Origin: Methanomicrobium sp. W14
GTDB taxonomy: Archaea > Halobacteriota > Methanomicrobia > Methanomicrobiales > Methanomicrobiaceae
Direction of reading: 5' to 3'
Length of the DNA: 64,000 bases
Assembly: GCF_017875315.1 (NCBI RefSeq)
Contig: NZ_JAGGMM010000002.1
Location: 620,001-684,000 of the forward strand
Shown here: positions 1 through 64,000 of the stretch, piece after piece
How positions within the stretch are numbered: the stretch's first letter is position 1
Layout: every line of letters starts with the position of its first letter
The notes under the pieces: model-generated
What the model was told of the DNA's origin: nothing
The model's input: only the letters and a program-made list of their open reading frames with translations
The model's database searches: none
Made by a program: the position numbers and the translations under genes

Positions 1-39
1 TTAATGATTGTTTTTGGAAAATTCAGGTGAATAGTGGTT

Positions 40-1704
40 ATGTTTTTTGAGACATACAAGAAGGTTGAGGACGCGTTAAAAAAAGTGTCCGGTGAGGATG
101 ACGTCCTTTTGACGGACGGCGGCGACCATGCCGATCTTGCCTCTACCGTAGCGTTTTCCCTTGCCAAAAAAAGGAAGGAAAATCCTGCAAAGATTGCAGT
201 AGATTTGTGTAAAAAGCTTGAAGAAGAGCTTTCTTCGTCGGGTGTTGAGGTATCATCAAAAGGGCCTTACATCAATTTTATATTCGGCGGTTCTTATCTG
301 TCGGATACAATAAAAGATGCGTTAAAACCGGGATATGGGCAGCTCCCTGACAAAAATGTACGCGTATGTATAGAGCATACAAGTGCCAACCCGAACGGAC
401 CTCTCCATGTCGGACACATCAGAAATTCTGTTATAGGGGATACTCTTTCAAGAGTTTACAGGAAGGCCGGATACAAAGTTGACGTTCAGTACTATGTGAA
501 CGATATGGGCCGTCAGATCGCAATCGTTTCATGGGGCTTTGATAATATTCATCTCGAAAGAAAGGAAGGTGAGAAGGGGGACAGGTACGTTGCGGATGTC
601 TACGTTGAGGCCAACAAAAGAATGAAGGACGACCCTTCGATAAAGGACGAAATAGACAAAAGAATGGCCCTTGTCGAAAAGGGTGATCCAAAGACCGTGA
701 AGGAGTTCAGAAGTGCCGTAAAGCTGTGCCTTGACGGGATGAAGGAGACTCTGCACTCTCTCAATGCGCCACACGACCGTTTTGTGCATGAAAGCGATTT
801 CGTGAGAAACGGGCTGATGGTAAATGTCCTTCACAGAATCGATGTCCTCCCACAGGCAAAACATGACGGAACGCTTTCTCTTGACCTTTCTGAGTTCGGT
901 TTCGAGAAGGAATACGTCCTGAGGCGTTCAGACGGAACGTCTGTATACGCTGCACGTGACCTTGCGTATCACGAGTGGAAGGGTGAGAACAGTGACAGGG
1001 TGATAGATGTCCTCGGTGCTGACCACAAACTGATAGGAAGGCAGCTCCAGGCGACCCTGAAACTTCTTGGAGACAAAGCTCCTGAAATCGTTTTCTTCGA
1101 GTTTGTGTCACTTCCTGAAGGTTCGATGAGTACACGTGCTGGCAAGTTCATATCCGCAGACGACCTGATAGAAGAGGTCACAAAACGTGCCTACGAAGAG
1201 GTGAATACGAGAAGACCTGACCTTCCTGAGGAAGAGAAGAATGCAATTGCAAAGTCTGTTGCAACCGGAGCGGTAAGGTATGACGTCATCCGTGTCTCCC
1301 AGGAGAAATCTACAGTGTTTAACTGGAAGGAGGCTCTTGACTTTGAAAAGCAGAGTGCCCCGTACATCCAGTATGCCCATGCACGTGCCTGCTCAATTCT
1401 TGATAAGGCAGGTGAGTTTGAGGAAATCTTTGATGCAGAGAGCGAACAGGAAATAGCGCTTGTAAAAAAGATTGCACTGTTCCCTAAGGTTATCGATGAT
1501 ATTTCAAAGGACCTGCGCCCGCATGTCCTGGCTATATATGCACGTGACCTTGCAGACCTTTTCAATACTTTCTACAGGTATAACCCTGTCCTGAAAGAGG
1601 AGGGAAAACTCCGGAATTCAAGGCTTACCATTGTGAAAGCCACCAGGAACACCCTCTGTGAAGCCTTAACAACTCTAGGAATAGATGCAGTCAGAAGCAT
1701 GTAA
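40..1704 (+). CDS. argS: Arginyl-tRNA synthetase
   Basis: Charges tRNA-Arg with arginine in the cytoplasm. It is a class I synthetase: an N-terminal additional domain (about residues 1-90), the HIGH-type motif read as HVGHIRNS near residue 125, and a KMSK-type loop read as MSTRAG near 365, followed by the helical anticodon-binding domain ending in LGIDAVRSM. The 554-residue length is normal for the family. I place the start at the ATG nine bases after AGGTGA, not at the GTG six bases upstream, which would lie too close to that SD site. The 3' end overlaps the next gene by 20 bases, so it heads a translation operon with taw1 and sepS. Identification is secure from the motifs. Confidence 0.97.
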   Translation: MFFETYKKVEDALKKVSGEDDVLLTDGGDHADLASTVAFSLAKKRKENPAKIAVDLCKKLEEELSSSGVEVSSKGPYINFIFGGSYLSDTIKDALKPGYGQLPDKNVRVCIEHTSANPNGPLHVGHIRNSVIGDTLSRVYRKAGYKVDVQYYVNDMGRQIAIVSWGFDNIHLERKEGEKGDRYVADVYVEANKRMKDDPSIKDEIDKRMALVEKGDPKTVKEFRSAVKLCLDGMKETLHSLNAPHDRFVHESDFVRNGLMVNVLHRIDVLPQAKHDGTLSLDLSEFGFEKEYVLRRSDGTSVYAARDLAYHEWKGENSDRVIDVLGADHKLIGRQLQATLKLLGDKAPEIVFFEFVSLPEGSMSTRAGKFISADDLIEEVTKRAYEEVNTRRPDLPEEEKNAIAKSVATGAVRYDVIRVSQEKSTVFNWKEALDFEKQSAPYIQYAHARACSILDKAGEFEEIFDAESEQEIALVKKIALFPKVIDDISKDLRPHVLAIYARDLADLFNTFYRYNPVLKEEGKLRNSRLTIVKATRNTLCEALTTLGIDAVRSM

Positions 1705-2590
1705 GTCCCTTGAAAAACAGGGATACCAGTTTTTTTCAAAGAAGTCCTCGGCAGCTCTTAAGCCGTGCATGTGGAACAAAAGGGCACTTACTGGCGGGGA
1801 CATGTGCTATAAGCACAAATTTTACGGAATTTCAAGTCACCGCTGTGTCCAGATGACGCCGACACTCAAATGCAACCATAGGTGCCTTTTCTGCTGGCGC
1901 TCTATGGAGTGCGAGGTGAAAGAAGAAGAGGAATGCCCGCCTGAACTGATAATTTCGAGGATGCATGCCCTCCAGAAAAAATCTCTTGCAGGCTACAACT
2001 GGATTCTGGATTCAAGCACAGCAACGGAGAAACTGTGGAACGAGGCGCTTAATCCGGATATGATTGCAATATCCCTGTCCGGTGAGCCGACTCTCTACTC
2101 AAGGCTCCCTGAACTTATAGAGATGCTGAAAGAGAAGGGCAACACAACATTTCTGGTCTCAAACGGCACTAAACCTGATATGCTTTCAAAGTGCCGTCCT
2201 TACCAGACATACGTCTCTCTGGATGCACCAGACAGAAAGACTTACCTTTCGCTTTGTAACCCTGACGAGGACTACTGGGATGATATAAAAAAGAGCCTTC
2301 TTCTCTTGAAAGACAGGCGCTCTGCAATAAGGACGACGGTTGTTAAGGGATTCAACGATTTCGGTGCCGAAGACTATGCCGACATGTACGAGATGTCAGG
2401 CGCAGACTTCATAGAGGTTAAGGGATATATGTTTGTCGGACACAGCAGGTGGAGACTAAAGCAGGAGAATATGCCGCAGCATAGTTATGTACGTGATTTC
2501 GCTTTGGAAATCTCAAAATACTGTGGTTATGAAATAATTGATGAAAGCCCTGTATCAAGGGTTGTATGTATGAAGCGGCGAGAGATATGA
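1685..2590 (+). CDS. taw1: 4-demethylwyosine synthase, TYW1/Taw1 (radical SAM)
   Basis: Family knowledge: TYW1 condenses N1-methylguanosine-37 of tRNA-Phe with pyruvate to give 4-demethylwyosine, the tricyclic core of wyosine bases. The radical-SAM motif is CNHRCLFC (C-x3-C-x2-C) near residue 63. Further cysteines upstream (KPCMW, GDMCYKH and RCVQ) fit the second 4Fe-4S cluster of this family. [10 protein letters not shown] and YVSLDAP are typical downstream strands. The 301 residues match archaeal TYW1, which lacks the flavodoxin domain of eukaryotes. It starts inside argS and ends in an ATGA overlap with sepS, so the three genes are translationally coupled. Confidence 0.93.
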
Positions 2591-4218
2591 GATTTGACGG
2601 AGAATTGTTCAGGAAGCTGGCCAAATCGGACTTTGATGAGGCCTGGCACAAGGGTGCGGAAATTCAGGAGGTAGTCCCTCTTTTAAAAAAGTACCCGAGA
2701 AACATCTACAGAACGGCGAAGAAGCATCCTGTTGCGGAGACTATTCAGAGGCTTCGCGAGGCCTATCTTCTGATGGGATTTGACGAGGCCCGTGTCCCTC
2801 TTTTCATAGACGAGGCTGACGTCTATAAGCAGTTCGGGCCTGAGGCGTCTGCGGTTTTGGACAGGGTGTTCTACCTCGGGGGTCTTCCGCGGCCTAACGT
2901 AGGCATAGGAAAAAAACAGGTCTCCGAGATTGAAAAAATAACAGGCCTAAAGCTTGACCCTGAGACCGAGGAGAACCTGAGAAAGACGCTTCACGGCTAC
3001 AAGAAGTCCGAGATTGACGGAGACGAGCTTACTCATGAAATTGCCAGAGTTATGGGGACTGATGACGGTCTTGTCGTAAAAATTATGGACGAGGTGTTCC
3101 CTGAGTTCAGGGAACTTGCCCCCGAATCCTCCAGAACCACGCTCCGTTCGCATATGACCTCCGGGTGGTTTATAACTCTTGGTGAAGTCTGGGACAAGGT
3201 GCCGCTTCCGATAAAGCAGTTCTCAGTTGACCGCTGTTTCCGCCGCGAACAGGAGGAAGGGCCTACACGCCTTATGGCGTATCATTCAGCGTCATGCATC
3301 ATTGCAGGCGATGATGCGAACGTGGAGAACGGAAAGGCCGTTGCCGCAGGACTTTTGTCGGCGTTCGGCTTCACGGACTTTGAGTTCAGGCCTGACGACA
3401 AGAGGTCGAAATACTATATTCCCGATACGCAGACGGAAGTCTATGCAAAACACCCGAAGCATGGCTGGGTTGAGGTCGCAACTTTCGGGATGTACTCTCC
3501 GCATTCACTTGCGGCATATGGCGTCGAGGTTCCTGTAATGAACCTCGGTCTCGGTGTCGAACGCCTTGCAATGATAGAATACGGCGCAGACGACATGAGG
3601 GCGATGACTTATCCGCAGTTCTTCCCCAAGGACTACTCAGACCTTGACATAGCCCGTGCAGTGTCCCTAAAGGAGTCTCCGAAGACGCTGAAAGGTGCCG
3701 AAATCGCTGAAGCGGTCGCAAAAACTGCACGTGAAAATGCAACTGCCCCGGGCCCCTGCGAATTTCTGGCCTGCGATGTTGATTTCGATTTTGGGTGTAG
3801 AGTTAAAGTTTACGTCTATGAAGACGAGGAGAACTCAAAGCTTCTTGGCCCTGCCGCTTTAAACGATGTTTTTGTTGCGGACGGGAGAATTCTTGGTCTT
3901 CCTGATACGCCGAATTACAAAAAACAGCGTGAAAAGGGAGTAAACGCACAGGTTTCATTCATAGATGCGGCGGCAAACCTTGCGGCGGCGAAGATAGAGG
4001 AGGCAGTATTCTACTGCGAAAACGGAAGCACAGAGTTCAAAATGATAAAAGTGCCGTCCGAAATAAACCTTAAAATCGAGCCGTGGGCAATGAGATACAT
4101 AACCGACAACAGCAAAAAGATAGATGTAAGAGGCCCGGTGTTTACGGCAGTCAGGTGGGAGATTGAGCAGTCCGAATGCGAATGCGGCTGTGATGACTGC
4201 AACTGCAGTGAGGAGTGA
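2587..4218 (+). CDS. sepS: O-phosphoseryl-tRNA synthetase (SepRS)
   Basis: Class II synthetase that charges tRNA-Cys with O-phosphoserine, the first step of the tRNA-dependent cysteine route of methanogens lacking cysteinyl-tRNA synthetase. Seen: an N-terminal RNYRTA-like helical region, the motif-2 stretch [14 protein letters not shown], a TSGWF-type substrate pocket, and the motif-3 region [13 protein letters not shown], in the family order. The start is the ATG of the ATGA overlap with taw1, giving 543 residues, normal for SepRS; an upstream in-frame ATG would only add residues inside taw1. The protein ends in a short acidic tail with five cysteines ([10 protein letters not shown]), which looks able to bind metal. 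The partner sepcysS is not in this window. Confidence 0.95.
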
Positions 4219-4379
4219 AGATACCTTCAGGGTGACTTCTTCTTTCTATAATATTCAATATTTTATCGTAACCGGCCGCGGAAAAATGCCTTTTCATATT
4301 TTTACAGAGCAGTATTTATCTTTGATTTGTTTTCCGTTGAAATACTGGCGGGAAAATCTGAATTAGGGGGACGGTTTAT

Positions 4380-5291
4380 TTGGACAAACTCAGACCGGTC
4401 ATATTCTCGGCAGGCCGTGCAACCGATATACCTGCGTTTTACCCTGACTGGATTATTGAAAGGCTCAAAGAAGGGTACCTTATAAAGGTGAACCCGTTCA
4501 ACGGAAAACCATACAGGGTAAGTTTTGAAAATACAAGGTTTATAGTGTTCTGGACGAAAAACCCTGGGCCAATCCTTAAAAATCTTTCATATTTCGATAA
4601 AACAAACATCGGATACTATTTTCAGTATACTTTGAACGACTATGACCGCGAAGGTTATGAAAAAAATGTCCCTTCTCTTGACAAAAGAGTAAAAACATTC
4701 AAAAAGCTTTCTGAAATCTCGGGGAGTGACAGGGTTGTCTGGAGGTTCGACCCTTTGATTCTCTCGGATACTATAACCATTGACACTCTTCTTGAACGCA
4801 CTGAGTATATAGGCGATGAAATTTTTGGTTATACTCACAGAATGGTGTTCAGCTTTATCGATATGTACAGAAGTGTAGAACTGAACCTGAAAAAACAGGG
4901 AATTGCAGGAGTGCGTGAGTTTGAAGAGTCGGAAATGGAAGAGTTTTCAGAGAAACTATCCGCTTTAAACCGCAGGTGGAATTATTCAATATCAGCCTGT
5001 GCCGAAAAAAAAGACTTATCAAAATACGGAATAAAAAGAAGCAGGTGCATTGACCCGGAATTAATTGACAGAATATGCCATACTCCGGAAATGCATGATT
5101 ATCTTATGAAAAACAGCGGGAAAGACAGGGGTCAGCGGCCCATGTGCGGCTGTATTCCTTCAGTTGATGCAGGCCAGTATAACACGTGCGTTCACTTGTG
5201 TTCATACTGTTATGCAAACAGAAACCCTCTCCTTGCAATGGAAAATTACAGGCAGTACCTCAAAAATCCGCATAAAGAATCGCTTTCTTAA
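4380..5291 (+). CDS. DUF1848 family Fe-S protein
   Basis: A 303-residue protein recognised as DUF1848 by its opening (PVIFSAGRATDIPAFYPDW), the FVFWTKNP-like stretch and the cysteine-rich C-terminus. Function is unknown. Near residue 270 there is CVHLCSYCYAN, a C-x3-C-x2-C motif of radical-SAM form but at the C-terminal end, preceded by a CGC pair, so I infer an Fe-S cluster. The start is a TTG nine bases after AGGGGG; no ATG fits as well. It stands alone, with 161 bases to sepS and a long non-coding stretch after it. Confidence 0.8.
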   Translation: MDKLRPVIFSAGRATDIPAFYPDWIIERLKEGYLIKVNPFNGKPYRVSFENTRFIVFWTKNPGPILKNLSYFDKTNIGYYFQYTLNDYDREGYEKNVPSLDKRVKTFKKLSEISGSDRVVWRFDPLILSDTITIDTLLERTEYIGDEIFGYTHRMVFSFIDMYRSVELNLKKQGIAGVREFEESEMEEFSEKLSALNRRWNYSISACAEKKDLSKYGIKRSRCIDPELIDRICHTPEMHDYLMKNSGKDRGQRPMCGCIPSVDAGQYNTCVHLCSYCYANRNPLLAMENYRQYLKNPHKESLS

Positions 5292-5597
5292 ATAATTACT
5301 GTCGTTAAGCTGTAGAAAAAAAGTTTAATTGCATATTTTTGAATAGTTGCCTGTGGGATATTACTCTCTTCTGCCTGATGGTTATAGCAGTTTTGTGGAA
5401 ATATGTCCTTTATCAGGGGCAGTTTTTCTGAAAAATATTTCAAAATCGTGCCTTTAATAGCAATAACCTGGTAAATATTTTTTTATATATACTAATATAA
5501 AGAAATTTTTTCCATAATTTCTGTGTTTTAAGATATATTTATCAATTTTATATAATTATTAATAATCCTTATTAATTGAATAACGAAAAATAATATT

Positions 5598-5615
5598 GAC
5601 AGAACAAATTCTGTC
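5598..5615. repeat. Inverted repeat, 7-bp arms
   Basis: GACAGAA and TTCTGTC are separated by CAAA. It is the first of several hairpin-forming elements upstream of the DUF2193 gene; role unknown. Confidence 0.5.
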
Positions 5616-5636
5616 TCTTGATCACAAGTCAGATAT

Positions 5637-5653
5637 CCTGATTTTTAATCAGG
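5637..5653. repeat. Inverted repeat, 6-bp arms
   Basis: CCTGAT and ATCAGG flank a TTTTA loop; a G-run follows directly. Part of the inverted-repeat cluster upstream of DUF2193. Confidence 0.4.
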
Positions 5654-5685
5654 GGGGTATTTGACCAAAAACCAGAAATTACAAT

Positions 5686-5714
5686 TAATCTGCCACTGTG
5701 GCGGTGGCAGATTA
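5686..5714. repeat. Perfect 11-bp inverted repeat with 7-nt loop
   Basis: TAATCTGCCAC pairs perfectly with GTGGCAGATTA around TGTGGCG. It is the strongest hairpin in the non-coding stretch. No T-run follows, so a simple terminator is less likely than an operator or a structured leader or small RNA. Confidence 0.65.
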
Positions 5715-5778
5715 TAAGTTTGTAAGTCTTTTCTTTTATATTATATAAGGAATCCTGTAAACTCCGTCAGCAAATGCT

Positions 5779-5802
5779 GCATATATGCTTCACCATGGTG
5801 AA
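5779..5802. promoter_or_regulatory. Two abutting palindromes (candidate operator)
   Basis: GCATATATGC and TTCACCATGGTGAA are each perfect palindromes and lie directly next to each other. The first contains a TATA-like core. Perfect dyads beside a TATA-like sequence suggest a dimeric regulator site, but no transcript start is known. Confidence 0.45.
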
Positions 5803-6037
5803 AACTCTTTTTGAAATTTATTCGGATTAACCTTGAAAAACATATAAAATCCTTTTTTATTGAAAAATTATCCATTATCGTATTTCTTTAAAAACTATAT
5901 CTTTCGGGGCAGTATCGAAATGCAAATCGGCATCTCAATGCCTAAAAGTAACAAAAAGTAGTAAACTGTGGCTGTTGGATTAACTATATGTAGTACAGAA
6001 GCGCACCATCAAATCGTTGATAGGAGGGGTGTAACCT

Positions 6038-7534
6038 ATGTCAATTTACCAAAAGATGATAGACGAAGCAATGGGGGCTCAACGTGCTGATGTCTCCATT
6101 CTAGGGGAAAAGAGGGGTACTGACTTTAAAGTCGGTGACGGAAAACCGTATGTTGATGCGGTTAACAAAATGACGGTCGGAGAGGGGCAGTCAAAGGCTG
6201 TAATCGACCTTCATGTAAATTCTGTGAATGCACATTTCACTACACTTACTTCTCTTACAGATTATGTACGGCCTGAAGACGACCCATTTGTAGAGCATTA
6301 TCAGACACCTGTAATTCTTGAAATACTCTATGACGAGGACAAGTCCTTCAAAAAGAGCGTTGACAGGTTTGTCGAGCAGATAGGAAAGTCCGAAGCTCTT
6401 ATCGGACGTGAATCCGCACGCAGGTATGCAGGCTTCTACGGGCCTACATGTGTTGTGGACTTTGCCCTGATTCCAGGGAGTACAAGCAATGTTGTAAACA
6501 GGATTCTTTCGAAGACCGACATTCCTGCGGACCACAAAAAAGCTATTCTTGCGGCAAAATCCTGGGGGATGAACACATCATACGGTGTCGGTGATGTCTT
6601 TGCCCATGACGTTGAAAAGGGTGAAACTCTGGCAAAATCCGTAGACGATGAAATAGCCGAGCTTAAGCATATTTACGAGAACCCTGTTGCAGCCCAGGCT
6701 GACCTTATGGATTCCGCAGGCCAGAGTTCGTTTGATGTCAGAAAGTACATGGCAGGGTACAGGAAAAAAATGGAGCCTTACGTAAAGGCTGCAATTGACG
6801 ACGGCGTACACTATGCAAACATAGTGACTGTTCCTGCGTATTGTGTGGGAGATATTGCGCATCATATTGCACAGTCGACATACAACATGTGCAAAGATGA
6901 CATGGTTATGGCGATAATTGAGGCCGTAACCGGTGTCATGGAGAACACTTTACGCCAGAATGTCTCGAAGTTCAAGAGTGTCTATCAGGTCCTCTCGGTT
7001 GCGACGGGATCAACGGCAGCTGCTGCAGAGTACCTGCTTGAGCTTGACGGTTTCAACGGTCCTTCTGTTGTGGAATTTTTGACGAGAAGGTATCACAACT
7101 ACGTCCAGCTCTACCCGACAAGAGGTGCAGCGGCAGAGCTTCACAACTGCGACTTCATGGATATGGTATACCGCGGCTGGAACATCATGGACCGTGCAAG
7201 AAAGGCTAAAAACGGGTCGGGCAGTCCGATGAAGCCGAACGTTTCCGGACTTCCGGTTGACCTTACACCGATACAGGAAAATGATGTCATACAAAACCCG
7301 CAGCGCTACGTGTACCCGGCATGTGCAATAACCGTGAGGTTTGCTGCGATGATGAGCCTTGCGGACTACCCGTGCCTTCTGACATCCGAGCCTGTAACAG
7401 CAACCATGATGACAAATGTGATTGCACTTGACAAGAAGACTGCAGCAGCGCCTGTACGTGCATGCAAGAACTGCGCCTCAGCCTCATGCGTGGACTTCCG
7501 TCACGAATACTGCCAGTACAGGGAAGCTGTCTGA
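6038..7534 (+). CDS. DUF2193 family methanogen protein
   Basis: A 498-residue protein I assign to DUF2193, a family of unknown function found in methanogens. It appears soluble and largely helical, with no signal peptide or membrane segment. The C-terminus has CKNCASASC followed by FRHEYCQ (C-x2-C-x4-C-x7-C), which suggests a zinc or Fe-S site. A strong SD (GGAGGGG) precedes the ATG. It is the first gene of a tight unit with a DUF2180 zinc-ribbon protein and aquaporin AqpM; I infer a shared function. The leader is unusually long and structured. Confidence 0.75.
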   Translation: MSIYQKMIDEAMGAQRADVSILGEKRGTDFKVGDGKPYVDAVNKMTVGEGQSKAVIDLHVNSVNAHFTTLTSLTDYVRPEDDPFVEHYQTPVILEILYDEDKSFKKSVDRFVEQIGKSEALIGRESARRYAGFYGPTCVVDFALIPGSTSNVVNRILSKTDIPADHKKAILAAKSWGMNTSYGVGDVFAHDVEKGETLAKSVDDEIAELKHIYENPVAAQADLMDSAGQSSFDVRKYMAGYRKKMEPYVKAAIDDGVHYANIVTVPAYCVGDIAHHIAQSTYNMCKDDMVMAIIEAVTGVMENTLRQNVSKFKSVYQVLSVATGSTAAAAEYLLELDGFNGPSVVEFLTRRYHNYVQLYPTRGAAAELHNCDFMDMVYRGWNIMDRARKAKNGSGSPMKPNVSGLPVDLTPIQENDVIQNPQRYVYPACAITVRFAAMMSLADYPCLLTSEPVTATMMTNVIALDKKTAAAPVRACKNCASASCVDFRHEYCQYREAV

Positions 7535-7562
7535 AAATTCAGGTTTTCAGGGGGTTTTGCAG

Positions 7563-7772
7563 GTGAAATGCTATATTTGTGCTGAAGAAGGAAAAGATAC
7601 GGATGCGGTTGCAATTTGTATCGTATGCGGAATGGGCCTGTGCATGAAGCATGCAATCCGTGAAGAGCAGGACGTCTGGGAAGGGGGCTACCCCTTCCCT
7701 TCGACGAAGGTATCAAAGACTCTTCCGAGGATTCTTTGCCCGTACTGTCATGACGCCATCAAAAGGAGGTGA
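7563..7772 (+). CDS. DUF2180 small zinc-ribbon protein
   Basis: A 69-residue protein with CYIC near the N-terminus, CIVCGMGLC and a later CPYC, enough cysteines for two zinc sites; the overall pattern fits DUF2180, a small methanogen family of unknown function. The start is GTG just before AAATGCTAT, after an AGGGGG SD; a longer reading frame upstream runs inside DUF2193 and is not needed. It sits 28 bases after DUF2193 and three bases before aqpM, so the three are very probably co-transcribed. It may act as an adaptor or regulator. Confidence 0.8.
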   Translation: MKCYICAEEGKDTDAVAICIVCGMGLCMKHAIREEQDVWEGGYPFPSTKVSKTLPRILCPYCHDAIKRR

Positions 7773-7775
7773 CTT

Positions 7776-8525
7776 ATGACAGCTTCGCTGGGCAAAAGGT
7801 TTACTGCCGAAGCAATAGGCACAATGTTTCTTGTGTACTTTGGAGCGGGAGCTGCATCCATAACTCTTATGATCACAAGCGGGGAGGATACTCCAAATCC
7901 GTTCAATGTAGGTATCGGGCTTCTTGGTGGTCTCGGTGACTGGCTTGCAATAGGTCTTGCTTTCGGTATCGCCATAATGGCCGCCATTTATGCATTCGGA
8001 AGAATTTCAGGTGCCCACATAAATCCTGCCGTGACCATTGCGTTATGGGCTGTAAAAAAATTCCCTGCAAAGGATACGGTAGTGTACCTGGTAGCGCAGT
8101 TTCTGGGTGCATTTCTGGGAAGCATTCTCTTTGCACTGTCTGCAAGCGAGGCTTCGGTCTTTGTCGGCGGTCTTGGCGCCACAACTCCTTTTTACGGGAT
8201 AAGCGTTTATTCAGCCTTTCTTGCAGAGATTATAGGGACCTTTGTGCTGATGTCTGTAATTATGGGAGTTACCAGAGATGACAAGATAACTCCTGCCGCT
8301 TCAGGTGTGATAATCGGCCTTACTGTTGCAGGGATAATAACTACCCTTGGAAATGTGTCTGGAGCATCATTGAATCCCGCACGTTCATTCGGACCAATGG
8401 TTGCGGATTTACTGCTCGGAGGTCCCAATGTTCTGTCGGTCTACTGGATATATGTTGCAGGGCCTGTAATCGGTGCTGTCGCAGCCGCATTCCTGTATCT
8501 CTGGATTACAAGAGAGGAGGCATGA
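7776..8525 (+). CDS. aqpM: Aquaporin AqpM (MIP family)
   Basis: Membrane channel of the major intrinsic protein family, 249 residues with about six transmembrane helices. Both half-helix signatures are present: HINPAVTIALW and SLNPARSFGP. Archaeal AqpM is known to pass water and, weakly, glycerol, and has been proposed to pass gases such as CO2 or H2S. A near-perfect SD (AAAGGAGGTG) precedes the ATG, whose distance from the DUF2180 stop is only three bases. The pairing with DUF2193 and DUF2180 is the notable point. Confidence 0.93.
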   Translation: MTASLGKRFTAEAIGTMFLVYFGAGAASITLMITSGEDTPNPFNVGIGLLGGLGDWLAIGLAFGIAIMAAIYAFGRISGAHINPAVTIALWAVKKFPAKDTVVYLVAQFLGAFLGSILFALSASEASVFVGGLGATTPFYGISVYSAFLAEIIGTFVLMSVIMGVTRDDKITPAASGVIIGLTVAGIITTLGNVSGASLNPARSFGPMVADLLLGGPNVLSVYWIYVAGPVIGAVAAAFLYLWITREEA

Positions 8526-8732
8526 TAACAGAGTATGGAAGAAGAATATAATAATATGGAAAAAATATATTAATTTTTTTAATGCTCCTTTAAAACTAGG
8601 TTTTTGCAGTATGAGACCTGAAAATATGTCCTCATTTTACTGTTTTTATCTGACAATTACTGATTTTAAAATTTTGTGGAAAAAACTTATTCATTAGGGC
8701 AGTACATTATTCACTAAGGTGCCTTTTTTGGA

Positions 8733-10751
8733 ATGGTGAAAGTACTTCTTGTCGATGATGACCCGTCGCTTCTTGAAATCGGCAAAATATTTATCGAAAA
8801 AAACGGTGATTTTTCCGTTGATACAGCGTTGTCCGCAAAAGACGCTCTTGAAAAGCTTTCAGCCGGAAATTATCTGTCATATGATGCGGTCGTATCCGAC
8901 TATGAAATGCCGTCAAAGAACGGAGTAGACCTTCTGCGTGATATAAGAAGCGTAGGAAGTGAAATTCCGTTTTTGATTTTTACCGGAAAGGGAAGGGAGG
9001 AAATAGTTATTGAGGCCCTGGAATCGGGGGTTGATTATTATGTCCAGAAAGGGGGAGCTCCGGGTCCGCAGTTTGCGGAACTGACCTCAAAAATAAAAAA
9101 AGCTGTTGAAAAAAAGAAATCCGATGAGGATCATTTTCTTGACAGCCAGCGCCTGGAGGCCGTAAACAGAATTCTTGGAATGAAGGACTTTACGTTTGAA
9201 GATATTGTGCGCAATACTGTATCAGAGTCCGTGAGGCTTACAAAAAGTTCTTTCGGGTATGTCGTAATTTTTGACGGTTCAGACCATCCTAAGAATATAT
9301 TCTGCAATAAGGATGGGGATATTTCAAAAACAACTGTTTTGTCCTGCAATGAATGCTGCAAAGAGGGTAACACAGGATTTTTTGATAAACTTATAAGTTT
9401 TGGGTCATGCATGACCGTAAATGAGGCAGCGGATAGGGATGAAATTATTCTTCCTCTTTGCAGTGTGGGTTTTTCTTCAGTATTAAGGTATATGGGGATA
9501 CCTCTCTATGAAGATAAAAAAACCGTGATTTTTGTATGTGTTGCAAATAAAAGTGCTCCATATGATGACTCCGATAGAAGACAGCTTTACCTGCTCTTAA
9601 ACAGTATGTGGGCTGTTGCGGTCAGAAAGAAAACAGAGGAAGAGCTTATTGAAGCAAACAAAAAACTGGCCGATGCAAATGATATGTTAAAGAAAAGCCA
9701 GAAAAAACTATCTGAAAGCGAGGAAAGCCTGTCTCTTGCAATAGATGGTGCCGGGCTTGGAATATGGGATTCAGATATAGCGACAAGAAGGCAGGTGGTC
9801 AATGACAACTGGGCCGAAATGATTGGATACACCAGAGGCGAAGTCGACAATGTGCTGAATTTCTGGCGTGACAACGTCCACCCGGCTGACCTGCCCGCTG
9901 CCCTCAAATGCATTGATGACTACTCAAAAGGCCTGAGGGATAACTACAACGTTGAATTCAGGCTGCGTTGCAAAGACGGACGGTGGAAATGGATTGCGAG
10001 TACTGGAAAAATTTCCGCAAGAGGACCGGACAACAGGCCTTTGAGAATATCCGGTATACACAGGGATATAACTTACATTGTGAGAAGTGAAAAAAATCTT
10101 TCTGCAGCGAGAAAAAAACTGAAGATGCTTCTTGATATCATCAGGCGTGATGTAATGAATCAGGCTCTTTTGATATCTGAAAATTCAAAGCTCTTAAATT
10201 CTGCTTTTTCGCAGAACCCGGAGATGCAGGGGTACATATCTTCAATATCATGTTCGGCATCTGCTATAGAAAATCATCTGAAATTTGCATTTGAATATCT
10301 GGACGAAAGCCTGAATGAACCAGTCTGGCAGAATGCCTGTGACATGGTAGAAAGAATTGCAGAAGAGAAAAAATGTATTCCGGTAAAATGTGAAGAGAAT
10401 GTATCACGCCTGAATCTGCTTGTCGGGCCGCTTCTTTTTATCGTTTTCAGCAGTATTTTTGAAGACTCCTGCAAAAATTCAGAAAATGCTACGGCAATTC
10501 ACCTGGATTTTGAGGAATATGAAGGTTTTGGAAAACTAATCGTCAGTGAAAGCGGCGCCGTTATTCCTGATGATGAAAAAGAATTGATATTTAATAAAGG
10601 GTTCGATAAAAAAGAAGATTTCAGGCTATATTTTGCCCGCGAAATACTTTCTGCCTGCAGTATTGAAATCCGTGAAACCGGTGAGAACAAAAAAGGTGCA
10701 AAATTTGAAATAATTATCCCGGACGATCTATATTACATTGAACGCAACTGA
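8733..10751 (+). CDS. Receiver-GAF-PAS protein with degenerate histidine-kinase core
   Basis: A 672-residue cytoplasmic signalling protein. Order: receiver domain (1-125, acidic DDD at 8-10, phospho-accepting D56 in SDYEMP, T in FTGKG, K in VQKGG); a cysteine-containing GAF-like domain (about 150-300); coiled coil; a PAS domain (about 335-450, WRDNVHP and IHRDIT); then a kinase-like core. In that core the H-box position reads IIRRDVMNQ where the related kinase at 13.3-15.0 kb has ITRHDILNQ, and the N, G1 and G2 boxes are also lost. So it can probably be phosphorylated but not phosphorylate. No membrane segment. Its partner kinase is unknown. Confidence 0.85.
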   Translation: MVKVLLVDDDPSLLEIGKIFIEKNGDFSVDTALSAKDALEKLSAGNYLSYDAVVSDYEMPSKNGVDLLRDIRSVGSEIPFLIFTGKGREEIVIEALESGVDYYVQKGGAPGPQFAELTSKIKKAVEKKKSDEDHFLDSQRLEAVNRILGMKDFTFEDIVRNTVSESVRLTKSSFGYVVIFDGSDHPKNIFCNKDGDISKTTVLSCNECCKEGNTGFFDKLISFGSCMTVNEAADRDEIILPLCSVGFSSVLRYMGIPLYEDKKTVIFVCVANKSAPYDDSDRRQLYLLLNSMWAVAVRKKTEEELIEANKKLADANDMLKKSQKKLSESEESLSLAIDGAGLGIWDSDIATRRQVVNDNWAEMIGYTRGEVDNVLNFWRDNVHPADLPAALKCIDDYSKGLRDNYNVEFRLRCKDGRWKWIASTGKISARGPDNRPLRISGIHRDITYIVRSEKNLSAARKKLKMLLDIIRRDVMNQALLISENSKLLNSAFSQNPEMQGYISSISCSASAIENHLKFAFEYLDESLNEPVWQNACDMVERIAEEKKCIPVKCEENVSRLNLLVGPLLFIVFSSIFEDSCKNSENATAIHLDFEEYEGFGKLIVSESGAVIPDDEKELIFNKGFDKKEDFRLYFAREILSACSIEIRETGENKKGAKFEIIIPDDLYYIERN

Positions 10752-10804
10752 CAATATGTGAACGGATTTTTGGTCAGGTATTGTTTTACCTCAGACGGAT
10801 ATCC

Positions 10805-12634
10805 ATGAATTATAGTCTGCGTGAGATCTCAAGCGGTGTGTGGCATTTTACGGATATAAGCATAATCCTTACAATACTGGTTTTTCTGGCGGCTATAGGG
10901 CTTTTCGCATCCGAAAAGATAAGAACGGACGCAATAGCCATAATTGTTCTTCTTATTCTGGCGGTTGCCGGGATTGTCACTCCTTCTGAGGCGTTTTCAG
11001 GCTTTGCAAGCGAGGCCGTAGTTGCGGTAATCTCGGTGATGATAATATCGTATGGTATTACAAAAACCGGCGTTATGGTGCGCATAAGCAAAATAATCCT
11101 GAATTTTGCCGGGAAAGAAGAGAAGAAAGTTGTTGCGACGGTCTCTCTTTTTGAAGGGCTTATATCTTCGGTTCTGCAGAACATCGGTGCCGCGGCACTC
11201 TTTCTTCCCGCACTTATGCGCATCTCAAAAATTGCCGGGATACCATCGAAAAAACTTCTTCTTCCAATAGGTTATGCTGCAATTACGGGCGGAACGATTA
11301 CGATGATTGGGTCTGCGACTCTTATCATCGTAAACGACTATCTCGTTGCAGGAGGGTATGCACCATATTCCCTGTTTGACGTGACCCCTGTAGGAATAGC
11401 TCTTTTGATTGCGGGTATCGCTTATTTTTATTTTTTCGGAGATTACGTGCTTCCCAAAGGAAAAGACCCTGAAGGGACCGAACAGAAGGAGATAGCCGAT
11501 TCATGGCATATTGTTTCGACAATATTTTACCTTCGGGTTGTAGGTACAAGCAGCCTTATCGGACTTACCCGTGGTGATGCGAGGCTGACAGAAGAATTTA
11601 ATCTTCATCTTATTGCATTGTCAGAAAAAAGTGAAGTGCTGTATGCACCATGGATAAACACGAGGTTTGTAGACGGCCAGATCCTGGCTGTTCTGGGAAA
11701 GCGTGAAGATGCTGAAAGGTTTTCTGAAAAATTTGGTCTTCCTTTTGTCTCAGGGGGTATTTTGTCTGAATCTATGAGCAATGATATAGTTGGCTTTGCC
11801 GAGATAATTGTCAGGCCAAGGAGCAGCGCCATTGATAAAAGCATCCAGGAAATAAACTTCCGGAAAATCTACAGTATCGAACCTTTGATTCTCCTGAGCG
11901 GCCCTGATGAGGAGCATGTTGAGTTTTCCGAAAGACCGCTTAAAGCCGGGGATACGATTGTTGTGCACGGAAGATGGAGCAGAATTAAGACACTTTCGCA
12001 TGGGCACGATTTTCTGGTTGCGACACAGATAGAAGGTGAAACTTACCGTGAGACCAAGGTTAAGACAGCCGTTGCATGTTTTTTCCTTTCCATTGCCCTG
12101 AATTTTGCAGGTCTTTCCATTGCACTCTCTTTTCTTGCGGGAGCATTTGCAATGGTTGTTTTCGGTGTTATCTCTCTTGACGAAGCGTACCGTGCCGTAG
12201 AATGGAGAATAATTGTCCTGATTGGGGGTATTATGCCGCTTGGTTATGCAATGTCAAACAGTGGTGCAGCACAGTTAATTTCGGAGAATTTAATCGGAAT
12301 TTTTGACGGTCAGCTTGTTCTGATGCTTTTTGCCGCCGGAATTATCATGACGGTTTTTTCCCTTTCAATGTCTAATATTGCAGCTACTGTAGTCCTTATT
12401 CCCCTGTTCATATCAATTGCAGAGGCATCCGGCAACAGTCCCGGACCCATTGCTCTTCTTGGAGGAATATGCGCCTCGAATTCATTCATTCTCCCTACTC
12501 ACCAGGTGAATGCTCTTATAAAAACACCCGGAGGGTATAGAAATTCTGATTATGTGAAGGCAGGTCTTGGAATGACTCTTGTTTTTCTTGTGATATCAAC
12601 GGTCCTTGTATACGTAATATTCTGCCAGGTATAA
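10805..12634 (+). CDS. SLC13-family permease with two TrkA-C domains
   Basis: Integral membrane anion permease of the sodium/sulfate-dicarboxylate (SLC13) group, about 609 residues. Two blocks of hydrophobic helices (about 10-210 and 420-609) flank two soluble TrkA-C/RCK-C-like domains (around residues 235-300 and 320-400), the usual layout for prokaryotic members. GYAAITGGTITMIGS in the first half and SNIAATVVLIP in the second resemble substrate-binding loops. I prefer the ATG over a TTG eight codons upstream. Substrate cannot be told from sequence; sulfate or a dicarboxylate are possible. It stands alone and converges with a zinc-ribbon gene. Confidence 0.85.
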   Translation: MNYSLREISSGVWHFTDISIILTILVFLAAIGLFASEKIRTDAIAIIVLLILAVAGIVTPSEAFSGFASEAVVAVISVMIISYGITKTGVMVRISKIILNFAGKEEKKVVATVSLFEGLISSVLQNIGAAALFLPALMRISKIAGIPSKKLLLPIGYAAITGGTITMIGSATLIIVNDYLVAGGYAPYSLFDVTPVGIALLIAGIAYFYFFGDYVLPKGKDPEGTEQKEIADSWHIVSTIFYLRVVGTSSLIGLTRGDARLTEEFNLHLIALSEKSEVLYAPWINTRFVDGQILAVLGKREDAERFSEKFGLPFVSGGILSESMSNDIVGFAEIIVRPRSSAIDKSIQEINFRKIYSIEPLILLSGPDEEHVEFSERPLKAGDTIVVHGRWSRIKTLSHGHDFLVATQIEGETYRETKVKTAVACFFLSIALNFAGLSIALSFLAGAFAMVVFGVISLDEAYRAVEWRIIVLIGGIMPLGYAMSNSGAAQLISENLIGIFDGQLVLMLFAAGIIMTVFSLSMSNIAATVVLIPLFISIAEASGNSPGPIALLGGICASNSFILPTHQVNALIKTPGGYRNSDYVKAGLGMTLVFLVISTVLVYVIFCQV

Positions 12635-12644
12635 GAAAAATCCT

Positions 12645-12677
12645 TACTGCCCTTTAGGGGCAGGCAGTATGATTTTT
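12645..12677. terminator. Candidate terminator between convergent genes
   Basis: CTGCCC and GGGCAG form a 6-bp stem around TTTAG, and the outer TACTGCC/GGCAGTA can form an alternative, mutually exclusive stem. A T-run follows within ten bases. It lies just after the SLC13 permease stop. Confidence 0.45.
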
Positions 12678-12779
12678 GAAAAGAAGTTTTTATACAGCAA
12701 AGGTCACATGAATTTACTTATTGCGTGAAAAGAGATAATTTGTGAAGTCTGAAATTAAAATCCGGATGGAAACTGTCAG

Positions 12780-13193
12780 TTACAGACCAAATTCGGAAAT
12801 ATCAAGAATAATTCCTTTGATATCCGTATTTTTGGCTTCATTCATTATATCTTCGTTATCAGGGTCAGCCTCCCTGAAAAATGCGAGAGTTTCCCTGAAA
12901 ATGTCCCTGCATCTTTCGCATCCGCAGAATTCCAGGACCATTTCTCCCCTGAATAAAAGGCTATAGGCAAACATTTTGTCCGTAAATCCCATTTTTTCAA
13001 GAGTGCATGGTGAAATTTTTTCAGGCTCATGTTCCTTATTTTCGCCTGCTTTTTCTGTTTCAGTATGAATATGTGCGACTTCAGAACTTGTCTCAACGTA
13101 AAACGGCTGTCCGCAGTTCCAGCACCTGTCCATGTAAGGAGTACTCCTTTTGCCGCACTTGGAGCATATCTGATATTCGGGAAGCTCTTCCAT
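12780..13193 (-). CDS. Zinc-ribbon hypothetical protein
   Basis: A 137-residue protein of unknown function. The N-terminus has CSKC and CWNC knuckles (C-x2-C, 13 residues, C-x2-C), a zinc ribbon. A middle section rich in Glu and Lys (about 36-60) looks disordered. The C-terminal part has a second cysteine set, CGCERC, near residue 90. No signal peptide or membrane segment. The ATG has no clear SD and lies about 23 bases from the centre of a perfect palindrome over a TATA-like sequence, so it is probably leaderless and regulated. The histidine kinase lies downstream in the same direction. Confidence 0.7.
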   Translation of the reverse strand: MEELPEYQICSKCGKRSTPYMDRCWNCGQPFYVETSSEVAHIHTETEKAGENKEHEPEKISPCTLEKMGFTDKMFAYSLLFRGEMVLEFCGCERCRDIFRETLAFFREADPDNEDIMNEAKNTDIKGIILDISEFGL

Positions 13194-13204
13194 ATTAGTA
13201 ATAT

Positions 13205-13228
13205 CAACTTAAAATATAGTTTAAGTTG
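13205..13228 (-). promoter_or_regulatory. Palindrome over TATA-like element, zinc-ribbon gene promoter
   Basis: CAACTTAAA and TTTAAGTTG are perfect 9-bp arms around ATATAG. On the minus strand this includes ACTATATTTTAAG, placed where a TATA box for a leaderless start at 13193 would be. A dimeric repressor bound here would block TBP. Confidence 0.55.
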
Positions 13229-13294
13229 CGGTTTTATAACAGTCAGGTCCGGTATTTTTTATGCGCAAAATTGCACTGGTAATACACCGATTTA

Positions 13295-15013
13295 TTATGT
13301 CTTGAAATCTGTTTTAGGGATTTTAAGCTCAAATTCAGTTCCTTTGCCGGGGATTCCTGTCTCCTTTATCTCAATTCCTGTTATTGACAGTATTTCTTTT
13401 ACAAGATATAGACCGAAACCCTGGTTGCTCCCGTATCCTGCCCTGAATATCAGCTCTTTTTTCTCGTCGGGAATGCCTGACCCGTTATCAGAGTATATAA
13501 TTCTGAAATGGTCCTCCCTTTCGCGGTATGATACATTAATTTCTGTAACCCTGCCGGCGTGCATCAGGGTATTTCCTATAAGATTGCAGAATACCTTTTC
13601 GAGCATGGGGTCTGCGTAGATTTCAACTCCCGAAAGACTGGTGGTTACATTTACAGACGGCGGAACATTCTGGCTTGTTACGCACCTTTCAATAAGCTGC
13701 TCTATGTTCTGCCACTTAGGGGGTTTTCCACCCATGTCCTGATAGTCTTTGCTGAATTCAATCTGCTTCTGGATTGTTTTGACGGAGTTCTGTGCTTTTT
13801 CTATAAACACCGAAGAATCATTTATGTTCCCCTCTTCGCAGGCAAACTCCATGTTTGCAAGTGCGACCATAACCTGATTTAAAATATCATGCCTTGTTAT
13901 CGAAGACAGAAGGCTCAGTTTTTTGGAGGCTATGGCAAGGGCATTGTCATTTTTCTTTCTAAGAGTTATATCCCTTATAATTGTCTGTGCAACATCCGTA
14001 TTACTGTCAATTATGACTGAACGGATATCAACATCGATTACCGTGTTGTCATGGCATACAAATCTGCTTTCATAACAACAGCTCCCTTTTTTTTTCAGGA
14101 GACTGGTGTATTCTTCGTGTTTTGGCCATTCCGGGTGTAAAAAAAGGTCTGATACGTTAATCTGCCTGAGTTCTTCAAGCGGATAGCCTGTCATGGTGCA
14201 GGCCCTGTTGTTTGCATCATATATTTTTCCTTTTGCTGAAGATATGAAAATTGCATCCGTTGACTGCTGAAAGAGCTTTTTGTATCTTTCCTCGTTTATC
14301 CTGAGAACATTTTCCGCCTCTATCTTCTCAGAGATGTCTATCAGAGACAGAAGGGTTATGTAAAGTTCATTTATTGTGTGCACTGACGCGAGAGTGTAGT
14401 ATATCTGTCCGTTTTTATTAAGAATCCGGGCTTCGATTTTTTCGTTTTTTATTTCGGGGTCCAACGGGCCTGCACGGCTTGCTTTAATAATTCTGTCAAC
14501 GAAAAATCCCGTTTCAAAAATGTCGGTCCAGATTTTTCTTTTAAGCTCTTTTTTGCTGTACCCCGTAATATTTTCAAAGTCAGCATTACAGTGTATTACT
14601 TTGCCGTTTTTGTCTATAATTGCAGTGGCAGCCCCGGAGTTGTCAAGCAGACGCTGGTATTTGAGGCTGTCCTCCCTGTATGACTGGGCGATAACCGATG
14701 ATATCCCTGCAATTCCAATAAAAACAACTGAATTAAACAGGTTTTCGGATATTATGAGGGTATTTCCGTCTGTCAGAACGGTCGTTATGAAAATATACAG
14801 CATTACAATCAAAAGAGAAAAACTTACTCCTTTTTTTGGGTAGCACAGAGATGCGATGACTATCGGTATGTAAAACAGATTCAGGTAAATTATGTTGATA
14901 TCGTTTATTATGCAGAAAACTGCGGCAGCCAGCGCTGCAAATGAAGTGAAAGCAATTATCAGAGGATAATATTTTGTAATCTTTTTATTATTCGGAAGAT
15001 ATCCCTGTTCCAT
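13295..15013 (-). CDS. Membrane PAS-domain sensor histidine kinase
   Basis: A 572-residue sensor kinase. About four transmembrane helices fill residues 15-110, with little extracellular loop, so the signal is probably intramembrane or cytoplasmic. Two PAS domains follow (about 115-235 and 240-355). The kinase core is intact: H-box ITRHDILNQ near residue 375, N-box NLIGNT, G1 box DNGSGIP, G2 box GFGLYL. This is the archaeal HisKA-like class common in Methanomicrobiales. It resembles the C-terminal part of the receiver-PAS protein at 8.7-10.8 kb, which has lost these residues. No response regulator is adjacent. Confidence 0.88.
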   Translation of the reverse strand: MEQGYLPNNKKITKYYPLIIAFTSFAALAAAVFCIINDINIIYLNLFYIPIVIASLCYPKKGVSFSLLIVMLYIFITTVLTDGNTLIISENLFNSVVFIGIAGISSVIAQSYREDSLKYQRLLDNSGAATAIIDKNGKVIHCNADFENITGYSKKELKRKIWTDIFETGFFVDRIIKASRAGPLDPEIKNEKIEARILNKNGQIYYTLASVHTINELYITLLSLIDISEKIEAENVLRINEERYKKLFQQSTDAIFISSAKGKIYDANNRACTMTGYPLEELRQINVSDLFLHPEWPKHEEYTSLLKKKGSCCYESRFVCHDNTVIDVDIRSVIIDSNTDVAQTIIRDITLRKKNDNALAIASKKLSLLSSITRHDILNQVMVALANMEFACEEGNINDSSVFIEKAQNSVKTIQKQIEFSKDYQDMGGKPPKWQNIEQLIERCVTSQNVPPSVNVTTSLSGVEIYADPMLEKVFCNLIGNTLMHAGRVTEINVSYREREDHFRIIYSDNGSGIPDEKKELIFRAGYGSNQGFGLYLVKEILSITGIEIKETGIPGKGTEFELKIPKTDFKT

Positions 15014-15133
15014 CCGGCACCGCTTAAATAAAAAAGTTGAATTTGATCTTTTATAGTTCTAATATTAATCAACCGTGACAGAGAAAAATCTGTCTGTTGC
15101 AGTGAATGAACCTTTCTGCCCGGAAATATATCC

Positions 15134-16228
15134 TCATGCATCCCTGAAATCAGAGATTCTGCTTTGATATCCGTCTTTTTCAAAGGTTATATATGGCATG
15201 GCTCTTTTTTTTGGAATGTTCAGTTTTGAAAGGTCATTTGGGTTAAGAGTTTTATGTTTTCTTTCACCGCATATTTTAAGCGCCTTTTTTCTTCCTATTC
15301 CGGGAATCCGCATAAGTTCATATAGTCCTGCTGTGTTTATATCAGTCCTTCCCTTTGTTTCTGCGAGTTTTATTTTTGGATCGATATTTTCAAGAAGGTC
15401 GTTGTCATCCAGAACCTGATAAAATTCATCCGGGCTGAAATTGTATTTCCGTATAAGGTAATCGGTCTGGTACAGTCTGTTTGCTCTCCACTGCCGGGTA
15501 TTTTCCTTCAGTTCAAGAGGTGTGTTTTTCTGCGCCCTGAACGGAGAAAAATAGACTCTTGCAGGTTTTACTTTTCTGTAAAGACCCTTTATACATTCGA
15601 TAATTTCCTTGTCGCTTTCATCCGCCGCACCGACAACAACCTGTGTTGTGTGCCTGCCGGGTGCTTCTGATGCAATCCAGTCAAGCCTCTTTGAAATGTC
15701 GCATGTATAGTCCTTGACGCATGATATCTCTGACATATGCGATTTGGATGTGGTTTCAATATTCAGGCTGATTCTTGTCGCGATGTCAGCCGCTGCCCTG
15801 ATATCCGTCCGTGATGCACCAGGTAGAATTTTCAGGTGGATATACCCCCCAAATCCGCCTTTTCTTATTCTTTCACCTGTTTCAATTATGTCATGCATAA
15901 TAGAGTCCGTGTCTCCGAGAATGCCTGAACTTACAAAAATCCCGTCGTATACATTATCCCTGTTCTGTTTGAGAAAATATTCCGCAAGGTCTTTTGGTGA
16001 AACAGACGCAGGATTTTTATTCTTGCAGACCCTGCAGTAGGCGCAGTCATAAGCACACCCTCCGTGAATCAGCGTTTTTAAGATTCTGCATTTGTTGGAT
16101 TTGGAACTGTGATCTGTTTCAAGACTGTTTTTGGATATGCTTTCTGCGAGGCGTTCGTAACCGTCTTCTGTCTCATCAAAAACAGCATCCCTTTTCAGCT
16201 GCAGAAAAGATGACAGAAATTCAGACAT
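15134..16228 (-). CDS. Radical-SAM/helix-hairpin-helix protein (putative DNA repair or modification)
   Basis: A 364-residue radical-SAM protein. The cluster motif is CAYDCAYC (C-x3-C-x2-C) near residue 59, followed by another CRVC. A C-terminal helix-hairpin-helix is seen as LMRIPGIGRKKALKIC, a DNA-binding element. The arrangement matches the family annotated as a putative DNA modification/repair radical-SAM protein, often linked in genomes to a uracil-DNA-glycosylase-like partner; I see no such partner here. The start has AGGA five bases upstream. It is divergent from the phosphoribulokinase gene. Confidence 0.82.
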   Translation of the reverse strand: MSEFLSSFLQLKRDAVFDETEDGYERLAESISKNSLETDHSSKSNKCRILKTLIHGGCAYDCAYCRVCKNKNPASVSPKDLAEYFLKQNRDNVYDGIFVSSGILGDTDSIMHDIIETGERIRKGGFGGYIHLKILPGASRTDIRAAADIATRISLNIETTSKSHMSEISCVKDYTCDISKRLDWIASEAPGRHTTQVVVGAADESDKEIIECIKGLYRKVKPARVYFSPFRAQKNTPLELKENTRQWRANRLYQTDYLIRKYNFSPDEFYQVLDDNDLLENIDPKIKLAETKGRTDINTAGLYELMRIPGIGRKKALKICGERKHKTLNPNDLSKLNIPKKRAMPYITFEKDGYQSRISDFRDA

Positions 16229-16380
16229 AATTTCCTGTCTTGAGTTAATCGGTATTTAAAAAACTGCGTGCAGTGTGAAACTGTTATGTCACTCCCCCTG
16301 TTCCGGGTGGGACTGGCAGAATTTAATACAACAGGTGTCTATCTTTAATTATGCAGCCGGAGAAATCCAAAAATATTCAG

Positions 16381-16400
16381 GCTTATAGTTGCTTATAGTT
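16381..16400. repeat. Tandem 10-bp duplication GCTTATAGTT
   Basis: Two perfect head-to-tail copies of GCTTATAGTT, each with a weak TATA-like core, lie 29 bases upstream of the phosphoribulokinase start. They could be a duplicated promoter element or replication slippage. Confidence 0.5.
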
Positions 16401-16428
16401 CATGCATTTTTTTGCAGAGGAATGTTTT

Positions 16429-17418
16429 ATGGGGAAAAATTACAGTTTTATGGATATTATCTGCGAGTCGCCCTGCGTATTTACTATCGGAGTCGCAGGA
16501 GATTCAGGTTCCGGAAAAACCACTTTTACCGATTCTGTAAGAAAAATATTCGGTGAAGACCTTGTATCTACAATAACTCTTGATGATTATCATATCCTTG
16601 GGCGTGAAGAAAGAACAGCGCAGAACATTACCCCCCTGTCTTTTAAAGCGAATGACCTGGCACTCCTGGAAGAGCACGTCTTTATGCTGAAGTCAGGAAA
16701 GGCGATACAAAAGCCGGTATACAATCACAAATCAGGAAAACTGGACTCTCCGGTTTATTTTGAGCCTTCAAAGATCATCATATTTGAGGGCCTGCATTCT
16801 TTTTCAACGCCCGTTCTCCGGAGACTCATGGACTTCACGATATTTGTAAATCCCGACAAAAATGTCAAGTATGACTGGAAAATAAAAAGAGACGTCCAGG
16901 AAAGGGGATATGACAAAAATGATGTAATTTCAGAGCTTAAAATGCGCGAAGACGACTACGTAAAATATGTAGAACCCCAGGTTTCATATGCAAACGCGGT
17001 TGTTGAAATATCGGACTCCGTGTATGGCAAAAGGTTTCAGAATGCACGAAATGTCTACAGGGTCACTTTATCCCAGGAGAAGATGGACGAAACTGTGCGC
17101 AGGATCTCTCTCAACTTCAATATTTTTGCAATAAATTCACTTGACGACAGGGATTTCTGCATGGAATTTCGTCATTCGAAAAAATACGGAAAAAAATCCG
17201 GAGCATTGTCTCTTGACGGGGAATTTCAGTATGATGTCATCCGAAATCTTGAAAAAGGAATTTTGGAACAGTTAAATGCGAATGATATTCCGATATCCCC
17301 GGGGAAGCCGTATTTTAATGCGGTTGATCTTGTAAAACTTCTTCTTTCGTGGAGGATAATCAACAAACGAATGTCTATGGGTCCTAATGTGCCAGGAGCT
17401 GACAGGTGCAGACTGTGA
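16429..17418 (+). CDS. prk: Phosphoribulokinase, archaeal type
   Basis: Phosphorylates ribulose-5-phosphate to ribulose-1,5-bisphosphate. The Walker A motif GVAGDSGSGKTT lies near residues 24-35; TLDDYH carries the catalytic-base region; IIFEGLHSF is the Walker B-like strand. This matches methanogen phosphoribulokinases shown in Methanospirillum to work with archaeal RuBisCO in the reductive hexulose-phosphate pathway. I choose the ATG eight bases after AGAGG rather than one nine codons upstream; the result is 329 residues. No RuBisCO gene is in the window, but the HPS-RraA fusion at 54.3-55.6 kb supplies another step of the same pathway. Confidence 0.88.
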   Translation: MGKNYSFMDIICESPCVFTIGVAGDSGSGKTTFTDSVRKIFGEDLVSTITLDDYHILGREERTAQNITPLSFKANDLALLEEHVFMLKSGKAIQKPVYNHKSGKLDSPVYFEPSKIIIFEGLHSFSTPVLRRLMDFTIFVNPDKNVKYDWKIKRDVQERGYDKNDVISELKMREDDYVKYVEPQVSYANAVVEISDSVYGKRFQNARNVYRVTLSQEKMDETVRRISLNFNIFAINSLDDRDFCMEFRHSKKYGKKSGALSLDGEFQYDVIRNLEKGILEQLNANDIPISPGKPYFNAVDLVKLLLSWRIINKRMSMGPNVPGADRCRL

Positions 17419-17829
17419 CATGAACCTGTAAGTCCCATATTTTCGGGCACTGGTATTCCTGGAGCCTTCCGGCGGCTATTTTACATGCAGATTATAATTG
17501 CACCATTTTTATGGTGATTTTTCGTATCATTTCCTTTTGAAGCATTTTTGACATAGAATATATCTTTTGAAAACTGGCTTTTTCGTATTATTTGTCTTTC
17601 CCCGGATGCTCTTCTTGTAATATACTCAAAAGTTTCAGACATATTTCCTGAATTTGGTGAACAGATATATTGCACTTTTCCGCGTGCCGTGAAAGTTATA
17701 TTTATGCAATAAACAGGCAGACTGCATTGCCGTAGAAAAAAATATTAAAGAAACAGTTCAAAAGCCGGCATCACTATATTGAAATATTACCTAATTTGTA
17801 GATTAATAGTCGATAATGGTGTGAGACGT
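17419..17829. other. Non-coding gap upstream of sufC
   Basis: About 400 bases without a convincing gene. A 64-codon minus-strand frame is present but has no recognisable domain and no SD. A TATA-like CTATATTG lies some 55 bases before sufC, so this gap probably holds the suf promoter. Confidence 0.4.
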
Positions 17830-18561
17830 ATGCTTAAAGTAGAAGACCTGCATGTGGAAGTGGAAGGAAAGGAAGTCCTTCATGGCATTGATCTTGAAAT
17901 AAAGGATGGTGAAACGCACGTTCTTATGGGCCCCAACGGATCGGGCAAGACCACGCTTCTCCGCTCGATAATGGGTTTTTCAAATTACAAGATAACAGGC
18001 GGGAGTATATTCTTCAAAGGCAAGGACATAACCGACATCCCTCTCCATGACAGGGCAAGATATGGTATGGGGATGATGTTTCAAAGGCCTCCTACCATTT
18101 CAGGGCTTAAACTCGGAAAACTTCTTGGTGCAATATCGGGCAATGCACCGGAAACAATTGGGAAATTTGCAGGGCAGATGCATATGGCCGACTTTTTGGA
18201 AAGAGACATCAACGCCGGTTTTTCAGGCGGAGAAATCAAAAGGAGCGAAGTTTTGCAGCTTTTAGTCCAGCACCCTGATTTTGTCATGCTTGATGAACCT
18301 GAAAGCGGAGTGGACCTTGAGAATATTTCTCTTATAGGTCGTTCAATTGCAAAACTGGTAGATAAGGATCGTCATATCGTTGACAGGCATAAATCCGGCC
18401 TTATAATTACTCACACCGGGTATATCCTGGATTATATTGAGGCTGATGCGGGACATATGCTGTGTGACGGAGAAATAAAGTGTCATGGCAACCCGCGTGA
18501 AATTTTAAAGCTTATTCAGGAAAGCGGATACAGGGAGTGCATAAGATGCCAGAAGAACTGA
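17830..18561 (+). CDS. sufC: SufC, Fe-S cluster assembly ATPase
   Basis: ABC-type ATPase of the SUF Fe-S assembly scaffold, cytoplasmic. Walker A GPNGSGKTT (near residue 36), signature FSGGEIKRSE, Walker B FVMLDEPESGVD, and H-loop IITHTG are all present. I start at the ATG giving MLKVEDLHVEV, the usual SufC opening, 243 residues; an upstream frame extension has no family similarity that I can see. It overlaps sufB by 16 bases. The pair forms the minimal two-gene SUF system (SmsCB) typical of methanogens. Confidence 0.95.
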   Translation: MLKVEDLHVEVEGKEVLHGIDLEIKDGETHVLMGPNGSGKTTLLRSIMGFSNYKITGGSIFFKGKDITDIPLHDRARYGMGMMFQRPPTISGLKLGKLLGAISGNAPETIGKFAGQMHMADFLERDINAGFSGGEIKRSEVLQLLVQHPDFVMLDEPESGVDLENISLIGRSIAKLVDKDRHIVDRHKSGLIITHTGYILDYIEADAGHMLCDGEIKCHGNPREILKLIQESGYRECIRCQKN

Positions 18562-19661
18562 TTTCATCAATATCTGACGCAGATAAAGAACGCCTTGAAA
18601 TGACAGGCATTGAGCTGGATGAAAAGAACCGGTCAGGCAGTTTCATACAGACGGACCAGCATATCCATCATTCATTCTCAAAGGTTGAGGGAATAGAGAT
18701 GCTTCCCGTTGACATAGCCCTTGAAAAGTATGACTGGCTTAAAGAGATGTTCTGGAGTCTTGTAAAGCCTGACAAGGATGAATATACGCAGTTTGTTCAT
18801 GAAAGGGAAGAAAAAGATGGTCCGCGTGGATTTGCGGTCATTGCAAAAAAGGGAAGCAAAAACATCTTCCCGCTTCAGTCATGTCTGTTCATGCAGAACT
18901 CCGAGGTGCAGACTGTCCATAATATTATTGTTGCGGAAGAAGGCGCAGAACTTCACCTGATAACAGGGTGCACAAGCAGCATAGGACGGGAAAAAGGCAC
19001 TCATTACGGTATAACCGAGACGTACGTCGGCAAAAATGCACTTGTCAGCAATACTATGATTCATACGTGGGGTGAGAATATACGCGTTCTTCCAAGAAGC
19101 TCCACGCGTGTAGAGGAGAACGGAACATTTCTTTCCAATTACGTGAGCATGAACCCTGTCGGGTATGTCCAGATGTACCCTGTTGCAGACCTTGTCGGTA
19201 AAAACGCCGTTGCAAGGTTTAATTCTATAGCGGTTGCACAGAAGGGTTCTGAACTTGATATGGGCCAGAAAGCCATACTCAACGCCGAAGGAACAAGTGC
19301 AGAGCTTATATCGCGTCTGATTACAACCGGCGGAAAAGCAATCTCGCGCTCACATATTGTAGGTGCGGCTCCTGAAACCAAGGGTCATATCGAGTGCAAG
19401 GGACTTATATTAAAGGACGGAACAATTCATGCAATCCCAGAGATAGAGGGCCGTCTTACAAACACCGAGCTTTCTCATGAGGCGGCTGTAGGAAAAATTG
19501 CCCGTGACGAGATAGAGTATCTTATGGCACGCGGCCTGAGCGAGGAAGAGGCAACGGCAACTATTATCCGTGGTTTTCTGGATGTCAAGGTCATTGGCCT
19601 TCCCGTGTCTCTCCAGAGTAAAATTGATGCGGCTATTGACGCGGCAGAGTCAGGCTTTTAA
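18546..19661 (+). CDS. sufB: SufB/SufD-family Fe-S scaffold protein
   Basis: Partner of SufC that forms the scaffold on which Fe-S clusters are built. The 371-residue length is at the short end, as in archaeal SmsB. The family core (HNIIVAEEGAELHLITGC, then a long beta-helix) and the C-terminal signature (ELSHEAAVGKIARDEIEYLM, then GLSEEEATATIIRGF) are clear. The ATG lies six bases after GGGAGTG within the end of sufC, so the two are translationally coupled. Confidence 0.94.
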   Translation: MPEELISSISDADKERLEMTGIELDEKNRSGSFIQTDQHIHHSFSKVEGIEMLPVDIALEKYDWLKEMFWSLVKPDKDEYTQFVHEREEKDGPRGFAVIAKKGSKNIFPLQSCLFMQNSEVQTVHNIIVAEEGAELHLITGCTSSIGREKGTHYGITETYVGKNALVSNTMIHTWGENIRVLPRSSTRVEENGTFLSNYVSMNPVGYVQMYPVADLVGKNAVARFNSIAVAQKGSELDMGQKAILNAEGTSAELISRLITTGGKAISRSHIVGAAPETKGHIECKGLILKDGTIHAIPEIEGRLTNTELSHEAAVGKIARDEIEYLMARGLSEEEATATIIRGFLDVKVIGLPVSLQSKIDAAIDAAESGF

Positions 19662-19687
19662 ACATATCACTCTATTTTTTTACTAAT

Positions 19688-20290
19688 ATGCCCTGTCATG
19701 ACATAACCCGTGCTCTTTCAGAGAGTACAATGATATATCCCGGGGACCCCGGGATTAAAATAAAAACTATTGAAAACTCCGGGTACAGAGTTTCGGAGAT
19801 ATGTTTCTCGACTCACAGCGGAACGCACATAGACGCACCTTCCCATTACATCAAAACGGCGATGACTATCGACAATATACCTCCTGCAGTTCTTATGGGT
19901 GAGGTAAGAGTTATAGACCTGACATCAGTTGAAGGTTCCATAGGAAGATATGACCTGAAGGGAAAGCTCCTGGGTTCCAAGCGTATACTTTTAAAGACTT
20001 CCTTCTCCGGCAAAAAGGAGTTTGAGGAGTGCTATACCCATATAACCTCCGAAGCTGCCGGATATCTGATTGAGCAGGGTGTATTTCTCCTGGGAATCGA
20101 CTCTCCGTCTGTGGAATCGTTTTCCGGGGACGGGTCTGTTCACAGGGCTCTTTTAAAGAGCAATATTGTAATAATCGAACTTCTTGACCTTTCCGTTATC
20201 GAAGAAGGCGTATACAGGCTTTGTGCCCTGCCGCTAAAACTGAAAGGTCTTGACGGGTCACCTGCAAGGGTGGTTTTATCTGATTTATGA
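19688..20290 (+). CDS. Cyclase-family metal-dependent hydrolase
   Basis: A 200-residue protein of the cyclase family (PF04199-type), which includes kynurenine formamidase and isatin hydrolase. The metal-binding signature is HSGTHIDAPSHY near residue 40, and LLGIDSPSVES follows in the usual place. There is no SD, so the mRNA is probably leaderless. Substrate is unknown; a tryptophan-catabolic role is unlikely in a methanogen and the family is broad. It is joined to the following gene by an ATGA overlap. Confidence 0.8.
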   Translation: MPCHDITRALSESTMIYPGDPGIKIKTIENSGYRVSEICFSTHSGTHIDAPSHYIKTAMTIDNIPPAVLMGEVRVIDLTSVEGSIGRYDLKGKLLGSKRILLKTSFSGKKEFEECYTHITSEAAGYLIEQGVFLLGIDSPSVESFSGDGSVHRALLKSNIVIIELLDLSVIEEGVYRLCALPLKLKGLDGSPARVVLSDL

Positions 20291-20913
20291 AAGGTTGTGG
20301 TTTTATGAGTATTTTGTCTGAAGCAGTTGATGAGCTTGAAAAAAAATTGTCCGGCAGCGGGTGCGATCACGGCACAGTCTCCATAAAAAAGGCCCCTGGT
20401 AAAAGGATTTGTCCATATGTGGACGGTGAATGCCTGGTAACCGAATACGGGGGCAAATCCTGTGAAATTGTTACTTCATATCCTCTTGAGGTCAATACCA
20501 AAGTCTCTTTTATGTACGGGAGACCCTTAAAATCCCCTGTCCAGAGGACTGCCGCATGCGCAATAATAAATACCCTTTCAAATTTTCTGTGTTTTACAAG
20601 AATTGCAAAAGCATGCGACGAAGGATCATGTGGCGACTGCTTAAAAGAACTTGTGGAACAGCTGAAAGGAAAAAAGGTGTACCTTAACGGAAACCTTCCC
20701 GGGCTTTGGAGCAGTATACCGGGGCAGACTGTAGACTCCCCTGAAGATGCGGATATAATAATTGTTTCAGGTGATGGTCTTTTTGATAATGATCTGCTTG
20801 AAGTTACCGAAAAATATCTGGGTAAAAAAAGGGTTATTTTTACAGGTCCCTCTACTGCCGGTGTATGTGTGATGAAAAATTATGAGCACTGGTGTCCCTA
20901 CGGGAAAAAGTAA
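20287..20913 (+). CDS. DUF364-like hypothetical protein
   Basis: A 208-residue soluble protein. The second half (ADIIIVSGDGLFDNDLLEV, then VIFTGPSTAGVCV) resembles the Rossmann-like putative heavy-metal chelation domain DUF364; the first half has a cysteine pair CDEGSCGDC and a further RICPYVDGEC. Family assignment is by pattern only. The first ATG overlaps the cyclase stop codon; a second ATG six codons on is equally possible. The cysteine content and the nearby suf genes make a metal role plausible but unproven. Confidence 0.55.
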   Translation: MKGCGFMSILSEAVDELEKKLSGSGCDHGTVSIKKAPGKRICPYVDGECLVTEYGGKSCEIVTSYPLEVNTKVSFMYGRPLKSPVQRTAACAIINTLSNFLCFTRIAKACDEGSCGDCLKELVEQLKGKKVYLNGNLPGLWSSIPGQTVDSPEDADIIIVSGDGLFDNDLLEVTEKYLGKKRVIFTGPSTAGVCVMKNYEHWCPYGKK

Positions 20914-21009
20914 TTCCTAAGATAAGAGGGGAACAGATATCATAATAACCAGTGCAACGTTTTTTGAACCGGGTAATTTTTATCTTATATCAGAAGGAGA
21001 ATTGATACT

Positions 21010-22275
21010 ATGCTTTTCGGCTCATCTGGAATCAGACGTTTGTTTGACAGGGAATTTTTAATGCTATCACTGGATGTCGGTTGTGTGGTCGGAAGCGGCC
21101 TTGGTTCTGTTATTACCGCAAGGGATACACGGACAACAGGAAAAATTCTTCAGGACGCTTTTATGTCAGGTGCGGTTTATTCAGGTGCGGAAGTGTATGA
21201 CGGGGGTATTGCACCGACCCCTACTGTTGCATATGCCGCAAAAGAAAGGGACGCCGGTTGCTGCGTTACTGCATCCCACAATCCCGAAAATTACAACGGC
21301 CTGAAGCTTATAAATCCGGACGGTTCAGCATTCACGAAAAAGCAGCAGGAGATAACTGAAGAAATGCTGTCTCGGGGTGTTCACGGTGACTGGAAAAAAC
21401 AGGGTGTAATAAGAACAACTGATATTATTGAACCGCATAAAGAGGCGATTCTTAGATCTGTACAGGTTTCAGGAGATATGGAAATGGTTGTTGACTGCGG
21501 CGGAGGTGCCGGATGCATGATAACACCGATACTTCTGAAGGACCTGGGGGTGAAGGTGCACTGTATCAACTGCAACGTAAGCGGCAGGTTCCCGAGGCCT
21601 TCCGAACCTCTTGAAAAAAATCTGTCCTATATAAGCAATATGGTTAAAAAAACCGGTTCCTGTGGGGCTGTTATTCATGACGGTGATGCGGACAGGTTTA
21701 TGGCATTCGACGAGAAGGGAAGATTTGTCGGAGGGGATAAAATGCTTATTCTTTTTGCAGAATATCTGGATGCAAAAAAAGTGGTTACAACCCAGGACGC
21801 CTCAATGGCAATAGAGGAGGTGGCAGACGTTCACAGGACACCGGTGGGAGATTCTTTTGTTTCGGAAGAACTCATTTCGTGGGGTGATTTCGGCGGAGAA
21901 CCTTCCGGAAGCTGGGTTTTTCCGAATCATTCACTTTGTCCTGACGGAATATATGCAGCAGCCCTCTTCTGTAAAATCGCATCTGAAAACAGCATCTCTT
22001 CCCTTGTTGATGAAATGCCTGATTATCCTCTTCTCAGGAGTTCATATGCATGCAAAGATGCACAGGGAGTTCTTCTTGAAATGGGAGCGGAAATTCCTAC
22101 GGACGGAATCAGGGTTGAAGGAGAAGACGGGTGGTGTCTTGTACGGGCAAGCGGAACGGAGCCGAAAGTGAGAATTACAGCTGAAGGGAAGACAGTTAGT
22201 ATTGCAAGGCAGATGGAGGAGAAAGGTCTTTCTCTTTTGAAGTCTGCAGGGAAAAGGTATAAGCAGTCGCAATAA
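21010..22275 (+). CDS. glmM: Phosphoglucosamine/phosphohexomutase
   Basis: Converts glucosamine-6-phosphate to glucosamine-1-phosphate (or related hexose phosphates). The catalytic serine loop is TASHNPENYNG near residue 93, the magnesium loop DGDADRF near 230, and the phosphate-binding loop RASGTEPKVRI near the C-terminus. Length 421 residues is normal. An AGAAGGAGA SD precedes the ATG. It is first in a four-gene operon with two nucleotidyltransferases and glmS, which makes a glucosamine specificity the best guess over mannose. Confidence 0.88.
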   Translation: MLFGSSGIRRLFDREFLMLSLDVGCVVGSGLGSVITARDTRTTGKILQDAFMSGAVYSGAEVYDGGIAPTPTVAYAAKERDAGCCVTASHNPENYNGLKLINPDGSAFTKKQQEITEEMLSRGVHGDWKKQGVIRTTDIIEPHKEAILRSVQVSGDMEMVVDCGGGAGCMITPILLKDLGVKVHCINCNVSGRFPRPSEPLEKNLSYISNMVKKTGSCGAVIHDGDADRFMAFDEKGRFVGGDKMLILFAEYLDAKKVVTTQDASMAIEEVADVHRTPVGDSFVSEELISWGDFGGEPSGSWVFPNHSLCPDGIYAAALFCKIASENSISSLVDEMPDYPLLRSSYACKDAQGVLLEMGAEIPTDGIRVEGEDGWCLVRASGTEPKVRITAEGKTVSIARQMEEKGLSLLKSAGKRYKQSQ

Positions 22276-22291
22276 AGGAGTAATAAACACG

Positions 22292-23494
22292 ATGGAATGC
22301 GTAATTCTTGCAGCCGGAGAAGGGAAAAGGATGAGGCCTCTTACAACCTCAAGACCGAAAGTAATGCTTCCTGTGGCGAACCGTCCTATGCTTGAGCATC
22401 TCGTTCTTGCAGTCCGTGATGCAGGTGTTTCCGATTTTGTTTTTGTGGTAGGGTATCATGAGCAGGAGATAAGAAACCACTTTAAAGACGGATCTTTCCT
22501 GGGTGTAAATATAAGATATACAACACAGAGACGCCAGATGGGAACAGCTGATGCGCTTCTTGCAGCACAAGGACTTGTAACCGGAAGGTTTCTCCTGTTA
22601 AACGGTGACATGATCCTGAAAACTGATGATATAAAAATTTTTTGCAAAAATCCTGCGCCCTGTGTGGGAACTTTTGAAAGCAGTCATCCCGAGGACTTTG
22701 GTGTTGTCATATCAGAAGGTACAACCGTTTCAGGCATATATGAAAAGTCAAAAAATCCGCCTGGAAATATTATTAACGCCGGGATTTACCTGTTTGATTT
22801 GGAAATATTTGATATCCTGAAAAATATCTCCATTTCCGAGAGGGGTGAATATGAGCTTACGGATGCACTGTCCGAATATATCAGTTCTCAGAGGCTTACT
22901 TCATGTATTATATCGTCGTGGTGCGATATAGGGGAACCGTGGAATCTGGTTGATGCAAATGAATCGCTTATGAAGAGTATCAGGGATGATATTTCAGGCA
23001 TAATCGAGAACGGTGTCTGTATCAGTGGAAATCTTGTCCTTGGAAAGGGAAGTGTCATAAAATCCGGTACTTATATCGAGGGCAACTGCATAATAGGGGA
23101 GAACTGCGATATCGGTCCTCACGCGTACATTCGCGGGTGCACATCAGTTGGCGATAACTGTCATATCGGTCATTCTGTAGAGGTAAAGAATTCAGTGATA
23201 TTCAGAGGCACCAAAATACCCCATTTTAACTATGTCGGAGACAGCGTCATAGGCTCGGGCTGCAATTTTGGAGCAGGCACAAAGATTGCGAACCTACGCC
23301 ATGACAGAAAGAATGTGAGGGTTGCAGGTACAGATACAAAAAGGCGTAAATTCGGTGCTGTTGTAGGGGACAACGTACAGTTGGGTATAAACTGTTCTGT
23401 TAATACCGGAACCGTAATCGGAAGCGGCGTTACTGCCTCACCGGGTTCCTGTATTGAGGGAGTTATAAGCGACAATTCAAAAATTGTCCGGTGA
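22292..23494 (+). CDS. Sugar-1-phosphate nucleotidyltransferase/left-handed beta-helix protein (GlmU-like), copy 1
   Basis: Bifunctional layout: N-terminal nucleotidyltransferase (LAAGEGKRMRPLT and RPKVMLPVANRPM at the start; LLNGDM near 105), then a left-handed beta-helix of hexapeptide repeats from about residue 235 (IIGENCDIGPHAYIRG). Archaeal GlmU-like proteins of this form make UDP-GlcNAc from glucosamine-1-phosphate by acetyl and uridylyl transfer. It is 400 residues and sits 16 bases after glmM. The next gene is a paralogue, so the two may have divided the acetyl- and uridylyltransferase roles or use different sugars. Confidence 0.85.
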   Translation: MECVILAAGEGKRMRPLTTSRPKVMLPVANRPMLEHLVLAVRDAGVSDFVFVVGYHEQEIRNHFKDGSFLGVNIRYTTQRRQMGTADALLAAQGLVTGRFLLLNGDMILKTDDIKIFCKNPAPCVGTFESSHPEDFGVVISEGTTVSGIYEKSKNPPGNIINAGIYLFDLEIFDILKNISISERGEYELTDALSEYISSQRLTSCIISSWCDIGEPWNLVDANESLMKSIRDDISGIIENGVCISGNLVLGKGSVIKSGTYIEGNCIIGENCDIGPHAYIRGCTSVGDNCHIGHSVEVKNSVIFRGTKIPHFNYVGDSVIGSGCNFGAGTKIANLRHDRKNVRVAGTDTKRRKFGAVVGDNVQLGINCSVNTGTVIGSGVTASPGSCIEGVISDNSKIVR

Positions 23495-23509
23495 AGGTGA
23501 ATTTTAAAA

Positions 23510-24661
23510 ATGCAGGCAGTAATTCTTGCAGGCGGAGAAGGATACAGGTTAAGGCCCCTGACACGCAGCCATCCTAAGGTCATGCTTCCTGTGGCAAACC
23601 GCCCGATAATAGATTATGTTATAGAAGCTCTTGTCAAAAACGGGATACGTGATATCATCATAGTTGCAGGGTACAGGCATGAGCAGCTTATCAGGTATCT
23701 CAATGATCTTGATATTAATGTAAAGATTGCAGTCCAGAAAAAACAGCTGGGAGCAGCAGACGCTCTTATGTGTGCAAAGGATATGATCTCAGGAGATTTT
23801 CTGCTTCTTCCCGGGGACAACTATATAGATGCAGAATCTATATCACGGATAAAAAACGAAAAAAATGCAATGCTTGTCGCAAAACACCCTTATCCGTCAA
23901 ATTATGGTGTTGTTGAGACAGAAAATGGATTCGTAAAGGAAATTGTGGAAAAACCTGAAGTCTCAGGAGATATGACTGTGAGTACAGGCATTTTTTCGTT
24001 GTCAAGAGACTTTACTGAATTTCTCTCCGGTTACCAGATTCCTGATGCAATAAGCAGTATGGTAAAGCATGGAATGAAAATAAAAGCTATTGCAGCTGCC
24101 GGGTGGCATGATGCTATTTATCCATGGGACCTTCTGGTTATGAACAAAATAACTTTGGAATATGCCAAAAATTTCCTTTCCGGTGAAATAAGCCGCAACT
24201 CGGTTATTTCAGGAAAGGTGTCCATAGGCCGCGGGTCAAAAGTGAGCCCTTTTGCAGTAATAATCGGTCCTGTGGTAATCGGAGAAGACTCCTATATCGG
24301 TCCCAATACCTGTATAATGCCGTATACTTCAATTGGTTCGAGAGTCAGGGTTGAGCCTTTTACCTGTGTTGAAAATTCGGTAATCATGAGTGATTCCATA
24401 ATAGGGTCTCATTCAAAGGTTGAAAAAGCGGTAATCGGAGAAGGCTCGGTACTTTCTGATCATACCTCGGTTGTTCCCGGAATTTATCTCAATGAAACTG
24501 ACGGGAAAATCATAAAAGGTGAATTTGGTGCAGTCATCGGTGAAGGAACTTATTCGGCTCCTTTTACGGTATACAGTCACTGTGTAGTCGGAAATATGTC
24601 ACGTGTGGAGACCGGCAGGGTGATTGAAGGAAGCCTGCCTGATAATACTATAGTAAGATGA
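23510..24661 (+). CDS. Sugar-1-phosphate nucleotidyltransferase/left-handed beta-helix protein (GlmU-like), copy 2
   Basis: Paralogue of the preceding gene: LAGGEGYRLRPLT and HPKVMLPVANRPI at the N-terminus, LLPGDN near 105, and a beta-helix region from about 230 (VIGEDSYIGPNTCI). It is 383 residues, 17 shorter than copy 1, with a less regular helix end. It begins 15 bases after copy 1 and precedes glmS by 26 bases. Either copy could be the UDP-GlcNAc pyrophosphorylase; the other might make UDP-glucose or dTDP-glucose. The duplication looks old, since identity is confined to the motifs. Confidence 0.83.
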   Translation: MQAVILAGGEGYRLRPLTRSHPKVMLPVANRPIIDYVIEALVKNGIRDIIIVAGYRHEQLIRYLNDLDINVKIAVQKKQLGAADALMCAKDMISGDFLLLPGDNYIDAESISRIKNEKNAMLVAKHPYPSNYGVVETENGFVKEIVEKPEVSGDMTVSTGIFSLSRDFTEFLSGYQIPDAISSMVKHGMKIKAIAAAGWHDAIYPWDLLVMNKITLEYAKNFLSGEISRNSVISGKVSIGRGSKVSPFAVIIGPVVIGEDSYIGPNTCIMPYTSIGSRVRVEPFTCVENSVIMSDSIIGSHSKVEKAVIGEGSVLSDHTSVVPGIYLNETDGKIIKGEFGAVIGEGTYSAPFTVYSHCVVGNMSRVETGRVIEGSLPDNTIVR

Positions 24662-24687
24662 TAAAGCTGTACCGGGTGGAATAGAGT

Positions 24688-26427
24688 ATGTGCGGAATAG
24701 TCGGCTATGTAGGAAGAAGAAGGGCTGCGCCTGTTATTATTGAGGGACTGAAAAAACTCGAGTACAGGGGATATGACTCTTTTGGTGTTGCCACTTCATG
24801 CAGCGGGATAGAGATGATAAAAAGACAGGGCAGGATCTCAGATTCTGGTGACTGTGCATCAGAGCTGTCCGGGTTTGCAGGAATAGGGCACACACGCTGG
24901 GCAACGCACGGTGTCCCTAATGACGTAAATGCCCATCCTCATACCGACTGCACCGGAAACATTGCAATTGTCCACAATGGCATTATTGAGAATTATATCG
25001 AATTAAAACGCCTTTTGATCTCTGAGGGGCATATTTTTTTGTCTGAAACAGACAGTGAGGTTGTCGCTCATCTTGTTGAGAAGTATTACAAAGGCGACCT
25101 TCTTAAAGCTGTATTCCTTGCAACGGAAAAACTTGAGGGGTCTTATGCTCTTCTCGTTATATGCGGGAGTGAGAAAAGAATAATTGCGGCAAGAAAAATG
25201 AGCCCTCTTGTAATCGGCGTCGGTGACGGTGAAGTCATTGCCTCCTCTGATATGACTCCTATTCTTGAATATGCCCGGAAGATGATATTCCTCGAGGACG
25301 GTGACGTCGCAGACGTAATGGAATCAGGTATTCAGGTGTACAACGAAAAAAATCCTGTTGAAAGGTCTCCGAAGATTGTGGAATGGGATTTTGAATCTGC
25401 AAAAAAAGGCGGTTTTGATCACTACATGTTAAAGGAGATCTTCGAGCAGCCTGATGTATTTTATAAAAGCTTCTCATCCGAAATTGATGAGGGTTCCATG
25501 CTTGATTTAAAGAAAGCTTCTTGTGTGACTGTCGTCGCCTGTGGGACCTCCTGGCATGCAGGGATGATCTTTCGGTATCTTATGGAAAAATACTGCAAAA
25601 TTCCGGTGAGAGTTGAGATAGCCTCGGAATTTTCAAATTTCACGCCATTACATGATTCAGTTATGGTTGCAGTTACACAGTCCGGTGAAACCGCCGATAC
25701 TCTTGCAGCTTTAAAATCCGCAAAAAAAGAGAATTTTACAACATTTGCCATAACAAACGTACCCGGAAGTTCGGTTACAAGAATTGCGGACCATGTTCTG
25801 TATACCTGTGCAGGACCTGAAATCAGTGTTGCTGCAACCAAGTCCTTTACTGCACAGGTTGCGGTACTCATGAAAATTGTCTCGTGCCTTTCAGAAAATT
25901 TCATTGAAAAAGAACTTTTGGGTATTCATCCCCTGATAGAGGAGGCTCTTTTGTTTGACGCACAGCCTGCTGCAGAAATATGCAGAAGTGCAAACAGCCT
26001 GTTTTTTGTAGGCCGGGGTGTTTATTATCCCGTTTCTCTTGAGGGCGCCCTTAAAATGAAAGAAATCACTTATATCCATGCTGAAGGCTATCCCGCAGGA
26101 GAACTTAAACACGGGCCTTTCTCACTTTTATGCGGTGAAACACCTGTTATAGCAATATGTACCGGAGATGACTCATATCCTGTGATGATGTCTAATATAA
26201 AGGAGATAAAGGCAAGAGGGGCACCTGTAATTGGAATAGGTTCTGCAGGAGATATAGACCTTGAAGAGATCTGCGACATCTATATTCCGCTTCCGAAGTC
26301 TTCCGGGATATGTGAGATAGTAACTGCATCAGTTATTCTTCAGGAGCTAGCGTACAAAACGGCTGTTCTTCTGGGAAGGGACGTTGACAAACCCAGAAAC
26401 CTTGCAAAAAGTGTGACAGTGATTTAA
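24688..26427 (+). CDS. glmS: Glutamine-fructose-6-phosphate aminotransferase
   Basis: Makes glucosamine-6-phosphate from fructose-6-phosphate and glutamine, the first step to UDP-GlcNAc. N-terminal class II amidotransferase with catalytic Cys2 (MCGIVGYVG), GHTRWATHG, and HNGIIENY; C-terminal double SIS isomerase domains with VTQSGETADT and the final DKPRNLAKSVTVI, the family hallmark. 579 residues, slightly short of the bacterial enzyme. Last gene of the glmM-(nucleotidyltransferase)2-glmS operon. Confidence 0.95.
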   Translation: MCGIVGYVGRRRAAPVIIEGLKKLEYRGYDSFGVATSCSGIEMIKRQGRISDSGDCASELSGFAGIGHTRWATHGVPNDVNAHPHTDCTGNIAIVHNGIIENYIELKRLLISEGHIFLSETDSEVVAHLVEKYYKGDLLKAVFLATEKLEGSYALLVICGSEKRIIAARKMSPLVIGVGDGEVIASSDMTPILEYARKMIFLEDGDVADVMESGIQVYNEKNPVERSPKIVEWDFESAKKGGFDHYMLKEIFEQPDVFYKSFSSEIDEGSMLDLKKASCVTVVACGTSWHAGMIFRYLMEKYCKIPVRVEIASEFSNFTPLHDSVMVAVTQSGETADTLAALKSAKKENFTTFAITNVPGSSVTRIADHVLYTCAGPEISVAATKSFTAQVAVLMKIVSCLSENFIEKELLGIHPLIEEALLFDAQPAAEICRSANSLFFVGRGVYYPVSLEGALKMKEITYIHAEGYPAGELKHGPFSLLCGETPVIAICTGDDSYPVMMSNIKEIKARGAPVIGIGSAGDIDLEEICDIYIPLPKSSGICEIVTASVILQELAYKTAVLLGRDVDKPRNLAKSVTVI

Positions 26428-26486
26428 AAAGTTAAAGAAATTATGATCTGGGGATTATTAAAGAACCCTGATACATTTATACGGTT

Positions 26487-27581
26487 TTATGTAGCCTTAT
26501 CCGGACTATTTTCAATGAACCTAATCCCGACATTGTCGGTTTTTGTTTCAAGGGCTATCTCAAGTCCTATGTCTTTTGCGATTTTTTCGACTTCGCATCT
26601 TCCCTTTTTTGTAATTACTGCAATAGAAGGTCCCACTGAGCTCATGCCAACAAATTCCAGCCCTGTTTCCTTAAGTCTGCTCATATAGTGGTATATTTCA
26701 AAAGAGTTGTGCTCGACTTCGGCACGTTTGGACCCCCTGAAATCTATCTCCCACATTATATCTCCGATTTTTTTCAGGTCCTTCTTTTTAAGTGCAGGAA
26801 TCAGGTCCATTAATATCATGTACGCCTTAAGCTCCCTGTCGCGGTAATCAAGTACTCTTGCCCTGTTCATAAGAAGCCTGAACTCCTCTTCGCCGGCCGA
26901 GTCTGCACTTGTCGGTGGCATAATTATGTAGACATTTTCATTCTCGGCAAATACACTGTGATAAACAAGCGTCAGGTCATCACCCATAACAGCCATTCCG
27001 CCGTATGTTGCAGCAGCGGGGCCGACTCCTGTTTCAAATCCACGAATTATCCTGCCGTCTGTTGTCTCTTCGACGTAGTTGCAGCCAATAAGAAGCCTGA
27101 TTTCTTCTGATGTAAGCGGGTTTCCTACAGCCCTGTTCATGGCGTGGCCCGCGGCAAGCATCACCGATCCGGTTGAGCCAAGTCCGATATGCTTTTTTTC
27201 GTGATACCTTATGCATATTTTAAATCCCCCGGAGTAGCCTGTTACTTTTTTGAAGACCTCAACAAAGTGCTTTATAATAGGCTTCCTGGAAAAGTCAATT
27301 TCTGTCTTTTCATCAGTACATTCGACGACTGCCGTTGTGTATACGCTTATGGCAAAACCCAGGCCGCCTCCTCCGGGCCGTTCGGGTGCGAAACGGTTCA
27401 TATCAAGAACTGAAAGGTGTATCCTTGCAGGAACTTTAACTTCAACCGGATTTCTATCAGATTTCAGCGCAAAATTTCTTTTGTCGATACCAAGAGTTTT
27501 TATGTTCTCGCCTATGCAGAAAGGCGAAAATTCATATTCAACAAGATCCAGGTCTCCGCCTCGGATCATCATTTTGGACAT
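26487..27581 (-). CDS. GHMP-kinase-fold protein, probably beta-RFAP synthase-like
   Basis: A 364-residue member of the GHMP kinase superfamily: ARIHLSVLDMN at the N-terminus, GGGGLGF, and the phosphate-binding motif HIGLGSTGSVML near 150. The RIHL-x4-N opening is like beta-ribofuranosylaminobenzene-5'-phosphate synthase, which makes the first committed precursor of methanopterin. Methanogens often carry more than one GHMP protein of this kind, so the exact role is uncertain. The start is the ATG after GGAGAA; a TTG four codons earlier is less likely. DUF2148 lies directly upstream. Confidence 0.55.
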   Translation of the reverse strand: MSKMMIRGGDLDLVEYEFSPFCIGENIKTLGIDKRNFALKSDRNPVEVKVPARIHLSVLDMNRFAPERPGGGGLGFAISVYTTAVVECTDEKTEIDFSRKPIIKHFVEVFKKVTGYSGGFKICIRYHEKKHIGLGSTGSVMLAAGHAMNRAVGNPLTSEEIRLLIGCNYVEETTDGRIIRGFETGVGPAAATYGGMAVMGDDLTLVYHSVFAENENVYIIMPPTSADSAGEEEFRLLMNRARVLDYRDRELKAYMILMDLIPALKKKDLKKIGDIMWEIDFRGSKRAEVEHNSFEIYHYMSRLKETGLEFVGMSSVGPSIAVITKKGRCEVEKIAKDIGLEIALETKTDNVGIRFIENSPDKAT

Positions 27582-27622
27582 TAAATTCTCCAAGTCAAAA
27601 ACAGAGCGGTAATTTACTTTCT

Positions 27623-28171
27623 TTATTTTCTGTCAAAGAAAATGCTCTTACCTGAGGCTGACAGCGGTATTGCATATGCAACCGTGCACTTTTCGAGCCA
27701 GCCAAGTTTCAGTGCTCCTACGCCTGCCGAGAACATGATTCTGTTGTCAATGTTATGCATAGATGCGGTCTTTGCAGCAGATCCTACGGCAATTCCGAGG
27801 TCGGCCTGCCTGACGATGCAGTTAGGACCGTCAAAAGCCGGGTATCTGCCGACACTTTTCCTCTGTACCGAAAGCATGTCTTTGCATGTGGAAAATCCGC
27901 ATCCTCCGCAGTTAAGACTGAGACTTCCGTCTCCCTGTGCCCCTATTATCACGCAGCATGAACATCTTTCAATGCATCCTGCGTCACGAAGGAAAAATCC
28001 CAGATTGTTCTCTTTGCCGAACTGTATCATGGATTCGGCAAGCAGTTTCAGATCTTCACCTGATGCTATCCTGACTGCGATAACGTCACTGCCCTTTGCT
28101 TTGGGCGCAGTGCGTGCCGATACCGCCATTAACTTTGCGACTATCATTACGCCGTCATCTTCGTCAGACAT
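27623..28171 (-). CDS. DUF2148 ferredoxin-like protein
   Basis: A 182-residue protein with a cysteine series in the middle (CIERCSCC near 62, then CGGCGFSTC near 89) that fits DUF2148, annotated as containing a ferredoxin domain. It probably binds Fe-S clusters; no function is established. It is read 41 bases before the GHMP-family gene, so the two are likely co-transcribed. The first ATG is used here; a second ATG eight codons on cannot be excluded. Confidence 0.78.
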   Translation of the reverse strand: MSDEDDGVMIVAKLMAVSARTAPKAKGSDVIAVRIASGEDLKLLAESMIQFGKENNLGFFLRDAGCIERCSCCVIIGAQGDGSLSLNCGGCGFSTCKDMLSVQRKSVGRYPAFDGPNCIVRQADLGIAVGSAAKTASMHNIDNRIMFSAGVGALKLGWLEKCTVAYAIPLSASGKSIFFDRK

Positions 28172-28390
28172 CTGTTTTTATCTGGTAGTGAATACCTGAT
28201 AAAATATTCGTTTCTTTTTTTCTCGGCGGATGAGTGCGGACTTAACTGAATTGCCTGAATAATTTTTGACTGAAGATTTTGTCTATATAAAAAGAATACC
28301 TTTTAGACAGCCTGCGGGAATATCTGATACCGTAAAAAGTTCTGCTATGAAATATCAGATCTGATAAGGATTACCGCGGGTGTAACTTAC

Positions 28391-29269
28391 ATGATTAAAA
28401 ATCCTGTTCCAAGAGTTGCGGCTGTTCATGATCTTTCGGGTTTCGGACGCACTTCGCTTACGATGGTTATTCCGATTCTCTCATCGATGGAGGTCCAGGC
28501 ATGCCCTCTTCCGACGGCTGTTTTATCCACTCATACCACGGGTTTTGAGAATTACGTTTTTCATGATTTAACTGAGTTCATGGACAAAAGCGTTGATCAC
28601 TGGATAGAACTAGGTATAGATTTCGATGCTGTGTACAGCGGGTTTTTAGGGTCTTCAAGACAGATGGATATAGTTTTAAGGCTTATCGACTCTTTGAAAA
28701 GGTGCAGTCCTCTTATTGTAATAGACCCTGTTCTCGGTGACGACGGTGTAACGTATGGTCCTATTACCGGTGACATGGTTGTTAAAATGCGGTCTTTTAT
28801 AAAGAATGCGGACCTTATTACCCCGAATATCACAGAGGCAGCTTTGCTTCTGGATGAGCCCTACTCTGATGCCATAAACGAGACTGTCGTCCGTTCATGG
28901 CTCCCGCGACTTGCAGATATGGGGCCTGATATTGTCGTCGTTACAAGTGTTCCTCTTGTAAATTCAAAGGACAGGACCTCAGTTCTTGCATATGACAGAA
29001 ATGACGAGAGGTTCTGGAAGGTTTCATGTGACTATATTCCTACTCATTACCCCGGAACAGGGGACGCTTTTGCAAGCGTTCTTGTGGGGAGCCTCCTTAG
29101 GGGAGACAGCCTCCCGATAGCGCTTGACAGGGCAGTTCAGTTTACGACGCTTGCAATCAGGGCATCATTCGGTCACAGAAACCCGGCACGCGAAGGCGTT
29201 ATGCTCGAACGCGTTCTTGACACTCTTAAAGGGCCGGTTGTCATGAGCAGCTATGAACTTGTGAAATGA
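28391..29269 (+). CDS. pdxK: Pyridoxal/pyridoxamine kinase
   Basis: Ribokinase-fold kinase that phosphorylates B6 vitamers. Opening RVAAVHDLSGFGRTSL, the substrate-loop region TAVLSTHTTGF, VIDPVLGD for metal/ATP, and the ribokinase anion hole HYPGTGDAFASVL (catalytic Asp) near 222 are present. The 292 residues are normal. It is divergent from DUF2148 across a gap of 219 bases and stands alone. Assignment to B6 rather than another ribokinase substrate rests on the N-terminal pattern. Confidence 0.85.
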   Translation: MIKNPVPRVAAVHDLSGFGRTSLTMVIPILSSMEVQACPLPTAVLSTHTTGFENYVFHDLTEFMDKSVDHWIELGIDFDAVYSGFLGSSRQMDIVLRLIDSLKRCSPLIVIDPVLGDDGVTYGPITGDMVVKMRSFIKNADLITPNITEAALLLDEPYSDAINETVVRSWLPRLADMGPDIVVVTSVPLVNSKDRTSVLAYDRNDERFWKVSCDYIPTHYPGTGDAFASVLVGSLLRGDSLPIALDRAVQFTTLAIRASFGHRNPAREGVMLERVLDTLKGPVVMSSYELVK

Positions 29270-29393
29270 GACCTATAACACCAAATCTAAACAGATTTTA
29301 TGCCTCCTGCTGAATAATTAAAACGTAATTGTTATGCTTCTTTCTGCGCCTGTAAATGAAACAAATCTTTAATGAGATGTCTGATGTATAAAA

Positions 29394-29894
29394 CTAATAT
29401 TTATCCTCCTTTTGATAAGAATTATTGTCTGTTTTAAGTATACTAAAGGCTCTGTACAATAAATACAGTGTAACAAAGAGCAATGATTCTCCAATTAAAA
29501 AGAATAGAGGATCTTTCTGTATATGGGCAGACCCCTGATACATAAAGCCTTTAAAATAAATACTAATCATTATTCCTCCAAACGCTGCTGTGCAAAATGT
29601 AGCTCCAAGCAATAAAATTATTTTATATCTGTTATCTGGATGAAGTATGCGTTTAGCTTTTATAGTAAGTGTATATGGATGCCATTTCCGGCTTTCATCA
29701 GCTTCAATAAATTCTGAATGAATTAGTTGAGCAATGTGTTGATGAACTGTTGATTTTGATAATCCCAGTTCATATGAGAGTTCTGTAAGTGTGTATGATT
29801 TTTTATCAATTAATTTTAATAAGGATGCCCTGACATCTGAAGATAAAGCAAAAAGGTCTTCTTTACTTAGTTTAATCTCATTCAAGTTATCCAT
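29394..29894 (-). CDS. Membrane-anchored winged-helix regulator
   Basis: A 166-residue protein. Residues about 10-85 form an ArsR-like winged helix (ALSSDVRASLLKLI, LTELSYELGLSKSTVHQHIAQL as recognition region). Two transmembrane helices follow (about 91-115 and 127-150), with a short charged tail. Archaea have many such one-component membrane regulators. It is the last in a same-strand group with the PepSY-like and clan CD peptidase-like genes, in an AT-rich island, so I infer it controls them. It is separated from the PepSY gene by 158 bases. Confidence 0.75.
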   Translation of the reverse strand: MDNLNEIKLSKEDLFALSSDVRASLLKLIDKKSYTLTELSYELGLSKSTVHQHIAQLIHSEFIEADESRKWHPYTLTIKAKRILHPDNRYKIILLLGATFCTAAFGGIMISIYFKGFMYQGSAHIQKDPLFFLIGESLLFVTLYLLYRAFSILKTDNNSYQKEDKY

Positions 29895-30052
29895 GTTTCA
29901 GAATATTCCTGCAAAACCGTCTTCAGTCAATGGTCGTTCGTTCTGCACTTAATAAGTATATTTTAAATTTATATAATCTATTTTGTGAGTTATATTTAAA
30001 AGAGGGTTAATTTAAAAATTAAATTTTTTTAATAAATTGTTTCAATTAATCT

Positions 30053-30832
30053 CTAGCATAGAGGACTTTCTAAAATTACTTCTCCTGTTATTGCATTAAT
30101 TATAACTAATCCTCCATAAGGAGTATCATTAACTGGCTCTCCTTCTAAATAGATTACCCATGTTAATGTTTGAGTATCTGCTTTAGTATATTCTATAGAC
30201 AGGTAACAATTCTGTTCTTTAATTTTAATCTGAGGAAATTGTTCTTTTGCGATTGTTATTGCCTTATCCTCAGAAACTTTTGGTTCAGTATTACAATTAA
30301 TTTCGCGGTGAATACCAATATAGGATGTTATTTCTCCGGACTCTGGGTTTATATCTATTGCGACTGAATTTGGTGTAAATACACCATTAAGGCTCTCTCT
30401 CCAGACATATGAATATTCATAACCAGCATCGGCATGATCAAGAAGCTCTGAATATGTTATTTTCATATTCATCTTCTCAAAACCATTGTACTTTTCTTTT
30501 GCGTATTCTTCGCCTATTTTTATAGATTCAGAAGAGTCTATAAGAACCTTCTTTGATGTTTCTTTAGCATTGCTGAATGATGCACGTTCAACTAGGCCTG
30601 AGTATTTATTTACATAAATCTGCCCGTTTCCTGTTTTAAATACATAGTATTCTCCAATGTCATAGTTTTGTTCATACAGGTACTCTATATCAGTGTTTGA
30701 ATTATCAATGAAATTGGTAGCATTTATTTCTGCGGAATTAATTCCTATTGGTGTTTTGGTGTATATTGCGGATGTAGCTGCAATCATTGACAGTAGACAA
30801 ATAATACTAATTATTATAACTGTTTTCTTCAT
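30053..30832 (-). CDS. Secreted PepSY-like protein
   Basis: A 259-residue protein with a clear signal peptide (MKKTVIIISIICLLSMIAATSA). Two PepSY/YcdB-like units can be made out: about 90-175 (SIKIGEEYAKEKYNGFEKM through SVAIDINPESGEI) and 188-257 (KAITIAKEQFPQIKIKEQN through GLVIINAITGEVI). PepSY domains are known from propeptides of secreted proteases and were proposed to inhibit proteases. It begins 15 bases after the peptidase-like gene, so the two are co-transcribed. I infer it is the partner or inhibitor of that protein. AT-rich like its neighbours. Confidence 0.72.
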   Translation of the reverse strand: MKKTVIIISIICLLSMIAATSAIYTKTPIGINSAEINATNFIDNSNTDIEYLYEQNYDIGEYYVFKTGNGQIYVNKYSGLVERASFSNAKETSKKVLIDSSESIKIGEEYAKEKYNGFEKMNMKITYSELLDHADAGYEYSYVWRESLNGVFTPNSVAIDINPESGEITSYIGIHREINCNTEPKVSEDKAITIAKEQFPQIKIKEQNCYLSIEYTKADTQTLTWVIYLEGEPVNDTPYGGLVIINAITGEVILESPLC

Positions 30833-30847
30833 TAGTTCTCACTCCAC

Positions 30848-31564
30848 CTAGATCGTTCCTTGTCTTGCAGGGGTAAGACAAACATTTAAATTTCTGCCAT
30901 TTTCAACATATGCTTTATATGTATCTATTCCATGGTATCCAATTGGAATACACCAGAAACAGTCGTCTTTGGCATTTGATATCGCATTAGATACAGTTTC
31001 ACCATTTTTTGTACGTTCCCAGAAATTTTCGGACCAACATTTGCCATTATTTGTTTCAATTTCACCAGTAAATCCGATACTCATGTCAACTCCTTTGTCT
31101 TTGCTTATACTAGCGATATTCCCATTATATTGATTTGTATATGATGAATAGCAAGAAATGTAGACAGCTAGTAGTGAATCATCAATGTCATTTGAATTAT
31201 ACCCGTCAATGAAGTATCTGCTACTCCCGGGATTATGTGAATTATCATATTTCCCTAAAATCCATGATTCGTCTGAAAATTTAATTCCTCCTCCTTTTGT
31301 CCCGTCTGAATATGATAATCCGTGACCATTAAAGAAAAAAATCGAATCATATTTAAATTTAGCATAGGCATCGTAGGCTACCGCATTTGTTTGCGAATAT
31401 GATGGAGAATAACCCATTTCAATTTGATCCATTTTGGCTTCGTTAGCTGTTGGTGTTGTAATCAAATCCCCATTTATTGAAAAGTCAAAGTTGTCTGTCC
31501 TGTATGCACTTGCTGAACATACAATCATTGCAATTAAGCCAATTAGTAATATCATTCTTTTCAT
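30848..31564 (-). CDS. Secreted clan CD (caspase-like) cysteine peptidase candidate
   Basis: A 238-residue protein with a signal peptide (cleavage probably after CSASA). Two hydrophobic strands each end in a catalytic-type residue: YDSIFFFNGHG (His81-Gly82) and LLAVYISCYS (Ser137-Cys138). This hydrophobic-HG then hydrophobic-(A/S)C order is the hallmark of clan CD peptidases (caspase, gingipain, clostripain, CHAT). Downstream, VDMSIGFTGEI and WSENFWERTKNGETVSNAI match the CHAT-like strand and helix pattern. I do not recognise a named family. SD AAGGAGGGG precedes the ATG; a PepSY gene follows after 15 bases. Activity is inference. Confidence 0.65.
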   Translation of the reverse strand: MKRMILLIGLIAMIVCSASAYRTDNFDFSINGDLITTPTANEAKMDQIEMGYSPSYSQTNAVAYDAYAKFKYDSIFFFNGHGLSYSDGTKGGGIKFSDESWILGKYDNSHNPGSSRYFIDGYNSNDIDDSLLAVYISCYSSYTNQYNGNIASISKDKGVDMSIGFTGEIETNNGKCWSENFWERTKNGETVSNAISNAKDDCFWCIPIGYHGIDTYKAYVENGRNLNVCLTPARQGTI

Positions 31565-31577
31565 AATTGCCCCTCCT

Positions 31578-31599
31578 TAAGACCTATTTCAAGGTCTTA
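31578..31599 (-). promoter_or_regulatory. 8-bp inverted repeat in leader of peptidase-like gene
   Basis: TAAGACCT and AGGTCTTA flank ATTTCA, immediately upstream of the SD. A TATA-like run lies about 60 bases from the start (31621-31640). It could be an operator for the linked winged-helix protein or an RNA hairpin that masks the SD. Confidence 0.5.
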
Positions 31600-31793
31600 G
31601 AAGTAATTCGAAATTATGTAGGTATATATATAAAAAATATAAAGAGATTGTTCGTAAATTCCCGAATTTGTCATATAATATATCTGGATAGTTAATCATA
31701 ATGGTAAATACTATGATGTATATTACATACACAAATTAAACTAAAAATGCGTTATTTAAATGTCTCTAATTTAAGCAATTCAGATGTAAATAA

Positions 31794-32573
31794 TTACCAG
31801 CAGCCGCATGGCATATTAAACCCGTCGCTTGCATTTAATATCAAATTGACGTCTGACTTTTGATATGAGTAACTTTCGCATTCCGGGCATAAGTCCTCTA
31901 TTTTGTGAAATATGTTTCCTGTATCAGTGAACTCTTCGGGACTGTGTACTGTTAGTTCAAGCAGATAGGATTTTTTGGAATTCGGCATGAACAAGTCTGA
32001 AATAATTCTGTATTCCCTGTATTCTCCGTTTTTCAGGTCTGAAACATTTATTCTGCCTGTATAAACGGTTAACCCGTCGTCATAGTCAATATCAGGGCCT
32101 GTAATAACGTTGCCTGCATCAATGCAGTTCGATTTTATCTCGTATGCCTTTAATGTCACATTAAATTCGGCATATCCGCAGTCGACGCCTGTACCGTCGT
32201 ATATCAGGTAGTCTATTCCCAGTTTATTGTTCTTGATGGATATGTTCGGAGTATACCACAGATTTTCCCGGTTATCCGGGTCAGACAGGTCTTTACTGAA
32301 TAAATTTTCGACATATACAGGTATGTTGCATTTCTCCTGGTTGACGACAATGAAACTGCCTGAAGTGTTGTCATATGTGATAACCGGAAAAATAACATCT
32401 TCATCTTCAATAATCAGACCATATGGTGCAAACCATTCCGGCCTGCTGAGCGGCTCAGAATTATATTGGTTGTTGTCCTGAGCAGTCAGTATTAGAATAT
32501 TTACCAGAACTATTGTAATAACCGCTGAAATTACAACGAACCATTTTACTTGTCCTGAAAGTTTCAGACTCAT
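31794..32573 (-). CDS. Membrane-anchored or secreted hypothetical protein
   Basis: A 259-residue protein that I do not recognise. Residues 11-30 form one hydrophobic segment after a basic start, a signal anchor or signal peptide; the remainder looks extracellular, with several N-x-S/T sites (NTSG, NISI, NVTL and NVSD). A pattern of beta strands (FNVTLKAYEI and YLLELTVHS) suggests an immunoglobulin-like or DUF1616-like fold. Cysteines near the end (CPEC, CGC) may bind metal or form disulphides. It is 229 bases upstream of the peptidase-like gene on the same strand, but its base composition is closer to the rest of the genome. Confidence 0.55.
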   Translation of the reverse strand: MSLKLSGQVKWFVVISAVITIVLVNILILTAQDNNQYNSEPLSRPEWFAPYGLIIEDEDVIFPVITYDNTSGSFIVVNQEKCNIPVYVENLFSKDLSDPDNRENLWYTPNISIKNNKLGIDYLIYDGTGVDCGYAEFNVTLKAYEIKSNCIDAGNVITGPDIDYDDGLTVYTGRINVSDLKNGEYREYRIISDLFMPNSKKSYLLELTVHSPEEFTDTGNIFHKIEDLCPECESYSYQKSDVNLILNASDGFNMPCGCW

Positions 32574-32754
32574 CCTGCATCCAACCTTGGAATACTAATA
32601 GATTATTTCTTCTTTTGGTAATATTTCTTTGAAGGCCGCGGAGTTAATATATTGCGAAATTGTTCGGTAAAAAACGAAATGAAATATCTTTTATTGCCAA
32701 CTGGATTCCTTTTGGGGGGTCTTCATGAATATTTAAAAAGCAGTATCTGAAATC

Positions 32755-33465
32755 TTATTTGTACACTTTACCGGCGTATGTGTATTTGTCCGACTCCCCG
32801 CCCCTCAAAACGATATATAGCCAGATGTAAAGCGATCTCAGAGTCCCGAACTGGACGTATCTTCGCATCGAAAACTTAACCTTTACTTTCGGGTCAAGCT
32901 TCACTTTACCAATTTTTCTCATTCTCTGGGCTATTTCGAGGTCGTCTCCGGCGTCTATGCATTTATACCCGCGTATCTTTTCAAAAACCTCTTTTTTAAA
33001 GGCCGTGTTGCACCCCAGAGTATAATATAGTGTATGCGTATAATACCCAAGCCTTGAAAATATATTTGCAAGGGCAAGGTAAAACCTGAATTTAATGCCC
33101 GGTTCAAGAGGATAAACCGTTCCGTACAGCTGGACGATTTTTTCGTCCTTTTCAAATGCCTTAAGAGTTAATTCAAGCCAGTTTTGGGGAATTATGCAGT
33201 CTGCGTCAGTTGTTGCTACAATGTCTGCCTTTGCAAGAGCAACACCGTCGTTTCTTGCACCGCCCACCCGACTGCTTGTCTGGATAATTACAGTATCTGC
33301 AAGTTCTTTTGCATATTCTCTGGTCTTGTCCTTGGAATTTCCGTCGACCACAATCAGCTCATATTCGTCTCTTGGAATTGTCTGGCTGCAAAGTGATTTT
33401 AGGCAGGGTGTGATGTTTTCCTCTTCGTTGAATGCCGGGATGACAACTGAAATTTTTGGAGACAT
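32755..33465 (-). CDS. Family 2 glycosyltransferase
   Basis: A 236-residue GT-A glycosyltransferase. N-terminal SVVIPAFNEEENI, ELIVVDGNSKDKT, and the metal-binding DAD in TTDADC near 98 are typical. GCNTAFKKEVFEKIRGY and DAGDDLEIAQRMRK match the acceptor half. It lacks a strong membrane helix except a weak hydrophobic segment near the C-terminus. A role in S-layer N-glycosylation or cell-surface glycans is possible; donor and acceptor are not evident. The MFS gene lies upstream on the same strand. Confidence 0.88.
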   Translation of the reverse strand: MSPKISVVIPAFNEEENITPCLKSLCSQTIPRDEYELIVVDGNSKDKTREYAKELADTVIIQTSSRVGGARNDGVALAKADIVATTDADCIIPQNWLELTLKAFEKDEKIVQLYGTVYPLEPGIKFRFYLALANIFSRLGYYTHTLYYTLGCNTAFKKEVFEKIRGYKCIDAGDDLEIAQRMRKIGKVKLDPKVKVKFSMRRYVQFGTLRSLYIWLYIVLRGGESDKYTYAGKVYK

Positions 33466-33540
33466 TTGTTCTAATTCAGTTGTCCTTTAATACGGATTAA
33501 TTATTCTGATAACTGCTTCCCGTGAAAAAAAGATGTTTCC

Positions 33541-34956
33541 TTAGTTTGTGGCGGACTTTTTGTCTTTTGCCATATAAGATGTTAAAACGATAATTATACA
33601 GAACAAAAGACCGGCAAATACAGCTGCATTGAATCCTTTCATAAATGTGGCATTTGAGGTGACCGTTGCCGACTGCGCGACCCCTCCGGAAAAAAATTCA
33701 AATATGGCTGCAAAAAGAGAAGTTCCGAGGGCTGTTCCCAGGTATATGGAAGTGCTCATGATTCCTGAAGCCATCTCCTTTTTGTCTTCGGCTGAGTGCT
33801 CTATTATTCTGCTTGAACCTGCGCTCAAAAAAGACCCGCACCCGATACCGGTAATAATAAGGGCGAAAATTAACCAGAATATACTGTTTTGGCTGAATGT
33901 AAGAAGGATTATTGCAAAAGACGCCGTAAACACGACAGATGATATAACGGAAATAATTCTTTCACCTTTTTTGTCTGCAAAGTACCCGCTCACAGGACTT
34001 AATACAGTTATTAAAAAGGAAGGTATAAGGAGGTAAAGTCCTGCCTGACCTGTGCTTTTTCCAAGGATATCTTCCAGATAAAACGGGAGAATAAGGAAAA
34101 GACCGCCGTATATAAGCATCACCAGAGTATATGCAACCGTTGAATATGAGAAGTCTCTGTTTTTAAACATTGAAAAATCTATGACCGGATCTAATGCTTT
34201 AGTCTCGGCAAATGCAAATATTATGAACAATATGGCAGACAATGCAGTAAGAAATACCGGTTTTAGGAGACCTGCCTGAGAAGATCCCAAAAATCCAAGA
34301 GGCAGGATGAACAGGTTCATGGCAACGAAGAAGAGGCAGGAACCTGTATAATCAAATTTTTGTCTGTCAAATATCTCTGTTTTGTCGGCCGGAAGCAGGT
34401 ATGCTGCAAGAAGGATTCCTGCTGTTCCTATGGGTATGTTAATAAGAAAAATCCAGTGCCAGTTGAGGTATTCAGTGAGAAGTCCTCCCACGACCGGACC
34501 TATTGTATACGCAAGAGATGCTACTGCCGCAATTATCCCGAATGATCTTGCCCTTTTGGATTCACCGACATGGATTGCGACGGCGGCTATTGCGGAAGGT
34601 GCAATCATAGCGGCACCTGCTCCCTGGAGTGCCCTGAATAAAATCAGTGACTCAATATCCCATGACAATGTACAGAGAAACGAGGACACTGTAAAAAGAG
34701 CGAGACCTGAGATGTAGACTTTTTTTGTCCCGAGGAAGTACAGCGATTTTGCAAATATTATCATGAGGCTGCTTAATGCAGCAAGATATATGGTCAGGAC
34801 AAGTGAGGCCATACCAAGACCGGAGCTGAAGCCTTCCGCAATCTGCGGGAGGGATATATTTACTATCGCCCCGTCAAGTCCGTCCATAAATAACCCTGTT
34901 CCAACGACCAGAAGGATAAGGGCCGGACTTTTTCCGGTTCTTCCCGATATTTTCAT
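33541..34956 (-). CDS. MFS multidrug-type exporter (DHA2/EmrB-like)
   Basis: A 471-residue integral membrane protein with about 14 transmembrane helices, the DHA2 layout. LFMDGLDGAIVNISLPQI at the N-terminus is the family D1-like motif; RALQGAGAAMIAPSA and GPVVGGLL match motifs B and C of drug:proton antiporters. It would export toxic compounds using the proton gradient. The same-strand GT2 gene begins 76 bases after its stop. Archaeal or bacterial origin cannot be told by eye. Confidence 0.88.
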   Translation of the reverse strand: MKISGRTGKSPALILLVVGTGLFMDGLDGAIVNISLPQIAEGFSSGLGMASLVLTIYLAALSSLMIIFAKSLYFLGTKKVYISGLALFTVSSFLCTLSWDIESLILFRALQGAGAAMIAPSAIAAVAIHVGESKRARSFGIIAAVASLAYTIGPVVGGLLTEYLNWHWIFLINIPIGTAGILLAAYLLPADKTEIFDRQKFDYTGSCLFFVAMNLFILPLGFLGSSQAGLLKPVFLTALSAILFIIFAFAETKALDPVIDFSMFKNRDFSYSTVAYTLVMLIYGGLFLILPFYLEDILGKSTGQAGLYLLIPSFLITVLSPVSGYFADKKGERIISVISSVVFTASFAIILLTFSQNSIFWLIFALIITGIGCGSFLSAGSSRIIEHSAEDKKEMASGIMSTSIYLGTALGTSLFAAIFEFFSGGVAQSATVTSNATFMKGFNAAVFAGLLFCIIIVLTSYMAKDKKSATN

Positions 34957-35006
34957 TTATAGATAAAACAGGAGTATCTATAAAAATTTATGCTCTTTTT
35001 TCAGGA

Positions 35007-36332
35007 TTAACGGGCGTCTGGAAAGTTTTTTTTCACGTAATCAAGGACGTGCCTGATGCACCCGTCCATATTGATATATTCAAATTCCGAAAATCTCCCG
35101 ACAAGGTCTATTCCTTCGGAATTCACGTAATCCTTCATAATTCTGACATTTATCAGGTAGTCGAGATCGTAGACAACATAAGCATACTCAAACCTGAAGA
35201 CGCGTGAATATACAACCTCGTTGTTCTCATTAATAATTCCCATATCTTCAAGACCCCCGGTTACGTGCCTGATAAGGTCCTGATCGGACATTTTTGAGAC
35301 TTCATCGCCTTCATTATACGTTATTTCCGCAAGAACAGACGAGCATCCTTTAGGTGCGACCTCAGTCGAATAATTTGACGGGAATGATATCCTGTTGAAC
35401 TTTCCAGGCTCTTTCTGCGGGATATAAAGCCAGGATATATCGTTAAGGCTTCCTTTAACACCGATTCCAACACAGGCAATGGAGTTGTATTTCAGGTTTG
35501 TGCACGCCCCGGAAACATTTTGAGGGACGTTTTGCAGGCATTTTATGAGAGTCTCCGGTGGCAGTGTTGAGATGACTTTGTCAAATAGGTATTCATCTTT
35601 ACCGTTTCCGACAAGAAAACCCCTGTCAGTCCTTTTGACCGAGGTGACCGGAAAACCGGTAATAATCCTGCCTGAAACAGGCTCTTTTAAAGCGTCTGTA
35701 AGGGCTTCTATGCCGCCGTATACAGGGTAAGTGAATACTGACTGGTGGGTATACCCTTCAGTCTCTATTCCAATTGCAGACTTGATTATATCTTCTACGG
35801 GGGGTCTTGGTATACGGCCGTCGACCCAGTGCATCGACATTTTGTCTGCCGGAAAGTTCCATATCTTTTCGTTGTACGGAACCATGTAGGACTCTGCTAT
35901 TCCTTTGCCGAATGTGTGGTATATCCATTCCTTAAAGTTTTCAGGCTCCTTTAACTCCCCCTTTTCAAGGGCTATCAGGTTTTTTACAAACTCGTTGATG
36001 CAGAAGAAGCGGTCTTCGGGCGGGAGTTGGTAAAGACCGTTTTCAAAAGGGTATTTTACATATCTTCCTTTAAAAAAGATCTTGGTATTTCTGTTCCTTT
36101 TGTCCTTGTTTTCACCCAGAACATCACACATGAAGTCGTTTACTTCCTTGTCACGGCTGAATATGATATGGGAGCCGCCCGTATCAAAAGTAAAGCCGTC
36201 TTCAGTGTTTGAACGGCACAATCCCCCCGTTTTATCCTCTTTTTCAAAAACCGTTACGTCTTCTCCGTGTTCGTTCAGCATCCGGGCGAGTGCAATTCCC
36301 GTAAGGCCGCCGCCAAGTATTGCAGTCTTCAC
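35007..36332 (-). CDS. FAD-dependent amine-oxidase/UDP-galactopyranose-mutase-like oxidoreductase
   Basis: A 441-residue flavoprotein. The Rossmann dinucleotide motif AILGGGLTGIALARML and the following VFEKEDKTGGLCRS bind FAD. FDTGGSHIIFSRD and IWNFPADKMSMHWV resemble protoporphyrinogen-oxidase and UGM-type enzymes. In methanogens such proteins are often linked with surface polysaccharide genes; the nearby GT2 and this orientation fit that. The reaction cannot be deduced. Start is a plain ATG 130 bases from the divergent enolase gene. Confidence 0.78.
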   Translation of the reverse strand: MKTAILGGGLTGIALARMLNEHGEDVTVFEKEDKTGGLCRSNTEDGFTFDTGGSHIIFSRDKEVNDFMCDVLGENKDKRNRNTKIFFKGRYVKYPFENGLYQLPPEDRFFCINEFVKNLIALEKGELKEPENFKEWIYHTFGKGIAESYMVPYNEKIWNFPADKMSMHWVDGRIPRPPVEDIIKSAIGIETEGYTHQSVFTYPVYGGIEALTDALKEPVSGRIITGFPVTSVKRTDRGFLVGNGKDEYLFDKVISTLPPETLIKCLQNVPQNVSGACTNLKYNSIACVGIGVKGSLNDISWLYIPQKEPGKFNRISFPSNYSTEVAPKGCSSVLAEITYNEGDEVSKMSDQDLIRHVTGGLEDMGIINENNEVVYSRVFRFEYAYVVYDLDYLINVRIMKDYVNSEGIDLVGRFSEFEYINMDGCIRHVLDYVKKNFPDAR

Positions 36333-36422
36333 AGTATTAATTGGAATTTGGGTTTACAAAAGTCTGTTGACGAAAGCATCTCTCCAAACTCTTACTGTGT
36401 TTACCTTAATCCAATGTCGTAA

Positions 36423-37766
<1,344 letters not shown>

Positions 37767-37794
37767 ATAAGGCAGAAAACAGGAATAAATCAAT

Positions 37795-37816
37795 AATAAA
37801 AAAATCTTTTTTTATT
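37795..37816 (+). terminator. Terminator-like A/T dyad after enolase
   Basis: AATAAAAAAA and TTTTTTTATT are perfect 10-bp arms separated by TC. The T7 run fits archaeal T-rich termination about 30 bases after the eno stop. Confidence 0.55.
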
Positions 37817-37946
37817 TACGTTTCACTGATGTCTCTTCCGGCTTTCAGGCATCCTGCCTATATGTAAATTCCAGACCTTCTCTTTTGCACTTATCATTCT
37901 CATGACAATGATTGATATACAATGAAAATTATCAGTAGCTCTTATT

Positions 37947-38615
37947 ATGCCCGGGAATTCTTTCTGTGACAGTCCTGATTATCAGAAAAAAAGGATAGCA
38001 ATGGTGAAAAACCAGGTTGAGGCAAGGGGTGTTGCAGATAAGAATGTTCTTATTGCAATGGCGAAGGTTTTCAGGCATCTTTTTGTGCCGGAAAAATTAC
38101 GTGAATTTGCATACGATGACAGACCTCTTCCAATTGGAATGGGTGCAACGATATCGCAGCCTTATATTGTAGCTTTTATGACTGAACTTCTTGAGTTGTC
38201 GCCTTATGATCGTGTCCTTGAAATCGGCACAGGCTCCGGCTACCAGGCGGCGGTGATATCGAAGACCGCATTGGAAGTTGTCTCTTTTGAGAGGATAAAA
38301 GAGCTTATTCCGGTTTCACAGGAAAACCTGAAAAATTCCGGAATAAACAATGTAAGGGTCTTTTTAGGTGATGGAACGAATATTCCCGAAAAGTTTGGTC
38401 ATTTTGATGCGGTTATTGTTACAGCGGCATCCCCTGATATTCCTGAATATCTGTTTGAATTTTTAAATGAAGGCGGAAGACTTGTCGCACCTGTAGGCAG
38501 TCTGTCTTATCAGGAGCTTATTAAGATAAAAATAGAAGATGGAAAACCGGTACTGACGCACCATGGCAATGTAAGGTTTGTTCCCCTTATCGGCTGCAGG
38601 GGATGGAAGGAGTAG
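37947..38615 (+). CDS. pcm: Protein-L-isoaspartate O-methyltransferase
   Basis: Repairs isoaspartyl residues in aged proteins with S-adenosylmethionine. RHLFVPEKLREFAYDDRPLPIG, ATISQPYIVAFMTELL, and the SAM motif LEIGTGSGYQAAV near 93 are diagnostic. The length of 222 residues is normal. A TATA-like stretch is near 37917-37922; the start ATG or one 18 codons later could both serve. Confidence 0.93.
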   Translation: MPGNSFCDSPDYQKKRIAMVKNQVEARGVADKNVLIAMAKVFRHLFVPEKLREFAYDDRPLPIGMGATISQPYIVAFMTELLELSPYDRVLEIGTGSGYQAAVISKTALEVVSFERIKELIPVSQENLKNSGINNVRVFLGDGTNIPEKFGHFDAVIVTAASPDIPEYLFEFLNEGGRLVAPVGSLSYQELIKIKIEDGKPVLTHHGNVRFVPLIGCRGWKE

Positions 38616-38627
38616 CAGACGGAGAAG

Positions 38628-38662
38628 CGCATGGATTTGAACCTGCGTATTTTGGATGTCTG
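38628..38662 (-). other. tRNA T-arm-like fragment
   Basis: On the minus strand CGCAGGTTCAAATCC followed by an extra A and TGCG forms a T-stem/loop with one bulged base. No anticodon or D arm lies upstream, so it is not a functional tRNA. It may be a relic of a tRNA 3' end such as integrated elements leave, or chance. Confidence 0.3.
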
Positions 38663-38899
38663 ATACATTCGTAAACTTAAAAAAATGTAAATATTTGAGA
38701 TTATCTGAAAAATCTTTTAAAATACCTGTTTTTTTAGATATTCATCATGTGAAATTATGTGCCTGCTAAAACAGCAGACTCAGACAAAAAATTGGATTAA
38801 CTCCCTTAAATGCCAAATTAATCTCTAAATGTCTAATATTCTAAAATATCTTGCCCTCCCCCAAATATAAAATAGTTTGTGCGCCTTATAATAATAAGA

Positions 38900-40507
38900 A
38901 TGGACACTTTTTTAAAATTTAGTGAACTGAATATTTCCAAAGAAATATTAAAGGCAATAGAAGATATGGGGTTTGAAGAACCCACTCCAATACAGCAGCT
39001 TTCAATTCCTCTTATCATGCAGGGACGTGACGTTACAGGCCAGGCCCAGACTGGAACCGGAAAAACTGCATCTTTTGCAATACCTGTCATCGAAAAACTG
39101 GACACGAAAAGCTGCAGTGTCCAGACAATCGTTCTTTCACCTACAAGAGAACTTACCATCCAGATTGCAGAGGAGTTCAACAGGCTTCTGAAGTACCGCG
39201 ATGACGTCAGGGTTCTCCCGATATACGGCGGTCAGCCCATAGAACGCCAGATCTCTGTCCTGAAACGTGGAGTTCATGTTGTCGTCGGAACTCCGGGAAG
39301 GGTAATGGACCATCTCAGAAGAGGTACACTTAACCTGTCATCGGTATCGATTGTTGTCATTGACGAGGCCGACCAGATGCTTGATATGGGATTTAAGGAA
39401 GACCTTGAGGCAATTCTTGAATACGCACCTAAAGAGCGTCAGACAATTCTGTTTTCGGCGACAATGCCGAGACCGATTCTTAAAATATCAAAGGCATTCC
39501 AGAAGAACCCTGAATTTTTGAAACTAAACCCGAAAGAGCTGACCGTTCCTCTTATTGAACAGTCGTATATAGAAGTCCGCGAAAGGGACAAGCTCGATGT
39601 CCTGTGCCGTCTTATTGATATCAGCGGTCAGGGTCTCTCAATGATATTCTGCAACACAAAAAAGAGGGTTGATGAGCTCTCGTCATCACTTCACTCCAGG
39701 GGTTATTTTGCCGAAGGCCTCCATGGTGATATGAAGCAGAGTTTAAGGGACCGCGTTATGGGCAAGTTCAGGAACGGTTCAATAGATATTTTGATAGCAA
39801 CCGATGTAGCTGCAAGAGGCATTGATGTCGAGGATATCGATACTGTATACAACTATGATGTCCCGCAGGACGTAGAGTATTATGTCCACAGAATCGGACG
39901 TACGGGAAGGGCCGGAAAGACCGGGCGTGCATATACGTTTGTAGGGCCTAGGGAGACCGAAAAACTGCGTATGATCCAGAGACTTGCGAGAGTCAAAATA
40001 AGACGTGTATCCCCTCCGAGCACAAGGGATGTTGAAAACTGCCGCATCGAAAGGTTCCTTGACAAAGTGCGGAATGTTATGACAGAAAGTGACCTCTCCG
40101 CATATACTCCCCATGTGGAAAGGCTGATGGACGAGGACTTCACCCTGACCGATATTTCGGCGGCTCTGATTAAGCTTCATATGGAGGACAACAGTCATGA
40201 ATTGCCATCAGGTCACAAGGAAGAGCAGTCTGTTGACTTTTTAAATACCGGCGGAGAGCCCGGAATGGTCAGGTTTTTTATAAACATCGGCAAATCAAAA
40301 GGTATCCGCCCCGGTGACATTGTCGGTGCAATTGCAGGAGAGGCAAAAATTCAGGGAAGTCTTATAGGGGCAATAAACATACTTAATGACTTTTCGTTTG
40401 TTGAAGTTCCTGAAAAATATGCCCCTGAGGTTCACAGGGCCATGAATAATGCGACAATACGCGGTAATGAAATATCGTTTGAACCTGCAAGAAAAGCAAT
40501 CCGTTAG
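38900..40507 (+). CDS. DEAD-box RNA helicase
   Basis: ATP-dependent RNA helicase. Q motif (PTPIQQLSIP), Walker A AQTGTGKTASF, PTRELTIQIA, GTPGRVMDHL, the DEAD box read IVVIDEADQML, SATMP, and the C-terminal IATDVAARGIDV and HRIGRTGRAGKTG are all present. A DbpA-like RNA-binding domain closes the protein (VRFFINIGKSKGIRPGDIVGAI). It resembles bacterial CsdA/DeaD in layout; 535 residues. The ATG lies about 30 bases after a TATA-like element with no SD, so a leaderless mRNA is likely. Cold-shock or ribosome-assembly roles are usual for the family. Confidence 0.95.
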   Translation: MDTFLKFSELNISKEILKAIEDMGFEEPTPIQQLSIPLIMQGRDVTGQAQTGTGKTASFAIPVIEKLDTKSCSVQTIVLSPTRELTIQIAEEFNRLLKYRDDVRVLPIYGGQPIERQISVLKRGVHVVVGTPGRVMDHLRRGTLNLSSVSIVVIDEADQMLDMGFKEDLEAILEYAPKERQTILFSATMPRPILKISKAFQKNPEFLKLNPKELTVPLIEQSYIEVRERDKLDVLCRLIDISGQGLSMIFCNTKKRVDELSSSLHSRGYFAEGLHGDMKQSLRDRVMGKFRNGSIDILIATDVAARGIDVEDIDTVYNYDVPQDVEYYVHRIGRTGRAGKTGRAYTFVGPRETEKLRMIQRLARVKIRRVSPPSTRDVENCRIERFLDKVRNVMTESDLSAYTPHVERLMDEDFTLTDISAALIKLHMEDNSHELPSGHKEEQSVDFLNTGGEPGMVRFFINIGKSKGIRPGDIVGAIAGEAKIQGSLIGAINILNDFSFVEVPEKYAPEVHRAMNNATIRGNEISFEPARKAIR

Positions 40508-40614
40508 GATTGTTTCAGTCCTAAAAAGACCTGAAATCCCGTTTTATTTTTTCCATGTTTATTTTTTTACTTCTTTCATAGAAGGCCGTTATTTTTTATC
40601 AGGAATTTTGGAAT

Positions 40615-41703
40615 TCACATATACTCTGACATTGTTGTCTGTATGCTTTTTGGGGAGTCAAAACCGGATACCGATACCCCTATAAGCCGTACAGGTTTTG
40701 TAGTGTCAAGGTATTTTGAGATGAGCTCTTTTGCATTTTCATCAATCACGGAGCTGTCGAAAGTGTGACGGACAAGAGTCTTTGATCTTGTATTGGTTAT
40801 GAATCCGGCATATCTTATTTTGACTGTCACCGTCCTGAATCTTATTTTTCTGGAGGAAACGGCTTTTTTAACTTCACTGCATATCTGTTCGGCCGTCTTT
40901 AGTATCAGGTCTTTGTCCTTTGTATCCGAGGAATATGTCTTTTCTTTTCCTATTGATTTTCGTGATTCTCTTTTTCTGACGTCTCTTGTATCATTTCCCG
41001 AGGCAATCTCTTTCAGGTCCGCTGCATGACGCCCGAGAAGCGAGATGAGTTTCTGGATGTCATAGTCCAGAAGGTCACGGACTGTTGAAATTCCTGCTCC
41101 TGAAAGTATTTTTGATGTTTTCTTCCCTATGCCTGGAATTTTTCCTATTGGCATGGGGTTTAGAAAAGAGGTGACTTCTTCAGGTCTTACTACAGTTACC
41201 CCGTCAGGTTTTTGGAAATCAGATGCTATCTTTGCGACTACTTTTGACGGGCCTATCCCGGCCGAGCAGGTAATTCTCTCCTTTTGAAAGATTCTTTCTT
41301 TAATCTCTTTTGCAGTTTTTTCAGCATCGGAAAAAGAGCCTTTGCAGCTTAAATCAAGGTAAGCCTCGTCTATACTTACCTGTTCAAATTTGTCGGAATA
41401 TTTCCTGAGAATCTCCATTACGCTTTCCGAGACTTTTTTGTATAAAGAGAAGTTTACCGGCAGAAATATGCCTTTGGGGCACATCCTGTACGCCGTTGAG
41501 ATGGGCATAGCCGAGTGCACGCCATAGTCACGTGCCTCATATGAGCATGTGCTTACGACACCCCTTCCGTCGCCCCCTTTTGGGTCGGCACCTATTATCA
41601 CTGGAAGTCCCCTGAGTTTCTGGTTCTCCCTGACCTCAACGGATGCGTAAAAGCAGTCCATGTCGATATGAAGTATTATTCTGTCCTCTGCAGTTTCTGT
41701 CAT
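40615..41703 (-). CDS. dinB: DNA polymerase IV (Y family)
   Basis: Error-prone translesion polymerase. LHIDMDCFYASVEVRENQKLRG with the first catalytic Asp, VVSTCSYEARDYGVHSAMP, and SIDEAYLD with the other carboxylates are diagnostic. An HhH region (IGKIPGIGKKTSKIL) and the little-finger domain follow. 362 residues. There is no lexA-like partner. It is convergent with the DEAD-box gene with about 107 bases between stops. Confidence 0.95.
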   Translation of the reverse strand: MTETAEDRIILHIDMDCFYASVEVRENQKLRGLPVIIGADPKGGDGRGVVSTCSYEARDYGVHSAMPISTAYRMCPKGIFLPVNFSLYKKVSESVMEILRKYSDKFEQVSIDEAYLDLSCKGSFSDAEKTAKEIKERIFQKERITCSAGIGPSKVVAKIASDFQKPDGVTVVRPEEVTSFLNPMPIGKIPGIGKKTSKILSGAGISTVRDLLDYDIQKLISLLGRHAADLKEIASGNDTRDVRKRESRKSIGKEKTYSSDTKDKDLILKTAEQICSEVKKAVSSRKIRFRTVTVKIRYAGFITNTRSKTLVRHTFDSSVIDENAKELISKYLDTTKPVRLIGVSVSGFDSPKSIQTTMSEYM

Positions 41704-41921
41704 CAGCCGTCGACTGTTTTAACTCTTGCCGGTTTATGGTATAAGTCATAGCCATGCGGTGTGAAAGAAAAGCCGGCACTCCCTGTGTCTTACCTGTGCT
41801 TGAGATTTGTGTTTAAAGCACGCTTAAACGCTGGCAGATTACTGATAAAAAAAGGTAAATAATCCGTCTGAGTAAGTGTAACTCTGGCCTACCTGTTCAG
41901 ATGGTTTTTCTAAAAAATATT

Positions 41922-43448
41922 TTATTGCTGGTTTTTAGGCTGGATATAAAATCCTGTTAGGGTCTTGTCCAGAACCTCTTCCGAGTTCTTCGGTGTAATG
42001 AGGCTTACGACAATCATCGCTATTATTGCACAGGCGAACGAGTATATTGAAAAGTGCATAGGAAGTTTGTCTATGTACTGGTAATAATACCCGAACATTC
42101 CTGACGTAACAAGACCTGTCAGGACTGCAGCGATTGCACCTTCCTTTGTTGCACGCCTCCAGTAAAGCCCTGCGAGGAACGGGACTGCAAAAGTAGACAG
42201 CATTACTCCGATTCCCATCCATATCAGGAATGCAAGCATCTCGGGCGGGTTGAACGCAAGTAGAATTGAAACTATTGCAACGACAACCACACAGATCTGG
42301 CTTAATCTTAAGACCTGCCTGTCGGTTGCATCCGGTCTTAGGAGATTTTTGTATATATCCCATGAAAACATGGTTCCTATTGTGAGCATTAGCCTGTCTG
42401 TCGTTGACATGACGGCCGCAAGGACGATGACCGCAAAAAAAGCCCAGATTACAAGGTTTGGAACGGCATACTGGACCCCGTACATAAAGGCGAAGTCCTG
42501 AGCATTTACAGCTGTAGGGAGAACAAGTTTTCCCTCCTCTACAAGCGCCCTTACCGCGAAGCCTGCGAACTTTACGAGAAACATCACTACAAGATATATC
42601 AGAAATGCCGCCAGGGGAGCCCATTTGAAGAATTTTTCCTTCTTTGCCGCAAGGACATTGTTTACGACATGCGGTGCGCATGCAAGGCCTACTGTCAGCA
42701 TTATAACGAACGATACCAGAAATTCAGGTGTGCAGTATGCATATGAGGCGTACGCTGCCGGGTAGAAAGGCTGAACCATATTCGGGTCTACCGAGGCTAG
42801 AACTTCGTTTATGTGCTCAAGACCTCCTGCTGCAAAGATTACAAGTGGTGTCATTATGAGGACACCTGCGATAAGAAGCCCTCCCTGGATGAGGGTTGTC
42901 CACGAAACCGCGTAAAGACCTCCTATAACGGTATACACTGTAATTATGACCGCTGCAATTATCAGTGCCACCCTGTGGTCTATGTTGAAGAGCCATACCA
43001 GAACTATGCTTATAGCGGTATACTGACCGACAAGGTATATCATCGACACTACGATTCCTGCAACTGCCGTGATTCCCCTTATTGCTCTCGGGCTTTCGAA
43101 CCTCTGGGCAAAATAGTCCTCTACAGTCATGTATCCTGCATTTTTTCCAATGTAATGAAGTTTTACACCGAATACTATGATTGCAAAGGATGCCGCGAGG
43201 GGCACTGCAAGCTGCTCCCATATTCCGGGCCACCCCGAGGTGTAGCCGAATGCAGAGACCCCTACAAGAGTCATTCCGCTGCACACCGATGCGACCATGA
43301 GAATTGTGAAGACCCAGAAGCCCAGGGACCTCCCGGCGAGTATATAGTCCTCGGTGTTATGGACTTTTTTTGATGCCCAGCTACCTATGAGAATTAACCC
43401 AACTGCATAAACAGCTATTATTGCAATAGTTGCCAAATCGAATGTCAC
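41922..43448 (-). CDS. Sodium:solute symporter (SSS family)
   Basis: A 508-residue membrane protein with about 13 transmembrane helices. GSWASKKVHNTEDYILAGRSLG at the N-terminus, YTVIGGLYAVSWTTLIQG, and AVMSTTDRLMLTIGTMFSWDIY are family signatures. The closest-looking groups take up acetate, proline or pantothenate; substrate is open. The start is GTG, overlapping by four bases (GTGA) the stop of a 35-codon membrane protein. Expression is therefore probably coupled to that small protein. Confidence 0.88.
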   Translation of the reverse strand: MTFDLATIAIIAVYAVGLILIGSWASKKVHNTEDYILAGRSLGFWVFTILMVASVCSGMTLVGVSAFGYTSGWPGIWEQLAVPLAASFAIIVFGVKLHYIGKNAGYMTVEDYFAQRFESPRAIRGITAVAGIVVSMIYLVGQYTAISIVLVWLFNIDHRVALIIAAVIITVYTVIGGLYAVSWTTLIQGGLLIAGVLIMTPLVIFAAGGLEHINEVLASVDPNMVQPFYPAAYASYAYCTPEFLVSFVIMLTVGLACAPHVVNNVLAAKKEKFFKWAPLAAFLIYLVVMFLVKFAGFAVRALVEEGKLVLPTAVNAQDFAFMYGVQYAVPNLVIWAFFAVIVLAAVMSTTDRLMLTIGTMFSWDIYKNLLRPDATDRQVLRLSQICVVVVAIVSILLAFNPPEMLAFLIWMGIGVMLSTFAVPFLAGLYWRRATKEGAIAAVLTGLVTSGMFGYYYQYIDKLPMHFSIYSFACAIIAMIVVSLITPKNSEEVLDKTLTGFYIQPKNQQ

Positions 43449-43552
43449 TCTTCGACCTCCCTGAATGAAAGGCTCCAGTATAAAAGAGCCAGAACTATTA
43501 TTCCCGTCCCTAAAGCTACGCTTAAGACGGTTATTGTCGGCAGACCAAACAT
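43445..43552 (-). CDS. Small symporter-associated membrane protein (35 aa)
   Basis: A 35-residue peptide: MFGLPTITVLSVALGTGII and then VLALLYWSLSFREVEE, one hydrophobic helix with an acidic tail. The stop codon overlaps the GTG start of the symporter, so the two are translationally coupled. It matches the type of small accessory peptide found with methanogen SSS symporters. It is too short for most gene finders. Confidence 0.72.
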   Translation of the reverse strand: MFGLPTITVLSVALGTGIIVLALLYWSLSFREVEE

Positions 43553-43573
43553 ATTACTATGCTAATTTGCAGC

Positions 43574-43588
43574 ATGCTAGCATATAAC
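43574..43588 (-). promoter_or_regulatory. Promoter of symporter operon with palindrome
   Basis: The palindrome ATGCTAGCAT is contiguous with a TATA-like GTTATATG on the minus strand, about 25-35 bases upstream of the small membrane protein start. A regulator site is plausible. Confidence 0.45.
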
Positions 43589-43648
43589 ACGATCGTTTTA
43601 AAGCATATTTTTAAGGTCTGACTGAGTGAAAAAAAGGTAAAAAACGGA

Positions 43649-45139
43649 TTAGTGTCTGAAATATCTGATCCCGGTAAACACCATCGCGACATTGAGGCGG
43701 TTGGAGGCATCTATAACTTCCTTGTCGCGGATTGATCCTCCCGGCTGGAGAAGTGCCGTTGCACCGGCTTTTGCCGCCACTTCAAGTGTGTCTGCAAACG
43801 GGAGGAACGCGTCGGATGCAACAACCGATCCCTTAAGAGAGGAGTTTGCCTTTCTGACGGCAATTTCAGCTGAGTTTACCCTGTTCATCTGTCCTGCACC
43901 TATTGCAAGAGCGGATTTTTTGTTTGCAAAGACAACGGCATTGCTCTTTGTGTGCTTGCAGATTTTCATTGCAAGCTTCATGCCTTCTATCTCGTCCTGT
44001 GTCGGCTCGCGTTCGGATACGACTTCCCAGTTCTCTTTGATGTCTTTCGGCGTTATCTGGACAAGGGCTCCGCCGTCGATTGTCCTTACCGACTTTGTAT
44101 CTTTTTCTTCCGGCAGAATCAGGACACGCATGTTCTTTTTAACCTTCATTATCTCCATAGCTTCGTCCGAGTATGAAGGTGCAATGACTACCTCTATGAA
44201 TGTGGATGCAAGCTCTTTTGCGACGTCCGCTTCAACAGGTCTGTTAAGAGCCACAATGCCGCCGTATGCCGAGACAGGGTCGACGTCCCTTGCTTTTTTA
44301 TATGCTTCAAGAGGTGTGTCACCCAGTGAGACCCCGCACGGGTTGTTGTGCTTTACTATGACTGCCGCCGTTTCGTCAAACTCTCTCATGAGGCTTACTG
44401 CCGCGTCAACGTCAAGGTAGTTGTTGTATGACATCTCTTTGCCCTGGAGAGTGGTCTGTCCGGCGATTCCAGTTTCCCCGTAGACTGACGCCTTCTGGTG
44501 CGGGTTTTCACCGTATCTTAAGGCTCTTCCGTTCCTGAACTGAACCGTGTAGACCTCGGGAAGTTCTGATTCTAGGGAATATAGGTAGTTTGAGATTGCG
44601 GCGTCGTATGAAGCCGTCCTTGCAAAGACCTTTTTAGCAAGGTTCAGCCTGTTGGCTTCAGTAAGGTCATTGCCTGATGATATGGCCTTCTCAAGCATGC
44701 CGTAATCTTTCGGGTCGATTACGACTGCGACATCACTGAAGTTTTTTGCCGCAGCTCTAATCATTGCAGGTCCTCCTATGTCGATGTACTCAACGAGTTC
44801 TTTTAACGGCATTTTTTTGGATGACATCTCCTCGAACGGGTAGAGGTTTACAGCAAGGATGTCAATTCCGTTGATGCCGTTTTTCTTCATCACTTCATCG
44901 TCAATTCCCCGCCTTCCTAAAAGGCCGCCGTGGATTTTCGGGTGCAGGGTCTTTACACGTCCGTCCATCATCTCCGGTGCCCCTGTGTATTCGGATACTT
45001 CAGTTACGTTTATTCCGGCGTTCCTGAGGGTTTTTGCTGTGCCTCCTGAGCTTAGAACAGTGTAGCCGTTTTTTACGAGGCACTCAGCAAGTTCGGTTAT
45101 GCCGGTCTTGTCCCAGACCGAGAGAAGTGCATATTTCAT
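43649..45139 (-). CDS. purH: Bifunctional AICAR formyltransferase/IMP cyclohydrolase
   Basis: Last two steps of IMP synthesis. The N-terminal cyclohydrolase (MKYALLSVWDKTGITELAE, VLSSGGTAKTL, HPKIHGGLLGRR) is joined to the formyltransferase, where NNYLDVDAA and VKHNNPCGVS, SNAVVFAN and the ending AMVFTGIRYFRH are typical. 496 residues, slightly shorter than bacterial PurH. Many archaea use PurP/PurO instead, so a full bacterial-type PurH is worth noting; it is common in Methanomicrobia. Confidence 0.95.
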   Translation of the reverse strand: MKYALLSVWDKTGITELAECLVKNGYTVLSSGGTAKTLRNAGINVTEVSEYTGAPEMMDGRVKTLHPKIHGGLLGRRGIDDEVMKKNGINGIDILAVNLYPFEEMSSKKMPLKELVEYIDIGGPAMIRAAAKNFSDVAVVIDPKDYGMLEKAISSGNDLTEANRLNLAKKVFARTASYDAAISNYLYSLESELPEVYTVQFRNGRALRYGENPHQKASVYGETGIAGQTTLQGKEMSYNNYLDVDAAVSLMREFDETAAVIVKHNNPCGVSLGDTPLEAYKKARDVDPVSAYGGIVALNRPVEADVAKELASTFIEVVIAPSYSDEAMEIMKVKKNMRVLILPEEKDTKSVRTIDGGALVQITPKDIKENWEVVSEREPTQDEIEGMKLAMKICKHTKSNAVVFANKKSALAIGAGQMNRVNSAEIAVRKANSSLKGSVVASDAFLPFADTLEVAAKAGATALLQPGGSIRDKEVIDASNRLNVAMVFTGIRYFRH

Positions 45140-45642
45140 TGTAATATTATTGGAGCTAAAATCAGAATAAGGTAATGCAGTTAGGGGGTTCTGAAAACAG
45201 TTTTTTTTGAATAAGATGCAGGCAAATCCTAAATAAAAATGTGGTGTGAACAGAATTATTTCGGAAGTTTTCTTAAAGTAATGTTAAGAGTATTTTTGAG
45301 ATATTTCTGATTTTTTTGTATGTGCTTATCTGCGCTTATGTGAGACAACCAAAATATTCTGCTCCTTTGCTTCGGATCTGTCAGGACTCTTTTAACAGCT
45401 GTTTTTTTACATAAATTATTCTCTTTATACTGTAAGCATTATGGTTTATTTCTAAAATAAAGGCTTTAAATCCTGTGATCCTTTTTTGTAGATTTTCTGT
45501 TTAATATCCCTGAATTATTTTGTATGGGCAAAGAAAGTATATATAGAACTGCAAACAGACTGACAAAAATATTTATATAGAACTTTAGACCATCTAGTAT
45601 GGTATAACTAGTAATTACAGCAGTTTATAGGAGAATAAAGGA
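45140..45642. other. Non-coding gap between purH and grpE
   Basis: A 500-base divergent intergenic region with no convincing gene. It is AT-rich, with promoter elements concentrated near grpE (listed separately). Confidence 0.5.
45540..45611 (+). promoter_or_regulatory. grpE-dnaK-dnaJ promoter with repeated TATA element
   Basis: TATATAGAACT occurs twice, at 45540 and 45574, exactly 34 bases apart. CTAGT and ACTAG then flank an 8-base centre (45594-45611). Two TATA-like copies plus a dyad before the SD fit a regulated heat-shock promoter. I see no bacterial CIRCE element. Confidence 0.5.
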
Positions 45643-48082
<2,440 letters not shown>

Positions 48083-48099
48083 ATTCGTCGGAGTAAACA

Positions 48100-49236
48100 A
48101 TGGGTGCGAAAGACTACTATGAAATCCTGAATGTTCCGAAAAGTGCGACTGATCAGGAGATTAGAAAGGCTTACCACACCCTGACAAAGAAGTATCATCC
48201 TGACATCTGCAAGGAAGAGGGCGCTGAAGAGAAGTTTAAGGAGATAAACGAGGCTTACAGTGTCCTCTCCGACAAGCAGAAGAGAACCCAGTATGACCGT
48301 ATGGGTCATGAAACCTTTACCAACGCTTCCAAAGGCCAGTATACCGGAGGAGGATTCGGGGGAGCCGGTTTCAGTTCTGACTTTGGAGGATTCGGCGATA
48401 TATTCGATGCGTTCTTCGGGGGTGCCGGCGGCTCGAGACGTGGCCCGAGAGGCCCGCAGACAGGCGCAGACCTCCTGATGAGGATGCAGATATCGCTTAA
48501 GGATGCGGCACTTGGAACAAGCCGTGACGTTGACGTCATGCATACCGAACCCTGTCCTGAATGTGACGGTACGGGAAGCAAAACTAAAAAAGTCCGTACC
48601 TGTCCGCGCTGCGGCGGTAGCGGTCAGGAAAAACGTGAAAACAGAACTCCTTTTGGGAATTTTGTCAGTATGACTACCTGTTCCCAGTGTGGCGGACGCG
48701 GGAAGATTCCCGAGGAACGCTGCAAAGCCTGTGGCGGTTCGGGTCATACAAGGGTAAAACGGACCATTACGGTTACCATCCCCGCCGGAATTGAGACAGG
48801 GATGCGTCTTAGAATGGAAGGCTATGGAGAGGCAGGCGATCCAGGCGCTTCGAACGGAGACCTTTTCATAGAGGTTGAAGTTCTTCCTGATGAAAATTTC
48901 AGGCGTGTTGGCGAAAATCTTGAAACAAGCGTAGAAGTTTCGGCTGCAAGCGCTGCAGTCGGATCAAAGGTCAGTATAGAGACCATTGACGGCCGCAACG
49001 TGGAGCTGAAGATACCTGCCGGTGTTCAGCACGGGACTGCGCTTAAAATTCCCGGCGAAGGCATAAAGAGAAGGGGAAGGCCGGGAGATCTTCTTGTCAG
49101 GGTAAAGATAGAGATTCCCAAAAATATCGGCGATGAGGAAAAAGAGCTTTACAACCGCATTGTTGAGATAGAATCCAAAAAAAAAGGAAAGGGCGGTAAA
49201 AAAGGCGGGTTTTTCTCGGATTTCCTGAAAAAATGA
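48100..49236 (+). CDS. dnaJ: Chaperone DnaJ (Hsp40)
   Basis: Co-chaperone that stimulates DnaK ATPase. J-domain with the HPD motif (KKYHPDIC near 35), a Gly/Phe-rich linker (70-115), four CxxCxGxG zinc repeats ([32 protein letters not shown]) at about 150-225, and C-terminal beta-barrels. 378 residues, full type-I DnaJ. Starts 17 bases after dnaK. Confidence 0.97.
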
Positions 49237-49321
49237 AATCGGGAAATCCATTCCTTTTTTGATATGAATTTTTTTATACTCTCTATTTTAGCCTCATGAA
49301 GTTCTAACTTATAAGTCTTGT

Positions 49322-50275
49322 ATGAAACTCATTTTTGAATTATCCGGTGAGCACCCGACACTCCCTTATGCCGAAGCGGAATGCACGGGAAAGATACTTG
49401 AGAGGGGTATGCAGGTCGCGGTAATGGAATGCCCTGACCGGTATGCAGCGAAACGTCTCGCAATGACGCACTGCGTGATGAATTACCTCGGTGAATGTTA
49501 TGCTTCAGCCGAATCCTTTATAGAAATGCTTGATTCTCTTTCTATAGTCTCTGAAGTTTCATTTGCAGGGCGTGTCAAAAAAATAAGCGATACTGTCATC
49601 CGCGACTCGCAGTTGTCTCTGGAGAAATGCATAGGGGCGCACATAAAAGGGCATGTGTCTTTGTCAAATCCCGGACGTGAGTTTCGCGCGGTTTTTTCCG
49701 GGGACAAGTGTTATTTCGGGGAAGTAATCTACAGAATCGACAGGGGAGGGTTTGAATACCGTAATCCTATGAGAAGAGCGTTTTTTCACCCCGGTGTTAT
49801 GATGCCTATTCTTGCACGCACTCTTGTAAATCTTGCCATGATAAAGGAGAATGAGACCCTGCTTGATCCTTTCTGCGGCACCGGGGGCGTTCTTCTGGAG
49901 GCGAGTCTTTTGAAAAACCGCGTAATCGGAGCTGATATGGACCTTTTTATGCTTAAGGGCTGCCTTGAAAACCTACCCGTTGCAGAGGTATTAAAAGTTG
50001 ATTCAACTAAACTCCCTATAACAGACTGTTCTGTTGATTCGGTAGTAACCGATCTTCCATATGGTCAGTCGGTCTGTATAAAAGCGGAATCGATGAGTGC
50101 GCTTTATAACGATTCATTAAGTGAGATGCGGCGCGTCTTAAAGAGGGGAAAACGGGCTGTTGTCGTGACCCATGTTGATATCCGTGAGATTGCATCAAAG
50201 CATTTTGAGGTGCTGCAGTTTCACGAACAGAGGGTACATAAAAGTCTTACTCGCAGAATAATGGTTCTGGCGTAA
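49322..50275 (+). CDS. tRNA (guanine-10-N2)-methyltransferase (Trm-G10/Trm11 family)
   Basis: Methylates G10 of tRNA using SAM. The N-terminal half is a THUMP-like RNA-binding region. NPMRRAFFHPGVMMPILARTLVNLA leads into the Rossmann fold with LLDPFCGTGGVLLEA (SAM motif I) near 182, and the catalytic motif IV is TDLPYGQS near 242. 317 residues. It appears monocistronic. The family also includes related guanosine methyltransferases, so the exact position is inferred. Confidence 0.88.
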   Translation: MKLIFELSGEHPTLPYAEAECTGKILERGMQVAVMECPDRYAAKRLAMTHCVMNYLGECYASAESFIEMLDSLSIVSEVSFAGRVKKISDTVIRDSQLSLEKCIGAHIKGHVSLSNPGREFRAVFSGDKCYFGEVIYRIDRGGFEYRNPMRRAFFHPGVMMPILARTLVNLAMIKENETLLDPFCGTGGVLLEASLLKNRVIGADMDLFMLKGCLENLPVAEVLKVDSTKLPITDCSVDSVVTDLPYGQSVCIKAESMSALYNDSLSEMRRVLKRGKRAVVVTHVDIREIASKHFEVLQFHEQRVHKSLTRRIMVLA

Positions 50276-50527
50276 TTTCTGCCTTCTCGGCAGGGAATTA
50301 TCCGGGAGATTTTTTTCTGCACACCGGGATTTTCAGTCAAAGGGAAGTCATATAAAAGAATTTGTCCCGTAAAAGATCGTAGCTAAAGTGCAGTGGGGGC
50401 CAAAAAAATGAATTTTGGCTGTCCGGAGGCATTTCACAGGTGAATTATTGCAATAAAATATATAAAGTGCCGGAATATCCGGTTTTTGCCGGAGATATGT
50501 CTTATTTGATACGGGTTAAAAAAGCAG

Positions 50528-51667
50528 ATGGATTTGTTAACGTGGCTTAATGCCAATTTTTCAAAGAAAAAGCCCGGCAGGGCGATTGCAAGAAAAGCAA
50601 TCAGGCATCTTAAGAAGATAGAAAAGGGACAGCTGTTTTCAGAGGACATTTCGCAGATGAGGGCTGCCGAAGGCCGGTGGTATGAATCACTTATTTACGA
50701 GATGCTTCTTGAACTTTCCCTGAAGACTGAGAGGATAAAGCATGTTGTAAGAAAGGGAGCTGATGCACCGTATCCTCCTATTGACATAAGACTTGGGCAG
50801 AACGGCCTTTACTACTCAAACCGCGGAGATATCAACATCCGCGGTAACGGCCAGGACATAGCCGAATTTGATATTCTGTTCATAGACAGCCAGGACAGGA
50901 TCTGCTTCTGTGAGATTGTCACGTCGGCTTCGGATCTAAAGGACATGGAGGCCGAGGTTATATACAAAAAGAAGCTGTTGGGCTATCTTTACGGTCAGGC
51001 TCTTGTTCCTTTTGTCCTCTTTTCATCAGTAGACATCTCGAGGTCTTCAATTATGAAGCGCCTTATGCGGGAGACCGAAAGCACCCTTATAATTACGCAG
51101 ACCTGCGAAAAGATAAAAAGCGTACTTACTGTGGGGTCAATAAGAGGAGTCCCGAGAAAGCCGGTGACACATCCCAAACTTGTGGGAATAGAGGACATTC
51201 CCATAAAAAGGCCTTTTGACTACAAAAAGCTTCATGACCTTAAAAGAGACCGTCTCCTGGGAATTATGATGTCCGGTAAAGGCAAAGCCGGAATGGCTGT
51301 TGCTGACGAAATTCCACCGGTTGCAAAGAAGATTCTTTTCGGTGCACTTTACCCGTCAGGAGTAAGAGCCCTTCTGAACGGAAGGGATTTTACGATGTCT
51401 GGCAGAAGGTACAATTATGAAGGGCTTAAAAACGACTTTTCAAAGGTTATTGTTGCAGTAGACATTCCCGAATATGAGCCTGTCATATATCTCCGTTCAA
51501 GAAAGAAAAGCGAATATCTAAAGATTGTACGAAAAAAATCAGGTGAGCTTAAGGTCGAAAGCAAAAGAACTCCGCAGATGACCGGATTTTATCTCTGGCT
51601 TGAGGACTTAAAGCCTTCTCTTGGTGCAAAGGTTGCAGAACGCTATGCTGAAGTATTTCTTTGTTAG
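50528..51667 (+). CDS. Conserved hypothetical, PD-(D/E)XK nuclease-like
   Basis: A 379-residue soluble protein of unknown function. In the middle (about 110-160) EFDILFIDSQDRICFCEIVTSA looks like the beta-hairpin of a PD-(D/E)XK nuclease: Asp on one strand, then E-x-V on the next; YKKKLLGYLYG follows where the conserved basic residues would lie. The lysine of the E-x-K triad is not in the normal position, so it may be inactive or migrated. N-terminal KPGRAIARKAIRHLKK is basic. There is no operon partner. I infer a nucleic-acid role. Confidence 0.5.
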   Translation: MDLLTWLNANFSKKKPGRAIARKAIRHLKKIEKGQLFSEDISQMRAAEGRWYESLIYEMLLELSLKTERIKHVVRKGADAPYPPIDIRLGQNGLYYSNRGDINIRGNGQDIAEFDILFIDSQDRICFCEIVTSASDLKDMEAEVIYKKKLLGYLYGQALVPFVLFSSVDISRSSIMKRLMRETESTLIITQTCEKIKSVLTVGSIRGVPRKPVTHPKLVGIEDIPIKRPFDYKKLHDLKRDRLLGIMMSGKGKAGMAVADEIPPVAKKILFGALYPSGVRALLNGRDFTMSGRRYNYEGLKNDFSKVIVAVDIPEYEPVIYLRSRKKSEYLKIVRKKSGELKVESKRTPQMTGFYLWLEDLKPSLGAKVAERYAEVFLC

Positions 51668-51837
51668 GTACCTGAATAAAATATGAAAATAACTTTTTTT
51701 CCTTTGCAGTTTTTCTCATCCTGACGGTGGTTCGTACTGATGTCTTTTCTTTTTTCAGGTCGCATATACAGATATAACAGGTCTACAGGAAATGCAGGGT
51801 TATATTTTCAGCAGTCAAAATGCGTGAGTATTCAAAA

Positions 51838-52530
51838 ATGAGAGTTCATTCGCTTCTTCACGTGCCTTTTGAGGATACTGGGTGCATAAGACCATATTGC
51901 GAAGAAAAGGGCTACGGGTATTCAGAGACCCGGCTTTACGCCGGGGAAAAGCCGCCTTCACTTAATGATTTTGATCTCCTTGTAGTTATGGGAGGCACTA
52001 TGAACATTTACGAGGAGGAAAGGTTTCCTTTTCTTTCGGGTGAGAAAAGGTTTATCAAATCAGCCATCAACTTGGGGAAAAAGGTTCTGGGAATCTGCCT
52101 TGGTGCACAGCTTATATCATCCGTTCTGGGGGGATGCGTCAGGAAAAACGAATTTAAGGAGATTGGCTGGTTTGACGTTCAAAAATGCGCGGGTGCTGAA
52201 AAAAACCCGTTTTTGGGAGTCATTCCTGATAATTTCAGGGCGTTTCACTGGCATGGAGATACGTTTGAAATTCCTGCGGGCTGCACGAGGATTCTTGAAA
52301 GTGAGGGTTGCAAGAATCAGGGGTTTGTTTTTGGGGGCAGTGTTCTTGCCCTCCAGTGCCACCCTGAAGTGACGGCAGGAACACTCAAAAATCTGGTTGA
52401 AAACTGTCCTGCCGAGGTATCACGGACTGCAAAATACGTACAGGCTATTCCTGAAATTCTTGACGAATCAAATATTGCTCTGGCAAACCGGATAATATGT
52501 GATATAATCGGTTGTTTTGAAAAAATATGA
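51838..52530 (+). CDS. Class I glutamine amidotransferase (GMP-synthase-like)
   Basis: A triad glutamine amidotransferase domain standing alone. The nucleophile elbow is GICLGAQL near 87, and the His is in ALQCHPEVT near 176, with Glu two residues on. The start at MRVHSLLHVPFEDTG is where family members begin; an ATG six codons upstream is inside the leader. 230 residues. Such proteins are annotated GMP synthase-like, but guaA is at 58.1 kb, so this is a different function. A TATA-like element about 35 bases upstream fits a very short leader. Confidence 0.85.
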   Translation: MRVHSLLHVPFEDTGCIRPYCEEKGYGYSETRLYAGEKPPSLNDFDLLVVMGGTMNIYEEERFPFLSGEKRFIKSAINLGKKVLGICLGAQLISSVLGGCVRKNEFKEIGWFDVQKCAGAEKNPFLGVIPDNFRAFHWHGDTFEIPAGCTRILESEGCKNQGFVFGGSVLALQCHPEVTAGTLKNLVENCPAEVSRTAKYVQAIPEILDESNIALANRIICDIIGCFEKI

Positions 52531-52563
52531 TGATTTAAAATCCTTTTTTCTGTTTTTGATTTT

Positions 52564-52992
52564 TTAGTTTCTCGCCTCAACGGTGCCTTCACTGTCCTGG
52601 TACCTGCCGTTGTAAAGCGTTTTTCCGCCTGAAATCTCGTGCATTATGACCTGGACGCACCTTTCGCCTTTTTTGAGCGTGTAGTCTTCAGGACCCATGT
52701 TAACGAGGCACAGAGTAAGGTTCCCGCGAAAACCCGGGTCAACGTATCCGCCGCCGATTAGAATTCCACGCCTTCCAAAAGATGACCTGCACATAAGAGT
52801 CGCTGCAACATCTGCGGGAAGCCCGATTTTCTCCATTGAATGAACAAGGGTTATTTCACCTTTCCTCAACAGGTAGTCCTCGCCCGACCTGAGGTCATAT
52901 GATGCCGGCTGCTGGGATTCCTCACTGTACGGGTCCAGAACAATCTCGTTCTTTTTGATTCTCTCTGTTATTATCTCTCTGGAAAGTATCAT
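52564..52992 (-). CDS. dUTPase/dCTP deaminase-fold protein
   Basis: A 142-residue trimeric dUTPase-fold enzyme of the Dcd-related type. QPASYDLRSG, the P-loop-like CRSSFGRRG, and GYVDPGFRGNLTLCLVN are seen. In dCTP deaminases the last motif has a catalytic Glu (as in LEF of E. coli Dcd); here the site reads LCL, so deamination is unlikely and the protein is more probably a dUTP diphosphatase. The final residues lack the Phe-lid motif of classical dUTPases. Convergent with the amidotransferase gene. Confidence 0.8.
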   Translation of the reverse strand: MILSREIITERIKKNEIVLDPYSEESQQPASYDLRSGEDYLLRKGEITLVHSMEKIGLPADVAATLMCRSSFGRRGILIGGGYVDPGFRGNLTLCLVNMGPEDYTLKKGERCVQVIMHEISGGKTLYNGRYQDSEGTVEARN

Positions 52993-53404
52993 TGTGATAA
53001 GACTGGATCATTAAAGGTTGTAATATTTTTGAATGCTGGCTTTGCAGAAATCCTCTAATTTAATAGCGACCGAAAGGTCGAAAGTACAGGAGTTCCTATA
53101 TTATTTAACCACAAATGGTTGAGAAAATTCCAAATAAGTGTCGTAAAACAGGTAAATTGGTCTTGTGAAAATCTTTATTGAGATGATAAAGAAATCAAAA
53201 TCAGGATAACTCTTCACAATATGCTTCTTGAAAAAAATATCAGGTTTTATAAAGAGTCCATTTATCGTCAAATCATTTCCCAGGGTGAAATTTTATTTTT
53301 AGAACAGTTCAGGGACATATTAAGAGAGACTACGCTTTTCCGGTTCTTTGCCGCCACTTTCTGATTCAGGACTAATCCTAATAATTTTAATAATTTCTCT
53401 CATC
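52993..53404. other. Decayed region with hairpins and transposase relic
   Basis: No intact gene. It contains a GNRA-loop hairpin (53067-53080, CGACC-GAAA-GGTCG), a second 5-bp hairpin (53107-53120) and the first transposase relic. Confidence 0.5.
53117..53262 (+). pseudogene. Relic of transposase C-terminus, copy A
   Basis: In one frame the end reads KEIKIRITLHNMLLEKN, matching copy B (KEIKTRIIIHNILPEKI) and the IS4/IS5-like transposase C-terminus. Upstream the homology runs on with stop codons and at least one frameshift, as the DNA aligns with copy B from CGTAAA onward. Clearly dead. Confidence 0.6.
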
Positions 53405-53938
53405 TCACATAACTTTCTCAAAACGGAACATCCAAAACTCCTCTCCGTCGCCTGAATCCCCATTGGGAGAATGCGGGTCGTTAAAGAATTCAACTACGTG
53501 AAATCCGCATTTGTTGATATAAAAGTGAATGTTACGCTTTTCAAAATAGGGTGTGCAGGTTTCCCAGACTTTTGTTTCGGGGTGCAAAGCTTCTATTTCC
53601 AGCCATGTTGCATAGCCGATTCCTTTGCTGTGCGCCTTGGGGAAAACAAAAAGAATATCCAAATGATTGTGGTGCGTCTCATAGTCAATCGTCAGAATCA
53701 CGCCGCCGACAATTTCACCATTTAGCAGGATTCGATATGTTTCTGCCTCTTTTTTATCCATTGATTCTTCAATGGTTTTGCGAGAAATGATTTCGCCGTC
53801 TTCTTCAAAATGGTCATCCCGCATACTGAACTCCTCGACAGCTCCGAAAAGAAATGCCTCCTGATTGTCAAGGATGAATTGTTCACGGTCGGATGGTTCC
53901 AACGGCGCAAGTGTAACTTTTGTCTGATTTACTTTCAT
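53405..53938 (-). CDS. GNAT-family acetyltransferase
   Basis: A 177-residue GNAT N-acetyltransferase. The acetyl-CoA motif A is seen as FPKAHSKGIGYATWLEIEAL near 107-127 (Q/R-x2-G-x-G/A read HSKGIGYA), with HNHLDILFVFP before and FYINKCGFHVVEFF after. The substrate is unknown. The sequence reads like Firmicutes-type acetyltransferases. It lies exactly between two relics of the same transposase, so it was probably gained by transfer. No SD-containing operon partner. Confidence 0.8.
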   Translation of the reverse strand: MKVNQTKVTLAPLEPSDREQFILDNQEAFLFGAVEEFSMRDDHFEEDGEIISRKTIEESMDKKEAETYRILLNGEIVGGVILTIDYETHHNHLDILFVFPKAHSKGIGYATWLEIEALHPETKVWETCTPYFEKRNIHFYINKCGFHVVEFFNDPHSPNGDSGDGEEFWMFRFEKVM

Positions 53939-54099
53939 AAAAACCTCACAATTTATAATAAAAAATAGACCTCAAACTTTGCATAAAGTAATATCCCGGC
54001 TCATTCAACGCCGTATCTGACAGGCGGTATGCAAGCTGATTTGCTTACGGTCCCCTGCAATACTATGTATTTCCCTGATGAAGTATTATTATTTTATCG

Positions 54100-54264
54100 C
54101 CTAATATACAGAAATATGGACAAAGAAATCTTGCCGAATTTGTTTTTTCAATGATTAAACGTAAATATGGTGACACACTAAGTTCGGGAAAATATTACAG
54201 CCGGATCAAAGAAATTAAGACAAGAATTATCATTCACAATATACTTCCTGAAAAAATTGATTAA
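54100..54264 (+). pseudogene. Relic of transposase C-terminus, copy B
   Basis: An open stretch of about 54 codons reads YGQRNLAEFVFSMIKRKYG and continues through RIKEIKTRIIIHNIL to a stop. The AE-x-VFS-x-IKRK-x-G pattern, with the Glu as the last DDE residue, is the C-terminus of IS4/IS5-like transposases. No N-terminal part lies upstream, so it is a truncated relic. Same orientation and family as copy A. Confidence 0.7.
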
Positions 54265-54307
54265 AGGTTTCTACAGAGCCGAAAAAAGATTATACGTGAA
54301 AAAAGAA

Positions 54308-55594
54308 TTATTTTTTCTCCCAGCGGATTAGTTCCGATACCGACGAAAGGGTGCTTCCGCGTTTAATCTCCTCGCGAATTCTCATCTCACTTTTTTTGAC
54401 TTCAAGAGCCCTTCGTGCAGTCTCATATGCACGCTCTTTTGGGATTACGACTACGCCTGACTCGTCGCCTATTATCCAGTCACCGTTTCTTACCTGCTGT
54501 CCGCAGCAGGATATTTCAGCTCCTATTTCCCCGAAACCTTTTGGTTCACCGGCATTGGGGCAGGTACCTGTTGCGAATACCGGAATCCCCACTTTCTTAA
54601 TGTCATCGACATCACGAGCGGCACCGTCTATAATTATTCCTGTAACGCCCCTGTTGAAGGCGCTGTTCGTCGCAAGTTCACCCCACGGCGAGATGTAAGT
54701 TGCACGCTGGTTGTTTATTACAATGACGTCCCCTTTCTGTGCGACATCTATAGCTTCGACAGGTTTTGCCCAGTCGCCTGCAATGGTATTTACGGTAAGT
54801 GCACGCCCGACCATCTTCACTTCACCGCATAACGAGATGAGACCAGACATCGCACCTTTTCTGTGCATGGCGTCGGTTACGTTAGGTGCCGACACAGAGA
54901 GAAGAATATCTCTTATCTCATCGTCCCTGCTTTTTTCTTTTCCTGTGTCAATGTCGGGGCTGTCGATGGCCTTTCTGACAAGTGCAGCCGCGGCCTTTAC
55001 GTCTGCCGCCTTAGTGATGCTGCTTCCGACAAGAAGTATGTCCGCGCCCGAGAGTACGGCTTCCGCCGCCGTTTTGTCGTTAAGTCCCCCCGCTGCGCCT
55101 ACAGGGATGCTTACCAGTCCTGAAATTTCTTTTAAGAGGTCAACGGATTTCATCCCTCTCATCTGCTGGTCTATTCCTATGTGTGCCGCTATTATGTCGA
55201 CACCCATCTTTTCAAGCTCAGCCGCACGCTTTGCAGGCTCTTTTTCGTTTAAAAGGTCTGCCATGATACTGACACCGTAGAGGTCTCCTGCACGCACAGC
55301 CTCTTCTATGACGGAGTCATCGGACGTTGCAAGTACGCATACCACATCGGCACCGGCTTTTGCGGCCATTTCGACTTCAAGCGTTCCCGTATCGGCAATT
55401 TTCATGTCGGCAACGATTTTGTTGTCAGGAAATTTCGCCCGTAGTGTCCTGACGGCGTTCATGCCTTCGCTTTTTATGAGAGGCGTTCCCGCCTCTATCC
55501 AGTCAGCTCCCCCTTCCACTGCCTCTTTTGCTATCTGGACAGCTCTTTTTAGTTCTGTCAGATCCAGTGCCACCTGAAGGATTGGTTTTGACAT
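54308..55594 (-). CDS. 3-hexulose-6-phosphate synthase/RraA-like fusion
   Basis: Two domains joined. Residues 1-210 are hexulose-phosphate synthase (LQVALDLTELKRAVQIAKEA, WIEAGTPLIKSEG, IVADMKIADTG, AHIGIDQQMRG), which fixes formaldehyde to ribulose-5-P or, in reverse, supplies pentose phosphate in archaea. Residues 225-428 are RraA-like (VTDAMHRKGAMSG, DVIVINNQ, GIIIDGAARDVDDIKK). Such fusions are known in methanogens; the second domain is unlikely to regulate RNase E here and may be an aldolase or decarboxylase. I start at MSKPILQ; the frame extends upstream without homology. Pathway partner of the phosphoribulokinase at 16.4 kb. Confidence 0.9.
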   Translation of the reverse strand: MSKPILQVALDLTELKRAVQIAKEAVEGGADWIEAGTPLIKSEGMNAVRTLRAKFPDNKIVADMKIADTGTLEVEMAAKAGADVVCVLATSDDSVIEEAVRAGDLYGVSIMADLLNEKEPAKRAAELEKMGVDIIAAHIGIDQQMRGMKSVDLLKEISGLVSIPVGAAGGLNDKTAAEAVLSGADILLVGSSITKAADVKAAAALVRKAIDSPDIDTGKEKSRDDEIRDILLSVSAPNVTDAMHRKGAMSGLISLCGEVKMVGRALTVNTIAGDWAKPVEAIDVAQKGDVIVINNQRATYISPWGELATNSAFNRGVTGIIIDGAARDVDDIKKVGIPVFATGTCPNAGEPKGFGEIGAEISCCGQQVRNGDWIIGDESGVVVIPKERAYETARRALEVKKSEMRIREEIKRGSTLSSVSELIRWEKK

Positions 55595-55673
55595 TTTTTT
55601 ATCACTCTTTGTATTTCGTGCAAAATATTGCAGGCAATTACTTATTTGACTGAAGAATTGATAAAAATCTCTT

Positions 55674-56189
55674 CTATTCCTCGCACTCTTCGCTGTATTC
55701 CTCATTGAAGAATATTTCTTTTCTCTCTTTTTTGGAGGGAATGGTTACGTCCGCCGGGTAACCTGCGGGAATGAGGGATATCAGGACATACGAGTCTGGG
55801 ACGCTGAGAAGTTTTCTGACGTCTTCGGAATACTCCATGTTGTTTCCGGCAACCCAGCATGAACCGACGCCAAAAGACCACAGTGAAAGAAGTATTTGCA
55901 TTGTAACGGCACTGCCGTCTTCGACACGGAATTTGTGGTCCTTTTCCGCAAAGACTACAAAGCATGTATCTGCCGTTTTTATGAATTTGCCATAGGTCGC
56001 AAGTTCAGATATCTTTTCAAGAGTCTCCTTATTTCTTACAACGCCGATTTTCCATGGCTGGACGTTTCTTGCCGTCGGAGCGTAGCGGGCTGCTTCAAGA
56101 GTCTCTTTTATGATATTGTCATCGATTTTATCGGTTTTGTATTTCCTGACACTTCTTCTTCCTTTGATTATGGTAAGTCCAAGATTCAT
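55674..56189 (-). CDS. Nitroreductase-family flavoprotein
   Basis: A 171-residue FMN-binding oxidoreductase. GRRSVRKYKTDKID at the N-terminus, AARYAPTARNVQPWKIGVV, and the glycine region SFGVGSCWVAGN are family hallmarks. Reduces nitro groups, quinones or flavins; physiological substrate unknown. I chose the ATG at MNLGLTIIKGRRSVR, seven codons inside the longest frame, by comparison with the family. It lies 79 bases upstream of the HPS-RraA gene on the same strand. Confidence 0.88.
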   Translation of the reverse strand: MNLGLTIIKGRRSVRKYKTDKIDDNIIKETLEAARYAPTARNVQPWKIGVVRNKETLEKISELATYGKFIKTADTCFVVFAEKDHKFRVEDGSAVTMQILLSLWSFGVGSCWVAGNNMEYSEDVRKLLSVPDSYVLISLIPAGYPADVTIPSKKERKEIFFNEEYSEECEE

Positions 56190-56268
56190 GGGGCTTAATA
56201 TGAAAGACAAAGCAAAAATATTTTTTCTATGGATTTAATGGTAAAAAAGAATGGCAAATATTATTGTT

Positions 56269-57471
56269 TCAGATTAAAGAGCCGAGATATGCGGCAAGGT
56301 TACCAAGTCCGTCTGCAAGGACGACTGTCGGGTCTATTCCGAGAATCGGGAATATGAATATGAAGTATGCGAACGTCCCGATAGTGCTCCCTACGTTTGC
56401 AAGTGCCGCAACAAGGACGACCCTGAACATCGGGACCTTTCTCATCTCCGTGAAAGTTTCGGCCTCTATAATCTTCTGAAAGTCAGAAGCTTTCGGTTTT
56501 CTTACCTTTGCCTCAGTTATCGCCGCGAACCATCCTGCCGCAAGAAGCGGGTTTAAGGAGGTCATCCACGATACACAGAATGCCGTCAGGGCCGAGAGAG
56601 GGTGGCCTCCGGCAAGAAGAGTAAAACCTCCTGCCAGAATCCCGTTTATAAGAACCCAGTATATGATGGCCCATATCAAAACCTCAAGTCCCACACCCGA
56701 AAAAGCTATCAGTATGAGGAGGAATGCAAACATTGCAACGAAAATTCCTCCTATGATGAATTTCCACGGGAGTGGTTTAGGCTGCTGGACAAGGGACTGA
56801 ACAGGCGGGAGTTTTGACGGGTCGTTAAGGTAACCCCTGATGCCCTTTAAATGGCCTGCGCCGACAACCCCGAGGACCCTCTCGTTCTTCTTTGAAAGCA
56901 TGAGAAGGGAATGGGCAAGGAATGCGTCTCTTTCATCGATAAGCGCCCTTGCACCGTTTGGTGAGAAAGTGTGGAACTCCTCTATAGCCATCTCTATCAG
57001 GTCCTTGTCTTTTGCAAGACTTTCGATGTCGACCTCCTCGTCTCCGCCGCGTCCGGCAATTGTCCCGGCAAGAGCACCGAGAAGCTTAATCTTTTCCCAG
57101 ATGCTCATCCCCTTCCAGAACCTGGAAAGTGTGATTCTTATGTCCCTGTCGGCAAGTGCCAGGGGAATCTGCCTTTTTTCAGCCTCATCTATTGCCGCTA
57201 TCATCTCGGAACCCGGTTCAACGCCTACGTCCATTCCGATTTTTCTTTGGATGTACGCAAGCATCCACTGGACAAGAATTTCTGAGAAGTTGCCACCCTT
57301 AATTATGTCATCGACTTCGGGTTTCTGTCCCTGCTTTTTTAAGGCCGCATATCTTCCCCTGTCAAGTTCGACTGCAATAACATCCGGAGAAAACTCTTCG
57401 ATTGCAGTTTTTACTTCTTCCACACTGTTTTTTGATACGTGAGCCGTTCCGACCAGATGTATTTCACTCAA
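56269..57471 (-). CDS. TraB/PrgY-family membrane protein
   Basis: A 400-residue protein. N-terminal TraB domain with LVGTAHVSKNSVEEV, AVELDRGRYAAL, and LGVVGAGHLKGI near 205, the conserved GTAHVS and GAGH motifs thought to be catalytic in the Tiki/EreA/PrgY-like superfamily. The C-terminal 160 residues hold about four membrane helices. Bacterial PrgY breaks down a peptide pheromone; archaeal function is unknown. Its start overlaps the end of the cysteine-cluster gene by eight bases. Confidence 0.88.
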   Translation of the reverse strand: MSEIHLVGTAHVSKNSVEEVKTAIEEFSPDVIAVELDRGRYAALKKQGQKPEVDDIIKGGNFSEILVQWMLAYIQRKIGMDVGVEPGSEMIAAIDEAEKRQIPLALADRDIRITLSRFWKGMSIWEKIKLLGALAGTIAGRGGDEEVDIESLAKDKDLIEMAIEEFHTFSPNGARALIDERDAFLAHSLLMLSKKNERVLGVVGAGHLKGIRGYLNDPSKLPPVQSLVQQPKPLPWKFIIGGIFVAMFAFLLILIAFSGVGLEVLIWAIIYWVLINGILAGGFTLLAGGHPLSALTAFCVSWMTSLNPLLAAGWFAAITEAKVRKPKASDFQKIIEAETFTEMRKVPMFRVVLVAALANVGSTIGTFAYFIFIFPILGIDPTVVLADGLGNLAAYLGSLI

Positions 57472-58003
57472 TTTTTTTAACCCCTTCGCTGTCGATAACG
57501 CAGGACTTCATCTTTGAAATGTCCAGACTGCCGTATATTTTTTTGATTGCATTATATTCCATATCTTCCGTCTCTTTTCTTTTTATCAGCGCATCTGCAG
57601 TCATGGATGCTTCTTCATCCGTTATTTCATATCCCTTTGAACAGCATTCCGAGACCAAAAGACCATCTTCAGCCAGCATAAGGGGGTACGTCCTGCAGAT
57701 CTGCGGGCGGTGTTCATATATCGTGCATTTGTTTTGACCGTCAAAAAATATACATTTTTTTTCGTCCCTTTTAAGGCACCATGCAAAAGTAACACTGCAC
57801 CCTTCAACATCAAATGATTCAGGGTAGGGCACAACGAATTCGTCCCTTTTCATCCCGGTCACCTTTTCTATCTCGACGATTTCAGGTATTCCGAGAATGA
57901 CAAGGTTTGAGTCTTTGGACTGTGCAGTGCAGCATTCGCCGCACATTGAGCACCTGAAGCCTGTTTTCTTAATTTCTCTTATAAGATCCTTTTTTTTCGG
58001 CAT
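57464..58003 (-). CDS. YkgJ-family cysteine-cluster protein
   Basis: A 179-residue protein with the CxxCxxCC motif (FRCSMCGECC near residue 20), then a later CIFFDGQNKCTIYEHRPQICRTYPL, the standard zinc/iron-binding pattern of the family. Function unknown. It overlaps traB by eight bases and they are likely co-translated. The start ATG is followed by PKKKDLIREIKK, a basic helix. Confidence 0.88.
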   Translation of the reverse strand: MPKKKDLIREIKKTGFRCSMCGECCTAQSKDSNLVILGIPEIVEIEKVTGMKRDEFVVPYPESFDVEGCSVTFAWCLKRDEKKCIFFDGQNKCTIYEHRPQICRTYPLMLAEDGLLVSECCSKGYEITDEEASMTADALIKRKETEDMEYNAIKKIYGSLDISKMKSCVIDSEGVKKIE

Positions 58004-58102
58004 AATAATCCCTGCCTTTTTTTGGCAGGTCTGAGAAAAGATTTCAGTAAAAAATTCTGATATCCTTAATTATTTACCTGTTATTATATGATTTAAAACA
58101 TT

Positions 58103-58663
58103 TCAGAGCAGTTCTTTTGTAATTCTGTCAAAATTTTCATAGACTATGTGTCCGTCTTCAGTGTGGCTTACTTCAGGGTGCCACTGGACACCGTAGATAT
58201 GTTCATTTTCGTTTGCTATCGCTTCGGCTCCGCAGATATTGGATTTTGCAAGAAGGGTGAAACCCTTTGGAATTACTTTAACTTCGTCGGCATGTGACGC
58301 CCAGACAGAAATCCTGTCCGGAAACCCCTCGAGTATTTTACCGTGCTCTATTATATCAACCTCTACTCTGCCGAACCCACCCATGGCGCCTTTTTTGACA
58401 ACTCCACCTCTTCTTGTCGCGATTATGTGCAGACCAAGGCATACTCCGAGAACCGGAAGACCAAGGTCAACGTATTCGGGTGCAAAGTTTGCGCGCTCAA
58501 TTGACGGTCCTCCGCCGAGAATTATTCCACGACAGCTGTCTGCAACTTTTTCCGGCGGAGTGTCGTTTTTTATCATTTCGGCGTCTATATCAAGGTCTCT
58601 TAGCATCCTTTTTATGAGGTGGTTGAACTGCCCAAAGTTGTTTACGAGATATATCGGGAGCAT
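58103..58663 (-). CDS. guaAA: GMP synthase, glutamine amidotransferase subunit
   Basis: Supplies ammonia for XMP to GMP; in archaea the amidotransferase and ATP-pyrophosphatase are separate proteins. Nucleophile in VLGVCLGLH (Cys near 76), triad His-x-Glu in GVQWHPEV. The start is MLPIYLVNNFGQFNHL, the conserved opening of the family (186 residues); fourteen further upstream codons have no homology. No SD, so probably leaderless. The ATPase subunit is not in this window. Confidence 0.92.
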   Translation of the reverse strand: MLPIYLVNNFGQFNHLIKRMLRDLDIDAEMIKNDTPPEKVADSCRGIILGGGPSIERANFAPEYVDLGLPVLGVCLGLHIIATRRGGVVKKGAMGGFGRVEVDIIEHGKILEGFPDRISVWASHADEVKVIPKGFTLLAKSNICGAEAIANENEHIYGVQWHPEVSHTEDGHIVYENFDRITKELL

Positions 58664-58715
58664 CTGTATAACTAAATAGGAAAGTTGACCGTATATTCTT
58701 TTCACAGTTGCCGGA

Positions 58716-58896
58716 ATGCTTATTGCTGTTGCAATAACGGCAGTCCTGTCATTTGTCTATTCCTATGTGGTATTCAGGCGTATCGGGGGCGAAAAGAATT
58801 GAAATCGTTAAGGACTTCAGGAGGGGGGTGGTTAATCTGACGCTTAACCTGATGTTTGAGGCGCTGGCCGATCCGACACGGAGGAAAAAAGAGTAG
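58716..58896 (+). pseudogene. Small membrane protein, apparently frameshifted
   Basis: One frame gives MLIAVAITAVLSFVYSYVV and FRRIGGEKN then stops; the adjoining frame continues RIEIVKDFRRGVVNLTLN and ends FEALADPTRRKKE. Joined at the AAAAG near 58796 they make one plausible 60-residue protein with an N-terminal helix and a charged tail. Either a real frameshift, a sequencing error or two chance frames. No known family. Confidence 0.35.
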
Positions 58897-58908
58897 AAAA
58901 AGCCTTTT

Positions 58909-59928
58909 TCAGTAGTTTTTGCACCTGAAATGTCCCATAAACTCTTTAATTTTTTCAAAAATATCGTCTTTTGAGTACCCTGACATATATGCAAGCCATA
59001 ATGCACCGGCAAGAACTGCTCCCTCCTTTACCTCACCGTTTTCATATCTTTCAAGTGAATGTATGCCTATATTCCTGAAGTCCGGGTCAACGTACCAGCC
59101 TGTCGCACCTACTTCACGTGCGCTCTTTTCAATGTTTGCCGATTTGTCGGCACGCACATATTCTGTCGTAACAAACGGGGGTATTTCGTTGCCAAGGGAT
59201 TTTATGTGGGCGCAGACCGAAAGCATCTGTGTTCCCCCGGAGAGGACGACTTTTCCGCAGAAGCCTTTTGAAATTCCGGCTGCAACCGGCATCATTGGGT
59301 CGCCTGCGTACCTTATAATGTCAAACGGGTCAACAATTCCGTCGTCCTTAATCCTCTGTAGCGTCCTGCTGCATATTTCTCCCTTAAGGGTAGTCGGGTT
59401 GTCGATAAAGCTGCTTGAAACTCCTGCTTCGTATCCCAGGGCCCTTAAAACACAGAGTGCCGTTGTGGTTCCCCCGGGGACGCTTTCGCCGAGGATCAGC
59501 AGGTCACTGTACCTGCTCCACTGTTTTCCTATGGCAATGCCTCTTTTGTAAAGTTCTTCCGGGTCTTTTACAGCATCGCCGAATCGCGGGTCTTCGCCTG
59601 GCTTTCCGTAGACGTCCATGCAAGGGAAGTCCGGCTCGTTTACCAGACCTGCATTAACAATAACCGGGTCTATTGAGCACATGTCAAACATTGCCCTTGT
59701 TATTGTCGCAGGTGTTGCACATCCCCTGGGGCTCAGGGGTATATCGGAGTCAGGGTCCGGCCCGTAGAGAATAAGTCTGCCGTCAAGATTCGGTGTCATA
59801 AGGGTAGCTTTAGGGCTGGCACCGGCGGCTGATACTCCGGGTACTACAGAGAGCATCGAGTTTGCTATAATCATTGCGGCCATCGGTTTTTTGAACTTAA
59901 TATCGGGTATATCTGAGAGAAATGGCAT
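58909..59928 (-). CDS. cobT: CobT-like nicotinate-nucleotide:base phosphoribosyltransferase
   Basis: Activates the lower-ligand base (dimethylbenzimidazole or, in methanogens, 5-hydroxybenzimidazole) for cobamide assembly. The archaeal CobT type is seen from FLSDIPDIKFKKPMAAMIIANS, VVPGVSAAGASPK, LLILGESVPGGTTTAL with the glycine-rich phosphate loop, and GFCGKVVLSGGTQM. 339 residues. It is divergent from cobS, and both act in nucleotide-loop assembly. Needed for the corrinoid of methyl-H4MPT:coenzyme M methyltransferase. Confidence 0.9.
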   Translation of the reverse strand: MPFLSDIPDIKFKKPMAAMIIANSMLSVVPGVSAAGASPKATLMTPNLDGRLILYGPDPDSDIPLSPRGCATPATITRAMFDMCSIDPVIVNAGLVNEPDFPCMDVYGKPGEDPRFGDAVKDPEELYKRGIAIGKQWSRYSDLLILGESVPGGTTTALCVLRALGYEAGVSSSFIDNPTTLKGEICSRTLQRIKDDGIVDPFDIIRYAGDPMMPVAAGISKGFCGKVVLSGGTQMLSVCAHIKSLGNEIPPFVTTEYVRADKSANIEKSAREVGATGWYVDPDFRNIGIHSLERYENGEVKEGAVLAGALWLAYMSGYSKDDIFEKIKEFMGHFRCKNY

Positions 59929-60067
59929 ATTTACGTTTGTAATGTTTATTGATTATAAGATATCCCATTTTTCTAAAATTAAGGAAAAAATAATTGTTCT
60001 GGAGTTAAATTAAATTAAGTAATATTAAATAATTTTTTAAAAAAGTTCGCCAATACTTATTTTGCTC

Positions 60068-60790
60068 ATGGCAGAATTTTTCAAATCTCTCATTGCAATA
60101 TTTCAGTTCTTCACGATAGTCCCGCTCGGCAAAAATCTGGATTTTGAGCTGTATACACGTCATTTCTATCTTATCCCTTTTGTAGGGTATTTTGTAGGAA
60201 TCATCGCCGCAGTTGTCGCGTACTTTATGCCGTCGCATGAACTTTCAGCAGCCGCATGCATCGCTGCGGTCATGATAATGTATGGATTCAACCATTTTGA
60301 CGGTCTTCTTGACATGGGAGACGGTCTTATGGCGCACGGCAGCCGCGAAAAAAGGGTGAAGGCCCTGACTGACCAGAACATTGGTGCAGGTGGTGTCGCA
60401 ACAGGTATGCTTGTGATACTCATGACGTATACCGGGCTTTTATCCGTTCCCTCAATCCCTGTTGCAATAATAGCAGCAGAAGTGACTGCCAAATTTTCGC
60501 AGGTCCTCTTTCTTACATACGGAAAACCCTTCAGGGACGGAATATTTTCGTATACCCACTCTTTTGCAAAGAAATGGTTCCCGCTGGCTTCTGTTATAAT
60601 CTGCCTGCCTCTTTTGCTCCTTCCCCTGGGCATAACCGGATTTGCAGGAATAGTCTGCGCTCTTTTGCTGTCTTTTTGTGTCCTGTATTACCTGTCCGGC
60701 CGTCTATTCGGCGGGATAAACGGGGACGTAACAGGTGCGGCAAATGAGATTACAAGGCTTGTTGTGATAATTGCACTTGCATTTTTCTGA
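60068..60790 (+). CDS. cobS: Adenosylcobinamide-GDP ribazoletransferase (cobalamin synthase)
   Basis: Joins alpha-ribazole(-phosphate) to adenosylcobinamide-GDP in the membrane. About six hydrophobic helices; HFDGLLDMGDGLMA near 80 is the family signature, and INGDVTGAANE near 220 is the C-terminal motif. 240 residues. The ATG has no SD and follows ATTTTGCTC; a TTG two codons earlier is rejected. Head-to-head with cobT. Confidence 0.93.
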   Translation: MAEFFKSLIAIFQFFTIVPLGKNLDFELYTRHFYLIPFVGYFVGIIAAVVAYFMPSHELSAAACIAAVMIMYGFNHFDGLLDMGDGLMAHGSREKRVKALTDQNIGAGGVATGMLVILMTYTGLLSVPSIPVAIIAAEVTAKFSQVLFLTYGKPFRDGIFSYTHSFAKKWFPLASVIICLPLLLLPLGITGFAGIVCALLLSFCVLYYLSGRLFGGINGDVTGAANEITRLVVIIALAFF

Positions 60791-60906
60791 TACTTTTTTT
60801 ATTATTTTAAACGAAGTATGACATTTTGGCCTTCATGAACTATTCATCCGTTTTTTGCATGGTTCAACAGGTATTTTATTGAGTTGCCCGCTCCTAATTT
60901 AATAAT

Positions 60907-61779
60907 ATGGAAGAAGCGGATCTTGGTCTGCATACAAAAGGCGGAGTAATCACACAGAAAAATTCTGATTACTGCACGATACGTACAAGGATGCCTGCCG
61001 GAGTTCTTTCCGTCGGGAAGATGCGCGGCATTGCAGATATAGCAGAGGAGTTTGGTCAGGATGCCGTTCACCTGACAACACGCCAGACTATAGAAATCCC
61101 GCATATTCATTATACCAGACTTGAGGAGATAGGAGAGAAACTCCAGAAAAACGGGACTCCTGTAGGTTCGGAAAAAGATGAAGTCGTAAATATAGTCGCC
61201 TGCCCCGGGACAGACAGGTGCAAGTATGCAAACATAGACTCGATAAGTCTTGCAAAAAAGCTTGACGAGAAGCTCTTTGGAAAAGATATGCCCGTTAAGA
61301 TGCGGATATCCATATCAGCATGCCCGTATGCATGCACAAGTCCTATTCTGAATGAAATAGGGATAACGGGGATTGTCAAGCCGTTAAGGACGCCGGGCCT
61401 GTGCACAGGGTGCGGTCACTGCGCAGGTTACTGCCGTGAATCGGCAATTGAGGTTATAAACGGAGAAGCACATGTCGACGAAAGCAAATGCTTCATGTGT
61501 GGAATCTGTATTGAGTCATGCATATTTAAGCTGATAGAGATTGAAAAACGCGGATTTCTGATTACTGTCGGGGGAAGACGCGGAAGACACCCGAAACTCG
61601 GGCGTGAACTTGCTGAAGTCGAAACAGAGGATGAGGTTGTTGATATAATAGACAGGCTTGTCTATTGGGTGTACAGGCGTGCATGGTCGGGAAGACTTCT
61701 TTCGGACCAGCTTGATGATATACAGTTTGAAAAGTTCCGCGAGGAAATTGTAAACGGGAAACAAAACGGGCAGGCCTGA
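60907..61779 (+). CDS. Dissimilatory-sulfite-reductase-like protein (group I Dsr-LP)
   Basis: A 290-residue compact siroheme/Fe-S protein of methanogens. Nitrite/sulfite reductase half: LTTRQTIEIPHI, then cysteines CPGTDRC and SACPYAC as the siroheme-4Fe-4S ligand set (C-x5-C, C-x3-C). A ferredoxin insertion follows: CTGCGHCAGYC and CFMCGICIESC (two 4Fe-4S). Group I Dsr-LP have no proven activity; sulfite or nitrite reduction is possible. It lacks the F420H2-oxidising half of Fsr. The start appears leaderless. Confidence 0.85.
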   Translation: MEEADLGLHTKGGVITQKNSDYCTIRTRMPAGVLSVGKMRGIADIAEEFGQDAVHLTTRQTIEIPHIHYTRLEEIGEKLQKNGTPVGSEKDEVVNIVACPGTDRCKYANIDSISLAKKLDEKLFGKDMPVKMRISISACPYACTSPILNEIGITGIVKPLRTPGLCTGCGHCAGYCRESAIEVINGEAHVDESKCFMCGICIESCIFKLIEIEKRGFLITVGGRRGRHPKLGRELAEVETEDEVVDIIDRLVYWVYRRAWSGRLLSDQLDDIQFEKFREEIVNGKQNGQA

Positions 61780-61817
61780 CGTAAGAATTGTTTTTGGAAA
61801 TAGATAATTGCCTCAGT

Positions 61818-61849
61818 GATAGGAATATTTTTTGATAGGAATATTTTTT
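61818..61849. repeat. Tandem 16-bp duplication
   Basis: Two perfect head-to-tail copies of GATAGGAATATTTTTT. It lies just after the Dsr-LP stop and each copy ends in a T-run, so it may serve as a doubled terminator or be slippage. Confidence 0.55.
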
Positions 61850-61907
61850 TGCCGAAACCGGGGTTGTGCAAGGTGCAGAGACCTCCCGGCCAAATCTATA
61901 TATTTCC

Positions 61908-61927
61908 TGTTATTTTTAGAAATAACA
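61908..61927. terminator. Hairpin between convergent genes
   Basis: TGTTATTT and AAATAACA form 8-bp arms with a TTAG loop, between the Dsr-LP stop and the end of the convergent cysteine-containing hypothetical. Confidence 0.4.
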
Positions 61928-61967
61928 TCTGACCGGAGATTATTGCTTCAATAATTGTTTTTATTTT

Positions 61968-62270
61968 TTAATAGCTGTACATTGAAGAAAAACCAGTGTC
62001 ATCGTCATTATCACAGATTATGGCGGAACCGTCTCTTATGAGGGTGTTGAACATCATTGCGGCATTGAGGAGTTCTTCATCAGGGTTTCTTCCTTTCTGG
62101 ACTCCGGTAAGTTTTTCTTTTTGGGGCGCAGGAATGTTTCTTTTGCCTACAAGCACTCCGCTACAGTATTTACAGTAAGCGCACTGGCTGTACACTGAAA
62201 CCTCCTTTCCTGCGCACTTTACGGTAACTCTTTGTTTACCATCGTTGCGGTTTAGGGGAAGTGTCTTCAT
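61968..62270 (-). CDS. Small cysteine-containing hypothetical protein
   Basis: A 100-residue protein not recognised. CAGKEVSVYSQCAYCKYC in the first third gives C-x2-C-x2-C, a metal-binding look; the rest is hydrophilic with an acidic C-terminal CDNDDDTGF. No signal peptide or membrane helix. The start is the ATG; a TTG one codon upstream is not needed. Monocistronic and divergent from EF-1alpha. Confidence 0.55.
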   Translation of the reverse strand: MKTLPLNRNDGKQRVTVKCAGKEVSVYSQCAYCKYCSGVLVGKRNIPAPQKEKLTGVQKGRNPDEELLNAAMMFNTLIRDGSAIICDNDDDTGFSSMYSY

Positions 62271-62462
62271 CAAAAAAAGGTTGTACAGTTAAGAGGATAA
62301 GAGTTTGCCTTCTCTGCGGCTGCGGATGTTCTGATATAGGGCCGGTCAGTAAAATGAGAGTGCACAACGAAATCTTTTATATGGCGTATTTCCATATATA
62401 AGATACTCGTATCTATGCGATTGGGCGGATATCTTGCCCTTTTATACAATGAGGTTTGGATT

Positions 62463-63740
62463 ATGGCATCTGACAAGCCACACATGAATCTGGCCGTGGT
62501 CGGTCACATCGATCACGGGAAATCCACAACAGTTGGACGTTTACTGTTCGAGACCGGTGCTGTGCCTGCGCACATCATCGAGAACTACCGTAAGGAAGCG
62601 GAGTCAAAGGGAAAAGGATCTTTTGAGTTCGCATGGGTCATGGATAACCTCAAGGAAGAGCGTGAGCGTGGTATTACAATTGATATCGCACACAAGAGGT
62701 TTGACACAGACAAGTTCTACTTCACAATTGTAGACTGCCCGGGTCACCGTGACTTCGTCAAGAACATGATCACAGGTGCATCACAGGCTGATGCAGCACT
62801 GCTCGTTGTGGCAGCACCTGATGGCCCTATGGAGCAGACAAAGGAGCACGTCTTCCTTTCAAAGACGCTCGGTATCAACCAGCTTATTGTCGGAATCAAC
62901 AAGATGGACGCAGTCAAATACGACCAGAAGCGCTATGAAGAAGTAAAGGCGCAGATCTCCGAGTTAATCAAGATGGTCGGATTCAACCCTGCAAAAGTTC
63001 CGTTTATTCCTATGTCCTCTTTCAAGGGCGACAACATTGCCCACAAATCCGAGCACACGCCATGGTATGACGGCCCGGATCTTCTTGAGGCACTTGATGC
63101 ACTCCAGGTACCTGAGCTGCCTGTTTCACTTCCGCTTCGCCTCCCTATTCAGGATGTATATTCTATATCCGGTATCGGAACAGTCCCTGTCGGACGTATT
63201 GAGACCGGTATAATGAAGAGGGGAATGAAAGTCTCGTTCATGCCTGCAAACAAGGACGGAGAAGTTAAGTCCATTGAAATGCACCACGAAGACGAGGCTG
63301 AAGCAAAGCCCGGTGACAACGTTGGTTTCAACGTCCGCGGTATCGGAAAGAACGATATCCGCCGTGGTGATGTCTGTGGTCCGGCTGATGTACCACCTTC
63401 AGTTGCAGAAGAGTTTACCGGACAGATTGTCATTCTCCAGCACCCGAGTGCAATCACTGTTGGATACACACCTGTATTCCACTGCCACACTGCGCAGGTC
63501 GCATGCACATTCGTTGAGCTTGTAAAGAAGCTTGACCCGCGTACAGGCCAGGTAAAAGAAGAGAATCCAACCTTCCTGAAGGCAGGAGATGCGGCAATTG
63601 TTAAGTTCCGCCCTGTCCAGCCAATGGTTATTGAAAAATTCAAGGATATCCCTCAGCTCGGAAGATTTGCAATTCGTGATATGGGTTCAACGATTGCGGC
63701 AGGTATGTGCATTGACATACAGCAGAAAGAGATGAGATAA
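62463..63740 (+). CDS. tuf: Translation elongation factor 1-alpha
   Basis: GTPase that brings aminoacyl-tRNA to the ribosome. [12 protein letters not shown] (G1), the switch [24 protein letters not shown] (G3) and NKMDA (G4) are present, then domains 2 and 3. Start at [15 protein letters not shown], seven bases after GAGGT; 16 further codons upstream are without homology. 425 residues, the archaeal size. It heads an operon with rpsJ. Confidence 0.97.
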
Positions 63741-63772
63741 TCCTTTTCCGATATTTTTTTTGGTGACCAAAA

Positions 63773-64000
63773 ATGCAAAAAGCCCGAATTCGTCTTTCCG
63801 GTACAGACTTCGAAAAAGTTGAGATGGTCTGTGACAGGATCAGAGAAATTGCAGAACGTACAGGTGTAAATCTTGCAGGGCCTGTTCCGCTTCCAACCAG
63901 AAAAATGGTTGTTCCAATACGCAAGAGCCCCGACGGGGAAGGTACGGCAACTTGGGACCGCTGGCAGATGCGTGTCCACAAGAGACTAATTGATCTCGAT
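63773..64000 (+). CDS. rpsJ: Ribosomal protein S10 (partial, cut by window end)
   Basis: The first 76 codons: [40 protein letters not shown], and [16 protein letters not shown], clear archaeal uS10 (S20e type). The remaining roughly 26 codons lie outside the window. It follows EF-1alpha by 32 bases with GGTGA as SD; tuf-rpsJ is a classic archaeal operon end. Confidence 0.96.

Follow-up and report, generated by a model that had tools for sequence, protein, structure and literature searches.

Several described systems bring an enzyme together with a separate or built-in inhibitory protein. In Bacillus spores, the hydrolase SleB is encoded in one operon with the PepSY protein YpeB, which is thought to hold SleB inactive (PMC13393411). 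YpeB is also needed for the stable incorporation of SleB, and the two proteins stabilise each other (PMC6660665). A survey of archaeal dark matter took double-PepSY proteins to be likely inhibitors of proteases that had still to be found (PMC6393860), and the secreted clan CD peptidases of the gingipain and clostripain types found in other sediment archaea (MBG-D) were read as protein degraders (PMC6461988). The protealysin-emfourin operon of Serratia encodes a protease and its own inhibitor, the former being an intracellular metalloprotease and the latter described as a separate family. In the thermolysin-family (M4) metalloproteases, such as vibriolysin MCP-02, the PepSY-containing propeptide is part of the enzyme chain, and such propeptides serve folding as well as inhibition.

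We have analysed a 64,000-nucleotide stretch of DNA (the window) from the 2.54-Mb genome of Methanomicrobium sp. W14, in which the gene of a putatively secreted caspase-like protein (CASP) precedes that of a PepSY protein (PEPSY). The locus shares with sleB-ypeB the arrangement of a secreted hydrolase gene and a PepSY-protein gene in one operon; however, SleB is a cell-wall lytic enzyme and not a peptidase, methanogens make no spores, and, unlike PEPSY, YpeB is membrane-anchored and carries an additional N-terminal domain. Whereas the M4 propeptide lies within a metalloprotease chain, PEPSY has its own gene and its neighbour a cysteine-peptidase fold. The likeness to protealysin-emfourin is one of operon layout, and no relation is claimed. 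By analogy, the CASP-PEPSY pair most likely functions in the manner of SleB-YpeB, or of a protease whose propeptide has been split off, while being neither. In the open-access literature we found no description of this pairing.

Genes and sites of the cassette

The first-pass annotation of this DNA had proposed a three-gene unit (CASP, PEPSY and a winged-helix gene, HTH) lying in an AT-rich island. The three ORFs had the coordinates and the shared strand that it had given, CASP and PEPSY were 15 bases apart, and its reading of the dyad residues, of signal-like N-termini and of two membrane helices was likewise confirmed. The unit itself turned out to be longer, taking in a fourth gene (UP259) and operator-like sites:

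30848..31564, minus strand: CASP, 238-aa secreted protein resembling clan CD cysteine peptidases (from the AF2 model, Foldseek, the CHAT profile match and dyad conservation)
30053..30832, minus strand: PEPSY, 259-aa secreted triple-PepSY protein, YpeB-like; predicted CASP inhibitor, pro-domain or holdase (from Pfam, AF2, Foldseek, adjacency and fusion)
29394..29894, minus strand: HTH, winged-helix protein of 166 aa with a pair of membrane helices at its C-terminus; predicted cassette regulator (from Pfam HTH_5, family hydropathy and palindrome co-occurrence)
31794..32573, minus strand: UP259, 259-aa protein whose single N-terminal membrane helix is joined to an outside domain; candidate sensor or anchor acting together with HTH
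31651..31666: operator-like site before CASP, ATTCGGGAATTTACGAAC (minus strand), 86 bp ahead of the start codon and differing from TTCGG-N6-CCGAA at one position
32663..32678: operator-like site before UP259, TTTCGTTTTTTACCGAAC (minus strand), 89 bp ahead of the start codon, likewise with one mismatch
31622..31643, minus strand: candidate TATA-box region of CASP, TTTATATTTTTTATATATATA, as read from the sequence

CASP and PEPSY both start with a hydrophobic segment (residues 1-23 and 1-26, respectively) with an A-x-A-type end, and from these signal sequences we infer that both proteins are exported. The CASP dyad consists of His81 (codon 31322-31324, preceded by DSIFFFNG) and Cys138 (codon 31151-31153, preceded by LLAVYIS). 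In HTH, the winged helix (Pfam HTH_5, 2.3e-7) is followed by membrane helices at residues 90-114 and 128-148. UP259 matched no Pfam family; its assignment is based on homologues found in the CASP-PEPSY-UP259-HTH operon and also in UP259-HTH pairs without CASP. An Rfam search returned no structured RNA.

The AT-rich island is real in the window, where the cassette has a GC content of 32-36% against about 44% nearby. The Methanoculleus operon, by contrast, has 59-63% GC, mostly equal to or above that of its own flanks; thus, AT-richness does not define the system and we have rejected it as a marker. PdxK and a glycosyltransferase gene flank the cassette, and they also stand at the corresponding place in three congeneric genomes, where the cassette is missing. 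We rejected entry of the cassette at a tRNA or through an element bounded by terminal repeats, as no tRNA was found in the window and the cassette edges carry no convincing repeats. Plasmid or virus cargo was likewise rejected, with relatives being absent among the plasmids and viral contigs searched.

Predicted fold and family of CASP

The caspase-haemoglobinase fold had been set as the test for the 238-aa protein, and AlphaFold and Foldseek both pointed to it. The AlphaFold (AF2) model, built from an alignment with 25 relatives, had a pLDDT of 87.9, and its DSSP assignment showed a strand at residues 75-79 followed by His81, three short strands, and a strand at residues 132-136 followed by Cys138. 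This is the arrangement by which clan CD is defined, with the His ending strand 3 and the Cys ending strand 4, in that order (PMC4357240). The Foldseek search against the PDB gave 29 matches at E<=1e-3, all of them to clan CD except for a DdvA entry at rank 28, and including SAVED-CHAT (best E-value, 1.4e-8), gingipain R (best TM-score, 0.60), separase, caspases, MALT1, TPR-CHAT and relatives. The sequence profile alone matched a CHAT protein (4e-5), and hhalign against archaeal TPR-CHAT domains gave 95.9% with both catalytic residues aligned.

Against Pfam and NCBIfam, CASP reached the cut-off of no family, C11, C13, C14, C25 and CHAT included, and a named family was therefore rejected; the best sub-cut-off Pfam matches of members were DUF6345 (0.0028), CHAT (0.01) and C13 (0.037). 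Its modelled fold and its dyad place CASP in clan CD, outside every named Pfam peptidase family at cut-off. It has in common with the gingipains (MEROPS C25) and the CHAT-domain peptidases the fold and the order of His and Cys, but differs from them in falling below every Pfam cut-off, in being a single small secreted domain, and in having no N-terminal prodomain in its own chain, the partner being encoded separately. Despite the SAVED-CHAT match, association with a defence island or CRISPR was rejected: in PADLOC, CASP, PEPSY and UP259 had no defence-model match, and HTH matched only the generic winged helix of other regulators.

The dyad was conserved as the first-pass reading demanded, at 33/33 for His81 and 31/34 for Cys138 among the homologues. 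Even in copies of very low identity the His is invariant, and only three copies lack the Cys; these carry Phe and keep the His. Fold, profile match and conservation together led us to reject the dyad as a chance motif. The three Cys losses are second copies directly behind a PEPSY gene, in genomes G015, G016 and G024, and in G015 and G024 a Cys-bearing copy precedes the same PEPSY gene that the Cys-less copy follows. These Phe-for-Cys copies (L055:7645-8361, L059:5926-6657 and L063:7805-8539) are possible pseudoenzymes. Among close relatives, the median dN/dS was 0.145 for CASP, 0.325 for PEPSY and 0.455 for UP259, so that CASP is under strong constraint. A C-terminal end of the form L-x-P-A-R-x-G (window 30848-30900) is conserved in close and distant CASP copies.

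The PEPSY partner protein

PEPSY matched Pfam PepSY (PF03413) with an E-value of 2.8e-6 and 28 bits, above the cut-off of 24. Its AF2 model (pLDDT 88.9) displayed three helix-plus-four-strand repeats, which together with the signal peptide make up the 259 residues. In Foldseek, the best matches of the model were to the YpeB C-terminal domain (5boi, 2.6e-10) and, at 6e-5, to the vibriolysin MCP-02 propeptide. As modelled, PEPSY has the PepSY-repeat fold of the YpeB C-terminus; it does not belong to YpeB, since the SleB-binding N-terminal domain is absent and the neighbour is CASP rather than SleB. The genome of the window also holds a PEPSY paralogue without a CASP neighbour (G000:C3:451296-451982), located beside mechanosensitive-channel-like and other secreted genes.

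CASP and PEPSY are paired, sometimes fused and co-inherited

CASP was present in 34 of the 232 genomes of the class, the named relatives of the window belonging to Methanoculleus, Methanogenium and Methanoregula, and it also occurred elsewhere in the phylum, including one Archaeoglobales record. The recurring PepSY neighbour anticipated by the first-pass annotation was found: once the CHAT-like matches had been set aside, PEPSY immediately followed 37 of the 44 CASP ORFs, at a distance of -11 to +24 bp, and was fused to two others, a count that, like the operator count given below, is dominated by close relatives. The five remaining ORFs were the three Cys-less copies, one broken-gene fragment and one copy cut by a transposase gene. 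PEPSY thereby follows directly on essentially every Cys-bearing CASP across Methanomicrobiales, Archaeoglobales and other Halobacteriota, and even very divergent members (L121, L125 and L126) retain it. A whole-genome scan for the pair used patterns of the close clade only.

The two fusions are independent of each other and differ in architecture, one being PKD-CASP-PepSY (L069:4481-7363) and the other RCC1-CASP-PepSY (L120). The CASP and PEPSY trees contained the same strongly supported groups, and these cross host families (for instance G016 with G193, and G112 with G083). This supported that the pair moves as a unit. The second CASP copy of the window genome (L036:5825-6688) has its 3' end overlapped by a transposase gene and has lost the PARYG-type C-terminal end, and no PEPSY was found within the surrounding 14 kb.

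A palindrome co-occurs with the membrane winged-helix gene

In the CASP clade nearest the window the majority gene order is CASP-PEPSY-UP259-HTH, while in the window and in L054 UP259 is placed before CASP. The relatives carry the palindrome GTTCGG-N6-CCGAAC upstream of CASP, next to the TATA box and mostly 87-93 bp before the start codon. Within 250 bp, 18/19 loci of the HTH group had the exact core TTCGG-N6-CCGAA, against 0/12 loci without HTH; shuffled sequences gave an expectation of 0.005 loci per set. One of the 19 (L048) ends before the expected place of HTH, so that its HTH lies outside view. L054 and L125, which are distant from the rest, also carry the palindrome (40 and 157 bp). This co-occurrence is in line with the earlier prediction that a membrane regulator controls the pair. 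The exact core is rare genome-wide, with eight occurrences in the 2.6-Mb genome G075, half of them around the CASP locus.

In the window, the site at 31651..31666 has the same position as the exact palindrome in the relatives and was equalled in 5/2000 shuffles; both window sites jointly were equalled in 0/2000. The position of TTTATATTTTTTATATATATA relative to the palindrome is that of TTTATA in the relatives. The operon HTH proteins keep both membrane helices, as judged by hydropathy, and UP259-HTH pairs without CASP (G082 and G101) bear the palindrome as well. These observations suggest that HTH binds the palindrome, and UP259 is predicted to act as the outside sensor. Just before the CASP ribosome-binding site there is also a perfect 8-bp palindrome, TAAGACCT-TGAAAT-AGGTCTTA (window 31578-31599), which we have dropped as an operator, as it is absent in the relatives and was equalled in 30/1000 shuffles.

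A parallel design in other putative secreted proteases

The same palindrome stands before neighbouring Methanoculleus genes that encode further secreted proteins, their signal peptides being similar. One encodes a metzincin (HELGHLFDAGH; Reprolysin_5 2e-4, below cut-off) and is transcribed away from CASP. Another encodes a DUF6345 protein (PF19872, 1.3e-50) and is followed 9 bp downstream by the gene of an FTP/PepSY-like protein, and a third encodes a 334-aa secreted protein. G079 has, next to another metzincin gene, a further UP259-HTH pair with palindromes of its own; downstream of this metzincin gene lies a separate copy of its N-terminal (propeptide) region (L166:238-2547 for the two; 41.5% over 171 aa). 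A metzincin with a stand-alone N-terminal copy is found elsewhere in the genome of the window too (L241/L242, G000:C2:325172-327603). UP259, the operator and this wider set of co-regulated proteases go beyond the first-pass annotation.

Across the class (L164:6681-8396 in G075, and L211-L240), most DUF6345 copies have the HG/C dyad and an FTP-like gene nearly always lies downstream at -34 to +18 bp; in L237 the two are fused. In hhalign, DUF6345 aligned with CASP at 95%, dyad included, and the FTP-like proteins aligned more weakly with PEPSY (83%, signal peptides included). The DUF6345 pairs share with CASP-PEPSY the gene order, the dyad in most copies, a fused form and the Methanoculleus operator, but DUF6345 is a family separate from CASP and its partner is only distantly PepSY-like. 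By these sequence comparisons, DUF6345 with its FTP-like neighbour is a putative second caspase-like family with a split partner.

A proposed mechanism and its alternatives

The fold, the dyad conservation, the near-obligate pairing, the fusions, the co-inheritance and the operator-regulator co-occurrence are computed results. We consider, with a probability of roughly 0.62, that they reflect a secreted clan CD cysteine endopeptidase with a separately encoded PepSY inhibitor or pro-domain, under membrane winged-helix control through the palindrome. CASP is thereby predicted to be a peptidase and PEPSY to inhibit it. Both proteins would be exported, and outside the membrane PEPSY would bind CASP and keep the enzyme folded yet inactive, until PEPSY was displaced on a signal, or cleaved, and CASP was freed. 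The membrane-bound HTH would set expression by acting on TTCGG-N6-CCGAA, a short way upstream of the TATA box, and its probable partner would be the membrane-anchored UP259, serving as an outside sensor. Candidate substrates are the cell's own surface layer, its own surface proteins (for signalling), foreign cells and detrital protein. The first-pass annotation had named competition, self-processing and signalling as possible purposes of such a pair.

Inhibition is the leading reading because PEPSY resembles YpeB and a protease propeptide and because double-PepSY proteins were proposed as inhibitors (PMC6393860). Folding or stabilisation is a close rival, and the data appear to fit both. PEPSY might be a dedicated export or folding chaperone (a steric foldase) or a stabiliser, with CASP being active once folded; the double function of the M4 propeptides and the mutual stabilisation of YpeB and SleB speak for such a role, and the strict co-inheritance suits either one. 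Yet PEPSY copies kept without CASP in the same genome are not better explained by a chaperone than by an inhibitor, and we regard the chaperone role as rather unlikely. The parallel designs, DUF6345 with its FTP-like protein and the metzincin with its N-terminal copy, suggest a split partner. Counting against the endopeptidase-inhibitor reading are the second CASP of the window genome, which lacks an adjacent PEPSY, although a PEPSY from elsewhere could act on it, and the three Cys-less copies that are maintained. The latter indicate that a non-catalytic role exists in the CASP family; that CASP at large is a non-enzymatic surface or signalling protein of clan CD fold is nevertheless highly improbable, given that the His is invariant, that every remaining copy has the Cys even at very low identity, and that the gene is under strong constraint.

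CASP might also be released or surface-displayed against neighbouring archaea or bacteria, with PEPSY protecting the producer. The patchy distribution, the transfer between families, the empty sites and the orphan PEPSY copies would suit such a toxin-immunity role, which has been proposed for protealysin-emfourin. However, a delivery module, tandem diversified immunity genes and polymorphic toxin domains are all absent, CASP evolves slowly, and co-regulation with other exoproteases equally fits surface or substrate processing, which leaves interference improbable. A broader and doubtful possibility is that Methanomicrobiales have an exoprotease arsenal that is regulated and moves horizontally. 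Its secreted proteases, of at least three kinds (CASP, DUF6345 and metzincin), would each have a separate propeptide-like partner and answer to one UP259/winged-helix switch through GTTCGG-N6-CCGAAC, the propeptide in trans serving self-protection during surface interference or remodelling.

Many methanogens thus probably carry a secreted caspase-like enzyme with a restraining partner in the next gene. With a caspase-fold partner that is constant, co-inherited and sometimes fused, the PepSY-inhibitor hypothesis becomes testable with two small proteins. The comparison also offers a possible function for the Pfam family of unknown function DUF6345, extends clan CD by a secreted methanogen branch, and points to a candidate operator with its regulator that may govern surface proteolysis in archaea.

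Two kinds of side observation were made. In G075, the 334-aa secreted protein at L042:1513-2517 belongs to no assigned family, and its signal peptide is nearly identical to those of the DUF6345 protein and the metzincin. Decayed copies of the cassette at L203:6867-8629 (G185) and L209:7322-8796 (G089), in which no CASP was detected, consist of a short PEPSY remnant, UP259 and HTH, and L203 retains the operator.
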